Shown here piece after piece: positions 1 to 64,000 of a DNA stretch of 64,000 nt. The stretch is from Flavisolibacter longurius (GTDB lineage: Bacteria > Bacteroidota > Bacteroidia > Chitinophagales > Chitinophagaceae), in the NCBI GenBank assembly GCA_013327885.1, contig JABUMY010000016.1:62001-126000 (forward strand), given 5' to 3'. Both the position numbers and the translations under genes were made by a program. The notes below the pieces were generated by a model that saw only the letters and a list, made by a program, of their open reading frames with translations, did not search any database and was not told where the DNA came from. Numbering within the stretch: the first letter of the stretch is position 1; each line of letters begins with the position of its first letter.

Positions 1-1226
1 AAGGCAAAGGAAAGATCGTTGATTACTTTGCTTCGCAATACGATATCATTGCCCGCTTCCAGGGCGGACCCAACGCCGGGCATACGCTGTATGTCGGCGA
101 CAAAAAGATCGTTTTGCACCAGATCCCTTCCGGTGTCTTTCACGAACAAACGGTGAACCTGATTGGCAATGGCGTGGTGCTGGATGCGGTAACCCTGCGC
201 AAAGAAGCCGACAAGGTGGCCCAGTTTGGTGTTGACCTCAAAAAAAATCTTTTCATTTCCGAGCGTACGCACCTGATCCTGCCAACGCACCGTGCTCTTG
301 ACAAGGCCGCGGAACTGGCGAAAGGCGAAGCCAAAATCGGTTCTACCTTAAAAGGTATCGGGCCTGCGTATATGGATAAAACCGGCCGTAACGGTTTGCG
401 TGTTGGCGACCTGCTGCACAAAAGCTTTACCCAGCAATACATCAAGCTCCGGTTAAAGCACCAGAAGCTGATTGATAACTACAATTTCAACGAAGATATT
501 TCGGCGTGGGAAGAAGAGTTTTTTGATGCCATTGAGTTTTTGAAATCGCTCAACATTGTCAACGGCGAGTATTTCATCAACAACCGTATTGCGCAGGGCA
601 AACGTGTGCTGGCCGAAGGCGCACAGGGCAGTATGCTGGACATTGATTTCGGTACATTCCCCTTTGTAACGTCTAGCAACACCATCTCTGCCGGTGTGTG
701 TAATGGATTGGGTGTAGCCCCGCAAAAGATCCGCGACGTCATCGGCGTTAGCAAAGCCTATTGCACCCGCGTAGGTGGTGGTCCTTTCCCCACAGAACTG
801 GAAGACGAGACCGGCGAAAAGCTGCGCAAAGTGGGCAACGAATTTGGCGCCACTACCGGTCGTCCGCGCCGCTGCGGCTGGATGGACCTGGTGGCCCTGC
901 ATTATGCCTGCATGCTGAACGGCTGTACGCAAATTGTGATGACCAAAGCCGATGTGCTGGATGCTTTTGAAGAGCTGCAGGTTTGTACCTCGTACAACAT
1001 CGATGGCAAGGAAACGGCCGAGATCCCGTTCCAGATGACGCACAACAAAATCGAGCCGGTTTACAAGTCCTTCAAAGGATGGAATATGGACACTACAGGC
1101 ATCAAAGAAGCGGCCGATCTGCCGGTTGAAATGAAAGACTACGTAGCCTTCCTGAACAAGGTGTTGGGCTGCGAAGTAAAGTACATTTCCAACGGTCCCG
1201 GTCGCGACCAGATCGTAAAAATTTAA
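1..1226 (+). CDS. purA: Adenylosuccinate synthetase, 5' end outside the window
   Basis: Catalyses IMP + aspartate + GTP to adenylosuccinate, the first committed step from IMP to AMP, in the cytosol. The reading frame is open from base 3, and the visible part starts in the GTP-binding loop (GKGKIVDYF) followed by QGGPNAGHTLY. It continues through SSNTISAGVCNGLG, RVGGGPFPTE and TTGRPRRCGW, all hallmarks of PurA. About 407 residues are visible against the usual 420-430, so only some 15-20 N-terminal residues are missing. The TTG at 114 is internal and is not the start. A promoter for the next gene begins about 20 bases after the stop. Confidence 0.97.
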   Translation, partial: GKGKIVDYFASQYDIIARFQGGPNAGHTLYVGDKKIVLHQIPSGVFHEQTVNLIGNGVVLDAVTLRKEADKVAQFGVDLKKNLFISERTHLILPTHRALDKAAELAKGEAKIGSTLKGIGPAYMDKTGRNGLRVGDLLHKSFTQQYIKLRLKHQKLIDNYNFNEDISAWEEEFFDAIEFLKSLNIVNGEYFINNRIAQGKRVLAEGAQGSMLDIDFGTFPFVTSSNTISAGVCNGLGVAPQKIRDVIGVSKAYCTRVGGGPFPTELEDETGEKLRKVGNEFGATTGRPRRCGWMDLVALHYACMLNGCTQIVMTKADVLDAFEELQVCTSYNIDGKETAEIPFQMTHNKIEPVYKSFKGWNMDTTGIKEAADLPVEMKDYVAFLNKVLGCEVKYISNGPGRDQIVKI

Positions 1227-1247
1227 AGCAAAAAAACTTTGTCAAAA

Positions 1248-1278
1248 TTTGGCGGTTTGGTAGTCTTGGATAAATTTT
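1248..1278 (+). promoter_or_regulatory. Bacteroidota-type promoter for the acidic protein gene
   Basis: TTTG at 1248-1251, a 19-base spacer, then TAAATTTT at 1271-1278 matches the known Bacteroidota sigma-ABfr consensus (TTTG, 19-21 bases, TAnnTTTG) at all but the last base. Transcription would start about 15-20 bases before the ATG at 1302. This suggests the acidic gene is transcribed independently of purA. Confidence 0.55.
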
Positions 1279-1301
1279 ACACCCGCTAATCAGCAATCGT
1301 T

Positions 1302-1691
1302 ATGGCAGAAATATTAGTTGAGGAAATCTCCTCCGGAACAAGCTTACTAGATACATTACTGGCCCAGGCAAAAGGTCGTTCTCCCAAGAAAAAAACGGAG
1401 GACGACGATGATGACCTGGATGAAGAGGTAGCACCAAAGAAAGGCGGCAAAAAAGCAGCGGACGATGACGATGACATCGATGATGATGATGATGACATTG
1501 CCGGCGAAGAAGAGGATGATGATAACTGGGATCCTGACTTTGAAGAGTTTGACGTGCCAAAGTCAAAAAAAGGCAAAGGCAAGGCCGACGATGAAGATGA
1601 AGACTTCAAGATCGAAGAAGAGGAAGACTTCAGCGACATGGACCCCTTTACCGGCGGTGGCGGCTTCGATGATGACGAAGAAGATTTTTAA
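1302..1691 (+). CDS. Highly acidic, probably disordered small protein of unknown function
   Basis: A 129-residue protein. The first 25 residues (MAEILVEEISSGTSLLDTLL) look like a short ordered or amphipathic segment. The rest is dominated by Asp/Glu runs with interspersed Lys-rich patches (RSPKKK, PKKGGKKA, PKSKKGKGK) and ends in a Gly-rich, acidic tail (FTGGGGFDDDEEDF). There is no signal peptide and no known domain. The coding DNA is rich in GAT/GAC/GAA repeats. It has its own promoter and is followed 6 bases later by the longest pabB reading frame. A soluble, strongly charged cytosolic protein is likely; an RNA-polymerase-delta-like or histone-chaperone-like role would be speculation. The ATG at 1302 is chosen because it follows the promoter at a sensible distance. 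Confidence 0.75.
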   Translation: MAEILVEEISSGTSLLDTLLAQAKGRSPKKKTEDDDDDLDEEVAPKKGGKKAADDDDDIDDDDDDIAGEEEDDDNWDPDFEEFDVPKSKKGKGKADDEDEDFKIEEEEDFSDMDPFTGGGGFDDDEEDF

Positions 1692-1697
1692 ACCGCA

Positions 1698-2975
1698 ATG
1701 CATACAGACCTGACGTGTTGCACGTATCCCATTGCTGATCTTCCGGGTCTGAAGAAAAAAGTGCTGAACTGGCTGCGGCCGTTCAGCACTTTTTGTTTTT
1801 TGGATAACCAGCAATACACTACCACAGCCCACGAAGCCGAGTGCCTTGTTGGTGCCGGCGTAAAGCGTTGGGTGCAGGGCGATGACATTCGCGATGCTGA
1901 TGGCTTTTTTGAGGAGAAAAGCTGGCAGTTCGGGCACCTTTCGTACAGCCTCAAAGCATCGCTGCATGGGCTGCCCAATACAAAAACTGACAAGGTTGGC
2001 TTTTCGCCTTATTGCCTTTTTTCGCCGCAGGTAGTGCTGCAGCTAAAAGAAGCTTCGCTTACCATTTATGCAGATGATCCCGGGCTTGTTTTCCGGCAAC
2101 TTTCCGAGCAGCCTGCCAGTACTGCAACGGTTGCCACGCCTTTCTTCCATATCAACCCTGTTTTAAGCAGGGAAGAATACATACAAAAGATCAAAGCCCT
2201 GCAGGCGCATATCCTGCGTGGCGATTGTTACGAGATCAATTTTTGCCAGGAATTTTTTGCCGAAGACGTTGCGCTGGATCCCTTCGCCGTGTTTCAAAAC
2301 CTGATGGCTGTTTCGCCCAATCCTTTTTCGGCCTTTTACCGGCAAGGGGACAGCTTCCTGCTTTGTGCCAGCCCCGAACGGTTTCTTGCCCGGCGGGGAA
2401 ATCGACTGCTCTCACAGCCCATTAAGGGCACCAGTAAGCGGGACCTGGCCAATTTGGGGGAAGATGCACGATTGAAAGATTCGCTTCGTCAAAGCGCCAA
2501 AGAACAAGCAGAGAATGTAATGGTGGTGGACCTGGTGCGAAATGACCTGACCAAAGTCTGCAAGCCAGCCACTGTAGTTGTGAACGAGTTGTTTGGTATT
2601 TATTCGTTCCCGCAGGTGCACCAAATGATCTCTACCATCAGCGGGGAGGCCAGGGATGGCATCACGCTTTCAGAAATTTTAGAAGCTACTTTTCCCATGG
2701 GTTCCATGACTGGTGCGCCTAAGCTGCGGGTGATGCAGCTTATTGATGAATACGAACCTTCTGCCCGGGGACTTTTTTCCGGTTCTGTCGGCTACAAAAC
2801 ACCGGATGGTGATTTTGATTTTAACGTGGTGATCCGGAGCATTCTTTACAACCAGCAAGACCGGTATCTTTCGTACCAGGTCGGTTCCGGTATTACCTTT
2901 TATTGCAACGCAGAACAGGAGTGGGACGAATGCATGCTGAAAGCGGAGGCCATCAAAAAAGTGCTTTCTTTCTAA
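1698..2975 (+). CDS. pabB: Aminodeoxychorismate synthase component I (chorismate-binding)
   Basis: With a glutamine amidotransferase partner it converts chorismate to 4-amino-4-deoxychorismate for folate synthesis. The chorismate-binding fold is clear: PIKGTSKRD with the PabB-type catalytic lysine, AENVMVVDLVRNDL, MTGAPKLRVMQLIDEYEP, RGLFSGSVGY and the C-terminal YQVGSGITF. No amidotransferase domain is fused and no pabA is adjacent. The start is uncertain: ATG 1698 gives 425 residues, but similarity to other Bacteroidota PabB as I remember them begins near VLNW, where an in-frame GTG lies at 1761. That GTG sits inside a strong hairpin (1755-1794). Confidence 0.9.
   Translation: MHTDLTCCTYPIADLPGLKKKVLNWLRPFSTFCFLDNQQYTTTAHEAECLVGAGVKRWVQGDDIRDADGFFEEKSWQFGHLSYSLKASLHGLPNTKTDKVGFSPYCLFSPQVVLQLKEASLTIYADDPGLVFRQLSEQPASTATVATPFFHINPVLSREEYIQKIKALQAHILRGDCYEINFCQEFFAEDVALDPFAVFQNLMAVSPNPFSAFYRQGDSFLLCASPERFLARRGNRLLSQPIKGTSKRDLANLGEDARLKDSLRQSAKEQAENVMVVDLVRNDLTKVCKPATVVVNELFGIYSFPQVHQMISTISGEARDGITLSEILEATFPMGSMTGAPKLRVMQLIDEYEPSARGLFSGSVGYKTPDGDFDFNVVIRSILYNQQDRYLSYQVGSGITFYCNAEQEWDECMLKAEAIKKVLSF
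1755..1800 (+). terminator. Terminator-like hairpin overlapping the 5' end of pabB
   Basis: AAAAAAGTGCTGAAC (1755-1769) pairs with GTTCAGCACTTTTT (1781-1794) across an 11-base loop and is followed by a T-rich stretch. It has the form of a rho-independent terminator for the acidic protein gene, yet it lies within the conserved-looking start of pabB and includes a possible GTG start at 1761. It could be a terminator, an attenuator or a translational control hairpin. Confidence 0.6.
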
Positions 2976-3074
2976 ACCTGTAAAAGCGCAACTACTGCGT
3001 TGCTTCTACCCTTATCAACCACTCAACCAATCAACATTGCTTTATACCCTCAGTTTCTTGTAGGCTCAGCGCAT

Positions 3075-3108
3075 AAAAAAAGTGCTGACTGAAAACAGCC
3101 AGCACTTC
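3075..3108 (-). terminator. Terminator of the lytic transglycosylase gene
   Basis: On the minus strand AGTGCTGGCTG pairs with CAGTCAGCACT (3081-3106, one mismatch, loop of four) followed by seven Ts. It lies just after the stop of the leftward gene at 3129. Confidence 0.8.
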
Positions 3109-3128
3109 CTGCTTAGGTGGAAATCTAT

Positions 3129-4151
3129 TTATCCTTTTAAGGTTCCCAACAGCATGCCAACGGATTGCTGCAGGATCTGGACTCTTGCATCTTTGAACTG
3201 AACCATTTTGTCATTGGGCAGGCGCAGGTCGTAATTTCCCTTTGCCGACAATTGCTTGTCAAAATTCGGGTTCAGCTTGTTAAACTCCGACAGGTTCATC
3301 TTCAGCACCTGTGCAATGGCTTTGGAATAATACTTACCCGAAACATTCTGCATGGCTAAGGAACCATCTGCCGTAGAGGGTACATTGGCATAGCTGGCCA
3401 GCAATTGCGCTGTTTCGTCCTTGGTCAGCGTGGTCAGTCCGCCTTCGCCTTCCATAATGTAATGGGTGGCAATGAACTTCTTTACATGCTTGCGGCTTTC
3501 AGCCGGCAGGTGATACTGCAGGTCCCAAAAATTACGGCTGCCGCTGCGCTTGATAGCGGTGTTAACCTTACCCGGGCCACCGTTGTAAGCGGCAATCACC
3601 AGCAGCCAATCCTCGTACAGGTCGTACAGGTAGGCCAGGTAGCGGGCAGCTGCGTAGGTGCTCTTAAAATAATCCCTGCGTTCATCGATCTTACCATTTA
3701 CCCGAAGGCCAAGGTCACGGGCGGTTTCGGGCATCAGTTGCCAGGGACCGCCGGCGCCTTTTACAGACGTGGCCGTGGTTTTCAGTTCCGATTCGATAAC
3801 AGCAAGATATTTGAGCTCCGTCGGCAGGGCTCTTTTTTCAAGTGCGGTTTCAATGATGTTGAAATAGCGCTTGCCCGTAATTTTCAGCCTTTCAAGGTTC
3901 TCACCTTCTTTGTCCATGTAGTCTTCAATAAAGGCAACGGCTTTGGGATTTAATCTGCCTAATTGAAAATCGCTTCCGGAGGGCTCGTCAAAGAGATCTT
4001 TAAATCCTTCTTTGGGGTTGCCTTTCAAAAGCTTGTTGATGTCCGTGGTGTCAGTTTGTGTGGTTGCTTTGCCCGTAGGTGTGGCGGCTGCATAATCCTT
4101 AATTAAAAATGAAACAAGGATGGTAGCCAACAATAAAAGTTTGTTCATCAC
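3129..4151 (-). CDS. Secreted lytic transglycosylase (SLT fold, MltD-like)
   Basis: Cleaves the MurNAc-GlcNAc bond of peptidoglycan to 1,6-anhydro products in the periplasm. Residues 1-23 form a signal peptide. The SLT domain spans about 105-235: AVIESELK with catalytic Glu120, GGPWQLMPETARDLGL, and AAYNGGPGKVN near residue 188. The C-terminal 90 residues resemble a degenerate LysM-like region (KYYSKAIAQVLKM, FNKLNPNF). It is 53 bases downstream of gatA on the same strand, probably at the end of the rplS/tatA/gatA block, and has its own terminator. Total 340 residues. Confidence 0.9.
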   Translation of the reverse strand: MMNKLLLLATILVSFLIKDYAAATPTGKATTQTDTTDINKLLKGNPKEGFKDLFDEPSGSDFQLGRLNPKAVAFIEDYMDKEGENLERLKITGKRYFNIIETALEKRALPTELKYLAVIESELKTTATSVKGAGGPWQLMPETARDLGLRVNGKIDERRDYFKSTYAAARYLAYLYDLYEDWLLVIAAYNGGPGKVNTAIKRSGSRNFWDLQYHLPAESRKHVKKFIATHYIMEGEGGLTTLTKDETAQLLASYANVPSTADGSLAMQNVSGKYYSKAIAQVLKMNLSEFNKLNPNFDKQLSAKGNYDLRLPNDKMVQFKDARVQILQQSVGMLLGTLKG

Positions 4152-4204
4152 AAAAATTGTGTTTTAGAAGGGTGAACCAAATCGCACTGAAATCTTACTC
4201 GCCT

Positions 4205-5620
4205 TTATTGTTGCATCATCAGTTGATGCGAAAAGCGTTGCAAACATACCTCATTTCGTGGAGACGAGAGGACTTGCAATCCAAAAGGAAGGTTAGAGGA
4301 GTGTTTAAAAACTGGTAAAGAAGAAGCGGGCACACCCGTTAAATTGGCAAAAACGGTGAAAATATCGCCCATATACATGGCTAGGGGATCCATGTTTTTG
4401 TCGCCGATCTTGTACGCGACAGACGGCGCATTAGGCGCCAGGATAAAATCGAAGTCGTTGAAAATCAGGTCGGTTTGTTGCTTTAGCAACTGCCGAACCT
4501 GCTGGGCCTTTTGGTAGTAGGCATCGTAATAACCGGCACTTAGTACGAAGGTTCCGAGCATAATGCGGCGCTTGACCTCGCTTCCAAAGCCGTTTTTACG
4601 ATTTTGTTGATAAAATTTGGCAAGATCCTCACCTTTTGCGTGCCAATTTTTACCGTAACGGATGCCATCGTACCGCGAAAGGTTAGAAGATGCCTCTGCC
4701 GTTGTCAGAATATAGTAGGTAGGAACGATAAATTCCGTCAGGGAAAACGGCACCGGTTCTACCGTGTGACCTTCATCCTTTAACTGTTGAATTTTTGCTT
4801 GCAGGGCAGCAGCAATCTCGGGGTCGAGGGAAGGATGCTCTATCCATTCAGGAAAATAGGCAATGCGGTAAGATGCTTTTTCATCGTTCAGAATAACGGC
4901 TTCCTGTTTCTGCCCGATGGCGGTGCTGTCATAATCATCCGGCCCAGAAATAATATCCAGGATGAGGCTTGCATCAGCAACGGAAGATGCCATAACGCCA
5001 ATCACATCAAAGGAAGAAGCATAGGCGATCAGTCCGTGACGCGACACTCGGCCATAGGCTGGTTTGTAGCCTACAATGCCACAGAAATCTGCCGGCAGAC
5101 GAACCGATCCGCCTGTATCGCTGCCAAGGGCTGCCATACAAAGACCACCGCTAACGGCTGCCGCACTGCCACCCGACGAACCACCGGGTACATGCGCCAT
5201 ATTCAGCGGGTTGAGGGTTGGTCCGTAAAAAGAGTTTTCGTTGGTAGAACCCATGCCAAACTCGTCGCAGTTTTGCCGGCCGATAATGATGGCACCTTCG
5301 GCCAGCAGCCTTTCAACAGCCGTGGCGGAGTAAACCGATGTAAAATTTTGGAGAATGCCGGAGGCGGCGGAAAGCTGGTGGCCCTGGTAACAGATGTTGT
5401 CCTTGATACCGATAACAACGCCATGGAGCCGGCCTTTTTTTTCGGAGCGGTCTAGTTCTACAGCACGTTGCAGGGCTTCGTCGGCAAAAACCTCAACAAA
5501 GGCATTGAGGGAAGCCTGTGCTTCGATACGGGAAAGAAAATGTCGTACCGCCTGCTCGCAAGTGGTACGACCGTTATGTAAATCTGACTGATATTGTTCG
5601 ATGGAAGTAAACTGGAACAA
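4205..5620 (-). CDS. gatA: Asp-tRNA(Asn)/Glu-tRNA(Gln) amidotransferase subunit A
   Basis: Amidase subunit of GatCAB. It releases ammonia from glutamine to convert mischarged Glu-tRNA(Gln) or Asp-tRNA(Asn). The amidase-signature triad is visible: Lys73 in VVIGIKDNI, the cis-Ser around 148 in PGGSSGGSAAAVSGG, and Ser172 in SDTGGSVRLPADFCG. Length 471 is normal for GatA. It starts 30 bases after tatA and precedes the lytic transglycosylase. gatB and gatC are not in the window. A generic amidase is less likely given the GatA-specific NCDEFGMGSTNENS motif. Confidence 0.95.
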   Translation of the reverse strand: MFQFTSIEQYQSDLHNGRTTCEQAVRHFLSRIEAQASLNAFVEVFADEALQRAVELDRSEKKGRLHGVVIGIKDNICYQGHQLSAASGILQNFTSVYSATAVERLLAEGAIIIGRQNCDEFGMGSTNENSFYGPTLNPLNMAHVPGGSSGGSAAAVSGGLCMAALGSDTGGSVRLPADFCGIVGYKPAYGRVSRHGLIAYASSFDVIGVMASSVADASLILDIISGPDDYDSTAIGQKQEAVILNDEKASYRIAYFPEWIEHPSLDPEIAAALQAKIQQLKDEGHTVEPVPFSLTEFIVPTYYILTTAEASSNLSRYDGIRYGKNWHAKGEDLAKFYQQNRKNGFGSEVKRRIMLGTFVLSAGYYDAYYQKAQQVRQLLKQQTDLIFNDFDFILAPNAPSVAYKIGDKNMDPLAMYMGDIFTVFANLTGVPASSLPVFKHSSNLPFGLQVLSSPRNEVCLQRFSHQLMMQQ

Positions 5621-5650
5621 ATCCCTGGTATCGGAAGGTGGGTGGAAGGG

Positions 5651-5860
5651 TTACGCCTGTGTAGAAGTAGAAGTGGTGTTGGCACGCTCTTTTTCGCTCA
5701 CGCCATCTTCAATTTCTTTTTTCACGGTGTTCTTGGCATCGTTGAACTCACGAACGCCACGGCCCAGGCCACGCATCAGCTCAGGAATTTTTTTACCACC
5801 AAACAGCAAAAGGATGATGATTGCTATTATCAGAATCTCATTGAAACCTAGAGGACCCAT
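5651..5860 (-). CDS. tatA: Twin-arginine translocase subunit TatA/E
   Basis: Pore-forming component of the Tat system for export of folded proteins. 69 residues: one N-terminal membrane helix ([15 protein letters not shown]), the FGGKKIPEL hinge and an amphipathic helix ([16 protein letters not shown]), then a charged cytoplasmic tail. This is the classic TatA layout; the phenylalanine-glycine hinge is intact. It lies between rplS and gatA on the same strand; no tatC is nearby. Confidence 0.95.
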
Positions 5861-5939
5861 AATCTGGATTTAAAGTATGAATAATTGGAGAACAAAGGTA
5901 TTTGAAAAAAAGGTTTGACGAAACGAAATTATTCGCCAT

Positions 5940-5969
5940 AAAAAAAGCGTCCTGTTTTGCAGGACGCTT
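5940..5969 (-). terminator. rplS terminator
   Basis: Minus-strand AAGCGTCCTG pairs with CAGGACGCTT around a five-base loop, followed by a run of T (AAAAAA at 5941-5946 on the plus strand). It separates rplS from tatA. Confidence 0.85.
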
Positions 5970-5988
5970 CTATATACGTTAAAAAAGC

Positions 5989-6360
5989 TTAGGCAGTTTT
6001 TGGGGCTACCGCTCTTTTCTTTTCCTGGATACGGGCAGATTTACCACTGCGCTCACGCTGGTAGTACAGCTTGGCACGGCGTACACGGCCGGATTTGTTC
6101 AACACTACGCTTTCGATGTTGGGAGAAAAGAAAGGGAATAACCTTTCTACACCAATACCGTCAGAGATCTTGCGAACGGTGAAAGTAGCTGTTGCGCCTT
6201 CACCTTGCAGTTTGATCACATCGCCACGGAAAGACTGGATACGCTCCTTGCTTCCTTCGATGATTCTATAGTTTACAGTGATATTGTCACCAGCTTTAAA
6301 CTTGGGTAAGCTTTTTTTATTGGTTAACTGTTCGTGTACAAATGCAACAGCGGGATTCAT
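5989..6360 (-). CDS. rplS: 50S ribosomal protein L19
   Basis: Ribosomal protein at the 30S-50S interface. The sequence shows FKAGDNITVNYRIIEG, RIQSFRGDVI, TFTVRKISDGIGVERLFPFFSP and SGRVRRAKLYYQRER, all diagnostic of bL19. 123 residues, with a C-terminal basic tail longer than the E. coli protein. It appears monocistronic, with a strong terminator behind it; the usual rpsP-rimM-trmD neighbours are absent here. Confidence 0.97.
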   Translation of the reverse strand: MNPAVAFVHEQLTNKKSLPKFKAGDNITVNYRIIEGSKERIQSFRGDVIKLQGEGATATFTVRKISDGIGVERLFPFFSPNIESVVLNKSGRVRRAKLYYQRERSGKSARIQEKKRAVAPKTA

Positions 6361-6420
6361 GACTCAAATTTTAGGACGGCAAAGGTAGGAGGGTAGGGCG
6401 AATGTTCCAAAGATTTTTTG

Positions 6421-6450
6421 GCTGCTGGCCAATGGCTGCTGGCTGATAGC
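6421..6450 (+). repeat. Left inverted flank of the four-helix-bundle gene
   Basis: GCTGCTGGC-type low-complexity repeat (GCTGCTGGCCAATGGCTGCT continuing to GGCTGATAGC). It matches the reverse complement of 6871-6902 at about 24 of 30 positions, so the two copies form an inverted pair around the small gene at 6489-6841. Confidence 0.7.
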
Positions 6451-6488
6451 CTGATTTCGGCCAATTGTTGTTTATCTTTTAACAAAAA

Positions 6489-6841
6489 ATGAAAGACTTC
6501 AAGAAGCTGCATGTTTGGCAAAAGGGTTTGATATCGCCGTTCACTGCTACCAGTTTGCTTCAACCTTGCCTAAGCACGAACAATTTGGCCTGATTTCCCA
6601 AATACCAAGGGCCGGGGTTTCCATTCCATCCAACATCGCGGAAGGCAGCAGCCGACACAGTGATAAAGATAACAGTCGTTTTGTTGAAATGTCGTTAGGC
6701 TCAAGCTTTGAGTTGGAGACACAACTTCTGATTGCAAAAGCGGTAAACTTTGGCAATATTGAAATGTGTGAGTCTTTGTTAAACCAACTTTCCAGCGAGC
6801 AACGCATGTTAACCATGTATTTAAAAAGCCTGGGTGTTTGA
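6489..6841 (+). CDS. Four-helix-bundle protein (S23 / 23S rRNA intervening-sequence family, Avd-like), frameshifted near the N-terminus
   Basis: The family-typical N-terminus MKDFKKLHVWQKG is encoded from ATG 6489, but the remainder (FDIAVHCYQFAS, PKHEQFGLISQIPRAGVSIP, SNIAEGSSR, ELETQLLIAKAV) is in the -1 frame and stays open to 6841. The switch coincides with A-AAG-GGT at 6521-6527, a possible slippery heptamer. An in-frame TTG at 6515 would give a 108-residue product lacking only about nine residues. The family is all-helical and oligomeric and includes the Avd accessory protein of diversity-generating retroelements; the function of stand-alone members is unknown. The gene is enclosed by inverted GCTGCTGGC repeats, and its last five codons form one arm of a hairpin. 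Confidence 0.75.
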
Positions 6842-6862
6842 AAATGCTCAAACACCCAGGCT
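6827..6862 (-). terminator. Hairpin overlapping the end of the four-helix-bundle gene; terminator for rny
   Basis: A perfect 15 bp stem (6827-6841 with 6848-6862) with a six-base loop. On the minus strand it is followed by TTTTT, fitting a terminator for the leftward rny gene. The left arm is exactly the last four sense codons and stop of the rightward small gene. Confidence 0.75.
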
Positions 6863-6870
6863 CTTCTAAA

Positions 6871-6902
6871 AGCTAGTAGCCAGCAGCTAATAGCTAGCAG
6901 CT
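6871..6902 (-). repeat. Right inverted flank of the four-helix-bundle gene
   Basis: AGCTAGTAGCCAGCAGCTAA followed by TAGCTAGCAGCT; the reverse complement of the 6421-6450 repeat with a few mismatches. Its outer end runs into the rny stop codon (TTA at 6902-6904 on the plus strand). Confidence 0.7.
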
Positions 6903-8467
6903 TATCTTGCTACATTCACTGCCCGCTTCTCCCGGATCACCGTTACCTTAATTTGTCCCGGATAGGTCATTTCGGTTTGGATCTTCTGGGCAATATCAAA
7001 CGACAGGCGTTCGCTTTCGTTGTCGGTTACTTTGTCCGCTTCCACAATCACCCGCAGCTCACGGCCGGCCTGGATGGCGTAGGCTTTTTCCACACCGTTA
7101 TACGCCTGTGCCAGGTTCTCAAGGTCTTTGATCCGCTGAAGGTATTGCTGCATGATCTCGCGGCGGGCACCCGGACGGGCACCGCTGATCGAGTCACAGG
7201 CCTGTACGATGGGAGATATCACGTATTGCATCTCCATTTCATCGTGGTGAGCGCCAATAGCGTTGACCACCGCAGGGTTTTCGCCATATTTTTCGGCCAG
7301 CTTGGCACCTAGCAAGGCGTGGCTCAGTTCAGTTTCTTCGTCGGGCACTTTACCAATATCATGCAACAGGCCGGCACGCTTGGCCAGTTTGGGGTTCAGT
7401 CCCAGTTCGGCCGCCATGATACCACACAGGTTGGCAACCTCGCGGCTGTGCATCAGCAGGTTTTGCCCGTAGGAGGAGCGGAAGCGCATCTTACCCACTA
7501 GGCGAACCAGTTCTTTGTGCAGGCCATGAATACCCAGTTCGATCACCGTTCTTTCACCAATCTCCATAATCTGCTCTTCCAACTGGCGCTTGGTCTTTTC
7601 TACCACTTCCTCAATGCGGGCAGGGTGAATACGGCCGTCGGTCACCAGGCGCTGTAAGCTCAGGCGGGCAATCTCGCGGCGCAAGGGGTCAAAACAAGAA
7701 AGAATGATGGCTTCCGGGGTATCGTCCACAATCAGGTCCACACCGGTAGCCGCTTCTATGGCGCGGATGTTCCGGCCTTCGCGGCCAATGATCTGGCCTT
7801 TGATCTCGTCGCTTTCGAGGTTGAATACTGTAATGGCGTTCTCAATGGCTTGCTCGGCGGCGGTACGCTGGATGGACTGGATAATGATTTTGCGGGCTTC
7901 CTTGTTGGCCTTTTGCTTGGCCTCGTCAATGATCTCCTGCTGCAGCCCAATGGCTTTGGAGTGGGCTTCCTGTTTCAGGCTTTCCACCAGTTGGGCCTTG
8001 GCTTCTTCGGCTGTGAGGTTGGCCAGTTTTTCCAGGCGGCGGGTATGCTCTTCCTGGTGCTTTTCCAATTCGGCCTGCTTTACGCCGACCACTTCTAACT
8101 GGCGGCCCAGGTTTTCTTTGATGGCATTGTTTTCTTTTACCTGGCGCTCCAGTTGCTCTGTTTTTTGGTTGATGGCTTGCTCTTTCTGACGAAGGCGGTT
8201 CTCGCTTTCACCCAGCTTGCGGTTGCGTTCCAGCACTTCGCGATCGTGTTCGGCCTTCAATTGCACAAAACGTTCTTTGGCCGCCAGCTCTTTTTCTTTC
8301 CGCACCGTTTCAGCTCTTAATTCTGCTTCTTTGATCAGGTTTTGCGCATGCAGATCAGCTTCTTCTACCTTTCTTTTTGTGTCCTTTGCAAAAATAAATT
8401 TGCCCGCTACAATGCCCACCAACAGGGCCACAACGGCAATGATGAGACTAACTATGCTGAGTTCCAT
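6902..8467 (-). CDS. rny: Ribonuclease Y
   Basis: Membrane-anchored endoribonuclease that initiates mRNA decay. An N-terminal membrane helix ([16 protein letters not shown], residues 5-21) is followed by a long charged coiled coil to about 190, a KH domain ([20 protein letters not shown], near 225) and an HD domain with the metal ligands HDIGK and later GAHHDEME. 521 residues is standard. It is the last gene of the leftward pheT-zapA-rny neighbourhood common in bacteria, here interrupted by a glycosylase gene on the other strand. Confidence 0.97.
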
Positions 8468-8613
8468 TAATCTGTTTTTTTAGTGATTAGTTCTTGTATA
8501 AGATTCTCATTCCGACAGTTTTGTCAGGAGGGCGAAGATAGAAAAACGGCGTGGATTTTAATCAACGATGATGAGGGCGGTGATGGTGGAAATAAATTTG
8601 ATAGAATTAGGGG

Positions 8614-9129
8614 ATGAAAGCGTTGACAATAGAACGGCACCCCTTTGCAGCATTTGTTCCGGAAACACTGCGTTGCCTTATCCTGGGCAGCTTTCCCGGC
8701 AAAGAGCAAACCCGCGGCAGCCTGGATGAAACGGCCTGGTTTTACGGGGCACCGCTGAACCAGTTCTGGCGCATCCTGTCAAAGGCTTATGGACGGGAGC
8801 TGAAAACAAAGGCCGAAAAGCAGGCCTTGTTTGAAGAAACCGGCATTGGCATTACCGATGTTTTTAGAGCAGTGATCCGGACAGCCGGTAACAACCTGGA
8901 TGAAAACCTGCAGATCGAAGAATACAACTGGGACGTGATCACAGCAATCTTGCGAAAGCACAAACCACAGGTGTTTTGTACCAGCCGGTATGTTGAAAAG
9001 GTGTTCAAGAAACAGTTTCCGGCCTACCCGGCAGTGGATGTGTTGCCGTCGCCATCGCCGCGGTATTTTAAACTGACGATCGAACAAAAGGCAGAGATCT
9101 ACCGGCAAAAGCTGCCGCGGTTGGGTTGA
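8614..9129 (+). CDS. DNA-deoxyinosine / uracil-DNA glycosylase family protein
   Basis: Base-excision repair enzyme, most like the UDG-superfamily family 6 (hypoxanthine-DNA glycosylase). Motif A is CLILGSFPGKEQ (residues 21-32), followed by the family-typical FYGAPLNQFW and a late LPSPSPRYF motif around residue 146, corresponding to the minor-groove loop. 171 residues, full length. It is monocistronic and opposite in strand to rny and zapA. Substrate preference (hypoxanthine rather than uracil) is inferred from family resemblance. Confidence 0.85.
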   Translation: MKALTIERHPFAAFVPETLRCLILGSFPGKEQTRGSLDETAWFYGAPLNQFWRILSKAYGRELKTKAEKQALFEETGIGITDVFRAVIRTAGNNLDENLQIEEYNWDVITAILRKHKPQVFCTSRYVEKVFKKQFPAYPAVDVLPSPSPRYFKLTIEQKAEIYRQKLPRLG

Positions 9130-9137
9130 ATAATTGT

Positions 9138-9180
9138 AAACAGACCTAACAGGTTTCCAAAACCTGTTAGGTCTGTTTTA
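9138..9180 (+). terminator. CCTAACAGGT-type palindromic terminator
   Basis: A perfect 19 bp stem (9138-9156 with 9160-9178) with a three-base loop and flanking A/T runs, just after the glycosylase stop. The core CCTAACAGGT/ACCTGTTAGG recurs in the 25 bp palindrome at 36127-36177. Confidence 0.8.
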
Positions 9181-9189
9181 CGGTTAAGT

Positions 9190-9480
9190 CTAAGGCTGGA
9201 GCGCCCCGTCGATCATCTTCTCTAGCGTTTGCAAGCGACTGCTCACATTGTCCATGTTCACCTGGTTGGAGATGGCGGCATTTTGCTCAGTGGCAAACCA
9301 CACCAGCACCATCGCAATATAATCCTGCATGTCCTTGCCGGCGAAGGCGGTCTTGAATTCAACAATTTTGTCGTTGATGGTCTTTGCCGTTTTCCGCACC
9401 ACTTCCTCATCCTTTGGCTGGATGCGGATGCGATACGACCGGTCGCCGATAACGAGGTTGAGGGGAATGAGTTCTTCCAT
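9190..9480 (-). CDS. zapA: Cell division protein ZapA
   Basis: FtsZ-ring-associated protein that crosslinks protofilaments. 96 residues from MEELIPLNLVIGDRSYRIRI, then DEEVVRKTAKTIND and a C-terminal coiled coil (SNQVNMDNVSSRLQTLEKM). The start at 9480 is chosen because the upstream in-frame extension to 9546 is only translated GTGAGTGG-type repeat. It lies 80 bases downstream of the coiled-coil gene and pheT, a conserved neighbourhood. Confidence 0.9.
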   Translation of the reverse strand: MEELIPLNLVIGDRSYRIRIQPKDEEVVRKTAKTINDKIVEFKTAFAGKDMQDYIAMVLVWFATEQNAAISNQVNMDNVSSRLQTLEKMIDGALQP

Positions 9481-9556
9481 GGTAGTGAGTGGTGAGTGGT
9501 GAGTAGTGAGCAGTGATAGAGTCGCTTTGTACTCACCATTCACCACTCACCATTCA
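9481..9556. repeat. GTGAGTGG-type low-complexity inverted repeat
   Basis: Tandem GTGAGTGGT-like units (9484-9515) face CACTCACCATTC-like units (9531-9556) across a short spacer, so the RNA could fold into an imperfect hairpin directly in front of zapA. The same type occurs at 56066-56110 and, in frame, inside rsmE at 15472-15505. Confidence 0.75.
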
Positions 9557-9560
9557 CGTG

Positions 9561-9845
9561 TTACTCGCTTAAATAGGCAATTGCCCTGTCTATTTCTTTG
9601 ATGTACTGGTTCAGCTTGCGTTCAAAGGTTTTTTTGTCTTCCTCCGACATTTCGCCAGCCGCCAGTTTTAAAATGGATACCTGCTGCTGCAGTTCGTCAA
9701 TGCGGTCACGGGCAGCGGTTTCTGATTTTTGCGCCAGCGCCAGTTCTTCCTGCAGCTTTTTGTTTTCCCGCTGCAGGCGGCCCTGTTGCAACAGCAACTG
9801 CTGCACCTTTTCATACAGAACGGTAAACTGCTGGTCAACGGTCAT
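9561..9845 (-). CDS. Small coiled-coil protein between pheT and zapA
   Basis: 94 residues, almost entirely a predicted coiled coil (EKVQQLLLQQGRLQRENKKL, LAQKSETAARDRIDELQQQV), ending with KKTFERKLNQYIKEIDRAIAYL. There is no signal or membrane segment. The ATG overlaps the pheT stop by one base (TAATG), implying translational coupling. The position beside zapA suggests a ZapB-like or other division-associated structural role, but this is inference from context only. Confidence 0.8.
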   Translation of the reverse strand: MTVDQQFTVLYEKVQQLLLQQGRLQRENKKLQEELALAQKSETAARDRIDELQQQVSILKLAAGEMSEEDKKTFERKLNQYIKEIDRAIAYLSE

Positions 9846-12262
9846 TACTTGCGAATTTCAGCGCCAATGTTTTTTTCCAGGGTGCTCATGATCTTGGCCA
9901 TCCAGCTATCAATTTCCTTGTCGGTGAGGGTTTTCTCCTCGTCAAGGAACGTAAAGTTGACCGCCAGCGATTTTTTGTCCGCCCCCAGCTTTTCGCTTTC
10001 AAAAATATCAAACAGCCGCACATCCTGCAGTTGCCCGATGCGCAGTTTTTTGATCTGCTCCGGTATCTCTCCGTAGGTCATTGCTTTGGGCACCACCAGG
10101 GCCAAGTCTCTTTCCACCGCCGGGAATTTAGAGATCTCTTTGAACTGCACCTTGCGGCTGGCAACCTTCATCAGGTCATCCCAGTAAAGGTCTGCATAAA
10201 TAACCTGTTGCTTGCTGTCGAATTGCTGCGCCAGCGCTTTTTTTACCACACCGATCTCCAGCACTTTATTCCGGCCGATAAATCCTGCCAGCGAAGCATC
10301 AAAATCCTTGCTTTCGCTTTTTTCAAAACTAACCCCTTTGATGTTGAGGGCTGTGAGCAGTGCGGTAACCACACCTTTCATAAAATAGATATCGGTTGCC
10401 GGCGCCTTGTCCTTCCAGCCTGTTTCGGAAAGCTGGCCGGTGGCATAAAGACAAAGATGATTCGTTTCGTCGTATTGGCCCACGCCGCGGGTGCTGTAGG
10501 TTTTGCCGAACTCAAACAGGCGCAGGTTGTTGTTCTTACGGTTAAGGTTAAACGAAATTACTTCCAGCGCCGTTTGCAGCATGGAAGGCCGCAGCATATT
10601 CAGCTCGCTGCTTAGGTTGTTCAGCAGCTTAACGGAATTGCTTAATTCTTCTTCGGTAAAATAAGCCGCGTTGGTGATGGAGTTGGTCAGTATCTCCGAA
10701 AAACCGGCACCGGTCAAAATGCCCGATGCTTTTTCTTTCAGGCGTTCACTTTTGTCGTCTTCTTCAATAGAAGGCGTAATGGTGATAGCCGAAGGAATTT
10801 CAATGTTGTCCAGTCCATCGATGCGCAGGATCTCTTCCACCACATCGGCAGGGATGCCCACATCGGGTTTGTGATGCGGTACCTGCAGCACAAGGGCTTC
10901 TTCGGTATCGTTTACCACGGTAAACTGCAGGCTCTCTAAAATGGTGCGAACGGTTTCGCGGGGATACTGCTTGCCACTGAGCTTGCGCAGGTAAGCGTAC
11001 GGAAATACCAATTCTTTCTTTTCTACCGGTGACGGATACACGTCAATAACTTCGGAAGCAATGCTGCCGCCGGTGATTTCTTTGATGAGCATGGCAGCCC
11101 GTTTGAGAACAGTAACGGTGTTGGAGATGTCAACGCCTTTTTCAAACCGTGTAGCCGCATCGGTGCGCAAGCCATGGCGGAAAGATGTTTTGCGGATAAA
11201 TGTTGGGTTGAACCAGGCACTTTCCAGGAAAATATTGGTGGTGCCATCCGTAACACCACTGTGCAGGCCACCGAACACACCGCCAATACACATGGGTGAA
11301 CTTTCGTCGCAGATCATCAGGTCTTCGCTGTTCAGCTTGCGCTCTTTTTCATCCAGCGTGGTAAAGGGTGTGCCATCGGGAAGGGTTTTTACCACTACCT
11401 TTTTACCGCCGATCTTATCGTAATCAAAGGCATGCAGCGGCTGCCCGGTTTCGTGCTGGATAAAGTTGGTGATGTCAACAATATTATTAATGGGTCGAAG
11501 GCCGATTGCTTTCAGTCGCTCCTGCATCCATTTAGGTGAAGGACCTACGGTTACACCACTGATACATACACCGGAATAACGCTTGCAGGCTTCGGTATTT
11601 TCGATAGTAACATTTATGTCCAGCGAAGCTTGGTCAACCGCAAACGTCACTTCGGGAATCACCGGCCTGGCGTCCATTTTATCGTGGTGCGAAAGGTAAG
11701 CGCAAACATCGCGGGCCACACCCCAATGGCTCATCGCATCCATGCGGTTGGGGGTGAGTCCGATTTCGTAAACTGTATCGCTGAACGGTTTGAAATAAGC
11801 TGCCGCCGTTGTGCCCACCGGGGCATCTGCGGGTAAAACCAGGATGCCGTCATGCGAGGAACCGAGGCCAATTTCATCTTCGGCGCAGATCATGCCATGG
11901 CTTTCCACGCCGCGGATCTTGGCCACTTTCATCGTCAACGGGTCGCCGGTAGTAGGATAAATAGTAGTGCCCACCGTGGCCACCACCACTTTTTGTCCGG
12001 CGGCTACATTGGGAGCGCCACAAACCACCTGCAGGGGCTCACCGCCAACCGATACTTTTGTCACCTTTAATTTATCGGCATTGGGGTGTTGTTCTACCGC
12101 CAGCACTTCGCCCAGCACCAAGCCTTGCAACCCGCCTTTTACTTCTTCAACAGCTTCTATCTTTTCTACTTCCAGTCCGATAGAGGTCAGAATTTGGGAA
12201 AGCCGTTCGGGGTCGAGGCGCACAGGCAGGTATTCGCTTAGCCAATTATAAGAAATGGTCAT
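9845..12262 (-). CDS. pheT: Phenylalanyl-tRNA synthetase beta chain
   Basis: Non-catalytic subunit of the alpha2beta2 enzyme charging tRNA-Phe; provides editing and tRNA binding. MTISYNWLSEYLP start, EMAP-type tRNA-binding domain at about 40-150 (HPNADKLKVTKV), B3/B4 editing region, B5 domain and a C-terminal FDX-ACB domain (FPAVERDLALVV, FTFLDEEKTLTDKEID). 805 residues is full length. It heads the pheT / coiled-coil / zapA operon. pheS is not in the window. Confidence 0.97.
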   Translation of the reverse strand: MTISYNWLSEYLPVRLDPERLSQILTSIGLEVEKIEAVEEVKGGLQGLVLGEVLAVEQHPNADKLKVTKVSVGGEPLQVVCGAPNVAAGQKVVVATVGTTIYPTTGDPLTMKVAKIRGVESHGMICAEDEIGLGSSHDGILVLPADAPVGTTAAAYFKPFSDTVYEIGLTPNRMDAMSHWGVARDVCAYLSHHDKMDARPVIPEVTFAVDQASLDINVTIENTEACKRYSGVCISGVTVGPSPKWMQERLKAIGLRPINNIVDITNFIQHETGQPLHAFDYDKIGGKKVVVKTLPDGTPFTTLDEKERKLNSEDLMICDESSPMCIGGVFGGLHSGVTDGTTNIFLESAWFNPTFIRKTSFRHGLRTDAATRFEKGVDISNTVTVLKRAAMLIKEITGGSIASEVIDVYPSPVEKKELVFPYAYLRKLSGKQYPRETVRTILESLQFTVVNDTEEALVLQVPHHKPDVGIPADVVEEILRIDGLDNIEIPSAITITPSIEEDDKSERLKEKASGILTGAGFSEILTNSITNAAYFTEEELSNSVKLLNNLSSELNMLRPSMLQTALEVISFNLNRKNNNLRLFEFGKTYSTRGVGQYDETNHLCLYATGQLSETGWKDKAPATDIYFMKGVVTALLTALNIKGVSFEKSESKDFDASLAGFIGRNKVLEIGVVKKALAQQFDSKQQVIYADLYWDDLMKVASRKVQFKEISKFPAVERDLALVVPKAMTYGEIPEQIKKLRIGQLQDVRLFDIFESEKLGADKKSLAVNFTFLDEEKTLTDKEIDSWMAKIMSTLEKNIGAEIRK

Positions 12263-12297
12263 TGAGTCGCTTTTATTTAAGAGTGGGCAAAGATAAA

Positions 12298-12420
12298 GGG
12301 GTTTGGGGTTTGGCGTTTGGGAGTTAGGGGTTAGGGTTTGTAGTTTATAGTTTATGGTTTGTGGTTCGAAGTTTGAAGTTTGAGGTTCGATGTTCGAGGT
12401 TGGGGGAGTTTATGTTTGAA
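12298..12420 (+). repeat. GTTTGGGGTT/GTTTGTAGTTT-type low-complexity repeat
   Basis: A run of degenerate 7-8 base units (GTTTGGGGTTTGGCGTTTGG, then GTTAGGGGTTAGGGTTTG, GTTTATGGTTTGTGG, GTTTGAAGTTTGAGG). The reverse complement contains ACGCCAAACCCCAAAC, exactly the word found in frame inside guaA and nrdJ. Related units occur at 16281-16345 and 53578-53646. Confidence 0.8.
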
Positions 12421-13001
12421 GTATGGTTTTCTAGGTTGGGTGTATCAAGGGCGGGATTCGGGAAGACCCTTATAGAAAAATGGGAAAGGGTGATGATTAA
12501 CGCCATGGCTCCGTAGGAGCCACACCTTGGTAGAAAACAAGATGGAATCAATTCACCCGGCCCCGTAGGGGTCGAACAACAGAAAAAAGGGTATCAATGG
12601 TAAATGTTTGTTCTTCACTCTGAAGGAGTACCGAATTTCTTGAAATGTTTGATAGCGTAGAATCTACTAAGAAGGGGCTACATGTTTCTGAACTACAGAG
12701 GCACTGAGAACACAGGGTGTCACTGTGTTTCACCCTGTCCTCCTGTCTCTGTGATTTGATAAAAAAGCCGAATAGCATTACCAGCCGTACACGAGTGCGA
12801 CGCAAGGGACGATCCACATAGACCCTTCTGCCGGTAACCCAAAAATAATTATCAACATTAGCGGATTGCATTATTTATCTCTTGAAAATCAATTGCTTCA
12901 GGGAGCAAAAAACCGCGGCAGCTTGTAAAATCAGCAAAAGCCTCTTTTTTTCGTCTGCCGCCAGTCACCAAAAAAAGCCGCCTTTTTTTGCGCACAAAAA
13001 C

Positions 13002-13094
13002 TTGTGCACAACTGCCCGGCGAATGCTAAAAAAATTGGAATTTTGTGGATTGCATTGATGCCAATGTGAATAGAGGCGGCAAACCTGTTGATAA
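13002..13094. promoter_or_regulatory. Cluster of DnaA-box-like words upstream of dnaB
   Basis: TTGTGCACAA (13002-13011), TGTGGATTG (13044-13052) and TGTTGATAA (13086-13094) resemble the consensus TGTGGATAA or its complement; the last differs at one base. They could mark DnaA control of dnaB or chance matches; no AT-rich unwinding region is obvious. Confidence 0.25.
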
Positions 13095-13270
13095 CCTGTG
13101 CAGAGCGTTGGGGATTAATATTGTTGATCCCAAACCAATAGGCAGGAGGGGAACCGCTTACATTCGTTGACTGACTTTCGGAAACGTACGGAGACAATCC
13201 ACTACCATAAATCTCAAGGCTGTACAAATCCACGGGTCGTTGATGCGCTATCAATGCTAAACAAACGTGT

Positions 13271-14818
13271 ATGGATTTAACTAACCTCAACCGCGATAAG
13301 AAAAGAGGCCGCAAAGCACCGCTAGACCTAAGCACCATGGTGTATGGCAAAGTGCCACCCCAGGCCCGCGACCTCGAAGAAGCTGTACTGGGTGCAATGA
13401 TGCTGGAAAAAGGCGCCTTTGACGTGGTGGCCGAGATCCTGAAATCGGAATGCTTTTACGTAGATGCTCACCAGCGTATTTTCCGGGCCATGAAAAGCCT
13501 GTCGGGCAAAAGCCAGCCGATTGACATGCTAACGGTGGTGGAGGAACTTCGCTCCAACGAAGAACTGGACATTGTTGGCGGACCATATTACGTAACCAAG
13601 CTAACCAACGCCGTTACCTCGTCGGCCCACATCGAAGCTCACTCCCGGATCATCCTGCAGAAATTTATCCAGCGGGAACTGATCCGCATCAGCGGCGAGA
13701 TCATTTCCGATGCGTATGAAGACAGCACGGATGTATTTGACCTGCTGGACGACGCCGAAAGCAAAATTTACAAGGTAACGTCCGAGCACCTGCGCAACAG
13801 CGTGGAAACGATTGACGCAGTATTGGTGAAAACCATCCAGCGGATCGAGGACATGCGCAACCGTAACGAGGAAATTACGGGTGTGCCCAGCGGCTTTGCG
13901 CACCTGGATAAGATCACCTACGGCTGGCAGAACACGGACCTTGTTATCTTGGCCGCCCGTCCCTCTGTGGGTAAAACGGCCTTTGCGCTGAACCTGGCCC
14001 GCAACGCGGCGCTGCATCCTACCAAGCCCACGCCGGTAGCGGTGTTCTCGCTGGAGATGAGTGCAGCGCAGTTGGTACAGCGGATCCTTTCGGCCGAAAG
14101 CGAGATCCACCTCGAAAAAATTGCCCGTGGTAAAATGGAAGATTACGAGATGGAGCAATTGTACAAACGCGGTATCCAGCGACTGGCCGATGCCAAGCTC
14201 TTTATCGACGATACGGCCGCCCTCAACATCTTTGAGCTGCGTGCCAAGTGCCGCCGCCTGAAAAATGCACACAACATTGGCCTTATCATCATCGACTACC
14301 TGCAGCTCATGAGCGGTACCGGTGAAGGAAAAAATACAAACCGCGAACAGGAGATCTCCAACATCTCCCGGTCATTAAAAGCCCTGGCGAAAGAACTGCA
14401 GGTGCCGGTGATTGCACTCTCGCAGTTAAGCCGCGAGGTGGAAAAACGGAAAGACGGTAACAAAATGCCGCAGCTTTCGGATCTGCGGGAATCGGGTGCC
14501 ATCGAACAGGATGCCGACATGGTTTGCTTTATCTACCGCCCCGAATACCACGAGATCAACCAGAACGAAATGGGCGAAAGCGTAAAAGGGGAAACCCACC
14601 TCCGTATCGCCAAACACCGGAACGGTTCGCTGGAAAACCTGAAGTTTCGTGCCCGCCTGGAGATCCAGCGGTTTTTTGAAGACAACGGCGATGATTTTGG
14701 TGGCGGTGGCTTTACCATGCCGCCTAACTGGAAGCCGGTAACCGATACGGATGGCCCCAAGCTTTACATCCAAACCGGTAGCAAGATGAATGACATGGAT
14801 GACGATGATCCTTTTTAA
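13271..14818 (+). CDS. dnaB: Replicative DNA helicase
   Basis: Hexameric 5'-3' helicase of the replication fork. The N-terminal domain (PPQARDLEEAVLGAMML, FYVDAHQRIF) is followed by a RecA-like domain with Walker A ARPSVGKTAFALN (around residue 235), VFSLEMSAAQLVQR, Walker B LIIIDYLQLM and SDLRESGAIEQDAD. 515 residues, with an acidic C-terminus (MNDMDDDDPF). No intein is present. Monocistronic with a terminator 20 bases downstream. Confidence 0.97.
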   Translation: MDLTNLNRDKKRGRKAPLDLSTMVYGKVPPQARDLEEAVLGAMMLEKGAFDVVAEILKSECFYVDAHQRIFRAMKSLSGKSQPIDMLTVVEELRSNEELDIVGGPYYVTKLTNAVTSSAHIEAHSRIILQKFIQRELIRISGEIISDAYEDSTDVFDLLDDAESKIYKVTSEHLRNSVETIDAVLVKTIQRIEDMRNRNEEITGVPSGFAHLDKITYGWQNTDLVILAARPSVGKTAFALNLARNAALHPTKPTPVAVFSLEMSAAQLVQRILSAESEIHLEKIARGKMEDYEMEQLYKRGIQRLADAKLFIDDTAALNIFELRAKCRRLKNAHNIGLIIIDYLQLMSGTGEGKNTNREQEISNISRSLKALAKELQVPVIALSQLSREVEKRKDGNKMPQLSDLRESGAIEQDADMVCFIYRPEYHEINQNEMGESVKGETHLRIAKHRNGSLENLKFRARLEIQRFFEDNGDDFGGGGFTMPPNWKPVTDTDGPKLYIQTGSKMNDMDDDDPF

Positions 14819-14838
14819 GGATTAACAATAGCATGAAT

Positions 14839-14885
14839 AAAGGAGATGAAAAAGAGTGATGCCACTTCTTTCATCTCCTTTTCTC
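14839..14885 (+). terminator. dnaB terminator
   Basis: AAAGGAGATGAAA (14839-) pairs with TTTCATCTCCTTT (to 14881), with an additional imperfect upper stem and a four-base loop, followed by a T-rich tail. Confidence 0.8.
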
Positions 14886-14907
14886 TTTGTAGGCATGGCC
14901 TGCATTG

Positions 14908-14936
14908 TTTGTAATTCACCTCTTAGCGTAGTTTCG
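14908..14936 (+). promoter_or_regulatory. Possible rsmE promoter
   Basis: TTTG at 14908-14911 and TAGTTTCG at 14929-14936 resemble the Bacteroidota promoter elements, although the 17-base spacer is short. The transcript would start almost at the ATG (14941), giving a near-leaderless mRNA. Confidence 0.3.
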
Positions 14937-14940
14937 CAGC

Positions 14941-15669
14941 ATGGCACTTCCTTATTTTTTTGTTGATGGTTTAGCGGAGAAGACGATCCGGTTGGATGAG
15001 GACACATCAAAGCATGCCATCGGCGTACTGCGCATGGAAAGGGGGGAAGAAATACTTCTTACCGATGGAAGGGGCAGCAAGGCCAGGGCAGCCATTGTTG
15101 ATGATAACCGCAAACGCTGCCTGGTGGAAATCCTTTCTGTAGAGAAAGAAGAAGTGCAATCGCCGCAGGTCACCATTGCAATTTCCATTGTAAAAAATGC
15201 CTCCCGCTTTGAATGGTTTTTAGAAAAAGCCACCGAGATTGGCGTAACAGAAATCGTCCCACTGCTTTGCGATCGAACCGAAAAAGAAAAATTCCGCTAC
15301 GACAGGATGCAGGGAATTTTAGTGAGTGCCATGCTGCAGTCGCAGCAAACCTGGCTGCCCGTTTTACATCAACCCACTGCTTTTACAGAAGTAATAAAGA
15401 GCAGCACACAAGAGCAAAAGTTCATCGCCCATTGCCTCCCCGATCAAAAGCAGCAATTGGGTGCATACATGACTCACCACTCGCCACTCACTACTTACCA
15501 TTCATCGATCATCCTCATTGGTCCCGAAGGTGATTTTACCCCTGCTGAAATTAGTACGGCATTGGCGCAACAGTTTCTCCCCGTTGCGCTTGGCAATACA
15601 AGACTGCGCACCGAAACCGCCGGCATCGTGGCGGCAACTATTTTAAAGAATTCGTTTACTGGGGCGTGA
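14941..15669 (+). CDS. rsmE: 16S rRNA (uracil1498-N3)-methyltransferase
   Basis: SAM-dependent SPOUT methyltransferase modifying U1498 of 16S rRNA. N-terminal PUA-like part (HAIGVLRMERGEEILLTDG), then the knotted domain with EWFLEKATEIGVTEIVPL, LIGPEGDFTPAEI and the C-terminal LPVALGNTRLRTETAG. 242 residues. Residues 178-189 (THHSPLTTYHSS) are encoded by a CACTCACC-type low-complexity repeat that lies just before the SAM-binding LIGPEGDF loop. The TGA stop directly abuts the pyrD stop on the other strand. Confidence 0.95.
   Translation: MALPYFFVDGLAEKTIRLDEDTSKHAIGVLRMERGEEILLTDGRGSKARAAIVDDNRKRCLVEILSVEKEEVQSPQVTIAISIVKNASRFEWFLEKATEIGVTEIVPLLCDRTEKEKFRYDRMQGILVSAMLQSQQTWLPVLHQPTAFTEVIKSSTQEQKFIAHCLPDQKQQLGAYMTHHSPLTTYHSSIILIGPEGDFTPAEISTALAQQFLPVALGNTRLRTETAGIVAATILKNSFTGA
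15472..15505 (+). repeat. CACTCACC-type low-complexity repeat inside rsmE
   Basis: ACTCACCACTCGCCACTCAC continuing to TACTTACCATTC is the same kind of sequence as the intergenic repeats at 9531-9556 and 56066-56110, here read in frame without interrupting the gene. Confidence 0.75.
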
Positions 15670-16740
15670 TCAGGAAAGTCCCTTGCTGATCTTTTTTACA
15701 ATGGTTGGACCTTCGTAAATAAAGCCTGTCCATACTTCAATGAGCGAAGCGCCGGCCGCCAGTTTTGCGGCCGCATCCGCAGCGGTAAAAATGCCGCCCG
15801 AACCAATGACGGGGATGGCGCCACCGGTTTTCTGGTGAATGTATTGCAGCACTTCGGTGCTCCGTTGCGCTACCGGTTTCCCGCTCAGGCCACCGGCGCC
15901 GATGCTGGTTATTTCGGATGGATCGGTGGTAAGACCTTCGCGGCTGATGGTGGTGTTGGTAGCCACCAGTCCATCGAGGTTGATTTCCTGCGCCAGGGAA
16001 ATGACATCATCAATTTGTTCGTTGGTCAGGTCCGGAGCGATCTTCAGCAGAATGGGACGTTGCATTGAAAAGGTTTTGTTCAGTTCCTGCAGGTGCGTCA
16101 GGATCTTTCGCAGGGATTCTTTCTCCTGCAACTCACGCAAGCCCGGTGTGTTGGGCGAGCTTACATTCACCACAAAAAAATCAACAAAAGGGTGCAGGGT
16201 ACGAAAACAAATTTCGTAGTCCTTGTACGCATCTTCATTCGGAGTTAGTTTGTTTTTACCAATATTCCCGCCAATGATAAGGTTTGTAGTTTGTGGTTGT
16301 TCAACTCCAGACGCCAAACTCCTAACCCCAAACTCTTTCCGCCAACTCTTTAATCGTTTGGCAACAGCCTCCACACCATCGTTGTTAAAGCCCATGCGGT
16401 TGATAAGGGCTTTGTCCTGGGGCAAACGAAAAAGGCGCGGCTTTTCGTTGCCTTCCTGCGGCCTTGGGGTAACAGTACCAATCTCGATAAAACCAAAGCC
16501 TAGCGTTTCCAGCTCACGCAGGTAGCGGGCATTTTTGTCAAAGCCGGCGCCCAGCCCGATCCGGTTGGGAAAGCTGAGTCCAAACGCGGTAAGCGGTGTT
16601 GCGTTCACCGGTGCAAACAGCCTTTTTAACCACTTGCGCAGCGGCGGAAAGGCACAAAGCATCCGGAGGCCGTTCATCGAAAAATAGTGGGCGGTTTCGG
16701 CCGGGAGCAGGAACAGGAGGCGGCGTAATAGATGGTACAT
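15670..16740 (-). CDS. pyrD: Dihydroorotate dehydrogenase (quinone), class 2
   Basis: Membrane-associated flavoenzyme oxidising dihydroorotate to orotate in pyrimidine synthesis. N-terminal membrane-association helices (MYHLLRRLLFLLPAETAHYF), FMN-barrel motifs GLGAGFDKNA, EIGTVTPRPQEGN, INRMGFNNDG, VNVSSPNTPGLR, and GLVATNTTISREG with the class 2 catalytic serine region earlier. The start at 16740 is chosen over the longer frame because it matches the family N-terminus. A stretch of about 20 residues (KEFGVRSLASGVEQPQTTN) just before IIGGNIGKNK is encoded by repeat DNA (16281-16345) and is probably extra relative to homologues. Confidence 0.95.
   Translation of the reverse strand: MYHLLRRLLFLLPAETAHYFSMNGLRMLCAFPPLRKWLKRLFAPVNATPLTAFGLSFPNRIGLGAGFDKNARYLRELETLGFGFIEIGTVTPRPQEGNEKPRLFRLPQDKALINRMGFNNDGVEAVAKRLKSWRKEFGVRSLASGVEQPQTTNLIIGGNIGKNKLTPNEDAYKDYEICFRTLHPFVDFFVVNVSSPNTPGLRELQEKESLRKILTHLQELNKTFSMQRPILLKIAPDLTNEQIDDVISLAQEINLDGLVATNTTISREGLTTDPSEITSIGAGGLSGKPVAQRSTEVLQYIHQKTGGAIPVIGSGGIFTAADAAAKLAAGASLIEVWTGFIYEGPTIVKKISKGLS
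16281..16345 (-). repeat. GTTTGGGGTT-type repeat inside pyrD
   Basis: On the plus strand it contains GGTTTGTAGTTTGTGGTTG and, after a short gap, CCAGACGCCAAACTCCTAAC followed by CCCAAACTC. Both halves match units of the intergenic repeat at 12298-12420. It is read in frame by pyrD. Confidence 0.75.
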
Positions 16741-16815
16741 TGGCCGCGAAGATAAATTCAAATCCGGTACTGGTTTTTCTGCGCCGAAAAGCCTAATCTT
16801 GTTCAAAGACGCTTC

Positions 16816-17406
16816 ATGAAAAATCTCCCTGTATTCCTGCTTTCTTTTTTCTTTTTTGCTGCTGCTGCACAAAAAACAACGGATGTACAATTAAATAACC
16901 GCCTGAAGGAATATTTCGCTTTCAGCAAAAACCTGGAGTTGGATAAGGCTATGGAGTACATGCATCCCAAGCTGTTTACCATTGCACCCAAAGAGCAGAT
17001 TATTGCTTCCATGGAAGCGGCATTTAACCAGCCGCAGATGAGCTTTTCCTTCGACAGCATGTCGGTGGCCGCCATCAGTCCCATATATAAAACAGGCACC
17101 GAAAGCTACCGCAGGGTCGATTATTATATGTCCATGAACATCACCCTCAGCGATTCCCTTGATCTGAAAATTCCGGAATTAGCCGCCGCCATGCAGGCTT
17201 CTTTTAAAACAGGCTTCCCTGGTAAAAGAATTGTCATTGATACAAATACCAACAGCATTAATGTAAAAGGAAATGAGTTACTCTTTGCTATCAAAGACCC
17301 AAAGGTCGCCGAATGGATGTTCCTGGGTTACGATCGCAACAACCCGCAATTGATCAAGCTTCTTTTTCCGAAGGCAATGCGCCAGCATTTTAAACTTTTG
17401 CCATAA
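16816..17406 (+). CDS. Secreted protein of unknown function
   Basis: 196 residues with a clear signal peptide (MKNLPVFLLSFFFFAAAAQ). The mature part is a small soluble domain (NRLKEYFAFSKNLELDKAMEYMHPKLF, NQPQMSFSFDSMSVAAISP, WMFLGYDRNNPQ) that resembles a SnoaL/NTF2-like cone or an uncharacterised Bacteroidota periplasmic family; I do not recognise it firmly. Divergent from pyrD (75 bases between starts) and 55 bases before the thiolase. Confidence 0.8.
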   Translation: MKNLPVFLLSFFFFAAAAQKTTDVQLNNRLKEYFAFSKNLELDKAMEYMHPKLFTIAPKEQIIASMEAAFNQPQMSFSFDSMSVAAISPIYKTGTESYRRVDYYMSMNITLSDSLDLKIPELAAAMQASFKTGFPGKRIVIDTNTNSINVKGNELLFAIKDPKVAEWMFLGYDRNNPQLIKLLFPKAMRQHFKLLP

Positions 17407-17461
17407 GGTTGTTGATGCAACTATTTAATTTTTCCCTTATCTTCCGTCTATAATTTTTCCT

Positions 17462-18637
17462 ATGCAAGAAGCGTATATCGTAGCCGGCTACAGAACGGCG
17501 GTTGGAAAAGCAAAGCGTGGCGGTTTCCGGTTTTACCGGCCCGATGACCTGGCCATTGATGTGATTAAAGGACTACTGGCAACTGTACCGCAGTTGGACA
17601 AGGCCCGTGTGGATGATGTTATTGTAGGCAACGCCGTGCCCGAGGCCGAACAGGGCCTGCAGGTGGGGCGCATTATTGCCGCAAGAGCCCTGGGCTTTGA
17701 TGTGCCCGGCATGACGGTAAACCGCTATTGTGCCTCCGGGCTAGAGACGATTGCCATTGCCACGGCCAAGATCCGCATGGGCATGGCCGATTGCATTGTA
17801 GCGGGTGGTACCGAAAGCATGAGCCTTGTACCCACGGCCGGCTGGAAAACGGTTCCCGCTTATTCCATTGCTAAAGACGAACCGGATTATTACCTAAGCA
17901 TGGGCCTCACGGCCGAAGCCGTGGCCAAAGAATACAACGTAAGCCGCGAGGAGCAGGACAACTTTGCTTACCATTCGCACCAAAAAGCGCTGAAGGCGAT
18001 TGAAGCGGGGCATTTTAAAGAAGGCATTCTGCCCATTGACGTAGAGCAGGTTTATGTGGATGAAAAGGGTAAAAGAGCCACTCGCAACTATATTGTGGAT
18101 ACCGACGAAGGTCCCCGTGGCGATACCTCGCCGGAAGCCTTGGCCAGGCTAAAACCCGTATTCGCTGCCGGCGGATCGGTAACGGCAGGCAACTCCTCGC
18201 AAACCTCCGATGGCGCTGCCTTTGTGCTGGTCATGAGCGAAAGGCTGGTAAAAGAACTGGGTGTTCAGCCCATTGGCCGGTTGGTAGCTTGTACGTCTGC
18301 CGGCGTGCATCCCCGCATCATGGGCATTGGGCCGGTTGCCGCCATTCCAAAAGTATTGAAGCAATCCGGCATGAACCTCGGGCAGATCGACTTGGTGGAA
18401 TTGAACGAAGCTTTTGCTTCGCAATCCATCGCTGTTATTCGTGAGGCAGGACTGAATCCCGATGCCGTTAATATCAACGGCGGGGCCATTGCTCTCGGTC
18501 ATCCTTTGGGTTGCACCGGCGCCAAGCTTACCATCCAGCTCCTTTCTGACCTGAAGCGTACCGGCAAAAAATACGGCATGGTAACCGCCTGCGTAGGCGG
18601 TGGCCAGGGCATTGCGGGCATCATCGAACGGTTGTAA
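17462..18637 (+). CDS. fadA: Acetyl-CoA C-acyltransferase (thiolase)
   Basis: Thiolytic cleavage of 3-ketoacyl-CoA in beta-oxidation, or the reverse condensation. Nucleophile Cys90 in NRYCASGLETIA; catalytic His in NGGAIALGHPLGCTGA; second Cys in MVTACVGGGQG near the C-terminus. 391 residues is standard. No fadB or other beta-oxidation gene is adjacent, so the physiological direction cannot be told from context; the symbol is by family. Confidence 0.9.
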   Translation: MQEAYIVAGYRTAVGKAKRGGFRFYRPDDLAIDVIKGLLATVPQLDKARVDDVIVGNAVPEAEQGLQVGRIIAARALGFDVPGMTVNRYCASGLETIAIATAKIRMGMADCIVAGGTESMSLVPTAGWKTVPAYSIAKDEPDYYLSMGLTAEAVAKEYNVSREEQDNFAYHSHQKALKAIEAGHFKEGILPIDVEQVYVDEKGKRATRNYIVDTDEGPRGDTSPEALARLKPVFAAGGSVTAGNSSQTSDGAAFVLVMSERLVKELGVQPIGRLVACTSAGVHPRIMGIGPVAAIPKVLKQSGMNLGQIDLVELNEAFASQSIAVIREAGLNPDAVNINGGAIALGHPLGCTGAKLTIQLLSDLKRTGKKYGMVTACVGGGQGIAGIIERL

Positions 18638-18765
18638 AAACCGTACGAAAAGGGCATTTGCCGCTGGTGTATTTTAGACGTTAGGCATCATACGAATGGC
18701 GATTATCTGCTATGGGTTTTCCCGGAAATTGGCTAAATTCGTAGTACCACCAACCTCTATTCTGT

Positions 18766-19182
18766 ATGAATGCCACCACAACTGCGGATGCTACCATCCT
18801 CTATGTAGATGATGATAGTGATGATTGCCTTTTTTTACGGTCCTCCTGGGAAGAAGCCGGCAACACGGCAAAACTGGTTTGCGCCAGCAGCGGCGAAGAA
18901 GCTGTGGCTTACCTGAATTCGATAGACCCCGCCTCGCTTCCCCGGTTGATTGTGCTCGACCTGAACATGCCGCGCTGGGACGGACGGCGTACTTTACACT
19001 ACCTAAAATCGCAACCCCACCTGGCAGCCATTCCTGTCATTGTGTTTTCTACTTCGGAAAGCAAGCAAGACAAAGAAGCCTGTGTACAACTGGGTGCTGC
19101 TTCTTACCTGAAAAAGCCGTTTCACTACGATGGTTACAAAAACATCATTGCGGATTTCAACCGCTACCTGAGAGCTTCCTGA
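18766..19182 (+). CDS. CheY-like single-domain response regulator
   Basis: 138 residues, one receiver domain and no output domain. Acidic pocket VDDDSDD (14-20), phosphoacceptor Asp65 in IVLDLNMPRWDG, the switch Ser/Thr in VIVFSTSES and the conserved Lys in SYLKKPFHY. The partner kinase is not in the window. Such free receivers in Bacteroidota often pair with hybrid kinases or bacteriophytochromes (family knowledge). Confidence 0.92.
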   Translation: MNATTTADATILYVDDDSDDCLFLRSSWEEAGNTAKLVCASSGEEAVAYLNSIDPASLPRLIVLDLNMPRWDGRRTLHYLKSQPHLAAIPVIVFSTSESKQDKEACVQLGAASYLKKPFHYDGYKNIIADFNRYLRAS

Positions 19183-19271
19183 TGGAAGCTGCTCCCTTTT
19201 TTCTGCGCCTTCTGGCAGCCTTGCCTATGTTAAGGATTGCCTGCCGAAACGTTCTTTAGACCTTTTTGCTT

Positions 19272-19279
19272 TATTTTTG
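19272..19279 (+). promoter_or_regulatory. Possible -7 element for the small exported protein / TonB receptor pair
   Basis: TATTTTTG matches the Bacteroidota TAnnTTTG element exactly, about 40 bases before the TTG start at 19321. No TTTG -33 element is visible at the expected distance. Confidence 0.35.
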
Positions 19280-19320
19280 CAACCACCGTTCATTTTTCAG
19301 GAGCGGGTCAACCCCTTTCA

Positions 19321-19659
19321 TTGCGAAAAAAGAGCATCATACAGAAAGTTATTGCCGTTGTGCTGTTGCTGGTATTTACCATCAGCGTCACACCCGGGCA
19401 CCTTTTTCATGATGTCCTGACCTCGCATACCGATGAGCAGGTTTGTCGCGACCGGGATAAGTCCGTACCGCACTTTCACAACCCCACGTTTCATTGCTCG
19501 TTTGATGAACTGGTGATAACGGCACCTTTCCTGGGCGATGTGTTTCATCCTGTAATTGAACCGCCGTTATTTGTTGTTGCGCATACTGAATTTGTTCCCG
19601 TTTTTTATCTCCCCTCCACCTTTCAGCATACCGAAAGCCGTGGCCCGCCAATGATCTGA
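19321..19659 (+). CDS. Small exported His/Cys-containing protein preceding a TonB receptor
   Basis: From the TTG at 19321: a basic N-terminus (MRKKSIIQ), one hydrophobic segment (KVIAVVLLLVFTISVTPG), then HLFHDVLTSHTDEQVC, HFHNPTFHC and a C-terminal hydrophobic stretch. 112 residues. The upstream in-frame extension to 19237 lacks a family-like start. His and Cys clusters suggest metal contact. It ends 56 bases before the TonB receptor, so the pair may act together in metal acquisition; this is inference. Confidence 0.65.
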   Translation: MRKKSIIQKVIAVVLLLVFTISVTPGHLFHDVLTSHTDEQVCRDRDKSVPHFHNPTFHCSFDELVITAPFLGDVFHPVIEPPLFVVAHTEFVPVFYLPSTFQHTESRGPPMI

Positions 19660-19715
19660 TCCCAATTCTACGCACATTTTCTCCCATTTTTTTTGACGAT
19701 TAAATCATTGGATCA

Positions 19716-22103
19716 ATGAATAAATTCTTGATTGCTATCTCATTTCTATTGAGTGCTGCTCTTTGTTTTGCGCAGCCGTCCGCCCGTATTAATTTAACCG
19801 GTAAGATCACCGATGCGCAGACCGGCGAACCGCTGCCGGGTGCCACTGTTTTTATGGCCGATATCCGCATTGGCGCCACGGCCGATTCTTCCGGAAACTA
19901 CAGTTTCAACAGCCTGCCTTCGGGCCACCATACCATCGAGGTTTCGTATGCCGGTTTTAATACACAAGTCATCCATATTGATGTTTATGCCAGCATGGTA
20001 AAGAATTTTTCCATTGCTCCCTCTGTTACCGAGCAGGAAGGCGTTACCATCACCGGTGTGGCCCACGCTACCACGCTTCGGGATGCACCCATCCCTGTTT
20101 CGGTCATTCGCCGGCAGGAAATGCTGCAGACGCCTTCCACCAACATTATTGACCTGATCTCCCGCCAACCGGGTGTGGCCCAGGTGAGCACCGGGCCAGC
20201 CGTTTCAAAACCGGTGATTCGCGGACTGGGCTTTAACCGCGTGGTGGTGGTAAATGATGGTGTACGCCAGGAAGGACAGCAATGGGGTGCCGAGCATGGT
20301 GTGGAGATTGACGAGCTGAGTGTACAGCGGGCCGAGGTGCTGAAAGGACCTTCGTCGCTTATGTACGGCAGCGATGCCCTGGCCGGCGTGGTCAACCTGG
20401 TGACCAACGTACCGGTGCCGGAAGGTACCGTTCGGGGAAACATCCTCGCCAATTACCAGACCAACAATTCGCTCCTGGGCCTGAACGGCAACATTGCCGG
20501 TAACCTGAACGGCTTTAACTGGAATGCCTACCTCACCAACCGGTCGGCCAGGGATTACCATAACAAGTATGATGGAAGAGTGCTGAACTCCCGCTTTAAG
20601 GAAACCAATTTTGGCGGATACGTCGGGTTGAATAAAAGCTGGGGATTCAGTCACCTTATTTTTAGTGCGCTGAACCAGGACCTTGGCATGGTGGAAGGCG
20701 ACCGTGATGATGCCACGGGGCAGTTTCTTGTTTACCCCGGTACTGCGCTGGAAAGAATTGCTACGAAAGCTGATTTTGAAAGTCGCACCCCGGTGGTTCC
20801 TTATCAAAACGTAAGGCATTACAAACTGGTAAGCGACAATAATTTTAATATCGGTCGCAGCCGTTTAAAACTCAACCTTTCTTACCAGAATAACCTGCGC
20901 AAGGAACTGGGCGAAGTGGAGCATGCCGATGAGCCCCACTTGTTTTTTGACCTGAAAACCCTGGGTTATAACCTGCAACTGACCCTGCCACAAACAAAGG
21001 ACTGGCAAACAACAGTAGGCGTGAGCGGTATGCACCAGGCTAATACCAACAAAGGAGAGGAGGCGATCATACCTGATTACAGCCTGTTTGACGTGGGTGC
21101 ATTTGTTTTTATGCAGCGATTTTTTTCCAAAACAACGCTAACGGGTGGCCTGCGTTTCGATAACCGCACGGTCAATGGAAAAGAAACCATGGAGCATGGC
21201 CATGAGAAATTTGAGTCTTTCTCCCGCAACTTTTCCAATTTCTCCGGAAGTGCCGGCATTAGCTACCACCCGGTGGAAAAACTAACGTTCAAGGCCAACC
21301 TGGCAAGAGGCTACCGGGCACCAACGCTTTCCGAACTGGCGTCCAACGGTGGCCACGAAGGCACCAACCGGTTTGAGTACGGGCAGCGTGACCTCAAGTC
21401 TGAAAAAAGCCTGCAGGCCGATGCCGGCGTGGTGGTGGATGCAATGCATTTTAGCCTAACGCTGAATGCATTTTATAACCGTATCAACGACTTTATCTTT
21501 TACCAGCGCCTGCAAAGCAGCTTGGGTGGCGACTCGCTGGTGACCGATCATGGCGAAACACTGGAGGCTTTTGCCTTTAACCAGCGTGACGCAAAACTGG
21601 CTGGTGTAGAAGTACAGCTTGACCTCCATCCGCATCCACTGGACTGGCTGCATTTTGAAAATACATTTTCGTTTGTACGTGGCCGTTTCGATGAGACGCT
21701 GGATGGCAGCAACAACCTGCCGCTGATTCCGGCAGCACGGCTGAACAGCGAATTGCGCTTCGACCGGAAGAAGTGGGGCAAAAGCCTGCGGAAGCTTTAT
21801 TTCTTGGTGGAAGCCAACTCCGTGTTTAACCAAAGCAAGGCCTTTGCCGGCTACAATACCGAAACCACCACACCGGGTTATGTATTACTGAACAGCGGGC
21901 TTGGTGCCGACCTCGTTTCGCGGAAAGGCAACACGCTGGCCAGTATTCATTTTGCAGTGAACAACCTGACCGACAGGGCTTACCAGGATCACCTGAGCCG
22001 CCTGAAATACACAGCCGAAAACAATGTTACCGGCCGGCAGGGTGTGTTTAACATGGGCCGCAATTTTTCGGTGAAGGTGAACGTGCCGATAAATTTTATG
22101 TAA
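19716..22103 (+). CDS. TonB-dependent outer-membrane receptor, possibly for a metal
   Basis: 795 residues. Signal peptide (LIAISFLLSAALCFAQ), CarboxypepD_reg-like domain (about 25-110; GKITDAQTGEPLPGATVF), plug (about 120-240; QEMLQTPSTNIIDLISRQPG, RGLGFNRVVVVNDGVRQEG, LKGPSSLMYGSDALAGVVN) and a 22-strand barrel ending in FSVKVNVPINFM. The plug and the loop KETMEHGHEKF resemble zinc/copper receptors of the ZnuD type. It follows the small His/Cys protein. The TAA stop is the first triplet of a 70 bp inverted repeat. Confidence 0.9.
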   Translation: MNKFLIAISFLLSAALCFAQPSARINLTGKITDAQTGEPLPGATVFMADIRIGATADSSGNYSFNSLPSGHHTIEVSYAGFNTQVIHIDVYASMVKNFSIAPSVTEQEGVTITGVAHATTLRDAPIPVSVIRRQEMLQTPSTNIIDLISRQPGVAQVSTGPAVSKPVIRGLGFNRVVVVNDGVRQEGQQWGAEHGVEIDELSVQRAEVLKGPSSLMYGSDALAGVVNLVTNVPVPEGTVRGNILANYQTNNSLLGLNGNIAGNLNGFNWNAYLTNRSARDYHNKYDGRVLNSRFKETNFGGYVGLNKSWGFSHLIFSALNQDLGMVEGDRDDATGQFLVYPGTALERIATKADFESRTPVVPYQNVRHYKLVSDNNFNIGRSRLKLNLSYQNNLRKELGEVEHADEPHLFFDLKTLGYNLQLTLPQTKDWQTTVGVSGMHQANTNKGEEAIIPDYSLFDVGAFVFMQRFFSKTTLTGGLRFDNRTVNGKETMEHGHEKFESFSRNFSNFSGSAGISYHPVEKLTFKANLARGYRAPTLSELASNGGHEGTNRFEYGQRDLKSEKSLQADAGVVVDAMHFSLTLNAFYNRINDFIFYQRLQSSLGGDSLVTDHGETLEAFAFNQRDAKLAGVEVQLDLHPHPLDWLHFENTFSFVRGRFDETLDGSNNLPLIPAARLNSELRFDRKKWGKSLRKLYFLVEANSVFNQSKAFAGYNTETTTPGYVLLNSGLGADLVSRKGNTLASIHFAVNNLTDRAYQDHLSRLKYTAENNVTGRQGVFNMGRNFSVKVNVPINFM

Positions 22104-22170
22104 AGCGGCCCCCACCTAACCTCCCCCGGTGGAGGAGGGACAGCTGACACACAGCCCACGCTTTTGCACG
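22101..22170 (+). repeat. 70 bp inverted repeat, left copy
   Basis: Begins TAAAGCGGCCCCCACCTAAC and ends CCCACGCTTTTGCACG. It equals the reverse complement of 22471-22540 with one mismatch (at the A in GCACG). Its first three bases are the stop codon of the TonB receptor gene. Confidence 0.9.
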
Positions 22171-22365
22171 AAACGTTTTTAGCCTCTGCCAGTTTGCTGG
22201 TAGAGGCTTTTGTTTTTTTGGATAACAATAAAATATTTGGCATGTGTAGGGACACGCCGTGGCGTGTCGTTCAAAAGCCCGATAGGGCTTTAACATGAAT
22301 AGCACCGGGTGAAACCCGGCGAAAAAAATGGGATATAAAAAAGAACCCCGAATGGGGTTCAATTT
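22171..22365. repeat. Composite palindrome module between convergent genes
   Basis: In order: terminator hairpin (22181-22219), GACACGCC-GT-GGCGTGTC (about 22250-22268), AAAGCCC-gata-GGGCTTT (22274-22291), GAATAGCACCGGGTGAAACC with CGGCG (22297-22321) and GAACCCC-gaat-GGGGTTC (22343-22360). The same series of elements recurs at 43935-44185. Non-coding. Confidence 0.75.
22181..22219 (+). terminator. Terminator after the TonB receptor gene
   Basis: AGCCTCTGCCAG pairs with CTGGTAGAGGCT (one G-U pair, loop TTTG), followed by a run of T. Confidence 0.8.
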
Positions 22366-22470
22366 TATACTGATAGCAATAAATCACCAATCTTTCTCTT
22401 GGTTTTCATGCGCTTCAAACCAGAAGTAATAAACTTTCATCCTTCCAAAATGACCTGGAAAAAATTGTAT

Positions 22471-22540
22471 CGAGCAAAAGCGTGGGCTGTGTGTCAGCTG
22501 TCCCTCCTCCACCGGGGGAGGTTAGGTGGGGGCCGCTTTA
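22471..22540 (-). repeat. 70 bp inverted repeat, right copy
   Basis: Reverse complement of 22101-22170 with one mismatch. Its outer three bases are the stop codon of the ABC exporter gene on the minus strand. Confidence 0.9.
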
Positions 22541-24328
22541 TAACGCCGCTGGCGAAGGACTTGGGGCGAGGTTTTTTCGCTCACCGATTTGCTGCCGCCA
22601 CATGGCATAATAAAGACCTTTTTCTTCCAGCAAACTTTCATGCGTGCCGGTTTCAATCACCTCACCCAGTTCCAGCACATAAATACGGTCGGCGTGCATG
22701 ATGGTTGACAGGCGATGCGCAATCAAAATCGTGATCTGGTTTTGTAGGGAAGACACCTGGCGTATGGTTTTGCCGATCTCTTCTTCCGTCAGCGAATCCA
22801 GTGCCGATGTGGCCTCGTCAAAAATAAGCAGGGCCGGTTTGCGAATAAGAGCACGGGCAATGGAAAGCCGTTGTTTTTCGCCGCCCGAAAGTTTCAGTCC
22901 GCCTTCGCCAATCATCGTATCGATGCCTTTTTCGGCCCGCTTCAACAGGTTCTGGCAGGAAGCTTTGTGCAAGGCATCCAACAGGTCTTCTTCGGTGGCG
23001 GAAGGATTAACAAACAAGAGGTTTTCTTTGATGGTACCGCTAAAAAGCTGTGTATCCTGCGTTACAAAGCCAATCTGCTTGCGCAGGTCATCAAACTGGA
23101 TGTTGTTTTCGTCCACACCGTTGTAATAGATATTGCCATCCGCCGGACGGTACAATCCCACCAGCAATTTCATCAGCGTTGTTTTGCCCGAGCCCGAGGG
23201 TCCCACAAACGCAATGGTCTCACCTTTTTGCGTGGTAAAGCTGATGTTGTCGATGGCCTTGTGCTGGGCCGACTGGTGCTTGAAAGTAACCTGCCTGAAC
23301 TCCAGCGTTTGCACCGGTCCTAAATGCTTGGGTTGCAGCGGCTCGGTTTCCGGCTTTTTGTTCATCAGGGCCTCAAAATTATTCAGCGAGGCCTCGGCTT
23401 CGCGGTAGTTGAGCAGGATGTTGCCAATGTCCTGCAGGGGACCAAATACAAAAAAAGAAAAGATCTGCATCGTTGCCAGTTGGCCTGCGGTCAGTTCGCC
23501 CTGGTAAACCACCCACAACAGCATAAAAAGAATCACCTGTCGCAAGGTGTTCACAAAGGTTCCCTGAACAAAAGAAATGGAGCGGATGCGCTTGACTTTT
23601 GTCAGCTCGAGCCCCAGAATTTTATACGTGTTTTTGTTCAGGCGTTCCACTTCCTGCCCGGTAAGTCCGAGGCTTTTCACCAGTTCAATATTGCGCAGGC
23701 TTTCGGTAGTGGTGCCGGCAAGCGAAGTGGTTTGCGAAACGATTGTTTTCTGGATAGTCTTTACTTTTTTGCTCAGCAGGTTAGAGATAATAACCAGCAT
23801 AATGATACCCCCAAAATAAATAAGCGGCAGCGACCAGTGAATGCGGGCCGCGAAGATGGCTACGAACACAATGCCCACGATCACGGTGAAAAGGATGTTC
23901 ACAAACGAGTTCATGAATTTTTCCGTATCGGTACGCACCTTTTGCAGGATGCTGAGGGTTTCGCCGCTGCGCTGGTCTTCAAACTCCTGGTAGGGCAGGC
24001 GCATGGCGTGTTTCAGTCCGTCGGTAAACACTTTGGCGCCAAACTTTTGCTGGATAACATTCAAAAAATAATCCTGGAAATTCTTTGCAATGCGGCTGAT
24101 CATGGCCACGCCGATAGAAGCACCCAACAGCGCAATGACCGGTGTGGCAAAGCTCCAGAAAAAGGAAGGGTAGGTAGCTTTGTTTTGGGTGTATTGGGTG
24201 GCCAGGTCAATCAGCCGGCCAAAGATGATGGGGTCCACCAGCGAAAACCCGATGTTGGTGGCCGCCAGGAACAATACCAAAAACACCAGCCCTTTGTGAG
24301 GCTTCAGATACGCATACAGGATCTTCAT
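22538..24328 (-). CDS. ABC transporter, fused permease and ATPase (MsbA-like exporter)
   Basis: 596 residues. Six-helix membrane domain (about 1-320) with the coupling region and EFEDQRSGETLSILQ, then the nucleotide-binding domain: Walker A FVGPSGSGKTT (around 377), Q-loop GFVTQDTQLFSG, signature LSGGEKQRLSIARAL, Walker B LLIFDEATSALD and the switch His in IAHRLSTI. A half-transporter that works as a homodimer in the inner membrane. It lies before the glycosyltransferase genes, so lipid-linked glycan or lipid A export is plausible but unproven. The last residues (PSPSPAAL) run into the inverted repeat. Confidence 0.9.
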   Translation of the reverse strand: MKILYAYLKPHKGLVFLVLFLAATNIGFSLVDPIIFGRLIDLATQYTQNKATYPSFFWSFATPVIALLGASIGVAMISRIAKNFQDYFLNVIQQKFGAKVFTDGLKHAMRLPYQEFEDQRSGETLSILQKVRTDTEKFMNSFVNILFTVIVGIVFVAIFAARIHWSLPLIYFGGIIMLVIISNLLSKKVKTIQKTIVSQTTSLAGTTTESLRNIELVKSLGLTGQEVERLNKNTYKILGLELTKVKRIRSISFVQGTFVNTLRQVILFMLLWVVYQGELTAGQLATMQIFSFFVFGPLQDIGNILLNYREAEASLNNFEALMNKKPETEPLQPKHLGPVQTLEFRQVTFKHQSAQHKAIDNISFTTQKGETIAFVGPSGSGKTTLMKLLVGLYRPADGNIYYNGVDENNIQFDDLRKQIGFVTQDTQLFSGTIKENLLFVNPSATEEDLLDALHKASCQNLLKRAEKGIDTMIGEGGLKLSGGEKQRLSIARALIRKPALLIFDEATSALDSLTEEEIGKTIRQVSSLQNQITILIAHRLSTIMHADRIYVLELGEVIETGTHESLLEEKGLYYAMWRQQIGERKNLAPSPSPAAL

Positions 24329-24344
24329 GATGTAAAGCTAAGGC

Positions 24345-25244
24345 CTAGAGCCGTTTTTGATACGTCGCTATTTTCCAGCTTTTGCCACGGATCGTTTTTA
24401 AGAGCCGCGCCAAAAACGGGAGGTCTTCAAAGGCATTTTTCTCCTGCTGAATTGCCATTGCATCCATGGCATGGAGGTTCTTTACCAGGTTGGGAATACT
24501 TTCTTCGCCGTTAACAAGAAAGAAGGTTTTCAGCAATTGCCGGAACTCTTTCAGGTTCCAGTAATGCGCTACGGTGCTGTTGGCCGTTTTTACCGAACCG
24601 CTTTTTTGCAGGCAATAGCTAAAGGCAAACTGCTCGGCAATGTGTTTGGGAAATTTTGCATAAACGGCATCCGTCAGGGCCAGTACATCCTGCAGGATTT
24701 CTTTGCGGTCAGTTTTTAGCCCTACCACGCCGGCATTGTACATCTTCAGGCTGTTGTCGAATTGTACCTGCTGGTTGTTGTACATTATCGGTGTGGTGGA
24801 AAGAAAGCGCTCCCATTTGTAAAAGGAAGGGTTCTCGCTTTTGTTGATGGTGCCTTCGCATTGGTGCATAAAAAAGCTGCCGGATTCGATGTCGTCAAAC
24901 AGTGTTTGTACAGGCGACAGCAGATAGGTGTCCGTATCGCAATACAACACGTTGCCTTCAAAGCGGGCCGTAAAATCGATCAGCATTTCAATCTTCAGCC
25001 GGTGCACAAAATTGCTGCTGCCACGCCAGCGCTGCGCTGTGTCTGTTGTCAGCGGCAACAGTTGCAGGTGGTGAAGGAAAGGCGCAAAATCGGCAAACAC
25101 TTCCGGCGTATCGGTGTAAATGGCAATGGTGGTATCGGCAGGCGGTGTAAGGTTGTAAACCTGCAGGTATTTGAGCAGCGAATAGCGGCATTCATTGGTA
25201 AAATCAGTGCCGCCGTATGCCTGGTAAAGAATTGCGTTCTGCAT
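24345..25244 (-). CDS. Probable glycosyltransferase (GT-A fold, DxD)
   Basis: 299 residues, cytosolic. N-terminus NAILYQAYGGTDFTNECRYS, and a metal-binding DxD at VLYCDTDTYLLSP (around residue 123) followed by GSFFMHQCEG, as in nucleotide-sugar transferases related to GT8/GT77. C-terminal basic tail. It is separated by 14 bases from the upstream GT25-like gene, so probably co-transcribed. Donor and acceptor sugars unknown. Confidence 0.7.
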   Translation of the reverse strand: MQNAILYQAYGGTDFTNECRYSLLKYLQVYNLTPPADTTIAIYTDTPEVFADFAPFLHHLQLLPLTTDTAQRWRGSSNFVHRLKIEMLIDFTARFEGNVLYCDTDTYLLSPVQTLFDDIESGSFFMHQCEGTINKSENPSFYKWERFLSTTPIMYNNQQVQFDNSLKMYNAGVVGLKTDRKEILQDVLALTDAVYAKFPKHIAEQFAFSYCLQKSGSVKTANSTVAHYWNLKEFRQLLKTFFLVNGEESIPNLVKNLHAMDAMAIQQEKNAFEDLPFLARLLKTIRGKSWKIATYQKRL

Positions 25245-25258
25245 GTGCTTGGCTTCAG

Positions 25259-26032
25259 TTATTGGTTAAGGTAGGATACAGAAGTAGTGCCAACCTGGTA
25301 CTGCTGGTTTATGATCTTTGGCTGAATAATATAAGCATTCACCAGTTCATTGGTGGCGGCGTGTGCCAGCAGGTTGTCTGCCACAAACGAGATGGGTGTT
25401 TGAAGGGCAAGTAACGTTTCGGCACCCGTTTTTGTAACACCGTATGCATGGCTGCAATCGTGGTAGCCTGCTTTTGCAATATAGCGGCCAATCTTTTTCG
25501 GGTAAAGGTGACGGATGGTTTTGTGCGAATAATTCAGGCCGCCAAAAAAGCGCTGCAGGTGATACACCGCCTTTTTCAAAAAAGCCATTGGCGGAACGGT
25601 TTCTTTTTCAGCAAAGCCAAAGTAAACCAGTTCCCAGTTTACAGGCAGTTCGGCAAGAAGATCGGGCCAAAGGGCAACGTTCTTTTTATCAATCACAACA
25701 TCGTCTTCCAGGATCAGCACTTTTTGGTACCCTTCCTTTACTACTGTTTTGTACACTTCTGCATGGCTCCAGGAGCAGCCGATCATACCCGGTGTCATGG
25801 CTTTGCCATAACGGTGGTGCCCGCGGGCCAGCACCTCGTTGTAAATGCCCTGCGCCTCCAAGCTCTCGACAGAAAATTCCTGCTTGTCCTTTCCAAAAAA
25901 CAACTCGTATTGTAAGCCATCCAATTCTTTTTCAATATGGGCATGCCGGTCGGTTGCCCGCCGCAGCGTAATGACATACACTTTGTCGAAAAACTGGTTA
26001 AGGGATGAAAAAAATACTTGCACCTGGTTCAT
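25259..26032 (-). CDS. Glycosyltransferase family 25 (LPS-type) protein
   Basis: 257 residues. The GT25 opening FFDKVYVITLRRATDRHAH (about 13-32), MTPGMIGCSWSHAEVYK and the metal-binding VLILEDDVVID near residue 115 are characteristic of LPS-modifying galactosyl-type transferases. It is first in a two-gene leftward unit with the DxD protein at 24345. Confidence 0.85.
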   Translation of the reverse strand: MNQVQVFFSSLNQFFDKVYVITLRRATDRHAHIEKELDGLQYELFFGKDKQEFSVESLEAQGIYNEVLARGHHRYGKAMTPGMIGCSWSHAEVYKTVVKEGYQKVLILEDDVVIDKKNVALWPDLLAELPVNWELVYFGFAEKETVPPMAFLKKAVYHLQRFFGGLNYSHKTIRHLYPKKIGRYIAKAGYHDCSHAYGVTKTGAETLLALQTPISFVADNLLAHAATNELVNAYIIQPKIINQQYQVGTTSVSYLNQ

Positions 26033-26361
26033 GCAGTAAACTTGTTCTTATCGATTAAGGCGCTGGCTGAATAGGGTTTCCATTTCAGAATACACATTTG
26101 TGTTGCACCGCTGCAAAGATACCGGTTCAGGCCTCATTCATTTAGATGTTCTATAAACGGCAAATCAATGACTCCATTATAGTCATGGTGCTTCTGCTTT
26201 CCATTTTAGCAATCGAATGGTGACGCTGTTTTTACGGCTTGGGAATTACCGCCAATTGATGTAAACGCCTTTTATGAATGGCTGCACATTGTCTTGCCAC
26301 CTAAATAAAATCAGGCTGCGCCAGCGTTAAGCTCCCGGTACGTTTCAAACAGAACCCTGCC
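26033..26361. other. Gene-free interval in the glycosyltransferase cluster
   Basis: 329 bases with no open frame of family resemblance. One small palindrome (ATGACTCCATTATAGTCAT near 26166-26184) is present. It should hold the promoter of the leftward gene at 26032 and the end of the transcript of the gene at 26362; no clear terminator is visible. Confidence 0.5.
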
Positions 26362-27558
26362 TTAATTTTTCCTGGCACGAGATTCTTCAGCAACTTTCCG
26401 GTAAAACGTTAGGTTCCGCTTTGGCGCTTCATGACCAAAATAATTAATGGACTTTTCCCTGCTTCGCATCCCAATTGCTATTCTCCTTTGCGGTTGCTCC
26501 AGGAGGGAAAGAACGGCGGTAGCCAGTTCGGTAGTGTTTTCAGGATCGATCAGCAACGCCGGTTCAATATCAGTAAGAATGTCGTTCATCCCGCCGTATT
26601 TTGATGCCACCACTGCTCTTGCCGCAGCCATTGCCTCTACACAAACATATCCAAAGGCTTCCCAAAGGCTGGGAAACACGCAAACGTCGGATTTTTCTAG
26701 CCAGAGCGGCACTTCATGAGGCGGAACCTGGTCGATAAACTCGATCCGGTGCAGCCATGCTTGTAGTTGTTCTTTTAAATAAGCGATCATTGTACCTTTT
26801 CCATTGGGCCCTATATTGGTTTTGCCAATAAGCCGGAATAAGGTATCAGGTCTTTGTTGCAGCACAAGCGGAATGGCCTTTGCCAGTAAGTGAACTCCTT
26901 TTCTGCCTTCTAACCTCCCAAGATAGGTCACTGTATTTGTGATGGTATCAGGTGGTATTTGAAGCAACGCCTGCTGCGGTAGAAATGGCGATGGCAACAC
27001 TGCGATCCGATCTTTATCGATCTGCCATTTCTCACTGATGATAGCCGCCATGCTTTCAGAAGGCGCTACCAAAGCATCAGCACCCATTGCAAAATGATAC
27101 TCCGGATCGGCCTCTTTCCGGTAGCTTCCTACATTAAAAAAGCGTTTGAGTTTGTATTTGAGTTGATGTGATTTTAGCTGCCTGTTGAAATCTTTTACAA
27201 CAAAAGTGGGTGTATGAAATTTTACTACCAATGGAATGTCCGGCAGTGCCTGTTTCACCAACGCACCTTCGGTGCCATATTCCGGACTTTCCATCAGGTC
27301 AAATTTTTTCTCCCGGTTGCGGTCTGCTACGATCGGAACAATTGCCTGCCTGAACACCTCACGCTGCGTGGTATGAATACGATGAATGAGCAGGCCCTCA
27401 ACTTGTTCGTTTCTGCTTTCACGCTGGTGACTGGCCGTGAATACTTCAACATCACAGCCAAGGTTTTTCAGGCTTAGTGCCATGTTGTATGTGTAAGTAG
27501 CAATTCCACCAAACGCAGTATCCGGAGGAAATTCATAGGAAATAAACGCAATGCGCAT
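26362..27558 (-). CDS. Glycosyltransferase family 4
   Basis: 398 residues, retaining GT-B enzyme. N-terminal Rossmann domain begins MRIAFISYEFPPDTAFGGIA with the acceptor-side GGIATYTYNMA loop. The C-terminal donor domain has VTYLGRLEGRKGVHLLAKAI, VCVFPSLWEAFGYVCVEAMA and the EAMAAARAVVASKYGG motif. The start at 27558 is preferred over the in-frame TTG at 27765 because it matches the family N-terminus. Divergent from the next GT-B gene with about 100 bases between the starts. Confidence 0.92.
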   Translation of the reverse strand: MRIAFISYEFPPDTAFGGIATYTYNMALSLKNLGCDVEVFTASHQRESRNEQVEGLLIHRIHTTQREVFRQAIVPIVADRNREKKFDLMESPEYGTEGALVKQALPDIPLVVKFHTPTFVVKDFNRQLKSHQLKYKLKRFFNVGSYRKEADPEYHFAMGADALVAPSESMAAIISEKWQIDKDRIAVLPSPFLPQQALLQIPPDTITNTVTYLGRLEGRKGVHLLAKAIPLVLQQRPDTLFRLIGKTNIGPNGKGTMIAYLKEQLQAWLHRIEFIDQVPPHEVPLWLEKSDVCVFPSLWEAFGYVCVEAMAAARAVVASKYGGMNDILTDIEPALLIDPENTTELATAVLSLLEQPQRRIAIGMRSREKSINYFGHEAPKRNLTFYRKVAEESRARKN

Positions 27559-27659
27559 CAATGAAGTTTTTTCGGTCAAGCCGGCCAGGGAATAAAGGTA
27601 GAATAAATCATGCGTTGATGTTACCGCGGTTACCTTTGGTGCTATTATTCTCAGCGTAT

Positions 27660-28787
27660 ATGAAGATAGGATTTGCCGGTAGGTGGGATCCCCAGGATAA
27701 GAGCTCATGGTCGGGCACTTATTATTATACCTACCAACAACTGAAGAAAAAGCACGATGTTTCAATTTTCCTTTTCCGATGGACCTGGCTGGTGCGGGAA
27801 CAACTCATGCTGCGCCGGCAATTTCATAAACGCCTGCAAGGCAAACATACCTCCGTTGAATTCCTGAAAAGTTATGCCACCTTCTTTAGCCGGCAATTGG
27901 AAAATGAGCTGAAGAAAAACAAAGTGGACCTGCTGTACGCACCGGCAGCACCGCAGTTGATTGCCTATCTGAAAACGCAGGCTCCCATCATCTTTATGAC
28001 CGATGCTACGTTCAAGCAAATAAAGGGCTACTACGACTCATGGCAAAACATTGCGCCTTCTAACATACGTGAGGGAATTGAGGTAGATTCCCATGCTTTT
28101 CACAACGCAGCACACAGCCTGGTGGCCAGCGACTGGTGCCGGCAATCGGCTATCAGCGATTATGGTATTGATCCCAATAAAATATCCGTAGCGCCACTGG
28201 GTGCCAATTTAGATCTTCCACCTGCAAAGGCAATAGAAAAACAAAACACTGGCATTTGCCAACTGTTGTTTTTAGGTGTTGAATGGGAGCGAAAAGGCGG
28301 TCCCATTGCCCTGGAAACGTTCCGGGAATTGCGCCGGATGGGTCTAAATGCGCATCTTCATATTATTGGTTGCCGTCCTCCCATAGAGTTGTCTGACAAA
28401 AACATTACGGTAATTCCCTACCTGGATAAAAACAAACCGGCAGAACAAGCGCAATTGGTTTCGGTTTTGCAACAAACCCATTTTTTGCTGCTGCCAACCC
28501 GTGCAGAATGTGCCGGTGTAGTTTTTTGCGAAGCAGCGGCTTATGGCATTCCTTCCATCTCAACCGCTACCGGCGGCGTTCCTACTTATGTTCGTGATGG
28601 CATTAACGGGTATGCCATGCCTTATCATTCTACCGGTGCCGCTTACGCGGAAACGTTAGCTTCCCTTTTTAGTGACTTTAGTAAGTACCAGGCTCTGTCA
28701 CACAGCAGCCGAAAACTGTATGAAGAGGAGTTGAACTGGGATCGCTGGGGAGAGCGGTTTATGGATGCTGCAAAAAAGGTTGTGTAG
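27660..28787 (+). CDS. Glycosyltransferase, GT-B fold (GT4-like)
   Basis: 375 residues from ATG 27660 (MKIGFAGRWDPQDKSSWSGT); the longer frame from 27561 adds a non-homologous leader. Donor domain: LLFLGVEWERKGGPIALETF, FLLLPTRAECAGVVFCEAAA and STATGGVPTYV. Cytosolic. It is flanked by other transferases, consistent with assembly of a surface polysaccharide. The TAG stop directly abuts the stop of the GT2 gene on the other strand. Confidence 0.88.
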   Translation: MKIGFAGRWDPQDKSSWSGTYYYTYQQLKKKHDVSIFLFRWTWLVREQLMLRRQFHKRLQGKHTSVEFLKSYATFFSRQLENELKKNKVDLLYAPAAPQLIAYLKTQAPIIFMTDATFKQIKGYYDSWQNIAPSNIREGIEVDSHAFHNAAHSLVASDWCRQSAISDYGIDPNKISVAPLGANLDLPPAKAIEKQNTGICQLLFLGVEWERKGGPIALETFRELRRMGLNAHLHIIGCRPPIELSDKNITVIPYLDKNKPAEQAQLVSVLQQTHFLLLPTRAECAGVVFCEAAAYGIPSISTATGGVPTYVRDGINGYAMPYHSTGAAYAETLASLFSDFSKYQALSHSSRKLYEEELNWDRWGERFMDAAKKVV

Positions 28788-29708
28788 CTAAAGGCCGGTC
28801 CTGGCCCTTTTGTAACTGTTCTTTAGCAGCGAAAGAACGGACCTGTTTTTTTTGTAGTAGAACGTAATGTTGCGGTTCTTAAAAAAGAAAAGGAAAAAAG
28901 GGAAAGAAAATTCATCGTCCTGCTTTTTTTGTAACAGCGAGAGGTAATGATTGGAGAAAGATCGTACATCAGCTTTTACAAATGGCTTTTCCAAAAACGC
29001 TTCAATAAACTGTTTCCGCTGCTGCCTTAATTGCTCGTTGCGTACTTCTTTCTTTTCAATCCGCACCAGGTCCCGCGATGAATTATTTGGGTGTACGCGG
29101 TGGTGCGTTAGCAGTTCCGGTATGCATCCTACCTTGCCAACAGATGATGCGATCACACTCAACCACCAATCGTAAAATACAGTGGCGGGGAAAGGAAGCG
29201 CATGTGCCAGTAACGATGTCTTGAACATGCTGGCATGGCCGTGTATCGGTGATTCGAAATATAATTTTTGTGGCTCACTTCCACTGTACAGCCGTGTTCT
29301 GATCTTTTTATGCCTTGCCGTTGGACTTTCGCCGGAAAAATCCTCTGAAAGCGAATAAACAAAGTCACAATCCGCAGGCCATTGCTTCATCATTACCTCA
29401 ATTTTGTTCTGTTCCCAAACATCATCCTGGTCAGAAATGGCAATGTATTCGCCACGGCAAAGCGTAACCGCTTTTTCAAAGTTTTTATTAAAGCCAAGGT
29501 TTTTTTCGTTCTGAAAAAACCGCACACGTCTGTCCTGTGCCGCTACCTGGCTAACGATTGCTGCCGTGTCATCCGTGGAGGCATCGTCTACAATAACGAT
29601 CTCAAGATTTTGGTAGGTTTGCATGACGATCGTTTGCAATTGCTGTAGCAAGAAAGCAGCACCGTTGTATGTGCAAACCGCAATGGAAACGAGTGGTTGA
29701 TTCGACAC
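28788..29708 (-). CDS. Glycosyltransferase family 2
   Basis: 306 residues, inverting GT-A. VSIAVCTYNGAAFLLQQLQT at the N-terminus, VIVDDASTDDTA (around 36-47), AISDQDDVW with the DxD (about 88-96) and a basic C-terminal tail rich in Phe/Lys (FFFKNRNITFYYKKNR). No membrane helix. It shares the glycan cluster with the transferases on either side and is 12 bases downstream of the 29721 gene. Confidence 0.9.
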   Translation of the reverse strand: MSNQPLVSIAVCTYNGAAFLLQQLQTIVMQTYQNLEIVIVDDASTDDTAAIVSQVAAQDRRVRFFQNEKNLGFNKNFEKAVTLCRGEYIAISDQDDVWEQNKIEVMMKQWPADCDFVYSLSEDFSGESPTARHKKIRTRLYSGSEPQKLYFESPIHGHASMFKTSLLAHALPFPATVFYDWWLSVIASSVGKVGCIPELLTHHRVHPNNSSRDLVRIEKKEVRNEQLRQQRKQFIEAFLEKPFVKADVRSFSNHYLSLLQKKQDDEFSFPFFLFFFKNRNITFYYKKNRSVLSLLKNSYKRARTGL

Positions 29709-29720
29709 AGTGAAAAAGAA

Positions 29721-30728
29721 TTAAAGTAAGGCAAGAACAGCCTTTAGCTCTTCTTCAAAGATAGGTTCTTCAGCCTTGATCTTTTCCCGGTAATCAGAAA
29801 ACTCATGTTGGAGCGAAGCATAGTTTGCCAGGCAAAACCTGATTTTGGAAACTATCTGTTCTTTGTTCTTCTTGCTCTGTTCAAACTTGTAGCTGTCGGG
29901 GATGGGAAGGTCATTCTTGTTGCCGGCGGCTCCTTTCCGGTTTGTGATCACAAGACACCCGTTTAGGGCAGCCTCCCGCGGTATGCGGTCTTTGCCTGGG
30001 TGGTGACCAAAGTCGATATACACTTTCGACTCTGCCATCAGTGCTGCTATTTGAGGTGGTGTCATCTTCTGCAGCGGGATCCAGCAGATGTCTGGTGAAA
30101 GGTTGATCAATGCTTCCGTAAACTCTTTTCCCTTCATAGGATTGTATAAAACCTGGTCCTTTTTCTCTGCCCTGTGATGGCTGGCTGCAATTTCAGTATT
30201 GATATAGTCTGAAAGCCAGGCCACAGGAGCTAGGCTGTAGGCCTGCAAAAAATCATAAGCATATTGCGACTGCACCAGGTGAAGCGATACGATGGGTTGC
30301 TTTAGCTTTTTAACCTGGTTATACGGAAATCCATTGAGCGCTTTGCGGATGCCGCGTTTCAGCTTTTTTGTTTTACTGTCTGTTTGATAATGCCAATCGA
30401 ACTGCAGAAAGTAATTGTCTACGCTCAGCCACCAGAGCACTCGCCGGATGCGCTGAAAGCGGAACAGGTGATTGGAGTAATTTTCCGGTACAATCAGCAC
30501 ATTGGCGTCGTTGTCTTCGATTTCTTCCACATAGTTATCAGCAATGTATGTGACAAAACGCTTTGGCGTTGGCTCCACTTCAAACTTCCAGTCAACATTT
30601 ACATAATAAATAAAAGCCGGTACCCCGAACAAATGATTCAGTTTGTACACCACCTGGTGCAGCAACTCGGTTCCACCGGTAGAATAGTAAGCAGGACAAA
30701 GGACATAGATTTTACCGCGAAAATTCAT
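29721..30728 (-). CDS. Glycosyltransferase-like protein of unknown specificity
   Basis: 335 residues from MNFRGKIYVLCPAYYSTGGT; the longer frame to 30869 is only upstream readthrough. It has a GT-B-like layout: an N-terminal STGGTELLHQ loop and a C-terminal part with VYIDFGHHPGKDRIPREAAL and GCLVITNRKGAAGN, similar to the donor-binding EAA region of GT4 enzymes. Not matched firmly to a named family. Co-oriented with and 12 bases before the GT2 gene. Confidence 0.7.
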   Translation of the reverse strand: MNFRGKIYVLCPAYYSTGGTELLHQVVYKLNHLFGVPAFIYYVNVDWKFEVEPTPKRFVTYIADNYVEEIEDNDANVLIVPENYSNHLFRFQRIRRVLWWLSVDNYFLQFDWHYQTDSKTKKLKRGIRKALNGFPYNQVKKLKQPIVSLHLVQSQYAYDFLQAYSLAPVAWLSDYINTEIAASHHRAEKKDQVLYNPMKGKEFTEALINLSPDICWIPLQKMTPPQIAALMAESKVYIDFGHHPGKDRIPREAALNGCLVITNRKGAAGNKNDLPIPDSYKFEQSKKNKEQIVSKIRFCLANYASLQHEFSDYREKIKAEEPIFEEELKAVLALL

Positions 30729-30807
30729 ATGATTGAAAATGTTGAAAGTTATCAAAAAGCGGATGTTCCGGGATTTGTTTGCAAGAAAAGGAATTTCCGC
30801 CAGCCGG

Positions 30808-32355
30808 TCATCCTGCCCAGCCTTCCCTGTCCAGGCTCCGGTACTGAATGGCTTCGGCCAGGTGCTCAATCTTTATTTCGCTGCTTTCGGCCAGGTCAGC
30901 AATCGTTCTGGACACTTTTAAAATGCGGTCGTACGCCCGGGCCGAAAGGTTCAGGCGTTCCATGGCTGTCTTTAATAAATTTTGTCCGGGTGTGGAGATG
31001 ACACAGATCTCCTTCAGCATTTTGCTGCTCATTTGCGCATTGCAATAAACACCAAGCGTTTCTTTGTAGCGTTCTTCTTGTATGTTTCGTGCCCTGATCA
31101 CTTTTTCGCGGATGGTAGCAGAGGGTTCCTGTTGCCGCAGTGTTGACAATTCGCTAAAGGGCACCGGCGTTACTTCCACGTGCAGGTCAATACGGTCGAG
31201 CAGGGGACCGGAAATTTTGTTCAAATATTTTTGCACGGCGCCCGGTGGACAAGTGCACTGCTTATCCGGGTGATTGTAAAAACCGCAGGGGCAGGGGTTC
31301 ATTGAGGCAATGAGCATAAACGACGCCGGGAAGTCTACGGCTACCTTTGCCCGTGAGATGGTGATGCGCCGCTCTTCCATTGGCTGCCGCATCACTTCCA
31401 GCACCGTGCGTTTAAATTCGGGAAGCTCATCCAGGAAAAGAACGCCGTTATGCGCCAGCGAAATTTCGCCGGGTTGCGGTACGCCTCCGCCGCCGACAAG
31501 TCCCGCATCACTTATGGTATGGTGCGGACTGCGAAACGGCCGCTTTGCAATCAGGGTTGTGTTCTCCGGTAACTTGCCTGCTACCGAATGAATTTTGGTG
31601 GTTTCCAGCGCTTCGTGCAGCGAGAGTGGCGGAAGAATGGTGGGCAGGCGCTTGGCCAGCATTGTTTTTCCGGCACCGGGCGGACCGATCAAAATGGCAT
31701 TATGCCCGCCCGCCGCAGCAATCTCCAGGGCCCGTTTGATGTTTTCCTGTCCTTTTACATCGGCAAAATCAATTTCAAAATCGTACTGCGAGTCAAAAAA
31801 CTCTTCCCTTGTGTTGACTGTTACCGGCTGCAGGCTTTGTTCCCCGCTTTCGAAAAACTCAATCACCTCACGAATGTGCTTTACACCGTACACCGCCAGG
31901 TTGTTCACCATACCGGCCTCTCTTGCATTGGCAATGGGAACGATCAATCCTTTAAAGCCCTCTTTTCTTGCCTGGATGGCAATGGGCAGCGCTCCTTTGA
32001 TGGGCCGTACTTCGCCATCGAGGCTTAGTTCACCCATAATAATATAACGGTCGATGGCCTCGCCATTTTTCATTTGCTTGATGGCCGACAGGATGCCCAC
32101 GGCAATGGGCAGGTCAAAAGCGGTCCCGCTTTTTTTAATGTCGGCCGGCGCCAGGTTTACCAGCACCCGGGTGCGGGCCATTTCCTTGCCAATGCATTTA
32201 AATGTGCTTTCAATGCGCTGCATGCTTTCTTTGACGGCATTGTCGGCCAGGCCCACAATAAGAGAGCCGGTGTTGGAGCCCATCCAGTTTACTTCCACGG
32301 TGATGGTGATGGCTTCTACGCCGTAAACCGCGCTGCCAAAGGTTTTTACAAGCAT
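30808..32355 (-). CDS. YifB/ComM family Mg-chelatase-like AAA+ ATPase
   Basis: 515 residues. An N-terminal Lon-protease-like fold (VEVNWMGSNTGSLIVGLADN, NLAPADIKKSGTAFDLPIA), AAA+ core with Walker A LIGPPGAGKTMLAKRLP (around 215), Walker B GVLFLDELPEF and a C-terminal Mg_chelatase_C domain (LNLSARAYDRILKVSRTIAD). Family members (ComM) are hexameric helicases promoting branch migration during natural transformation. Divergent from nrdJ; a 10 bp perfect inverted repeat lies 37 bases upstream of its start. Confidence 0.93.
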   Translation of the reverse strand: MLVKTFGSAVYGVEAITITVEVNWMGSNTGSLIVGLADNAVKESMQRIESTFKCIGKEMARTRVLVNLAPADIKKSGTAFDLPIAVGILSAIKQMKNGEAIDRYIIMGELSLDGEVRPIKGALPIAIQARKEGFKGLIVPIANAREAGMVNNLAVYGVKHIREVIEFFESGEQSLQPVTVNTREEFFDSQYDFEIDFADVKGQENIKRALEIAAAGGHNAILIGPPGAGKTMLAKRLPTILPPLSLHEALETTKIHSVAGKLPENTTLIAKRPFRSPHHTISDAGLVGGGGVPQPGEISLAHNGVLFLDELPEFKRTVLEVMRQPMEERRITISRAKVAVDFPASFMLIASMNPCPCGFYNHPDKQCTCPPGAVQKYLNKISGPLLDRIDLHVEVTPVPFSELSTLRQQEPSATIREKVIRARNIQEERYKETLGVYCNAQMSSKMLKEICVISTPGQNLLKTAMERLNLSARAYDRILKVSRTIADLAESSEIKIEHLAEAIQYRSLDREGWAG

Positions 32356-32749
32356 GCGTAAAGATAGTTTTGGTATTGGGGATTATTAAAGAGACAAATT
32401 TTTTCCGCATGATCAAAATTTGTCCCATTGTGTTGAAATCTGTGGTGCCAATTTTTGTCGCCCCAATTTTTTATTTCTTGTAGTAACCTATTCATTTCAT
32501 TAGTTATGCACAGAATGTTTTCCTTTAATGTGAATAAAACTCGGGTTTCCGGCCAACATATTTGTTTTTTAAGCGGATTCCTGGTTCCAATCCCCATCCT
32601 GCCTGCATCTCATTTTTCCGCACATGATTTATCCACCTATGTGCATATCTCTGGCCCCTTTTTTTCGACTGGTAAATCTACTTTCGTCTTCCCCCGAAAC
32701 TTTTTTTGAGGACGAAAACCTACTTCAATCAATATAAATTATTCAGGAC
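32356..32749. other. Divergent regulatory region between yifB-like gene and nrdJ
   Basis: 394 bases without a gene. It contains a perfect inverted repeat GACAAATTTT (32393-32402) / AAAATTTGTC (32415-32424) and a second imperfect one, CACAT-N13-ATGTG (32621-32643), around TTATCCACC. Both could be operators. No cobalamin-riboswitch-like B12 box was recognised although nrdJ needs B12. Confidence 0.5.
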
Positions 32750-35700
32750 ATGGCAAGTGCAAAAAAAACCACAACAAAAGGACTCCGGTTCACCCGGAAG
32801 TACACACGTGACGAAGTCAGCGTGTTTGATCTGTTTCAGTACGATTACCGTACATCCGTGATCCGGAACCCTAGCGGCGAAGTGGTATTTGAGATGAACA
32901 ACGTGGAAGTGCCCAAGCAGTGGAGCCAGATTGCCACGGACATCCTTGCCCAAAAATATTTCCGCAAAGCCGGCGTACCCCAACCCGATGGTTCGCTGGG
33001 CCGCGAAACATCCGTAAAACAAGTAGCACACCGCATGGCCAACTGCTGGCGGGTATGGGGCGAAAAGTATGGCTACTTCGCCACCGAACAAGACGCCCAG
33101 GTTTTTTACGATGAACTGGTTTACTCTATCCTGAACCAAATGTGTGTGCCCAACAGCCCGCAGTGGTTCAACACCGGTCTTCACGAAAGCTATGGCATTA
33201 CCGGCAAACCCCAGGGTCATTATTATGTAGACCAGGCCGACGGCCAATTGAAAAAATCAACTAACGCCTACGAGCGTCCGCAACCCCACGCCTGCTTTAT
33301 CCTGAGCGTGGAAGATGACCTGGTAGGCGATGGCGGCATCATGGACCTTTGGGTTCGCGAAGCCCGCATCTTTAAATATGGTTCCGGTGTAGGAACCAAC
33401 TATAGCAATATCCGCGGCGAAGGCGAAAAGCTGAGCGGCGGTGGTACCTCTTCGGGTCTCATGTCCTTCCTGAAGATTGGTGACCGTGCAGCTGGTGCCA
33501 TTAAAAGCGGCGGTACAACACGCCGTGCGGCCAAAATGGTTTGTCTCGATATTGATCACCCGGAAATTGAGCAGTTTGTCAACTGGAAAGTAGAAGAAGA
33601 AAAGAAAGTAGCCGCCCTGATCGAAGCGGGCTATGCGTCCGACTACGAAGGTGAAGCTTATCGCACCGTCAGCGGACAAAACTCCAACAACTCCGTTCGT
33701 ATTCCGAATGAATTTTTTGAGAAGCTGGAAAAAGGCGAAGACTGGGAACTGAAAGCCCGTACCGATGGTCGTGTGATGAAAAAAGTTCCGGCCAAAGAAC
33801 TGTGGAACCAGATCTCTTACGCCGCCTGGCGTTGTGCCGATCCGGGAACGCAATACAATACCACCATTAACGAGTGGCATACCTGCCCCGAAGGTGGTGA
33901 GATCCGTGCCTCCAACCCCTGCTCGGAGTACATGTTCCTCGACAACACGGCTTGTAACCTGGCTTCTGCCAACCTGATCAAGTTCTTCAACTTCGAGAAC
34001 AATACACTGGATGTTGAAGGTTTTGAATACGTGTGCCGCCTGTGGACAACCGTACTGGAAATTTCCGTACTGATGGCGCAGTTCCCTTCGAAAGAAGTGG
34101 CACAACTGAGCTACGAATACCGTACACTGGGCTTGGGTTATGCCAACCTGGGTACTGTGTTGATGGTAAGCGGTATTCCATACGACAGCGAAAAAGCAAG
34201 AGCCATTGCCGGTTCTATTACCGCTATCATGACGGGTATTGCCTATAAAACATCGGCTGAAATGGCTGAAGTGATGGGTGCCTTCCCCCGTTACGAAGAA
34301 AACAAAGCCCACATGCTGCGGGTAATGCGTAACCACCGCCTGGCTGCGTATGATGCTGACAGTTATGAAGGCCTGAGCGTAAAGCCACAAGGCCTGAAAG
34401 CACAATATTGCCCTGATTACCTGCTGAAAGCCGCCTGCAAGGCATGGGATGATGCGGTGGAACTGGGTGAGAAGTTTGGCTACAGAAACGCCCAGGCAAC
34501 CGTGATTGCGCCAACCGGAACCATCGGTTTGGTAATGGATTGCGATACAACCGGTGTAGAACCTGATTTTGCCCTGGTGAAATTTAAAAAACTTTCCGGT
34601 GGCGGTTACATGAAAATTGTAAACCAATCGGTACCGGTAGCGTTAACCAACCTGGGTTATAACGAAAAAGAACGCGACGCCATCATTAAATATGCTGTGG
34701 GTGCCGGAACCTTTGCCGGTGCGCCACACATCAACCACCAAACACTGAGCGAAAAAGGCTTTATTGCCGCTGAAATTGCCAAACTCGATAAAGCTGTTGG
34801 CAGCGCCTTCGAGATCGGTTTTGTTTTCAACGTATATAATTTAGGAGAAGAGTGCCTGCAACGCCTCGGCTTCACCCCCGAACAATACTACAACTTTGAA
34901 TGGAGCCTGCTGGAAGCACTGGGCTTTACCGACGAGCAGATTGAAGCTGCCAACGATTACGTTTGCGGTACCATGACGACCGAAGGAGCGCCTTACCTGA
35001 AGGCCGAGCACTACCCGGTGTTTGATTGCGCCAACAAGTGTGGTAAAAAAGGGCAGCGTTTCATTCATGCACACGGCCACATTCGCATGATGGGTGCAGC
35101 GCAACCGTTTATTTCCGGCGCCATTTCCAAAACCATTAACCTGCCACACGAAGCAGAAGTGGAAGAAATTGCGGATTCTTATTTACTGAGCTGGCAGTTG
35201 GGCCTAAAAGCGTGTGCCCTGTACCGTGATGGTTCCAAACTGTCGCAGCCGCTGAGCAACAAGAGCGATAAGAAAAAGAAAGAGACAGAGGTTGAGGCAA
35301 AGGCTGAGGAACTCCAGACACCAGACGCCAAACCCCAAACCGATTCTGCCATCGTTGACCTGGGCAAATTAACCATCCAGGAGCTATTGGAAGAAGTACA
35401 AAAACGTGTACAGGCTTCACCCGATACGCAACTGAAACGCCAGTTGGCCACCATCGTAGAACGTCGATCATTGCCGGCCAAGCGCCGCGGCTTTACGCAA
35501 AAGGCCAAGATCAACGGGCAGGCCATTTTTGTTCGCACCGGCGAATACGGCGACGGAACCCTGGGAGAGATCTTTATTGATATGGCCAAAGAAGGCGCTA
35601 CCATGCGTAGCATGCTGAACTGTTTTGCCATTGCTGTTTCCGTAGGCCTGCAATACGGTGTGCCGCTGGATGAATACGTAGAAAAATTTGTGTTCACCAA

Positions 35701-36100
35701 GTTCGATCCGGCCGGATTTGTGGAGCATCCGAACATTAAATCATCTACCTCTATCATTGATTTTATCTTCCGCTTGCTGGGTTACGAGTACCTGAACCGC
35801 ACAGACCTTGTGCATGTGCTGGACAAGCCGGAAGTAAGCAACACCGGTGAGGACGATTGGGACGAGCCGGTAAAGCAGCCTGAATTGTCGAGTGTTCGGG
35901 TTGTGGCCAACACAACCCAGAGTGTAAAAGCCCAGGCAGCCGCAACACCCAAAAGCAGCAATGCGCTGGATGCCGTGAATGTGGCAGCCCGCAGCATGCA
36001 AAGCGATGCGCCGGCCTGTAACACCTGCGGACACATTACGGTGCGGAGCGGTACTTGTTACAAGTGTTTGAACTGTGGTAACAGTATGGGTTGCAGTTAA
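32750..36100 (+). CDS. nrdJ: Adenosylcobalamin-dependent (class II) ribonucleotide reductase
   Basis: Makes deoxyribonucleotides using B12 instead of oxygen or a diiron centre, so DNA precursors can be made with or without O2. 1116 residues. Features: CPNSPQWFNTG-type N-terminal region (VPNSPQWFNTGLHE), SGGGTSSGLMSFLKIGD, NPCSEYMFLDNTACNLAS in the active-site finger loop, APTGTIGLVMDCDT, a C-terminal TSCPD-like domain (VRTGEYGDGTLGEIFIDMAK) and a Cys-rich tail (CNTCGHITVRSGTCYKC, CGNSMGCS) that likely regenerates the active-site disulfide. Residues about 854-866 (LQTPDAKPQTDS) come from an ACGCCAAACCCC-type repeat within a Lys/Glu-rich linker. Confidence 0.95.
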   Translation: MASAKKTTTKGLRFTRKYTRDEVSVFDLFQYDYRTSVIRNPSGEVVFEMNNVEVPKQWSQIATDILAQKYFRKAGVPQPDGSLGRETSVKQVAHRMANCWRVWGEKYGYFATEQDAQVFYDELVYSILNQMCVPNSPQWFNTGLHESYGITGKPQGHYYVDQADGQLKKSTNAYERPQPHACFILSVEDDLVGDGGIMDLWVREARIFKYGSGVGTNYSNIRGEGEKLSGGGTSSGLMSFLKIGDRAAGAIKSGGTTRRAAKMVCLDIDHPEIEQFVNWKVEEEKKVAALIEAGYASDYEGEAYRTVSGQNSNNSVRIPNEFFEKLEKGEDWELKARTDGRVMKKVPAKELWNQISYAAWRCADPGTQYNTTINEWHTCPEGGEIRASNPCSEYMFLDNTACNLASANLIKFFNFENNTLDVEGFEYVCRLWTTVLEISVLMAQFPSKEVAQLSYEYRTLGLGYANLGTVLMVSGIPYDSEKARAIAGSITAIMTGIAYKTSAEMAEVMGAFPRYEENKAHMLRVMRNHRLAAYDADSYEGLSVKPQGLKAQYCPDYLLKAACKAWDDAVELGEKFGYRNAQATVIAPTGTIGLVMDCDTTGVEPDFALVKFKKLSGGGYMKIVNQSVPVALTNLGYNEKERDAIIKYAVGAGTFAGAPHINHQTLSEKGFIAAEIAKLDKAVGSAFEIGFVFNVYNLGEECLQRLGFTPEQYYNFEWSLLEALGFTDEQIEAANDYVCGTMTTEGAPYLKAEHYPVFDCANKCGKKGQRFIHAHGHIRMMGAAQPFISGAISKTINLPHEAEVEEIADSYLLSWQLGLKACALYRDGSKLSQPLSNKSDKKKKETEVEAKAEELQTPDAKPQTDSAIVDLGKLTIQELLEEVQKRVQASPDTQLKRQLATIVERRSLPAKRRGFTQKAKINGQAIFVRTGEYGDGTLGEIFIDMAKEGATMRSMLNCFAIAVSVGLQYGVPLDEYVEKFVFTKFDPAGFVEHPNIKSSTSIIDFIFRLLGYEYLNRTDLVHVLDKPEVSNTGEDDWDEPVKQPELSSVRVVANTTQSVKAQAAATPKSSNALDAVNVAARSMQSDAPACNTCGHITVRSGTCYKCLNCGNSMGCS
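35311..35343 (+). repeat. ACGCCAAACCCC-type repeat inside nrdJ
   Basis: ACTCCAGACACCAGACGCCA followed by AACCCCAAACC lies in frame in the linker between the catalytic barrel and the C-terminal domain. It shares ACGCCAAACCCCAAAC with guaA (50104-50140) and, inverted, with 12298-12332. Confidence 0.8.
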
Positions 36101-36126
36101 GCGATAGGTCAACATTTTTACCTAAT

Positions 36127-36177
36127 AAACTTTTCAAACCTAACAGGTCTTTAAGACCTGTTAGGTTTGAAAAGTTT
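36127..36177 (+). terminator. 25 bp perfect palindrome (CCTAACAGGT type) after nrdJ
   Basis: 36127-36151 pairs perfectly with 36153-36177 around a single base. The core CCTAACAGGTCTT/AAGACCTGTTAGG matches the hairpin at 9138-9178, so this is a dispersed element that can act as a terminator for nrdJ. Confidence 0.8.
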
Positions 36178-36247
36178 TCATATTTATTACGATCTCATTT
36201 TAAAATAACGATGGACGGTAAAACCAACCTATGTTCCCGAACCAACA

Positions 36248-36275
36248 AAAAATCCCGCTGCGAGGCGGGATTTTT
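36248..36275. terminator. Bidirectional terminator
   Basis: AAAAATCCCGC pairs with GCGGGATTTTT across a six-base loop, with A and T runs on either side. It serves the leftward lipoprotein gene (36317) and could back up nrdJ termination. Confidence 0.85.
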
Positions 36276-36316
36276 ATTTCCATCAATTGATCGAAATGGG
36301 CAGGTAAATTCAACTG

Positions 36317-37456
36317 TCACTTACTTGCCAAGGTCACTTTTACGATCTCGCCACCACCGGGAGGCATACCAAAACCCCAGTTGGAAACATACAGGTTGCC
36401 ATCAGGTCCCATCGTCATGCCTGTAGGCAGGTTAAGGCCGGAGACAATCACTTCTTTACTGCCATTGGGCTCAACCTTTACAATACGGCCGGTGCCAGGG
36501 GTGGGGAACATGGCACCGCTTGTCATTTCCAATACGTACATGCGTGACTGTTGGTCGATCACTAACCCCAGGATGGCTGAAAACCCTGTGGCAACTGTCT
36601 GTATCTTACCAGCCGGATTGGCCTTGTAGATGGCCGATTGCGGTTGAATGGGAAATGTGCCCAGGTTGCCAAAATAAAAATTGCCTTTATAGGCCAGGGC
36701 GGTTGGCACAATATGACCCTGTGTTGCCGAAATGTCGGCTACTTCTGTGATCTGGCCATTCAGGTCTACCCTCGCCAGAATTCCCTGGTTGGGTTCAATG
36801 GCATAAAAGGAATTGCCCTTCGTGACCATGCTGTACCACACTCCTTCCGGTTCAAAATCATCAGCAGGGTTTTGAGCGGGATTCGCCAGCAACCAGGCAC
36901 CCAGGTTGGCAATTAGTGTAGCAGACCCGTTCGGGTTGATGCGAAAAATACCGTTTGGCATACTTGTTACCCCATGCGAACAGCCTGCACCGGCCATCAG
37001 TACATAAAGCGTATTGCCGATAAAGGCGACGTCGGAGGGTCCCATGATACTGGGATTAAGCCCAGCGTCCTGGCTGGATGCCAATTGGTCTGTGATCACC
37101 GTACGCTGGCCCTCCATACTAATTTTTGATACACCACCACTGGTAGGGCTTCCTGTAAATGGACCTACCGGCAGACCAACCTGTATGTCGGGACAGATGG
37201 CTGCCGTGGACATGGTGCCACCAGTACCGGCTTCGGCAACATAGAGGTTGCCATCCGGTCCAAACTTCAACCCGCGGGGATTGTTCAGGCCCTTGTACAA
37301 AACTGAAACCGTTGCCGATCCGGCGGGTTTCTTTTTGGCAGTGATCTCTTCATTTTCTGTTGCCGGTAAAGGACCGGGTCTTGCCTCTTTTTTACAGGCA
37401 CCCAGCAGAAGGCAAAGCACGGAGAACAAGGAAAGGGAAAGTCTGACTTTTTTCAT
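36317..37456 (-). CDS. ScyD/ScyE family lipoprotein with NHL-like propeller
   Basis: 379 residues. Lipoprotein signal with lipobox LLGACKKE (Cys near 20). The body has repeated NHL/SMP-30-like blades (GLNNPRGLKFGPDGNLYVAE near 57, QSRMYVLEMTSGAMFPTPG, GLNLPTGMTMGPDGNLYVSN near 350), forming a beta-propeller. Homology to ScyD/ScyE is known from cyanobacterial scytonemin loci, but the family is widespread and its role here is unknown. Probably periplasm- or surface-exposed. Monocistronic with its own terminator. Confidence 0.8.
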   Translation of the reverse strand: MKKVRLSLSLFSVLCLLLGACKKEARPGPLPATENEEITAKKKPAGSATVSVLYKGLNNPRGLKFGPDGNLYVAEAGTGGTMSTAAICPDIQVGLPVGPFTGSPTSGGVSKISMEGQRTVITDQLASSQDAGLNPSIMGPSDVAFIGNTLYVLMAGAGCSHGVTSMPNGIFRINPNGSATLIANLGAWLLANPAQNPADDFEPEGVWYSMVTKGNSFYAIEPNQGILARVDLNGQITEVADISATQGHIVPTALAYKGNFYFGNLGTFPIQPQSAIYKANPAGKIQTVATGFSAILGLVIDQQSRMYVLEMTSGAMFPTPGTGRIVKVEPNGSKEVIVSGLNLPTGMTMGPDGNLYVSNWGFGMPPGGGEIVKVTLASK

Positions 37457-37693
37457 TGCATGCGCTTTTAGAATGGTTTAAAATTGTTGAAGGTTTCTCA
37501 ACGGCTATCGACGCAAAAACGCATTCATGGAGTGATCAAAAAGGTTCGCAGGGTATGCGGGTTATACAGTAGTAAAAGCGGGGAATGTTCTGTAAGGTAG
37601 ACAATGTTACCGGTATTTGGAAACAGCAATACTACCGGGTAGGCACACCTACTTTAACCTTTTGCTTTTGCATTCGCTGCTTAGCTTCAAACC

Positions 37694-38248
37694 ATGAAAC
37701 CACTGCTCCTGGTTTGTTTCGTTTTCGTTGTGCAAATCGCCTTCGGCCAAAGCCTCGATTATATCAGCGTTCGCAAGCCCAACGGCCGGGTGCTGAAGAA
37801 TGTTTACTCCGGTTCCAATGTATTGTTGCAATTGACCGATGGCAACTACCTGCAAGGGCCCGTGCAGTCGGTTCGCAACGACAGCCTTTTTGTGATACGT
37901 TACGACATCCGGTACTATCCCACCAATTTGGGGACCTATGTAAGGGATACGATCAGCACGTCTGTTATTGGTGCCCGCTTCCAGGATATCAAACGCATTC
38001 ACCTGCAGCAGCGCAGGGGGTTTCTAAAACGTGTGTCCGGTCCTTTGCTGATGATCGGCGGTGGTGGCTATATTGCCCTCAATGTATTGAACGGAGGCTT
38101 TTACAACGATTCGGTCACAAGTGCGGGAAACCTGCGCAAGATCGGTACGGCAGCCGGTGTTTTTGGACTGGGATTTTTGCTGCATAAACTGTTTGCTTCC
38201 GACGGCTTTAGCAAGCCAAAACACAGCATTGTTTATGTGGACCTGTAA
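37694..38248 (+). CDS. Secreted protein of unknown function
   Basis: 184 residues. Signal peptide MKPLLLVCFVFVVQIAFGQ, then a small beta-rich part (VLLQLTDGNYLQGPVQSVRN, SLFVIRYDIRYYP) and a possible hydrophobic hairpin near the C-terminus (GPLLMIGGGGYIALNVL and GTAAGVFGLGFLLHKLF). No family recognised; the pattern suggests a periplasmic protein with one or two membrane-associated helices. Confidence 0.75.
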   Translation: MKPLLLVCFVFVVQIAFGQSLDYISVRKPNGRVLKNVYSGSNVLLQLTDGNYLQGPVQSVRNDSLFVIRYDIRYYPTNLGTYVRDTISTSVIGARFQDIKRIHLQQRRGFLKRVSGPLLMIGGGGYIALNVLNGGFYNDSVTSAGNLRKIGTAAGVFGLGFLLHKLFASDGFSKPKHSIVYVDL

Positions 38249-38394
38249 TAACGATCATCGGATTATTTTCTTCGGGAAGGTTAGCAGTTCAACTACTAAA
38301 AACGCCGCTTCGCATGCTAGGATCGACGTTTTATGATGATGCCGAAATTTCGTTAGTAACTGTTTCTCACCTTTGCCTTCTCACCCTGTTACGT

Positions 38395-38463
38395 ATGAAA
38401 CCAACCGTATTTTTTGAAGAAGGCTTTGAGCAAAAACGGTTGAAGCCCTTACGGAAGCCGTAA
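38395..38463 (+). CDS. Possible 22-residue peptide gene
   Basis: ATG 38395 to TAA 38461 encodes MKPTVFFEEGFEQKRLKPLR plus KP. The stop lies inside a terminator-like hairpin (38448-38469), as expected for a compact transcript, but there is no homology or clear promoter. It may be chance. Confidence 0.25.
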   Translation: MKPTVFFEEGFEQKRLKPLRKP

Positions 38464-38469
38464 GTTTTT
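38448..38469 (+). terminator. Terminator downstream of the 37694 gene
   Basis: CTTACGG-AAG-CCGTAAG followed by TTTTTG. It is 200 bases after the stop of the secreted-protein gene. Confidence 0.65.
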
Positions 38470-38471
38470 GT

Positions 38472-38507
38472 AAAAAAAGATCCCGCTACACAGCGGGATC
38501 TTTTCAT
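38472..38507 (-). terminator. Terminator of the leftward secreted-protein cluster
   Basis: AAAAGATCCCGCT pairs with AGCGGGATCTTTT (loop of four); the minus strand continues in seven Ts. It follows the small gene at 38512. Confidence 0.88.
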
Positions 38508-38511
38508 TCGC

Positions 38512-38739
38512 TCAAAGCCCCAGCTTTCCACCGATATCGCCCATAAAATTGCTGGCGCCGCCGGCACTAGCGTCTGTGCCGCCCTGGTTGCCGCCGCTAC
38601 CCAGCACGCTGTCGATCTGGCTGCCAACCATCGGGTATTTCTGCTTTACAAAATTGGCCACAACACCTAAAACCTGCTGGGCCTTGTCGGCCGGGATACC
38701 TGTTTTTTCTACAATTTGGCTGATTAATTCCTGTACCAT
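38512..38739 (-). CDS. Small helical protein, paralogue of the 42259 gene product
   Basis: 75 residues: a helical domain (LISQIVEKTGIPADKAQQVL, VVANFVKQKYPMVGSQIDSV) and a Gly/Ala-rich tail (GGNQGGTDASAGGASNF). The segment ADKAQQVLGVVANFVKQKYP aligns with DEQAQKVLETIKDFVVEKYP in the protein at 42259-42441. No signal peptide. It is the last gene of a leftward cluster ended by a strong terminator. Function unknown. Confidence 0.8.
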   Translation of the reverse strand: MVQELISQIVEKTGIPADKAQQVLGVVANFVKQKYPMVGSQIDSVLGSGGNQGGTDASAGGASNFMGDIGGKLGL

Positions 38740-38798
38740 AAAATTGGGGTTTGTTCTAAGTTACAAAAGAATAAGACCAGCGGTTGCACCAAGCCAGT

Positions 38799-41255
38799 TT
38801 ACCGGGCCCGGCGGGGTGTAGCGGTCTTGGCAACATAATCACGCAGGTAACTGCAACGGTTATACGTATATTGATAAAACTTGGTGGTGCGGAATTCTTT
38901 TTTAAACTGCGCAAACAAGGGGTTGTTCTCAAACCGTTCCTGTGCGGCTGCCTGTGCTTTTTCGTAGGCTTCGTAAGCGGGGTAATCGGCATAGGAGGGA
39001 AACACCACCTGCCGCTGTGCACATTTGGCTACCATAAACAGGCAGGCGGCCTTGAACTCTTTGTTGGTGGCCGTTTCGTAAGCCTTTTGATAATAAGACC
39101 TTGCCGTTTGCACACCGTAATATTCTTTTTGCCAGGCAAGTTTATAGTTGCCGGAATTCCAATCGGCGCCGCTGCGGTTGTAGGCCACCGCCTGCCAGCT
39201 ATTGCCGTAATAACTCATGTTGTAAAGCGCCGACGCATACTGGTAATAAAGCTGCGAGGGATCAGTGCCTTTGGCAACAGCTTTTATTTTGATTTCCAGC
39301 TCCATCAGTTTTTTAGCAAGGGATAGCTTGGTATAAGGAACCGGTACGGTTTTGTTAAACCGCTGCCAGTCGTTCAGGTAATCAAAAAACGGGTCAACCT
39401 GGATGGAAGCGGTTTTGTCGGTTTTGTAATCGTAGCGTTCTTCTACCAGCGGTAACGGTTTTTTCACTTTGGCCAGCCATTCAATGGCCTTTGCATAGTT
39501 GCGGTCACGCAGGTGCGACGTGCCAATAACATCTACGACATCGTCCCGTTTAATGGATGCATGCTTCACCAGGAAGGCTTCTATCTTGCTGGCAGGCGCT
39601 GTAGTGATCTTATACAGTTGCAGCAGGCTTGCCGTGTTCATTTCTTCCCTTGCATACCATACGGCGGTGTAGGGCGAATAGCCATAATCTTCTTTTTGCT
39701 CTTCACGCAAAAACGGCAGGTCTGAGAGGCCGTAAGCCAGGGCGGCTTTGGCGGTGTCGCCCTGCTGCTCGTAGCGTTGTACCAGTATCTGCGAAAAAAA
39801 GTTGCGGCAAAAAATTTCGTATTCTTTTTCCTCTCCCGCTTTTTGCACCAGCCATTGGAGGGAGGGAAGCAATTGCGCCTCTCTTTCCGGCGTAAGGGTG
39901 ACCGTTTCATTGGCAGCCACCAGGAGGTCGATAAGCGTTGCCTGCGCTTTCCCGTTTTTGCTGCCGGCTGCTTCTATTGTTTTTGCCAGCGCTGCTTTTG
40001 CTTTGCTGTAATCTTTGTTCATGTAGTACAGGTAGGCAGCACCGGTAACATACAATGCCCGTTGCGAAAGGTTTTTATCGGCAGCCAAGGATTCTAAGAA
40101 CACCGCGGTTTTTGTCGCCTGCACGCTGTCGTTGGTTAGGTCGGCATTGGCACCATCTTCTGCCCGCCAGTACCATCCCCAATAAGGAGCTTTGCCGCCT
40201 TTTTCTTTTTCCAGCAACGGTGTAAAATATTGTTCTTCCAGCTTATTGATCTCCCGGGTGGCCAGTAACGGCAGCAGGGGAGAAGAGGGGTCCAGTTTAT
40301 ACACGGCTTGCAGGATAGGCAGGCGATAGCCGGTACCGTACAGGCCAAAGAGACCCGTCATGGTTGCTTTTTCCTTATCGTTTTGACAAAGGGCCAGGTA
40401 CAAAGGCAGGAGGTCCTGCCGGCAATAATCGGTTGCCCAGAGAAAGCCGGTGAAATCCTTTTTTTTATTCCTGTCGGAAAGAAGAAAGGCCTTGCTGTAA
40501 GCATGGGCCGCTTCCGGTCGTTTGCCCGTACGAAAAAGGCTGCCCGCTTTGTACGAAAGGGCTGGCTGGGCCACTGTGGAAGTGTTGTTGTTCGTAAAAT
40601 GTTCATCGTACCAGCGAATGCAATCTGCATGACGGTTGTTGTAAAACGCCAGCTTGCAACGCTGGAAAGCCCATTTGTCTTTCAGGAAAGGATCGGTTGT
40701 TTTGGTATATGCTTCGTTGGCTTCGGCAATGTAATTGTTCGCCAGCAGGCTGTCGGTTTTGGCCGCTTCCCAGTCGGAGGGATTGCTGACTGGGGCTGTT
40801 CTTTTTACAAAAAGCAGGTAACGGGCAGCTTCGGTTTTTTTAGCGTTGACAAAAGCTTTCGCTACCGAATTTTTTTGCCAGCGTGCCGGCATCGTCTTGC
40901 CCGACTTTATGCTTTCTTCCAACTGCCGCAGCTCGTCTTCTTTTGCAAAATAAACCAGTTGCGCCGCATCGCTTACCGTGCCGGTGCCGGCATACTGCTT
41001 CCACTCCTCAGCAAGCCTTGGATCCACGACAGCCAGTGAGTCTTCCGGTTCTCCATACCAGTAATCATCGTCGTAAAACGTCAGCAGCGAGGTATAATAA
41101 AACGGCCGGTATTCAGGACCACTACCATTGCTGTTGCTGAAAAAAGAAGTAAAATAATCATGCGGATCTTCGGTGCCGCCGCAGGTAATGCCGTTGCCGG
41201 GAAACAAGGTGGCAGCGGCGCTAGTGCAGGCTAGTATAAAAGCTTTCCAGTTCAT
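38799..41255 (-). CDS. Large secreted TPR-like protein of unknown function
   Basis: 818 residues from MNWKAFILACTSAAATLFPG, which serves as a signal peptide. The mature N-terminus is unusual (GGTEDPHDYFTSFFSN, FYDDDYWYGEPEDS). The rest is a long array of degenerate helical repeats resembling TPR/Sel1 (KDKWAFQRCKLAFYNNRHA, YMNKDYSKAKAALAKTIEA, ARSYYQKAYETATNKEFKAA). The start overlaps the end of the upstream lipoprotein gene by about 35 bases, so the two are translationally linked. Probably a periplasmic or surface scaffold; no specific function recognised. Confidence 0.75.
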   Translation of the reverse strand: MNWKAFILACTSAAATLFPGNGITCGGTEDPHDYFTSFFSNSNGSGPEYRPFYYTSLLTFYDDDYWYGEPEDSLAVVDPRLAEEWKQYAGTGTVSDAAQLVYFAKEDELRQLEESIKSGKTMPARWQKNSVAKAFVNAKKTEAARYLLFVKRTAPVSNPSDWEAAKTDSLLANNYIAEANEAYTKTTDPFLKDKWAFQRCKLAFYNNRHADCIRWYDEHFTNNNTSTVAQPALSYKAGSLFRTGKRPEAAHAYSKAFLLSDRNKKKDFTGFLWATDYCRQDLLPLYLALCQNDKEKATMTGLFGLYGTGYRLPILQAVYKLDPSSPLLPLLATREINKLEEQYFTPLLEKEKGGKAPYWGWYWRAEDGANADLTNDSVQATKTAVFLESLAADKNLSQRALYVTGAAYLYYMNKDYSKAKAALAKTIEAAGSKNGKAQATLIDLLVAANETVTLTPEREAQLLPSLQWLVQKAGEEKEYEIFCRNFFSQILVQRYEQQGDTAKAALAYGLSDLPFLREEQKEDYGYSPYTAVWYAREEMNTASLLQLYKITTAPASKIEAFLVKHASIKRDDVVDVIGTSHLRDRNYAKAIEWLAKVKKPLPLVEERYDYKTDKTASIQVDPFFDYLNDWQRFNKTVPVPYTKLSLAKKLMELEIKIKAVAKGTDPSQLYYQYASALYNMSYYGNSWQAVAYNRSGADWNSGNYKLAWQKEYYGVQTARSYYQKAYETATNKEFKAACLFMVAKCAQRQVVFPSYADYPAYEAYEKAQAAAQERFENNPLFAQFKKEFRTTKFYQYTYNRCSYLRDYVAKTATPRRAR

Positions 41256-42258
41256 GCAGCGTGTAATTAGTGATGGTATTGGGATCAAGGTGGTATAAAA
41301 TTACCGAACGTTTTTGCGCTTTCAGTTTTTGGGCCAGCCGTTCGGCGCATTTTTTTACCACGGCGGCTTCACTTACTTCGCGGCGCAACCATTGCCCCTT
41401 TTTAAAAGCATAACCGCTGATGATGGTATCAGACGAAAAATAAATGCGGTCTTTTTTTTCCATTCCTGCCGGTGGAGCAAATTCTCTTACGATGCCTTTG
41501 TAGGTGTTGTTTTCAAACAGCACATACCAGTGAAAAATAGGAAGGGCAATATCCAGCGGCAGCGAATAGCTGTCGAGGTTAGCAATGTATTTTTTTAATT
41601 CCGCTTCTTCAATGATCGAATTTTTTATTTCGGGGTGACGCAGGTTGCCCATGTTGTAACACATCAGCAGGCCTTTGTCGGCCGGCGGTATGCCGGCCTG
41701 GCTGCGAAACTTTACCTGGTGCAGGCGTATGGTGACCGATAGTTTTCTGTTTTGAAAAAAGGGCTGTTGTTGCAGTGTTTGCAGCAAAGCGAAATAAGCT
41801 TCTTTTGTTGTGGTGGTCCAGTCGCAATCGATCTGCACTTCACCGGACAAGTTGATGTGATTACTGGCAGCGATGGACGAAAGAAGATTAGCGATGTTGA
41901 CGGCCAGTTGCTCTCTTTGTTGGGGCGAAGATTTTTGCAGCGGTTCCTGCGTGATAAAAACGACCGGTGTGATGGTGATGCCTTTTGGTGGTGCCTCCTG
42001 AAAAATGCTTTTGGCTGCGGGCTGCGGGGCCTCTTTTTCCGGGTTCCACTCGACGTCAAAAAACTTTACATAAAGCTCGTTGACGGAAAGCTGCTGCAGC
42101 GTTCTTTTTTCGTTTGGCGAAAGTGTGAAAGCAGTTTTCCAATAATAAAAAGAACGCTGCACGTCCGCTTTTTCAATTCGGTTGCACTGGCAACAGAAAA
42201 AGAGAAAAGCAAGGAGGGTGCAGCGTTGAAAAAAAAGGAGGCTGTTGTTCAAAGGCAA
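41221..42258 (-). CDS. Lipoprotein with possible TIM-barrel (GH18-like) fold
   Basis: 345 residues from a TTG that directly follows the stop of the 42259 gene (TAATTG). A hydrophobic N-terminus with CCQCNRIEK looks like a lipobox. Alternating strands and helices (ITPVVFITQEPL, LSGEVQIDCDWTTTTKEAYF, KLSVTIRLHQVKF, KGLLMCYNMGNL, LDIALPIFHWYVLF) recall glycosidase-like barrels, with VQIDCDW in the place of a catalytic DxDxE strand. This is a fold-level guess. Linked upstream and downstream to a four-gene unit. Confidence 0.65.
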   Translation of the reverse strand: MPLNNSLLFFQRCTLLAFLFFCCQCNRIEKADVQRSFYYWKTAFTLSPNEKRTLQQLSVNELYVKFFDVEWNPEKEAPQPAAKSIFQEAPPKGITITPVVFITQEPLQKSSPQQREQLAVNIANLLSSIAASNHINLSGEVQIDCDWTTTTKEAYFALLQTLQQQPFFQNRKLSVTIRLHQVKFRSQAGIPPADKGLLMCYNMGNLRHPEIKNSIIEEAELKKYIANLDSYSLPLDIALPIFHWYVLFENNTYKGIVREFAPPAGMEKKDRIYFSSDTIISGYAFKKGQWLRREVSEAAVVKKCAERLAQKLKAQKRSVILYHLDPNTITNYTLHELESFYTSLH

Positions 42259-42441
42259 TTATTTGCCGCCAAACATACTGTCTACAGCGCCGGATAACAT
42301 CGGGTATTTTTCCACCACGAAATCTTTGATGGTTTCAAGCACTTTCTGTGCCTGTTCGTCTGTAAGGTTTGCGCCGGATTTCAAGCGTTCTGTCAGTTCG
42401 CCAACCTGGCCTTGCACGTTGTCTTTGTTCAGTCCAAACAT
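42259..42441 (-). CDS. Small helical protein, paralogue of the 38512 gene product
   Basis: 60 residues: NVQGQVGELTERLKSGANL and DEQAQKVLETIKDFVVEKYP then MLSGAVDSMFGGK. The second half matches the 38512 protein at most hydrophobic positions and in KYPM. First gene of the cluster 42441-38512. Function unknown; a cytosolic or co-exported adaptor is possible. Confidence 0.75.
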   Translation of the reverse strand: MFGLNKDNVQGQVGELTERLKSGANLTDEQAQKVLETIKDFVVEKYPMLSGAVDSMFGGK

Positions 42442-42474
42442 AACCGCGGATTAATGGGATTTTTAAATGATTAT

Positions 42475-42576
42475 TAAGAGGTTGATAGGTTAATAGGTTA
42501 ATAAGTTGAAAGGTTGAAAGGTTGATAAGGATTGGTTATCCCGCTTATTAACTTATCAACCTATCAACTAAGCAAC
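42475..42576. repeat. GTTGATAGGTT-type low-complexity inverted repeat overlapping the clpX stop
   Basis: Units of GGTTGATAGGTTAATAGG and GTTGAAAGGTTGAAAGG (42479-42527) face CTTATTAACTTATCAACC and TATCAACTAAGCAACC (42542-42576). The right arm supplies the last codons (LKVA) and stop of clpX. It could fold as a long imperfect hairpin, possibly acting as the clpX terminator. Confidence 0.8.
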
Positions 42577-43815
42577 CTTGAGAAGACTCATCTTACTCTT
42601 GTCGAATTTGCGCTGGGCATATTCAAGGTCAAGCGTAAAGAATTTTTCTTTGGATGACGGCATTTCAAACATGGCGTCGGTGAGGATGCTTTCGCAGATG
42701 CTGCGCAGGCCTCTTGCACCCAGTTTGTACTCCACGGCCTTTTCCACCATAAAGTCCAGTACATCGTCTTCGATGTGGAGTTGAATGCCTTCCAGCTCAA
42801 ACAGGCGTTTGTACTGCTTGATCAGCGCATTCTTCGGCTCCGTAAGAATGGCTCGCAAAGTAGCGGCATCCAGCGGATCGAGGTGCGTTACCACGGGCAG
42901 GCGACCCAGCAATTCCGGTATCAGGCCAAAGGCTTTCAGGTCCTGTGCGTTAACATAACGCAGCAGGTTTTTCTTCATGCTTTCCTGTTGCATCTTGTCC
43001 ACGTTAAAACCAATGGTATTGGTTTGCACACGGCGGGCAATGATGCGGTCGATGCCGTCGAAAGCGCCACCGCAGATAAAAAGAATATTTTGCGTATTGA
43101 TCTTGATAAGCTTTTGCTCGGGGTGTTTGCGGCCACCTTGTGGCGGCACCAGCACGTCGGTACCTTCCAGCAGCTTTAGCATTCCTTGCTGAACACCTTC
43201 GCCGCTAACATCGCGGGTAATGGATGGGTTGTCGCTTTTGCGGGCAATCTTGTCTATCTCATCGATGTAAACAATACCGCGTTCGGCCGCGGCCACATCG
43301 TAATTACAAACCTGCAGCAAGCGGGTGAGAATGCTTTCCACGTCTTCGCCCACATAACCGGCTTCGGTAAACACAGTGGCATCCACAATCGCAAACGGAA
43401 CGTTCAGCAACTTGGCAATGGTTTTGGCCAGCAGGGTTTTGCCCGTACCGGTTTCACCCACCATGACGATGTTGCTTTTTTCAATTTCGATCTCGTCTTT
43501 GGGAACGTCGGTAGCCTTGTATTGCAGACGCTTGTAGTGGTTGTAAACGGCCACGGCCATTACTTTTTTTGCATCATCCTGCCCAATGATATATTCGTCG
43601 AGGAATTTTTTTACCTCGATTGGTTTTTTCACGGTGAGCTTAAAAGCAGAAGGGGCGGCGTTCTTTTCATCCCGAACCATCAACTCCTGTTCAATGATCT
43701 CACGGGCATGATCCACGCAATTCTCACAGATATGTCCTTCCTGCCCGGCGATCAGGATGCGGACTTCATCCCGGCTGCGGCCACAAAAAGAACAGTGTAA
43801 AATATTTTTCGCCAT
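42568..43815 (-). CDS. clpX: ATP-dependent protease ATP-binding subunit ClpX
   Basis: AAA+ unfoldase feeding ClpP. From [14 protein letters not shown]: the zinc-binding domain with CSFCG and CENC, Walker [16 protein letters not shown] (around 118), Walker [14 protein letters not shown], the pore loop region GYVGEDVES and the C-terminal sensor-2 [10 protein letters not shown]. The 43815 ATG is preferred to the in-frame upstream 43830. 415 residues, complete. It lies downstream of two clpP genes on the same strand, but about 1.1 kb of repeat DNA intervenes. Confidence 0.97.
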
Positions 43816-43934
43816 GTTGGTTATTATCAAGTGTTAGAATCCAAAAACAACCCAAAAGCTGCATTCAGCCGACAAAAATAGAAAATTCACGTTGTCCGGC
43901 TCCTGATTTATAGGAATCTTATGAGAAAGGCGGA

Positions 43935-44185
43935 GGCCCCCACCTAACCTCCCCCAACGGGGGAGGAACAGCCAACGCACAACGCCACGCTTTTGCACGA
44001 TATGTTTTTTGGCGCCGCCAGTCTTTTTTTAGCGGAGGCTTTTCGCTTATGCATACGATTGTTTTCTACCTGCCAATTCTCTCTGCAAAGCCCGGAGGGC
44101 TTTCCTGTGAATAGCACCGGGTGAAACCCGGTGAGCAAGTGCACCAGATGGCAAAAAAACCCGGAGGGGGTTCCCGTTTATTGAC
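43935..44185 (+). repeat. Composite palindrome module, second copy
   Basis: Same order of parts as 22101-22365: GGCCCCCACCTAACCTCCCC with its palindromic partner, CCACGCTTTTGCACGA, a T-rich hairpin, AAAGCCC-GGA-GGGCTTT (44087-44103), GAATAGCACCGGGTGAAACC with CGGTG (44109-44133) and an ACCCGGAGGGGGT palindrome (44159-44172). Spacers differ between copies while palindromes are kept. Confidence 0.75.
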
Positions 44186-44822
44186 ACTGGCCTAATATTC
44201 TGCTGATGAACAGGGAACTTTATTGGGTTTTGTGAACCCACCCCAAGTCTTTACGGAAATAGTAAGCGTTAGGCCGCCCCTCCGAGGAGGGGATAACTGT
44301 TCTAGCGGAACGAGATTGGTAAGGGAAAAGATGTAATTGCCTTACCAATTTCTAATGAATACAAATTTTCAATAATCGACTTTCAATGTTCAGATCTCAA
44401 TTGAGAAAACTGGATGTCTGTCTTTTTCCCATTACCCGCTGGTTCAGCGCCTTATTGCGCATAAACTAACGCTTCTATTTGCTGTAAAAAAAGAATAGCG
44501 CAATACAGCGCCTACTGTTTCTTGCTTTATCAGCCGATTAAGGTTCTTGCATCAAGCAACGTAAAGTGAAGAATGTAACGAAATCGAAAGAGAGTATACA
44601 AAGTGAATAGTGCAACCAGTAATGAAAGCTTGTTGTGCGCTGGGCTTGGCAAATCCAGCGGAGCATTGGATTTGCCTTGAACTTTTGGCTCCACCTTTTG
44701 TTTCCAAGACAAAAGGTGGAAAATTCCCTATAGAAAAGAAAGACCAAATAAAAGCAAATACATTAACAAGCAGGGATGCTCGCTAATCAACTAAATGAGA
44801 ACTCATCTTAAAACATCCCAAC

Positions 44823-44857
44823 AAAAGAAAAGCCTCCACCAAAACCTGGTGAAGGCC
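44823..44857 (-). terminator. Terminator after the clpP pair
   Basis: Minus-strand GCCTTCACCAGGTTTTGGTG with GAGGC forms a stem with one mismatch, followed by TTTTCTTTT. It lies about 60 bases downstream of the clpP stop. Confidence 0.65.
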
Positions 44858-44915
44858 AATCCTCTATCACGCAAAACTGTTTTGCAAATCAATCCTTCCT
44901 TGAAGGAAAGCCCAT

Positions 44916-45587
44916 TTACAGCATCTTATCCAAAACCTTGTCCACAATCCCGTACTCAATGCTCTTTTCTGCATCCATCCAATAATCCCGTTCAAAATCC
45001 TTACGGATACGCTCAATCGTTTGACCCGTATTCTCCGCCAGGATGCGGGCACCCATTTCTTTTGTACGCAGGATCTGCTCAGCATGGATCTCCATATCGG
45101 CACTCACCGCCTGGATGTGACCACCCAGCGAAGGCTGGTGGATCATCACTTCGCCATGCGGGTAAATATAGCGCTTGCCTTTTTCGCCGGCGCTCAGCAG
45201 GATGCTTCCCATGGAGGCCGCCAGTCCCATACAGATAGTGCTAACCGGGGAGGAGATCAGCTTCATGGTATCATAGATCACCATGCCGCTGGTAACAGAG
45301 CCACCCGGGCTGCTGATGTAAAACTTGATCTCTTTGCCGGGAGCGTCAGCTTCCAGCAGGAGAAGTTTGGTGACGACGTCCTTGGCCGATTTATCGTCCA
45401 CCACACCCCAGAGGTAAATGGCGCGGGTTTCAAAAAAGTATTTTTCAAGACGCTTGTACAGCATGCGGGTGTCCACTTCGGCCCGCTCTTCTTTTTCTTC
45501 TTCGCCGGGTTCGGGTTCGCCGGGAACACCGGGCTCGGGCTGCATGGTATGTAAATAACGGTTCGTCAATAATTCTGAAAAACTCAT
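44916..45587 (-). CDS. clpP: ATP-dependent Clp protease proteolytic subunit with acidic N-terminal extension
   Basis: Serine peptidase that forms the degradation chamber with ClpX. 223 residues. Triad: Ser125 in GLAASMGS, His150 in EVMIHQPSLGG, Asp201 in RDYWMDAEKS. Residues about 15-38 are an unusual Pro/Glu-rich insertion (QPEPGVPGEPEPGEEEKEER) after MSFSELLTNRYLH, longer than the usual axial-loop region. Second of two tandem clpP genes (73 bases apart), suggesting hetero-oligomeric ClpP1P2 or specialised rings. Confidence 0.95.
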   Translation of the reverse strand: MSFSELLTNRYLHTMQPEPGVPGEPEPGEEEKEERAEVDTRMLYKRLEKYFFETRAIYLWGVVDDKSAKDVVTKLLLLEADAPGKEIKFYISSPGGSVTSGMVIYDTMKLISSPVSTICMGLAASMGSILLSAGEKGKRYIYPHGEVMIHQPSLGGHIQAVSADMEIHAEQILRTKEMGARILAENTGQTIERIRKDFERDYWMDAEKSIEYGIVDKVLDKML

Positions 45588-45660
45588 CGTATAACTTCTT
45601 TTAGGTTTAAGATTCTATTTCCGTCAACTAACAAAATGCTTGATCTTGTTTCCCGACGTC

Positions 45661-46356
45661 TTACTGGTCTTTTTTCTCTTTGCGTGGATTGGTCAGCAGC
45701 ACTTCGTCTACCAGCCCGTACTCTTTTGCTTCGGGAGCCGTCATCCAGTAGTCACGGGTCAGGTCTTCTTCCACCCGTTCGATCGTTTGTTCCGAATGGT
45801 TGCTGTAGATCTCGTACAGCTCTCTTTTAATCTTTTTCACCTCCCGCACGGTGATCTCGATATCGGTCGCTTGTCCGCCAATGGCACCGCTGGGCTGGTG
45901 CAGCATCACACGGGAGTGCTTCAGGGCAGCCCGCTTTCCTTTTGTACCCGCACAAAGCAGGAGCGAGCCCATAGAAGCCGCCATGCCGATACAGATAGTG
46001 GCCACATCGGGAGTGACGTATTGCATGGTATCGTAGATACCCAGGCCGGCATACACGCTGCCGCCGGGAGAATTGATGTACATGTTGATATCGCGGGTGC
46101 GGTCGGTGCTGTCGAGGAAGAGCAATTGTGCCGTGATAATGTTGGCCACTTCGTCATTGATGGGGTACCCCAAAAAAATGATGCGGTCCATCATCAGGCG
46201 GCTGTAAACGTCCATGACGGCCACGTTCATCGGACGTTCTTCGATAATGTTCGGCGTCAGCCCGGTAATGACATATTTGTTATAGCTGTCTAATGTGTTA
46301 CTCGAAATCCCCTTGTGCTTAACGGCATATTTTTCAAATTCTGATGGAAAACTCAT
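45661..46356 (-). CDS. clpP: ATP-dependent Clp protease proteolytic subunit
   Basis: 231 residues. Triad: Ser128 in GMAASMGS, His153 in VMLHQPSG, Asp202 in RDYWMTAPEAKEYG. Contains YINSPGGSVYAGLGIYDTMQ and an N-terminal region of about 40 residues (FEKYAVKHKGISSNTLDSY). The basic C-terminal tail (NPRKEKKDQ) may mark the hydrophobic-pocket side. It heads the clpP-clpP-(repeat)-clpX block; trigger factor is not adjacent. Confidence 0.96.
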   Translation of the reverse strand: MSFPSEFEKYAVKHKGISSNTLDSYNKYVITGLTPNIIEERPMNVAVMDVYSRLMMDRIIFLGYPINDEVANIITAQLLFLDSTDRTRDINMYINSPGGSVYAGLGIYDTMQYVTPDVATICIGMAASMGSLLLCAGTKGKRAALKHSRVMLHQPSGAIGGQATDIEITVREVKKIKRELYEIYSNHSEQTIERVEEDLTRDYWMTAPEAKEYGLVDEVLLTNPRKEKKDQ

Positions 46357-46446
46357 GTTCGTCTTTATTAGATTTTAAGCAATTTAATGGAAGGTAGGCT
46401 TACAAATACCAGGCCCGGCGCAAAAACCGGACATTTTGGCTGCGAA

Positions 46447-46482
46447 CCGCAGAGAACAGGAGAAGCGGAGGTTTTCGCAGAG
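46447..46482 (+). repeat. Left inverted flank of the GxxExxY gene
   Basis: CCGCAGAGAACAGGAGAAGC then GGAGGTTTTCGCAGAG. It matches the reverse complement of 46889-46924 at 31 of 36 positions, ends 19 bases before the ATG, and is of the CGCAGAGAA low-complexity type. Confidence 0.85.
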
Positions 46483-46501
46483 ATAATTTTTATATTTAGC
46501 T

Positions 46502-46888
46502 ATGACCACTGCTAACTTGAATTCTCTTGGAGGAATCATTCTCGATGCTTCAATAGCCGTTCATCGTGAGTTGGGACCAGGGCTTTTGGAATCTGCTTAT
46601 GAATTGGCACTGATGCAGGAGTTGATGCAAAAGGGCTTGGTGGTAAAAAGACAGGTTCCTGTGCAACTAGCTTATAAAGGAGTAAATCTTGGCAAAGCTT
46701 ATGAAATTGATCTCCTTGTAGAAGATGAGATCATTGTAGAAATCAAAGCCGTTTTGGAGATGCACCCCATCTTCATGGCCCAAATCATTACCTATCTGAA
46801 GCTATATGGCAAAAAGCTAGGTTACCTCATTAACTTCAATGAGACCTTATTGAAGAACGGTTTCAAAAGAGTAGTGTATAACATTTAA
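46502..46888 (+). CDS. GxxExxY protein (PD-(D/E)XK nuclease-like)
   Basis: 128 residues. The name-giving motif is G27-L-L-E30-S-A-Y33 in LGPGLLESAYELAL. Further on, YEIDLLVEDEIIVEIKAV supplies Asp70, Glu80 and Lys82 in the spacing of a PD-(D/E)XK nuclease core (PF13366-type). A C-terminal helix-strand pair (AQIITYLKLYGKKLGYLINF) completes the fold. All putative catalytic residues are present. Function of the family is unknown. The gene is enclosed by 36-base inverted repeats; the right one starts with the base after the stop codon. Confidence 0.88.
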   Translation: MTTANLNSLGGIILDASIAVHRELGPGLLESAYELALMQELMQKGLVVKRQVPVQLAYKGVNLGKAYEIDLLVEDEIIVEIKAVLEMHPIFMAQIITYLKLYGKKLGYLINFNETLLKNGFKRVVYNI

Positions 46889-46924
46889 CTCTGCGAAACC
46901 CTCTGCCTCTCCCCTTCTCTGCGG
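46889..46924 (-). repeat. Right inverted flank of the GxxExxY gene
   Basis: CTCTGCGAAACCCTCTGCCT then CTCCCCTTCTCTGCGG; the reverse complement of 46447-46482 with five mismatches. It begins immediately after the TAA stop. Confidence 0.85.
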
Positions 46925-46971
46925 TAACCACCACGGAACAGCATTTGCAACACTCTCCCCAAATTCAATCT

Positions 46972-47742
46972 ATGTTCATTCCGGTAGGCGATGATAACAG
47001 GGACAGGAGCACCACACCCTATATAAACTATCTTTTTATAGGCATCAACATCCTGGTGTTTGTTTTTCTGCAGGGCATGGGCAACGATTACAATTTTACG
47101 TTTGCTTATGCCACGGTACCAGGTGAGATCCTTACCGGCGAAGATTTTGTTTCTGAATCCAAAGTGTTCCGGGATGCCATTACGGGAGAACGCATCACCA
47201 TGCCCGGACTGCAGCCTACAAACATCCCGGTTTATTTTACGCTGATCACCTCTATGTTCATGCACGGAGGCTGGGCGCATCTTTTGGGGAATATGCTGTT
47301 CTTGATGGTGTTTGGTGATAACATCGAAGATGCCATGGGACACCGTCGCTATTTTTATTTCTACCTGCTTTGTGGTGTGCTGGCAGGCCTTAGCCATGTC
47401 CTCACATCGGCCTTTACCAGCCAAAGCATTTATATTCCAAGCCTTGGCGCATCGGGGGCCGTTTCCGGTGTCATGGGTGGTTATATGTTGCTGTTTCCTA
47501 CCCGGTCGGTGCACATGTGGATCTTCTTTTTTATCAGCTCCGTGCCGGCGTTTATTGCTGTGGGCATCTGGTTTGTGTTCCAGGTCATCAACGGCATGGG
47601 CATGCTGGGAGGCGAGGAGTCGGCCGGTGGGGTGGCTTACGCGGCGCATATCGGTGGGTTTATTGTTGGCTTCCTGCTGGTAAAGCTTTTTGCCAAAAAG
47701 CGGCGGGTTCAATTAATAAAGGAAGAAGAAGCGTCCTGGTAA
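46972..47742 (+). CDS. Rhomboid family intramembrane serine protease
   Basis: 256 residues, polytopic. Catalytic Ser161 in LGASGAVSGVMGG and His226 in YAAHIGGFIVG; loop 1 region FMHGGWAHLLGNMLFLMVFG around 97-114. A non-membrane insert (EDFVSESKVFRDAITGERIT, about 57-76) lies between the first and second helices. The start ATG 46972 is preferred over the TTG at 46945. Substrates unknown. The 3' end overlaps the convergent lipid kinase gene by 30 bases. Confidence 0.93.
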   Translation: MFIPVGDDNRDRSTTPYINYLFIGINILVFVFLQGMGNDYNFTFAYATVPGEILTGEDFVSESKVFRDAITGERITMPGLQPTNIPVYFTLITSMFMHGGWAHLLGNMLFLMVFGDNIEDAMGHRRYFYFYLLCGVLAGLSHVLTSAFTSQSIYIPSLGASGAVSGVMGGYMLLFPTRSVHMWIFFFISSVPAFIAVGIWFVFQVINGMGMLGGEESAGGVAYAAHIGGFIVGFLLVKLFAKKRRVQLIKEEEASW

Positions 47743-48561
47743 GCATTCGATGTTGAATTCCGTTGCCGAAAACGTTTCACCGTCGGCATGCGCCGGAATC
47801 TCCTGCAACGCTTTTATCACCACCAGGGATGATTTGACATAGGTGATAAACGGCAGGTTTTGGTGGGTGCCCTTTTGGATCAGCGGCAGGTAGCGCAGGC
47901 GCCAAAGCGGGTGTATCTTGCCAACAATATTGGTGTCCAGCAGGCCGTCATTAACAAGGCTTTGCGGGCTCACCCGGAAACCGCCGCCATAACGTTTGCC
48001 ATTGGCCACCGAGATCATAAAACATTTTTTGCCCCAGTTAAAATCGGTTGTGCTGACCGTGCACAGAAATGACCGGAAGCGGAAGATATTTTTCAGGATC
48101 GTCAGCAGGTAAGAAGCCTTGCCCTCCCGCTTTGCTTTTCCTGCCAGGTCCTGCGCCACCTTGCCGTCAAAACCAATGCCCACGCCATTGATAAAAAGTC
48201 TCCGGTTGCAGAGCCCTGCATCCACCGGCCGGGGTGTCGCCGCTAAAACAGTTTCAAGTTGTTGTTCCAGGGAAAGATCGCCATAGAGCAGCCAGTGAAA
48301 ATCGTTACCGGTACCACCCTTAAAAATTGCCATGGGCAGGTGAAACTGCGGGTATTGGTTGATAAAATAATTCAGTGTGCCATCGCCGCCTACAATCCAG
48401 GCTTCGGTAACATCCACCCAGGCCGAAGGCCAGGTGTCGGTATAAACCGTGTGCTCTATCCCGCTTTGCATTAAGAGCGCCGCTAGGTTCTTTGCTACTG
48501 CAACCGCTTTTGGCTGAAAGGGATTCACAACAAGCGCAATGTTTTTGTCGGTAAGCTGCAT
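47713..48561 (-). CDS. Diacylglycerol/lipid kinase family protein
   Basis: 282 residues from MQLTDKNIALVVNPFQPKAV; DAGK catalytic domain with the nucleotide-binding AWIVGGDGTLNYFINQYP (around 70) and GGTGNDFHWLL, then the C-terminal beta-sandwich (VSVANGKRYGGGFRVSP, DGLLDTNIVG). Related to YegS/DgkB/sphingosine-kinase-like enzymes; Bacteroidota make sphingolipids, so a sphingoid or diacylglycerol substrate is possible. Overlaps the rhomboid gene tail-to-tail. Confidence 0.88.
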   Translation of the reverse strand: MQLTDKNIALVVNPFQPKAVAVAKNLAALLMQSGIEHTVYTDTWPSAWVDVTEAWIVGGDGTLNYFINQYPQFHLPMAIFKGGTGNDFHWLLYGDLSLEQQLETVLAATPRPVDAGLCNRRLFINGVGIGFDGKVAQDLAGKAKREGKASYLLTILKNIFRFRSFLCTVSTTDFNWGKKCFMISVANGKRYGGGFRVSPQSLVNDGLLDTNIVGKIHPLWRLRYLPLIQKGTHQNLPFITYVKSSLVVIKALQEIPAHADGETFSATEFNIECLPGRFFFLY

Positions 48562-48652
48562 AAAAAAATGACGCCTTTCAGCGTCATACAAATTTGCTTA
48601 TAATTTTTTTGGAAGCATGTGTAGGGGCTATGAATTGCGTTGAGCAATAACC

Positions 48653-49369
48653 TTACAGTTTCTTCACGCTGCTGGCACCCGAGCTGTTCTGGCTGATGCT
48701 TGGGTTGCCCCGGTAGGCCACGTTGCTGGCACCGGATGCATCGATGTTCAGTTGCTTGTTGGCCGTGATCTCCGCATCGGTAGAACCGGAAATATCAAGC
48801 GAGGTTTCGTCGGTAATAAGATTGAGACATTTCAGCGTGCTGGCGCCGCTGGCTTCCGCTTCAAATTTCGCAGTGCTTCCCCTTAGCTGCAGGCCGCTGG
48901 AGCCGGAAAGGTCCACCTGCAATGACGACACGGCCAGGTCCATTTCGATTTCGCTGGCACCGCTGGCACCAAGCTCCAGTGTATTGCCGTTGATCTTGTT
49001 TTCGCCAATCACTTTGGACGCTCCTGATACTTCGATCGAACGGAATTCGGGTGCTGACACATGCACGACCACCATATCATCGGAAGGCTGCAGGTTGTAT
49101 CCTTTTTTAGGCTGGATCACCAGCGTGTTGCCGTCTTTAAAGACATCGAGGTATTCCAACAGGTTTTCATCGGTTTCTATGCGAACGGTATGGTTACCGT
49201 CCTGGCGTACCCTTACTTCCACGGCGCCACCGGCATCAATGCTGTTGAAGCTGCCCAGGTCGCGACTAATGTTCACAATATTTCCGTTGCCGCGAACTCT
49301 TTCGCCACCAAAAAAGCGGCAGGAGGTAAAAAGCGTAGCGGCCAGTAAAACAAAAACAAATGGCTTCAT
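48653..49369 (-). CDS. Head GIN domain lipoprotein (DUF2807)
   Basis: 238 residues. Lipoprotein signal MKPFVFVLLAATLFTSCRFF (Cys17). The mature protein is a right-handed beta-helix-like DUF2807 domain with repetitive strands: FNSIDAGGAVEVRVRQDGNH, EVSGASKVIGENKING, LDISGSTDAEITANKQLNID and ASGASNVAYRGNPSIS, each turn ending in SGAS/SGSS. Surface or periplasmic; role unknown. The start at 49369 is chosen for the signal peptide. Confidence 0.88.
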   Translation of the reverse strand: MKPFVFVLLAATLFTSCRFFGGERVRGNGNIVNISRDLGSFNSIDAGGAVEVRVRQDGNHTVRIETDENLLEYLDVFKDGNTLVIQPKKGYNLQPSDDMVVVHVSAPEFRSIEVSGASKVIGENKINGNTLELGASGASEIEMDLAVSSLQVDLSGSSGLQLRGSTAKFEAEASGASTLKCLNLITDETSLDISGSTDAEITANKQLNIDASGASNVAYRGNPSISQNSSGASSVKKL

Positions 49370-49437
49370 GAATGAAATGGTTTTGGTATAAGACCACCAA
49401 GGTAAGAAAAAGGTTACAGAGAGGCGGCCCACCCTGC

Positions 49438-49573
49438 CCCTCCCGGTGGGAGGGCCCAGATCGATGTTTCTATTTTTCTGTTAGATTCATTTGTTATACG
49501 TTGCGGTATCGATTGATTTAGGGTGATGGCAAAAGAAGCAGCATGTCACACCTGAGCCCCTCCACCGGAGGGG
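49438..49573. repeat. Pair of GC-rich palindromes in the guaA upstream region
   Basis: CCCTCCC-GGT-GGGAGGG (49438-49454, preceded by GCGGCCCACCCTGCC) and CCCCTCC-ACC-GGAGGGG (49557-49573). Both belong to the same family as the GGCCCCCACCTAACCTCCCC elements at 22101, 22540 and 43935. The second lies 35 bases before the guaA start and could affect its mRNA. Confidence 0.7.
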
Positions 49574-49608
49574 AAGGGGGAGGCTTCTTCTCCTTATCTT
49601 CGCACCGC

Positions 49609-51189
49609 ATGACAGAAAAAATTATCATCCTCGATTTTGGCTCCCAATACACGCAACTGATTGCCCGTGCTGTTCGCGAGGCCAATGTGTACTGCGAGAT
49701 TGTTCCGTTTTCCAAAAAGCTTACTTACGATCCTTCGGTGAAAGGCGTTATCCTTTCCGGCTCGCCCTTTTCGGTGAACGATGCCGAGGCGCCGGAGGTC
49801 AATGTGTTTGAATACAGTCAGCAAACACCCGTACTGGGCATTTGTTACGGCGCACAGCTTACTGCCAAGCAGTTTGGCGGTAAGGTAGAGCGCAGCAGTA
49901 AACGCGAATATGGGCGTGCCATTCTGCACCCCAGCCAGGATGATGTGCTGTTGAAAGGACTGCTGCCCGCTTCGCAGGTTTGGATGAGCCACGGCGATAC
50001 AATTTTAGAACTTCCCGGCGGCTTTGAGATTTTAGCCACCACGGACAACATTCCTGTTGCCGCCTTTCGCATGAAGCAGGCAGATGCAACCTCCGCGGAG
50101 GACTCAACCCCAAACGCCAAACCCCAAACGCCAAACCCGCTATACGGCCTCCAGTTTCACCCCGAGGTTTATCATTCCATCGAAGGAAAAAAGGTCCTCA
50201 AAAACTTTTTGGTGAATATCTGCGGCTGCAGCCAGGATTGGACACCGGCGCATTTCATTACCGATACCATTGCTTCTTTGAAGGAGCAGATCGGCGACGA
50301 CAAAGTGGTGATGGCCATCAGCGGCGGTGTGGATTCTACCGTTGCGGCTACCCTTATCAGTCGGGCTATTGGCGATAACCTGCATTGCATTTTTGTAGAC
50401 AACGGCGTGCTGCGAAAAGACGAATATGAAACGGTCTTGTCTACCTACCAGCAGCTTGGCCTCAACGTAAAAGGCATCGACGCCAAAAAAGAATTTTATA
50501 AAAAACTAAAAGGCAAAACCGACCCGGAGAAAAAACGCAAAGCCATCGGCAAGCTGTTTATCGACATCTTCCAGGAGGAAGCCAAAAAAATCAAAGGTGT
50601 TACCCTGTTGGGACAAGGCACCATCTACCCCGATGTGATCGAAAGCGTATCGGTGCACGGTCCTTCGGTTACCATCAAGTCGCACCACAACGTGGGTGGC
50701 CTTCCGAAGAAAATGCACCTGGGACTGGTAGAACCCCTGCGTTCGCTTTTTAAAGATGAAGTAAGAAAAGTTGGCCTGGAATTGGGTATTCCCGAAGAGC
50801 TCATTTCACGTCATCCCTTCCCCGGGCCCGGGCTGGCCATTCGCATCCTTGGCGAAGTGACCGAAGAAAAGGTAGACCTCTTGCAGCGGGCCGACGACAT
50901 TTATGTTAAAGCCCTTAAGAGCCATAACCTCTATGCAACGGTTTGGCAGGCCGGCGCCATCTTACTGCCGGTACGCAGTGTGGGGGTGATGGGAGATGAG
51001 CGGACCTACGAGTTTACGGTTGCCTTGCGGGCTGTAACCAGTGTGGATGGCATGACGGCCGATTGGGCGCACCTGCCGTATGATTTCCTGGCCCATGTTT
51101 CCAACGAAATTATCAATTCGGTAAGGGGCATCAACAGGGTGGTGTACGACATCAGCAGCAAGCCGCCGGCAACCATCGAGTGGGAATGA
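49609..51189 (+). CDS. guaA: GMP synthase (glutamine-hydrolysing)
   Basis: Converts XMP to GMP. Start [20 protein letters not shown] at 49609; upstream in-frame codons are translated palindrome. Amidotransferase domain: nucleophile Cys in LGICYGAQL (near residue 80), catalytic His/Glu in [13 protein letters not shown]-pyrophosphatase: [16 protein letters not shown]-terminal dimerisation domain: [17 protein letters not shown] and [18 protein letters not shown]. 526 residues. Residues about 156-177 ([20 protein letters not shown]) just before LYGLQFHPE are encoded by repeat DNA and appear to be an insertion next to the active site. Confidence 0.96.
50090..50140 (+). repeat. CCTCCGCGGAGG palindrome plus ACGCCAAACCCC repeat inside guaA
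   Basis: CCTCCGCGGAGG (50090-50101) is followed by TCAACCCCAAACGCCAAACC and CCAAACGCCAAACCCGC (50104-50140), two units of the repeat shared with nrdJ, pyrD and 12298-12332. Read in frame. Confidence 0.85.
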
Positions 51190-51262
51190 TAAAAAAGTAA
51201 AAATTAAAAAGGCAAAGGCTGGGGTGAAAAACATTTCACATTGGCCTTTGGCTTTTGACTTG
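51190..51262. repeat. Low-complexity inverted repeat after guaA
   Basis: AAAGTAAAAATTAAAAAGGC with AAAGGCT faces GGCCTTTGGCTTTTGACTTG (51244-51263). The imperfect hairpin fills nearly the whole gap between guaA and the next gene. Confidence 0.6.
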
Positions 51263-51267
51263 CCATC

Positions 51268-52425
51268 ATGAATAAAAAGTTTGTTTTCCTTGCCGTTGCT
51301 GCCTTTGTGTTTTCCTTCGGCGCTGTTGCACAGCGACAGAAGATCGCCATTTTTGCTCCACTCTACCTCGACTCGGCATTTAACTATGCCGGTAACTACC
51401 GTTTCAACAATACTTTTCCCAAGTTTTTAAACCCGGGCGTTGAATTTTACCAGGGTGTGAAACTGGCCCTCGATTCATTGCAGCGCACAGGCGCACCGCT
51501 GGAAGTGTTTGTGTACGATACGAAGTCAAATGCTTCATCGGTGGACCAGAAGATCCGCAGCGCCGAACTGGCCAATGTATCCTTGGTGATCGGCCATTCC
51601 AATCCTTACGAAACCCGCCAGTTGGCTGCGTTTGCCCAAGGTAAAAAAATACCTTTTGTATCGGCCACGCTGCCCAACGATGCCGGTGTTAGCAACAATC
51701 CCTACTTTGTTGTGCTGAACACAACCCTGCAGGGACATATCGAAGGCATTTACCGCATGCTGCAAAAAAGCCACCCTCTTGATAATATTATTTTGTTTGG
51801 CAGAAGCGGTCAGCAGGAAGATGCGATCAAATCACATTTTAGCGAGTTTGGAAAGATCACGGCTTCGGCACCATTGAAGATAAAAGTGGTGGATGTTGGC
51901 GAAACCTTTACGCCGGGCAAACTGGCTTCGCACATGGACAGTACCCGCCGCAACGTGATCATTGCCGGCAGCATGGAAGAAAGCTTTGGCCGCGAACTGG
52001 CAAAAAACCTCTCCTCCCTCAACGGCACCTACCCGGTAACGCTGATTGGTATGCCCACCTGGGATAATTTTAATTTCAACCGGCCCGAGTTTAAGATCCT
52101 GGATATAATTTATTCGACACCGTTTTATTATTCCCGCATGACACCGCTGGAAAGCCGCCTCGCCACCGCTTTTGAAAAGGAGATTGGCAGTCGCCCCACC
52201 GATAATTTCTTTCGCGGTTACGAAACGGTCCTGCGCTTTGGCCAGTTGCTGGTTGAAACAAAGTCTGACCTTGTCTCCAATCTTTCCACCAAAGGCAATC
52301 CTGTGTTTACCCGGCTCGATATTCAGCCCGTCTTTAAGGACAAACGCACCATGGTGCTTGATTTTTTCGAGAACAAAAATCTCTACTTTGTAAGGGTGTC
52401 TGCCGGCAATAAGCGGCTCCTGTAA
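51268..52425 (+). CDS. Periplasmic type I solute-binding-protein-like protein
   Basis: 385 residues with a signal peptide (MNKKFVFLAVAAFVFSFGAV). Two-lobed receptor fold: KIAIFAPLYLDSAFN, GVEFYQGVKLALDSLQ, SLVIGHSNPYETRQLAAFAQ, IPFVSATLPNDAG and DSTRRNVIIAGSMEESFGRE recall branched-chain amino acid ABC receptors or LivJ-like domains of LpoA/YraM. No transporter genes are adjacent, so it may be a structural or sensor version. The ligand is unknown. Confidence 0.75.
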   Translation: MNKKFVFLAVAAFVFSFGAVAQRQKIAIFAPLYLDSAFNYAGNYRFNNTFPKFLNPGVEFYQGVKLALDSLQRTGAPLEVFVYDTKSNASSVDQKIRSAELANVSLVIGHSNPYETRQLAAFAQGKKIPFVSATLPNDAGVSNNPYFVVLNTTLQGHIEGIYRMLQKSHPLDNIILFGRSGQQEDAIKSHFSEFGKITASAPLKIKVVDVGETFTPGKLASHMDSTRRNVIIAGSMEESFGRELAKNLSSLNGTYPVTLIGMPTWDNFNFNRPEFKILDIIYSTPFYYSRMTPLESRLATAFEKEIGSRPTDNFFRGYETVLRFGQLLVETKSDLVSNLSTKGNPVFTRLDIQPVFKDKRTMVLDFFENKNLYFVRVSAGNKRLL

Positions 52426-52431
52426 GTTTTA

Positions 52432-52498
52432 AGTTTACCGTTTGCAGTTTACAAGTTATCGAACCCCAACTGTGAACTGCAAACTGTAAAATTTGAAC
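52432..52498. repeat. GTTTGCAGTTTAC-type inverted repeat
   Basis: TTTACCGTTTGCAGTTTACA (52435-) pairs with GTGAACTGCAAACTGTAAA (to about 52490) with one or two mismatches. It lies between the binding-protein gene and the exonuclease gene. Confidence 0.7.
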
Positions 52499-52536
52499 TC
52501 TCTCCCGTTGGCATGCGAATCGTATGTACTCCTTTC

Positions 52537-53559
52537 ATGCCACTCATCGAGTTTACCGACAAAGGCCTTTATTGCCCGCCCGGCGATTTTTACATCGATC
52601 CTTGGCGGGGCGTTGACCGTGCCGTGATCACCCATGCCCACAGCGATCATGCCCGGTGGGGAAGCAAGGCCTATCTCTGTCATACCTTTTCAAAACCATT
52701 GCTGGAAACCCGGCTGGGCCCCAATTATTACCAAACCCTCGATTGGGGACAGGCCATCGATTTTCATGGCGTAAAGCTTTCCCTTCACCCGGCGGGTCAC
52801 ATCATTGGCTCTTCGCAGGTGCGGCTTGAGCACAAGGGCGAAGTGTGGGTGTTTACCGGCGATTATAAACTGGAGAACGATGGCATCAGCGGCCAGTTTG
52901 AGCCGGTGCGCTGTCACAACTTTATTACCGAATGCACGTTTGGCCTCCCCATTTACAAGTGGAAGCCGCAGGCAGAGATCTACAGCGGTATCCAGGACTG
53001 GGTGCGTCGCAACCAGGTGGCGGGAAAAACCTCTGTGCTCATTGCTTACAGCCTGGGCAAAGCGCAGCGCCTGCTGCAGCCTCTTTCGGAAGTAGCCGAA
53101 AAAATATTTGTGCACGGCGCGGTCTACAACCTGCACGCTGCGCTGGTGGCCGCAGGCTGGAACCTGCCCGAAGTGGAAAGGGTGACTCCCGATACGCCGA
53201 AAGAAGCCCTCAAAGGTTCTGTGGTGATTGCACCTTCCAGCGCCGAAGGCTCGCCCTGGATGCGGCGCTTTGCGCCTTACGAAGTTGGGGTGTGCAGCGG
53301 CTGGATGCAGGTACGCGGTGCCGTTAGGCGGCGCAATGCCGATGCGGGTTTTATCCTCAGCGATCATGCCGACTGGGATGGCCTGCTGCAGGCCTGCAAA
53401 GAAACCGGCGCCGAATGCGTGTATGCCACCCACGGCTTCCAGGCGGCCTTTAGCCGCTACCTGCGGGAGCAGGGCATCAATGCAAAAGAAGTAACAACGG
53501 AGTATGGGAACGATGAGGAAGAGGAGGGGAATTCAGAACAGATGAACAAGGAGTCCTGA
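52537..53559 (+). CDS. Ligase-associated DNA exonuclease (metallo-beta-lactamase fold)
   Basis: About 340 residues. Starts MPLIEFTDKGLYCPPGDFYI; an in-frame ATG at 52513 adds eight residues. Metal-binding motif THAHSDHARWGS, LHPAGHIIGSSQVRLEH, FTGDYKLENDG and a late FILSDHADWDGL are typical of the SNM1/CPSF-like subgroup paired with bacterial ATP-dependent ligases. It acts in DNA repair as an exonuclease (family knowledge). It is followed 90 bases later by the ligase gene. Confidence 0.9.
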   Translation: MPLIEFTDKGLYCPPGDFYIDPWRGVDRAVITHAHSDHARWGSKAYLCHTFSKPLLETRLGPNYYQTLDWGQAIDFHGVKLSLHPAGHIIGSSQVRLEHKGEVWVFTGDYKLENDGISGQFEPVRCHNFITECTFGLPIYKWKPQAEIYSGIQDWVRRNQVAGKTSVLIAYSLGKAQRLLQPLSEVAEKIFVHGAVYNLHAALVAAGWNLPEVERVTPDTPKEALKGSVVIAPSSAEGSPWMRRFAPYEVGVCSGWMQVRGAVRRRNADAGFILSDHADWDGLLQACKETGAECVYATHGFQAAFSRYLREQGINAKEVTTEYGNDEEEEGNSEQMNKES

Positions 53560-53577
53560 ATGGCGCAGGAAATGATG

Positions 53578-53646
53578 AACCTAAAAACATTGAACCTCCA
53601 ACCTCGAACAACAACTACAAACCACAAACTATAAACCACAGACTAT
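53578..53646 (+). repeat. ACAAACCACAAACT-type low-complexity repeat
   Basis: CCTAAAAACATTGAACCTCC, AACCTCGAACAACAACTAC and AAACCACAAACTATAAACCA are complements of units in the 12298-12420 repeat (GTTCGAGG, GTTTGTGG, GTTTATAG). It occupies the gap between exonuclease and ligase, ending at the ligase ATG. Confidence 0.75.
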
Positions 53647-53649
53647 TCC

Positions 53650-55251
53650 ATGCGGCAATTTGCAGAACTGGTAACCCAGATTGGTGGCAGCACAAAGACC
53701 AACGACAAGCTGGATGCGCTGGTGCATTATTTTTCGTCGGAGGCCGATGAAAAAGACAAGGTGTGGGTGATTGCCCTGTTCAGCGGCCGGCGGCCAAAAA
53801 GGGCCGTGAATACCACCCAGCTTGCCACCTACGCCATTGAGGTAGCCAATCTGCCGTTTTGGTTGTTTGAAGAAAGCTACCATACCGTAGGCGACCTGGC
53901 CGAGACCATTGCACTCCTGCTGCCCGAATCGCCTGCCAATCGCCAGCATCCCGAACCGGTTCACTACTACATCGAAGGATTGAAAGCCATCGAAAAAGAA
54001 AGCGAGGAGGTGAAAAAAGCCTTTATCCGCGAAAGCTGGCAGGGCATGAACAAGGCCGAACAGTTTGTCTTCAATAAACTCATTACCGGCGGTTTTCGCA
54101 TTGGCGTTTCGCAAAACATCATGGTCAATGCGCTGGCCAAAGTGCTCAACCTCGAATCTTCAGTTATTGCCCACCGCATCAGCGGGCAGTGGGACCCATC
54201 CACTATCACCTTTGACGAATTGCTGGGCGAGAACGGCGTGAACGTCGATATTTCAAAACCCTATCCCTTTTACCTTGCCTATGCCATTGAAGAAGACCTC
54301 TCCACTCTTGGCGAACCAGCGGAATGGCAGGCGGAGTGGAAATGGGACGGCATCCGCGGGCAGATCATCAAACGGTCCGGGGAGCTTTTTGTATGGAGCC
54401 GCGGCGAAGGGTTGATGACGGAAAAATTTCCCGAGTACACAGCCCTGCTCCCGGTGCTACCCGATGGCCTGGTGCTGGATGGCGAGATCATACCGGCCGT
54501 GGACGGCCGGCCCCTCGCTTTTGCCCTTTTGCAAACCCGTATTGGCCGGAAGAACGTTACCAAAAAGCAGTTGCAGGAAGCCCCCATTGCTTTTTTCGCC
54601 TATGACCTTTTGGAATGGGAAGGAGAGGACTGGCGGGCCAAACCATTGGAGGAGCGACGGGAAAAATTGGAAACAATCATCAGGGGCATTAACCATCCTT
54701 CGCTCTTGCTTTCCGAAATTGTTTCCTTTCAAAGCTGGGAAGAACTGGGAACCCTCCGCGAGGAGAGCCGTGACGTCGGTGCGGAAGGGTTTATGTTGAA
54801 AAGAAAATCCTCCGTTTACGGAACGGGCCGTCGTCGTGGCGACTGGTGGAAATGGAAGATCGATCCGCTGGTGATCGATGCCGTGATGATCTATGCGCAG
54901 AAAGGCGCCGGCCGGCGAAGCGGCTTGTACACCGATTATACGTTTGCGGTTCGCGACGGTGAAAAACTGGTGCCCTTTACCAAAGCGTATTCCGGTTTAA
55001 CCGACAAAGAATTTGCCCAAGTGGATGCCTTTGTCAAACGCAATTCGCTGGAAAAATTTGGACCCGTGCGAACGGTTAAGCCGGAGCTGGTATTTGAGAT
55101 CGCCTTTGAAGGCATTGCTGCCAGCAGCCGGCACAAAAGCGGTGTTGCCCTGCGCTTTCCCCGCATGAGTCGCTGGCGAAAGGACAAAACCGTGGAGGAG
55201 ATCAATACGCTGGAGGATTTGAAGAAGATGCTGGCGTTGTATGGGAAATAA
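53650..55251 (+). CDS. ATP-dependent DNA ligase (exonuclease-linked type)
   Basis: 533 residues. An N-terminal helical DNA-binding domain (about 1-200), then the adenylation domain with nucleotidyl-accepting Lys231 in EWKWDGIRGQ, LVLDGEIIPA, EGFMLKRKSS and DWWKWKIDPL, then an OB-fold. An ATP-dependent ligase beside an MBL exonuclease is a known repair pair that in other bacteria also includes an Lhr-like helicase and a metallophosphoesterase; neither follows here. Confidence 0.93.
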   Translation: MRQFAELVTQIGGSTKTNDKLDALVHYFSSEADEKDKVWVIALFSGRRPKRAVNTTQLATYAIEVANLPFWLFEESYHTVGDLAETIALLLPESPANRQHPEPVHYYIEGLKAIEKESEEVKKAFIRESWQGMNKAEQFVFNKLITGGFRIGVSQNIMVNALAKVLNLESSVIAHRISGQWDPSTITFDELLGENGVNVDISKPYPFYLAYAIEEDLSTLGEPAEWQAEWKWDGIRGQIIKRSGELFVWSRGEGLMTEKFPEYTALLPVLPDGLVLDGEIIPAVDGRPLAFALLQTRIGRKNVTKKQLQEAPIAFFAYDLLEWEGEDWRAKPLEERREKLETIIRGINHPSLLLSEIVSFQSWEELGTLREESRDVGAEGFMLKRKSSVYGTGRRRGDWWKWKIDPLVIDAVMIYAQKGAGRRSGLYTDYTFAVRDGEKLVPFTKAYSGLTDKEFAQVDAFVKRNSLEKFGPVRTVKPELVFEIAFEGIAASSRHKSGVALRFPRMSRWRKDKTVEEINTLEDLKKMLALYGK

Positions 55252-56104
55252 TGTATTCCGCAGTTGGTTGTGAGAATTTATTACGGTTATAGCTACCCGT
55301 TAATGTGATTGAGTTAAGTGTTGGGGTTAAGGGAAGTTGCCGTATAAGCCAATTTACAAGGGCAGAAGATTGCAAAAAGGTAGATTTTAAAAAGGCCTCA
55401 AACGCCGGCACATATTAGCCCAGTGTGCTAGCCCTGGGTGAATGTAAAATCAAAAGGTAAGGGAGCCCTGAAAGGGCGAAACGGCAAGAGCTATTTTTTA
55501 ACCTGTGTCGCCCCTTCAGGGCTCTGTTTCATTATGCAACGATTAACCCGGCCTTTGCAGGCCGGGCTGATTTATGGCGCCCTTTCAGGCCTGCAACGTT
55601 AGGGGCTACAAAGCGCTTTCGATGGAATTAATATTCAAAAGGAAAATAGCATGTCCCGGAGTTTGGAAGATGGGTAATAAAAGAAAGCTTTGCCTTAATA
55701 AATAGAAGGTCGCAAGAAGGCTCCCGGCTCCGGAGGAGCCACGTGTTTATAGTAGATCCCCAAAGAAAGATAAATGGGCTCCGAAGGTGCCCCGTGTTTC
55801 TGTAACAGGTAACACGAAGCTCCTTCGGAGCTAATTCCATTGATTTAATATTCTTTCTATAAACACGGGGCGCCTTCAGCGCCAAAAATGCGGATGAAAA
55901 TTTACAATTCGGCCGTTGTTGCAAAGGCGACTTTGGTTGCTAATATTGTTGATTACAATTTATGCTATTACGATATATCAAAGCGGTTGGTATTCTCATA
56001 ATGCAACACCCGTTGTTCTTATGCTGCCACGATTAAAATGCAAATAGCCAAACGGTAAACGACCCAAACTCACCACTCACCACTCACCACTGACCACTCA
56101 CCCC
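55252..56104. other. 850-base gene-free interval with palindrome array
   Basis: Holds a series of short GC-rich hairpins (55440-55885) and, at the end, a CACTCACC-type repeat (56066-56110) abutting the stop of the regulator gene. Open frames here translate the hairpins and look spurious. Confidence 0.65.
55440..55885. repeat. Array of short GC-rich palindromes
   Basis: Includes GCCCT-GAA-AGGGC (55465-55477) and a reversed partner around 55508-55524, GGCTCC-GGA-GGAGCC followed by ACGTGTTTATAG (55727-55752), GGGCTCCGAAGGTGCCCC near 55774, GCTCC-TTC-GGAGC near 55820 and GGCGCCTTCAGCGCC preceded by CTATAAACACGG near 55860. Palindrome plus TGTTTATAG occurs in both orientations, so the units are mobile-like. 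Confidence 0.7.
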
Positions 56105-56110
56105 TCACGA
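56066..56110 (+). repeat. CACTCACC-type repeat abutting the regulator stop codon
   Basis: ACTCACCACTCACCACTCAC then CACTGACCACTCACCCCTCA. The final TCA (56105-56107) is the TGA stop of the minus-strand regulator gene. Confidence 0.75.
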
Positions 56111-59035
56111 CCACCCCCCCTGTTCCGCCACCTCTTTCCCCTTCACCGACGTCAGGTCCAGGAAAAACTGGTAAAGGTTTACCTCCGTGGCAATGCCCAG
56201 CTTTTTGCGTAGCCGGTAGCGGCTGATCTCCACACCCCGCACGGAAATGTTTACCAACTGGGCGATTTCCTTTGTACTCAGGTTCATGCGCAGGTAGGCA
56301 CAAAGCTTCAGCTCATGCGCTGTAAGGCTCGGGTATCTTTCTTTCAGCAGGATTAAAAAGTTGTCGTGCACCTGGTTAAAATGGCGGGCAAACTGCTCCC
56401 AGTCCTCGTTGTTCTTTTCTTCTTCCGAAAGAATGCGGATGATCTTTTTCAGGTTGTGCAGTTCGGCTTCATTGGCCTGGGCTTTTTCAAGGTGCTGCAG
56501 TTCATCTTTGATACGGGTAAGCAGCTCGCCTTTTTTTACCAGGTGCATGGCCGTGGAGGCCAGCTCTGAGTTTTTAAATTCAATCTCCGATTCCAGCTTT
56601 TCGTTCTTCAGCTTTACAATTTCCTTTTCCGACTTCTCGATTTCTAATTGGTGCAGGTACTGCAGGTGGTGCTGCTCTTTTTGGTGCTTTTGCTGTTGAA
56701 GCAGCAATTGCTTGCGGTGCCGCTTGTACAAAAGGTAGGCAAGGCCAAGCGCCATCATCCCGTAAATAAAATAGGCAAAGCCGGTTTGGTACCAGGGCGG
56801 AAGCACTACAAACGAAAACCTGTCGGCAACCGATTCGTTGCCCAGGTTGTTGCGGGCCTTTACGTGAAACGTGTACGTGCCGGCCGGCAGGTTGGTGTAA
56901 TCTTTTTCGGCTTTTTTTGTCCAGTCGGACCAGCCCTTGTCAAAGCCCTCGAGGTAATAACTGTACAGGATATTGGCTTGCTGCTCGTATAACGGCGCGG
57001 AATACTGGATCTGGAATGAGTTGGTGTGAAAAGGGATTCGCGGTACTGCCTGTTGCGCATCCGTCTTTGAACCCGTTGACAGGCTGTAGCCGCCAAAAAG
57101 CAAGCTGTCGGTTTGGCCCAGCGCCTGTACCGCCCTTATGTAAACATTCAGTTCGCCCTTGTCCTGTTTGTATTTTTCGTAGTTGATGTGGTAAAACCCA
57201 TTTTCGGCACCCACTAAAATATTGCATTCATTTATGGGGTTGATGTGTTCAAACCCGCTGACCATTCTATCCTTTAGTTCCGGGAAATAAAGTAGCTGCG
57301 GTTTTAGCGCGGCAAAATCAACCACGCCAAGGTTTTTCTCATGGATAAACCAGATGTTTCCCTGCGCATCTTCTTTTAAATAGCGAATGCTCTTCTCGCC
57401 GAAGATCTGCTTGAATTCCGGCGCCGGTTCAAAAGCATCTTTACCACTGTTATAGGAATAGATGCCTTTGCCTGTTGCAATCACGATCTTGTTCCTCACA
57501 CGGTACACATGGTTGTTGAGCGCAGAGGGAAGCCCGTTTTGGTTGGTGTACAGCCGCACGGTTGGCCGGCTGCCTTCGATGCCTTCAATTTTATACACAC
57601 CGCGGTAGGGGTGCGAGGTCCAAACCGTATTGTTGTTGTCGACCGTTACAAACCGGGCCGACTCGTGAAAGCCCGGGACCGTTTGCCGGGCGGTGATGGT
57701 GTTATCAGCTACCTGCAGCAGTTGAATGCCTGTGTACTTGCCCGCAATGGCCAACAGGTTGCCGGCGCCGGATTGTACCGTCCAAAAACCGGTGCCTTTT
57801 AGCACGGGCCGGAGGCCCTGCGCCGCCAGGCTGTAAAGCCCGTCATGCGTATTTACCAGCAGTTGGTTGTTGAGGGTTGAAAGACCCCAGATCTGGCCTT
57901 CCGCCCCGGCCACAGGTGTAAAATCGTTGTCGGCGTAACTAATATCTTTTAGCCCGGGAAGTGACAATTGAAAAAGCCCATCTGACAAGCCCAGGTAAAG
58001 CTGGTTGTTTAAAAAAGCAGACGCATAGCCCGAGCCGTTCGTTAGCGAAGCCGGGTTGATATGCTTTACAGCGTTATTGTAGGCGATAAAATCAATGCCA
58101 TTGTCAAGTCCCAGCCAGATGTTGCGGTTTTTATCGCAGTAAAGGCTGCGGATATTGTTGTTTTGCAAACCCGATCGCCGCGAAAAGTTCTGTAGTACTG
58201 TCCCTTCCTTATTAATAATGTAGCAGCCATTGGTATAAGTGCCCAGGGCAAAGGTTTTTTCATCGATCCGGATAAGAGAAGAAAAATATTGTGTAGCGCT
58301 GATGGCCGCACCTTTCAGTAAAAAAGGTTTGATCTCCGTGGCTGTTATAAGGTAAAGACCGTGTTTGCCCGTGGTCAGCAGGAGCGAATCGGCGCCAATG
58401 GCCAGTGCCGCCGTAGCCTGGAAGTCGGTTGGTAGGGCGTTGTCCTGCAAAAACGGTTTCCACTCCCCGGCCGCAAACCGCAGCAATCCTTCCCGGGCAT
58501 TTTGCGCCAGCAAAAAAGTTTTGTCACCACCCAGAAAAAGCCACTGCGAAACAGTAGGGTGAACAAGCATCTTCCCTTCCCGCAGGTGGAAGATCTTCGT
58601 AGTAGAGCGAAAAACAACTTCCTCGCCCAGGCAAACAATATCCCAGATATCTTCAAAGGTGCGGTGCTTTTCGGGTAAGCGGTCCTTTAAAGAGGTAAAT
58701 GACAAATTGCCATTTTTGTCGGGAGCGAAGTACCCGATCTCATCCTGTCCGCCTACGTAAATACGTCCATCGGGGTCCATTGCTGTGGAGCGAACGATGG
58801 TTTTATTGGGCAGGGGATAGAGCTTCCAGAAGGTGCCGTCAAAGCTTAAAAGGCCTTCGTTGTTGGCAAAATAAAGGATGCCTTTGGCGTCCTGGGCCAC
58901 CTTCCAGTTCTGCGTACCGCCCCCGTAAACCTGCTTTTTGTAGTTTAAAATGGCCGGTAAACCGATGGTGTTTTGCCCAAAGGAGGTAAAATGGACGGCA
59001 AGCAGAAGTATGGTAAAAAAGTATCGGCAGATCAT
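56105..59035 (-). CDS. Membrane-bound propeller / triple-tyrosine regulator with LuxR-type HTH
   Basis: 976 residues. Signal peptide (ICRYFFTILLLAVHFTSFGQ), a large periplasmic beta-propeller sensor (about 25-660; repeated NIWLGLDNGIDFIAYN and GNIWFIHEKN-type blades), a Y_Y_Y domain (YYLEGFDKGWSDWTKK near 715), one membrane helix (GFAYFIYGMMALGLAYLLYK), a long coiled coil (QQQKHQKEQHHLQYLHQLEI) and a C-terminal HTH (LSTKEIAQLVNISVRGVEIS). No kinase or receiver domain. It sits divergent from the PKD-lipoprotein/SusC/SusD genes and probably controls them in response to a glycan or other polymer. Confidence 0.88.
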   Translation of the reverse strand: MICRYFFTILLLAVHFTSFGQNTIGLPAILNYKKQVYGGGTQNWKVAQDAKGILYFANNEGLLSFDGTFWKLYPLPNKTIVRSTAMDPDGRIYVGGQDEIGYFAPDKNGNLSFTSLKDRLPEKHRTFEDIWDIVCLGEEVVFRSTTKIFHLREGKMLVHPTVSQWLFLGGDKTFLLAQNAREGLLRFAAGEWKPFLQDNALPTDFQATAALAIGADSLLLTTGKHGLYLITATEIKPFLLKGAAISATQYFSSLIRIDEKTFALGTYTNGCYIINKEGTVLQNFSRRSGLQNNNIRSLYCDKNRNIWLGLDNGIDFIAYNNAVKHINPASLTNGSGYASAFLNNQLYLGLSDGLFQLSLPGLKDISYADNDFTPVAGAEGQIWGLSTLNNQLLVNTHDGLYSLAAQGLRPVLKGTGFWTVQSGAGNLLAIAGKYTGIQLLQVADNTITARQTVPGFHESARFVTVDNNNTVWTSHPYRGVYKIEGIEGSRPTVRLYTNQNGLPSALNNHVYRVRNKIVIATGKGIYSYNSGKDAFEPAPEFKQIFGEKSIRYLKEDAQGNIWFIHEKNLGVVDFAALKPQLLYFPELKDRMVSGFEHINPINECNILVGAENGFYHINYEKYKQDKGELNVYIRAVQALGQTDSLLFGGYSLSTGSKTDAQQAVPRIPFHTNSFQIQYSAPLYEQQANILYSYYLEGFDKGWSDWTKKAEKDYTNLPAGTYTFHVKARNNLGNESVADRFSFVVLPPWYQTGFAYFIYGMMALGLAYLLYKRHRKQLLLQQQKHQKEQHHLQYLHQLEIEKSEKEIVKLKNEKLESEIEFKNSELASTAMHLVKKGELLTRIKDELQHLEKAQANEAELHNLKKIIRILSEEEKNNEDWEQFARHFNQVHDNFLILLKERYPSLTAHELKLCAYLRMNLSTKEIAQLVNISVRGVEISRYRLRKKLGIATEVNLYQFFLDLTSVKGKEVAEQGGWS

Positions 59036-59457
59036 GGCAAGCTGTGGTTGTGAAAGTAGGAAATTACAGCAGATGTAGCATTGAAGTAAGAAAAAGGCCA
59101 GAAAATCAGGTTTTTTTTGTTGGGTGATGTAGTGATGATGTAGTAGAATTTCAGGTTTAGCCTTCCTGATAGCCTATCTTTAGGTCTCTATCGGGAATGG
59201 CTTCAGGGGTTCGCTCTCGTCGCTTTTGAACCGTTCCGGGTAAAACAAATGACTTGCTATTTTATATGAGAAAGAAAACTGATGCTGTGCTTCAACGGGA
59301 TTGCTTTGCTCCGCTTCTTTTAATTGGGATCACATAAAAATTTTGCTGCCGACCTACCGGGCTTTGGATGGCTATAATGCTAACATCGTCATGGAGCCGG
59401 CCTTTTTTGTTTCCTGCCATCCTGTCGCAATTTCTAAAATCTATAACTACCAGCTAT
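59036..59457. other. Divergent regulatory region of the SusC/SusD locus
   Basis: 422 bases without a gene. TATCTTTA at 59175-59182 is a possible -7 element and sits within GATAG-N15-CTATC, a candidate operator for the adjacent regulator. Another AT-rich stretch at about 59330-59345 (CATAAAAATTTTG) could be a promoter closer to the lipoprotein gene. None is certain. Confidence 0.4.
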
Positions 59458-60279
59458 ATGGAATTTAAAAAACGAAAAAACGTTCATTGGTTATTGGGTG
59501 TCCTGGTTCTGGCCACGTTTCTGCAAACAGGCTGCCGGCCGGAAAGCATCGGCGACCTGGGTCAAAAAGCAACGGCTTCTTTCGATGTGCAGCCGGTTGC
59601 CGGCCGCAAGAACACCTATGTTCTTCGCAGCACCTCGCAAAACGCATTTGGCTACCAGTGGGACAAAGGCAACGGCAACTTTGTAAAAGGTATGGCGGTT
59701 GACACAGCCTATTTTGCCCTCAAAGGAACCTACACCGTTAAGCTGCGGGCTTTTGGCCGCGGAGGCTACGACAGTACTGGCGCCACGGTTACCGTAACTG
59801 AAGATGATATTTTGAACAATCCCCAGTTCAAGCTGCTGACGGCAAAAAGCTGGAAGCTGGATGCAACAACCGGCGCCAACGCCATTATCGTAGGCACCGA
59901 AGGCAACCCGGGACAATATTTTGGTGGTGGTCCCCTGGCCGATTGCCAAGTGGATGATGTGTACACCTTTTCGCAGGACATGAAGCTGCGCTACAACGCC
60001 AACGGTTCCACCTTTAACGCAGGCAACATCAACCCCAATTACACCTGCAGTGCCGATCGTTCTTATAATAATGTCACCTTCTCGTTTCAGCCGGGGGTAA
60101 CCGGTGGGGCAGGCCTGGCTACCATTACGCTGCCGGGTGCCGTACCCACGCAGTTCATTGGTGTTACCGATGTGTCGTCCAACAACTACCGCATTATTTC
60201 CATTACAGAAAATACAATGGTGCTGCGCTCCGGAACGCCCAGCGAAACGGTTCACCAGTTCAAGTTTGTGGCCCAGTAA
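59458..60279 (+). CDS. PKD-domain lipoprotein of a SusCD locus
   Basis: 273 residues from ATG 59458. Lipoprotein signal (WLLGVLVLATFLQTGCRPES). A PKD-like domain (about 45-120; SFDVQPVAGRKNTYVLRS, YQWDKGNGNFVKGMAVDTAY, GTYTVKLRAFGRGGYDST) is followed by a lipocalin-like or SusE/F-like second half (LTAKSWKLDATTGANA, DVYTFSQDMKLRYNANG). First gene of the locus, 43 bases before susC; likely a surface glycan-binding or accessory lipoprotein. Confidence 0.82.
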   Translation: MEFKKRKNVHWLLGVLVLATFLQTGCRPESIGDLGQKATASFDVQPVAGRKNTYVLRSTSQNAFGYQWDKGNGNFVKGMAVDTAYFALKGTYTVKLRAFGRGGYDSTGATVTVTEDDILNNPQFKLLTAKSWKLDATTGANAIIVGTEGNPGQYFGGGPLADCQVDDVYTFSQDMKLRYNANGSTFNAGNINPNYTCSADRSYNNVTFSFQPGVTGGAGLATITLPGAVPTQFIGVTDVSSNNYRIISITENTMVLRSGTPSETVHQFKFVAQ

Positions 60280-60322
60280 CCGGTAAAACGAAATCAATTC
60301 AATAAAAATTCAGACGCTGCAT

Positions 60323-63300
60323 ATGACTCAAAAATTACGACTGATACTCTGCCTTCTGGCCCTGGTTTGCTTCCTGGGAAAGGCAGAGGCGCAAACCATC
60401 CAGGTGACCGGTACCGTAACAAGGGCTTCCAATAACGAACCCCTCGCCGGTGCCACCGTTTCGGTAAAAGGAACCGGTACGGCCACCACCACCAACGAAC
60501 AAGGTGCTTTCACCATCAATGTACCCGAAAGAGGCGCCACGCTGGTGGTTTCCTTTGTCGGCTTAACAGAACAAGAAATGCCGGTAACAGGCGCCGGTGC
60601 GATGAACTTTGCCTTACAGGAACGCAGCACCGGGTCGCTCAACGAAGTAGTGGTAGTAGGCTATGGTGCCCAGCGCCGGGGCAACGTAACCGGCTCGATT
60701 GGTACCGTTACCAGCCGCGAACTGGTACAGGCGCCGGTAGCCGATTTGAGCAATGCCCTGCAAGGCCGTGTGGCCGGTGTGATCACCAAGCAAGGCTCGG
60801 GTGCGCCGGGTGGTGATGGTGCCGGTATTTTTATCCGTGGCGTTTCCACCTTTGGTGGCGGAACCGAGCCGCTGTATGTGATCGACGGGATCGTTCGCGG
60901 CCGCAACGACTTTACCCAACTGGATGCCTCGGAAGTGGAATCGGTGAGTGTGCTGAAAGACGCTTCTTCGGCTGCCATCTTTGGGGTAAAAGGCGCCAAC
61001 GGTGTGGTGCTGGTTACCACCAAGCGGGGTAGGGCCGGTCGCATCACGGCAAATTATTCTGTGAACTACGGCGTACAACGGGTAACGAAGTTTAACGACA
61101 ACCTGGGTTCCTACGAATATTCTACCTTATTAAATGAAGCCCTGCTGAACGATGGTTTGCCGCTGGCTTTCACCAACGACGAAATTGAAAAGTTCCGCAA
61201 CGGTGCCGATCCTATTCTTTATCCCAATACCAACTGGCAGCGGCTGGTGCTGGGCGGAACAGCCCCGCAGATGCAGCACAACCTTTCGCTTAGCGGCGGT
61301 ACCGACAGGGTGCGCTATTTTGCGTCGCTGGGTTACCTCGACCAGGACGGCTTGTATAGTTCCCTGAACTTTAAGCGGTATAACCTTCGCTCCAACCTGG
61401 ACATGAACGTAACGAAAACCACAAGGTTCTCGCTTGACATCTCGGGCCGGATCGAAAACCGTAACTCGCCAACCACGGGTATCTCGCAGATCTTTGAACA
61501 CACCCTGCGTAACCCGCCCACTATCCCGGCTGAATATCCCGGCGTAGGCTATGCACAGGTAGGCTCATACGTAAATACATTGCGGGCCATTGACCCGGCA
61601 GCCGGTTACAACAGTACTGAGAGCAATGTCATTCTTACCAATATTCAACTGGAGCAGCAGATTCCCTGGGTAAAAGGACTGTCGGTAAAAGCCGTGGTGG
61701 CGCATGACCGCAGCCTGAACTTTACCAAGCGCTGGAGCGATAACGTTTACCTGTACACGAAAAATCCTTCTACCGGTAATTTCGACCGCTCTCCTTACCA
61801 GAACCCCAGCCTTTCCGAAACCTTTGAGCAGTGGAAGGCTACGGAACTGCAGGGACACCTGAATTATAACAACCGCTTTGGTCGCCACGGTGTATCGGCG
61901 CTGGTGCTTGCCATTCAAAAAGAAACACCGTATAACCGCCTGTTTGCGTCCCGCTCCGGTTACGAGTTTTCGATTTTTGATGTGTTGAGCCAGGGACCGG
62001 CAACCAATCCTTCCGGCGACATCACGGAAGTGATCCAGGGCAACCGCGACCGCACGGCCCTGCGTAGTCTAGCCGGGCGTATCAATTACGATTATGATGG
62101 CAAGTATCTTTTCCAGGCCAGCCTGCGGCGGGATGAATCAGAAAACTTTGCTCCCGGTTACCGCACTGGTTACTTCCCGGCCTTTTCTGTTGGTTGGGTA
62201 GTTACTAACGAGTCCTTTATGAATGATGCCCGCTCTTTCTTGGATTACCTGAAGCTTCGCGGCTCCTGGGGTAAGCTGGGCAACGATGCTATCGGCGGCT
62301 CCCGTTTTCTTTACCTGGCCCGCTACAATACGGTTAACAACAACTACGGCTTTGGCGGTACCATCGTTCCGGGGCTGAACCCAACCGCAGCCAACCCAAT
62401 CGTGGCCTGGGAAGAATCGGCAAAAACAGACATTGGCTTTGATGCCCGTTTGTGGAATGGCCTCCTGGGACTGGAAGTTTCTTTCTTCAGTGAGCACCGT
62501 ACCGGCATCCTGGCCACCCGCTCGGCACAGATCCCGTCTTCTTATGGCGGACCGCTGCCGGCCGAAAACATTGGTGAGGCAAGAAACAAGGGGGTGGAAA
62601 TAACAGCAACGCACTTACGTACGCTTTCGAAAAACTTCTCTTATAACCTGCGCGGCAATATCACCTTTACAAAAAATGAGATCGAATATGCTGCACAGGC
62701 AGAGAACGTACCCGATGCCTTCAAAGTAGCAGGTCGTCCCATCGGTTCTTATTATGGTTACAAAGCCATTGGTATTATTAAAGATGAAGCGACGCTGCAG
62801 GCCTATGGCAAAACAACACAGTTCCCGCATGGTTTGGGCGATATCATGTATGAAGACGTGAACAAGGATGGCAAAATTGACAATGCTGACCGTCAGTGGC
62901 TGAGCAGCGGCAACATTCCCCAGGTGGTGTACGGCATTGCCGGCGGTGTTAACTTCCGCGGCTTTGAAGTGAACTTCCTCCTGCAGGGTGCTACAAGGGT
63001 AAACCAGCAACTGATCAACAATGCCGGCTTTGCCTTCTTTAACGGCGGCCGTGTAACGGCCGAGTGGCTGGATCGCTGGACGCCGGATAACCCGAACGCC
63101 AAGTTCCCCCGCCTGACAACGAACGCCACCGCCAGCACCAACAATTACCATGTGCCTGATGGACCACCTTACGGCATTGGTGGCAATAGCTTCTGGATAG
63201 AGGATGCCTCTTACCTGCGCCTGAAAAACCTGGAGCTGGCTTATACCTTCCGGCCCGACTTTCTCTCCCGGATCGGCGCCAGCCAGTTAAGGGTGTATGC

Positions 63301-63424
63301 CACGGGACAGAACCTGCTGACCTTTACCAGGCTCCGCAACCTTGACCCGGAAATTACCGACGGTAACGGCTGGTACTACCCGGTGCAGACCGTGTACAAT
63401 TTTGGCCTTAACATTCAGTTTTAA
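60323..63424 (+). CDS. susC: SusC/RagA family TonB-linked outer-membrane protein
   Basis: 1033 residues. Signal peptide, CarboxypepD_reg-like domain (about 25-105; VTGTVTRASNNEPLAGATVS), the SusC-typical LNEVVVVGYGAQRRGNVTGS, plug (ALQGRVAGVITKQG, PLYVIDGIVRG, SVLKDASSAAIFGVKGANGV) and a 22-strand barrel ending in TVYNFGLNIQF. Imports oligomers delivered by SusD, energised by TonB. The substrate is not evident because no glycoside hydrolase or peptidase is visible before the window ends. Confidence 0.95.
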   Translation: MTQKLRLILCLLALVCFLGKAEAQTIQVTGTVTRASNNEPLAGATVSVKGTGTATTTNEQGAFTINVPERGATLVVSFVGLTEQEMPVTGAGAMNFALQERSTGSLNEVVVVGYGAQRRGNVTGSIGTVTSRELVQAPVADLSNALQGRVAGVITKQGSGAPGGDGAGIFIRGVSTFGGGTEPLYVIDGIVRGRNDFTQLDASEVESVSVLKDASSAAIFGVKGANGVVLVTTKRGRAGRITANYSVNYGVQRVTKFNDNLGSYEYSTLLNEALLNDGLPLAFTNDEIEKFRNGADPILYPNTNWQRLVLGGTAPQMQHNLSLSGGTDRVRYFASLGYLDQDGLYSSLNFKRYNLRSNLDMNVTKTTRFSLDISGRIENRNSPTTGISQIFEHTLRNPPTIPAEYPGVGYAQVGSYVNTLRAIDPAAGYNSTESNVILTNIQLEQQIPWVKGLSVKAVVAHDRSLNFTKRWSDNVYLYTKNPSTGNFDRSPYQNPSLSETFEQWKATELQGHLNYNNRFGRHGVSALVLAIQKETPYNRLFASRSGYEFSIFDVLSQGPATNPSGDITEVIQGNRDRTALRSLAGRINYDYDGKYLFQASLRRDESENFAPGYRTGYFPAFSVGWVVTNESFMNDARSFLDYLKLRGSWGKLGNDAIGGSRFLYLARYNTVNNNYGFGGTIVPGLNPTAANPIVAWEESAKTDIGFDARLWNGLLGLEVSFFSEHRTGILATRSAQIPSSYGGPLPAENIGEARNKGVEITATHLRTLSKNFSYNLRGNITFTKNEIEYAAQAENVPDAFKVAGRPIGSYYGYKAIGIIKDEATLQAYGKTTQFPHGLGDIMYEDVNKDGKIDNADRQWLSSGNIPQVVYGIAGGVNFRGFEVNFLLQGATRVNQQLINNAGFAFFNGGRVTAEWLDRWTPDNPNAKFPRLTTNATASTNNYHVPDGPPYGIGGNSFWIEDASYLRLKNLELAYTFRPDFLSRIGASQLRVYATGQNLLTFTRLRNLDPEITDGNGWYYPVQTVYNFGLNIQF

Positions 63425-63466
63425 CCCTTCGGAAAAATTACCTAACGCACTAAAAGATTTGCTTGT

Positions 63467-64000
63467 ATGCTAGCAAGAAAAATAAAATGGATCGCCGGTG
63501 TTTTGGCCATTGCAACCATCGCCGGTTCCTGTAAAAAAGATTTCCTGGATGTGTACCCGAACGATGCACTTTCGGATGCTACCGTTTGGACGGACCTGCA
63601 ATTTGTCAACCGCTTTTTGAACAATATTTACGGTACGCTGCCCAACGGTTTTGCCCGTGCCGACCAGGGTGTCAGCAATGGCTGGGCCCGCGGCATGAGC
63701 ATGTTTGCCATGGCCACCGATGATGCCGAGGCCAATAACCTGGCGGCTTCAACCCATACCCTCAACCAGGGTGTGATACCTACCACCTGGGGTTATGCCG
63801 AAGACATGTGGGTACAGCATTATGCCCTGATCCGCAAATGCAATATTTTCCTGGAAAGAATAGACGCTGTTCCCGGTGATGCTGCTATCAAAAACCGCAT
63901 GAAGGGCGAAGTGTTGTTCCTGCGGGCCTTTGCCTACGAAGAATTGATCAAGTGTTTTGGCGGCGTTCCGCTGATGCTGAAAGCCGGTACGCCGGATGAA
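63467..64000 (+). CDS. susD: SusD/RagB family nutrient-binding lipoprotein, 3' end outside the window
   Basis: 178 residues visible. Lipoprotein signal with lipobox IAGSCKKDFLDVYPND, then the SusD-like N-terminal region (VWTDLQFVNRFLNNIYGTLP) and TPR-like helices (ALIRKCNIFLERIDAV, FLRAFAYEELIKCFGGVPLM), the last being the strongly conserved RAFAYxxLxxxFGGVPL signature. Starts 43 bases after susC. It caps the SusC barrel at the outer membrane. Confidence 0.93.
   Translation, partial: MLARKIKWIAGVLAIATIAGSCKKDFLDVYPNDALSDATVWTDLQFVNRFLNNIYGTLPNGFARADQGVSNGWARGMSMFAMATDDAEANNLAASTHTLNQGVIPTTWGYAEDMWVQHYALIRKCNIFLERIDAVPGDAAIKNRMKGEVLFLRAFAYEELIKCFGGVPLMLKAGTPDE

Follow-up and report, generated by a model that had tools for sequence, protein, structure and literature searches.

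Genes of the GxxExxY family often lie between inverted heptamer repeats and probably form a minimal selfish element

Genes of the GxxExxY family, for which we know of no established role, are frequently enclosed by inverted repeats (hereafter called arms, and the enclosed genes caged). The copy studied here forms, with its arms, a cassette of about 480 bases (arm, gene, inverted arm) in the window, by which we mean the whole stretch of 64,000 nucleotides of Flavisolibacter longurius DNA that was analyzed. Because the gene sits within its own inverted repeats and gene-free repeats are scattered elsewhere, the unit resembles a minimal selfish element through which hairpin DNA spreads. We consider it probable that the cassette is such an element of the REPtron/TIRtron type, with the gene product acting on the arms. 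Linking GxxExxY to heptamer repeats would assign a function to the gene and explain where the repeats come from; we know of no source for such scattered heptamer repeats.

The Cassette in the Window and Its Protein

An earlier note on this DNA had claimed 36-nt arms (46447-46482 and 46889-46924) identical at 31/36 positions, a 19-nt spacer before the ATG and a right arm starting at the first base after the stop codon (TAA). These coordinates and counts are exact, and Asp70, Glu80 and Lys82, which the note had also reported, are all present in the translated gene. The arms begin ACCGCAGAG, are repetitive and of low complexity, and belong to a longer repeat of 49 nt with 41/49 identical positions (table 1). 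The inverted-repeat score of the cassette, 58, is reached by 0/2000 dinucleotide shuffles, whose scores average 18 and peak at 29; among the 11 inverted repeats of the whole window (at least 26 nt long, with arms at most 1500 bases apart) that of the cassette is the second longest. The cassette folds as a single DNA strand with z = -4.9, and no Rfam family reached its gathering score in the four loci tested. No target-site duplication is visible at the window, in agreement with the earlier reading. From their sequences we take the left neighbor to encode a ClpP-like protease subunit and the right neighbor a rhomboid-like membrane protein.

Table 1. Features of the cassette and of its neighbors (positions in the window)
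Feature	Position	Strand	Remarks
Left arm	46446..46494	+	Core of 37 nt at 46446-46482 with CGCAGAG-like heptamers; inner part to 46494 A/T-rich
GxxExxY / PDDEXK_3 nuclease gene	46502..46888	+	128 aa; H21-D70-E80xK82-Q94xxxY98
Right arm, inverted copy of the left arm	46877..46925	-	Core at 46889-46925; the 49-nt form extends into the last codons of the gene
Left neighbor gene	45661..46356	-	Insertion-site boundary for the comparison with relatives
Right neighbor gene	46945..47742	+	Insertion-site boundary; ATG at 46972 is the likelier start

The window protein falls in TIGR04256 GxxExxY (136.7 bits against a cut-off of 35; E 4.3e-40) and in PF13366 PDDEXK_3 (133.5 bits against a cut-off of 22; E 5.7e-39), the latter being the only Pfam family above its cut-off; no HUH tyrosine (Y1), DDE or serine transposase was found in it by the Pfam search. 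Its AlphaFold model is very confident (pLDDT 96.1, pTM 0.89), and the best solved structural neighbors returned by Foldseek, none at E 0.001 or better, are a tRNA splicing endonuclease, Cas4 SSO0001 (TM up to 0.57) and lambda exonuclease (TM about 0.5, query-normalized). No PDB chain matches the protein by sequence. Among 189 genes, E30 and E80 are invariant (189/189 each), and D70 (188), K82 (188), Q94 (184), Y98 (178) and H21 (177) are nearly so; we take this H-D-ExK-QxxxY set, which is complete in the window protein, to be the RecB/Cas4-type motif. The protein is modelled as a PD-(D/E)XK nuclease resembling Cas4 and lambda exonuclease, with an apparently intact active site. It shares the residue set and, at no significant Foldseek E value, the fold neighborhood of Cas4, lambda exonuclease and RecB-type nucleases, and differs from them in being encoded by a stand-alone gene within a palindrome.

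Flanking Repeats Across the GxxExxY Family

The genome of the window contains eight GxxExxY genes, and the other seven share the window layout with different arm sequences, the arm type varying by locus (CGCAGAG, CACAAAG, CACGAATT, TCTGAACTG..GATT and others). When the upstream flank of each gene was scored against the reverse complement of every downstream flank, the own partner was the highest in 8/8 rows of the 8 x 8 matrix. In shuffle tests six loci beat 500/500 shuffles; the remaining two, L003 and L006, are weak, being reached by 10/500 and 9/500 shuffles.

The earlier note had proposed a comparison of GxxExxY with other genes across Bacteroidota, and the association with inverted arms was upheld, since a score of at least 34 is found in 112/181 GxxExxY genes (62/106 phylum genes and 50/75 named genes) against 6/294 neighbor ORFs (Mann-Whitney p 1.4e-56). 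The other 69/181 genes score below 34. The CGCAGAG type, for which the comparison had been suggested, does hold at the window but is one arm type among several that follow a looser heptamer rule. According to record titles, from which we assigned the phylum names, the 50 named caged genes span about ten phyla, namely Bacteroidota (with Ignavibacteria), Pseudomonadota, Desulfobacterota (Geobacter kin), Acidobacteriota, Verrucomicrobiota, Planctomycetota, Chloroflexota, Cyanobacteriota, Chlamydiota and KSB1.

Comparison with mismatched pairs of flanks is a strict control, because different loci have heptamers in common and orthologous sites have arms in common. The own pair nevertheless lies above 95% of mismatched pairs in 7/8 genes of the genome, 29/39 of the genus, 22/28 of the family and 24/30 of the phylum (105 genes, after dropping 5 duplicates, 4 contig-edge and 4 partial genes), and in 48/75 usable genes from 80 named loci (6 edge genes dropped). 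Within a set of 53 genes from the genus, the own pair has the highest score of its row in 29 cases and in 21 exceeds the 99th percentile of mismatched pairs. The 181-gene counts likewise exclude duplicates, edge and partial genes.

The family is present in 16/18 genus genomes, 39/60 genomes of the family sample and 50/99 of the phylum sample; its distribution is patchy and multi-copy, with 1 to 15 matches per positive genome in the 39/60 family genomes. Searches with one protein query retrieved it from 0/50,697 phage records and 6/72,556 plasmid records, and on these counts phage or plasmid carriage was rejected as its usual vehicle. (Identical copies in G003, the only identical ones seen, were discarded as a case of recent transposition, since they are contig ends overlapping in the assembly.) The GxxExxY domain lies within an 883-aa frame in one genus (G098, G109 and G125; loci L379 and L380 belong to G098 and G109), and in G098, the genome to which Pfam was applied, it is fused to a RecQ helicase. 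Neither of the two RecQ-fused genes tested has a flanking repeat (score 21 in G098, 20 in G109), which fits domesticated copies.

Arms in the 112 genes scoring at least 34 have a median length of 39 nt and a median identity of 85%. Between the left arm and the start codon lies a median of 22 nt (quartiles 65 to 4 nt); at the other end, a median of 4 nt separates the stop from the right arm (quartiles -4 to 50). In the 131 left arms that score at least 30, out of 181 genes, the heptamer C[AG]CN[AG][AC]G occurs 241 times in forward orientation and 20 times as reverse complement, with 58 occurrences of the reversed pattern. Heptamers are arranged in tandem and point inwards, 113/151 spacings being 8-10 nt, and sixteen arms follow the alternative type GAAC..GAT.

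Arm similarity follows protein identity, with a Spearman coefficient of 0.454 overall and 0.378 in pairs below 50% identity; 0/300 permutations reach the observed value, the largest giving 0.135. Such covariation shows that gene and arms are inherited as one unit. The similarity of arms that survives at low protein identity suggests that the protein may recognize its own arms, and plain co-inheritance of a linked unit could also produce the covariation.

Arms Without Genes

A DNA search with the window locus as query detected ten further sites of the window arm family in the same genome at E <= 0.001, and sites of this family also occur in G010 and G015. Single 37-nt arms are found at C22:382842, C13:12275, C6:118650 and other positions of the own genome, arm hairpins with an 11- to 12-nt loop at C2:128359 and C22:385212, and arm pairs 70-120 nt apart on contigs C19, C11 and C4. 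Single-strand folding of three gene-free hairpins, two of the own genome and one of G010, gives z values of -8.6, -12.1 and -6.6. In 1.26 Mb of the own genome further arm sites were counted for L005 (8), L004 (3) and L001, L002 and L008 (2 each, those of L008 weak), against 0-1 per family in the reversed control; over the same 1.26 Mb the arms of L003, L006 and L007 have no further copy of their own, the one match of L003 being the L006 arm. Some solo L005-type arms start at the stop codon of an ORF.

Across the phylum sample a strict pattern, in which two similar heptamers follow CACAGAG, gave 53 matches, some of them overlapping, in 12/99 genomes belonging to 11 genera, and the reversed pattern matched in 0/99. 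It was picked after a looser heptamer pattern had proved uninformative; the latter was rejected as evidence, having 60 matches, in genomes with and without the gene, against 53 in its reversed control. The strict triple heptamer is present in 12/50 genomes with GxxExxY against 0/49 without (Fisher p 2.3e-4, kinship ignored) and, within family f14, in 5/8 genomes with the gene against 0/3 without. Thirty of the 53 sites were examined, and 27 of these have no GxxExxY gene within 500 bases. (The strict pattern is unmatched in the own genome, whose arms are CGCAGAG.)

Orthologous Sites in Related Genomes

The neighbors of the window cassette adjoin each other in G006, G005 and G015, and the same cassette occupies the site in G010. 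By eye, this L004 site contains neither gene nor arm nor palindrome in G006 and G005, and one degenerate arm with no gene in G015. The G010 orthologue of the window gene is split between frames near its start, its main frame lacking an ATG. The two arms differ at 5/37 positions in the window, where the gene is intact, versus 1/37 in G010, where it is broken; this lends no support to the earlier suggestion that the family may maintain such repeats, and active maintenance of arm identity by the gene was discarded as unsupported by the arms of the two genomes.

Other loci give a similar picture of filled, empty and decayed sites. The L001 site is filled in G010, G013 and G017 and carries decayed genes, supported by profile, in G005 and G006. 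At the L002 site a GxxExxY gene is present in the own genome and in G006, and a 23S_rRNA_IVP gene, with a frame break and between similar short-unit arms, takes its place in G010. The L008 site is a 126-base gap with neither gene nor arms in G010, the closest relative, despite the loss of Lys82 in the L008 protein of the own genome, and we count this against the element model; in G013 the same site holds a different GxxExxY gene (L048) with a different arm type, and in G017 a palindrome seen by eye only, the aligner giving another, weak one (score 27). G006 lacks the solo hairpin L010 (by eye), and G010 has at its site an unrelated palindrome with GGCCCCC..GGTGGGGG arms, directly after the same terminator-like stem (by eye). 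A gene remnant read by eye at the L007 site in G010 was discarded, its profile E being only 2.5.

The comparison of empty with filled sites that the earlier note had called for yielded empty sites, with one degenerate arm in G015 alone. No target-site duplication is readable, the empty sites being too diverged for base-by-base alignment, and no excision, insertion or new copy was seen among the genomes compared, one per species. We infer mobility of the cassette from its presence and absence between species.

Relation to Known Systems

To our knowledge, tyrosine transposases are the only enzymes of REP-like biology. REP families reach hundreds of copies, in contrast to the roughly ten further genome sites of the window arm family. 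The earlier note had drawn a parallel with RAYT/REP arrangements, an apt one given the dispersed solo arms and hairpins and the several RAYT-type genes of the own genome that share the layout. As far as the available text of the two papers goes, REPtrons and REPINs with their RAYT (TnpA-REP) are, like the cassette, small single-gene units between inverted repeats, and these repeats are also dispersed as singles and hairpin pairs (PMC3733652, PMC6006769). They differ in their enzyme, RAYT being an HUH tyrosine enzyme and that of the cassette a PD-(D/E)XK nuclease, and in their repeats, since the window arms are tandem heptamers with no GTAG (or CGTC) tag at the repeat foot. The closest published layout is that of the TIRtrons (TIRYT), genes with terminal inverted repeats of greater length, which in some species make up repeat families of moderate abundance; the enzyme is again a tyrosine transposase, and the available part of the article mentions no PD-(D/E)XK case (PMC3733652). 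The cassette is like a REPtron or TIRtron in the way it works, and it fails membership of either group because its enzyme is of another class.

The 23S rRNA intervening sequence, too, has a small S23/IVP ORF inside a terminal-inverted-repeat stem and has been called a selfish element; in the accessible part of the source it is located in rRNA, and RNase III cuts it out of the RNA (PMC4990558). IVP-family genes of the own genome lie outside rRNA and some are flanked in the same manner as GxxExxY, but IVP is not a nuclease family. Free-standing PD-(D/E)XK homing endonucleases are likewise small products of a selfish-looking gene, which interrupts a defined target. The cassette resembles them in having a small PD-(D/E)XK enzyme from a selfish-looking gene, yet it seems to carry its own arms, two empty loci being armless and G015 the exception.

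In the literature searched, whose coverage leaves subscription journals largely outside, GxxExxY appears in two papers, in one as a neighbor label and in the other as a gene-list entry, and the name PDDEXK_3 is absent. Among the top matches on REPIN/RAYT, heptamer repeats, DUF559, intervening sequences and TIRtrons, no PD-(D/E)XK gene is tied to such repeats, and no paper describing the GxxExxY cassette as a caged element was found in this literature.

Proposed Mechanism and Alternative Explanations

We read the element as a REPtron/TIRtron-like hairpin element with a PD-(D/E)XK nuclease and no tyrosine transposase, of which the solo units and short hairpins would be non-autonomous derivatives, in the relation that REPs and REPINs bear to RAYTs. 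The arms, whose foldability is computed, would form a hairpin or cruciform in single-stranded DNA, for instance at a replication fork. The GxxExxY nuclease would then recognize its own heptamer arms, as the parallel divergence of protein and arms suggests, and may cut or trim the structure they form, as could be expected from its fold and active site in silico. The arm-gene-arm or arm-arm unit would subsequently be copied to a new intergenic site, sometimes by a terminator or a stop codon, possibly through host repair or template switching. Presence and absence at orthologous sites are observed, and the joining itself is wholly conjectural because we know of no strand-transfer activity in PD-(D/E)XK nucleases of the Cas4/RecB/lambda-exonuclease kind. 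Copies would finally decay to pseudogenes and lone arms, with which the decayed copies at one site in two relatives are consistent. If this reading is true, a second, unrelated enzyme class joins REP-like biology, and one small protein with one hairpin would suffice for a direct test of how such repeats spread.

Alternatively, REP-like arms might be spread by a tyrosine transposase acting in trans or by hairpin slippage, the nuclease gene riding on them or protecting them. RAYT-type genes with arms of their own are present in the same genome, unrelated gene families have the same cage, and a single site is occupied by GxxExxY in two species and by 23S_rRNA_IVP in a third, all of which would fit. 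We nevertheless regard this explanation as unlikely, since the RAYT arms of the own genome, of CCCGGAGGGCTTT and AAAGGGC types, are unlike the GxxExxY arms, and the heptamer arms track both the presence of GxxExxY across genomes and the divergence of its protein.

Homing, which the earlier note had also evoked, appears rather improbable and not well supported by the orthologous sites. The nuclease would cut solo arms or hairpins, the gene would be recombined into their middle, and the flanking arms would be the halves of the target. Solo hairpins of the same arm family do exist, and the lone degenerate arm of G015 lies exactly where the own genome carries the gene; the gene-free L008 site in G010 and the window site in G006 and G005 are, however, without arm or palindrome (by eye), and arms derived from a target need not track the protein, yet they do.

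It is very unlikely that nothing moves and that the arms act at the RNA level, pairing in the mRNA to control the translation or stability of a chromosomal repair nuclease. The median positions of the arms, close to start and stop, often place both codons at the base of one stem, as this explanation would have it, and the RecQ fusion points to a use in repair. But the same arms are dispersed without the gene, the two RecQ-fused genes tested lack flanking repeats, the four loci tested have no Rfam match, orthologous sites are empty in relatives, and the solo hairpin L010 is present or absent between relatives, as seen once. Chance pairing of low-complexity sequence, which the repetitive arms might evoke and to which only L003 and L006 come near by lying within shuffle range, has a negligible probability and is ruled out by the shuffles at the window (0/2000) and by the family counts (112/181 against 6/294).

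Other Caged Genes

In 1.26 Mb of the own genome, a score of at least 34 is found for 16/796 control ORFs with a length of 80-400 aa, compared with 5/6 for GxxExxY. Pfam identified ten of the 16 control proteins as three Y1 transposases, three 23S_rRNA_IVP, one DUF559 endonuclease-like protein, two DDE transposases and one RNaseH-like protein; the remaining six comprise one spurious ORF in a repeat, one RAYT and one DDE transposase by sequence likeness, and three that, by their look, we take to be ordinary metabolic or redox genes. As RAYT genes with terminal repeats and IVP genes in a stem were already known, the method recovers known caged genes. The evidence is strong that GxxExxY is a further caged-gene family, and DUF559 is only a lead. 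Genes found by profile and scoring at least 28 amount to 4/5 for IVP, 5/6 for the RAYT type and 2/4 for DUF559 in a test biased by seed genes chosen for having flanking repeats; once the seeds are excluded, the figures become 0/1, 2/3 (one scoring only 28, one a known control case) and 1/3, respectively.

More tentatively, and with a probability we would place well below even, palindrome-caged genes could constitute a general class of minimal selfish bacterial DNA, in which HUH RAYT, GxxExxY, DUF559 endonuclease and the non-nuclease 23S-IVP would each breed a repeat family of their own and vie for shared intergenic landing sites. Since the PD-(D/E)XK nuclease is the only element-encoded protein of the GxxExxY branch, the latter would spread without a transposase, by hairpin cutting followed by host copying.

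Three further inverted repeats were noted in the window. A 23S_rRNA_IVP (four-helix bundle) gene at 6515-6841 (+) lies between 30-nt inverted arms within 6421-6901, the arms consisting of GCTGCTGGC units with 80% identity, that is, the same cage with another cargo. At 22101-22540, inverted arms of 80 nt and of CCCCCACCTAACCTCCCCCGGTGG type, 95% complementary and 280 nt apart, enclose no convincing gene. A solo palindrome at 9485-9557 has GGTGAGT-like heptamers, and the same arm type flanks an IVP gene at C22 ~418857.

Long CCCTCCCCC / CCCTCACCCC inverted repeats surround both of the DUF559 genes at C22:158452-159015 and C44 ~165210, and two longer DUF559 genes have no flanking repeats; DUF559 is possibly a second nuclease family with the cassette layout. 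Around the L003 cassette, the diverged first ~25 codons of one gene are found on both sides (~1343-1420 and ~1907-1990), as if the unit had brought its own copy of the start of its neighbor, a presumably HsdM-like gene by name. Finally, an RNaseH-like (PF04308) gene at C7:15536-16096 lies between inverted GTACAAGAGTGCGACGCAA repeats, a motif that also occurs near L003 and, in part, in G012.
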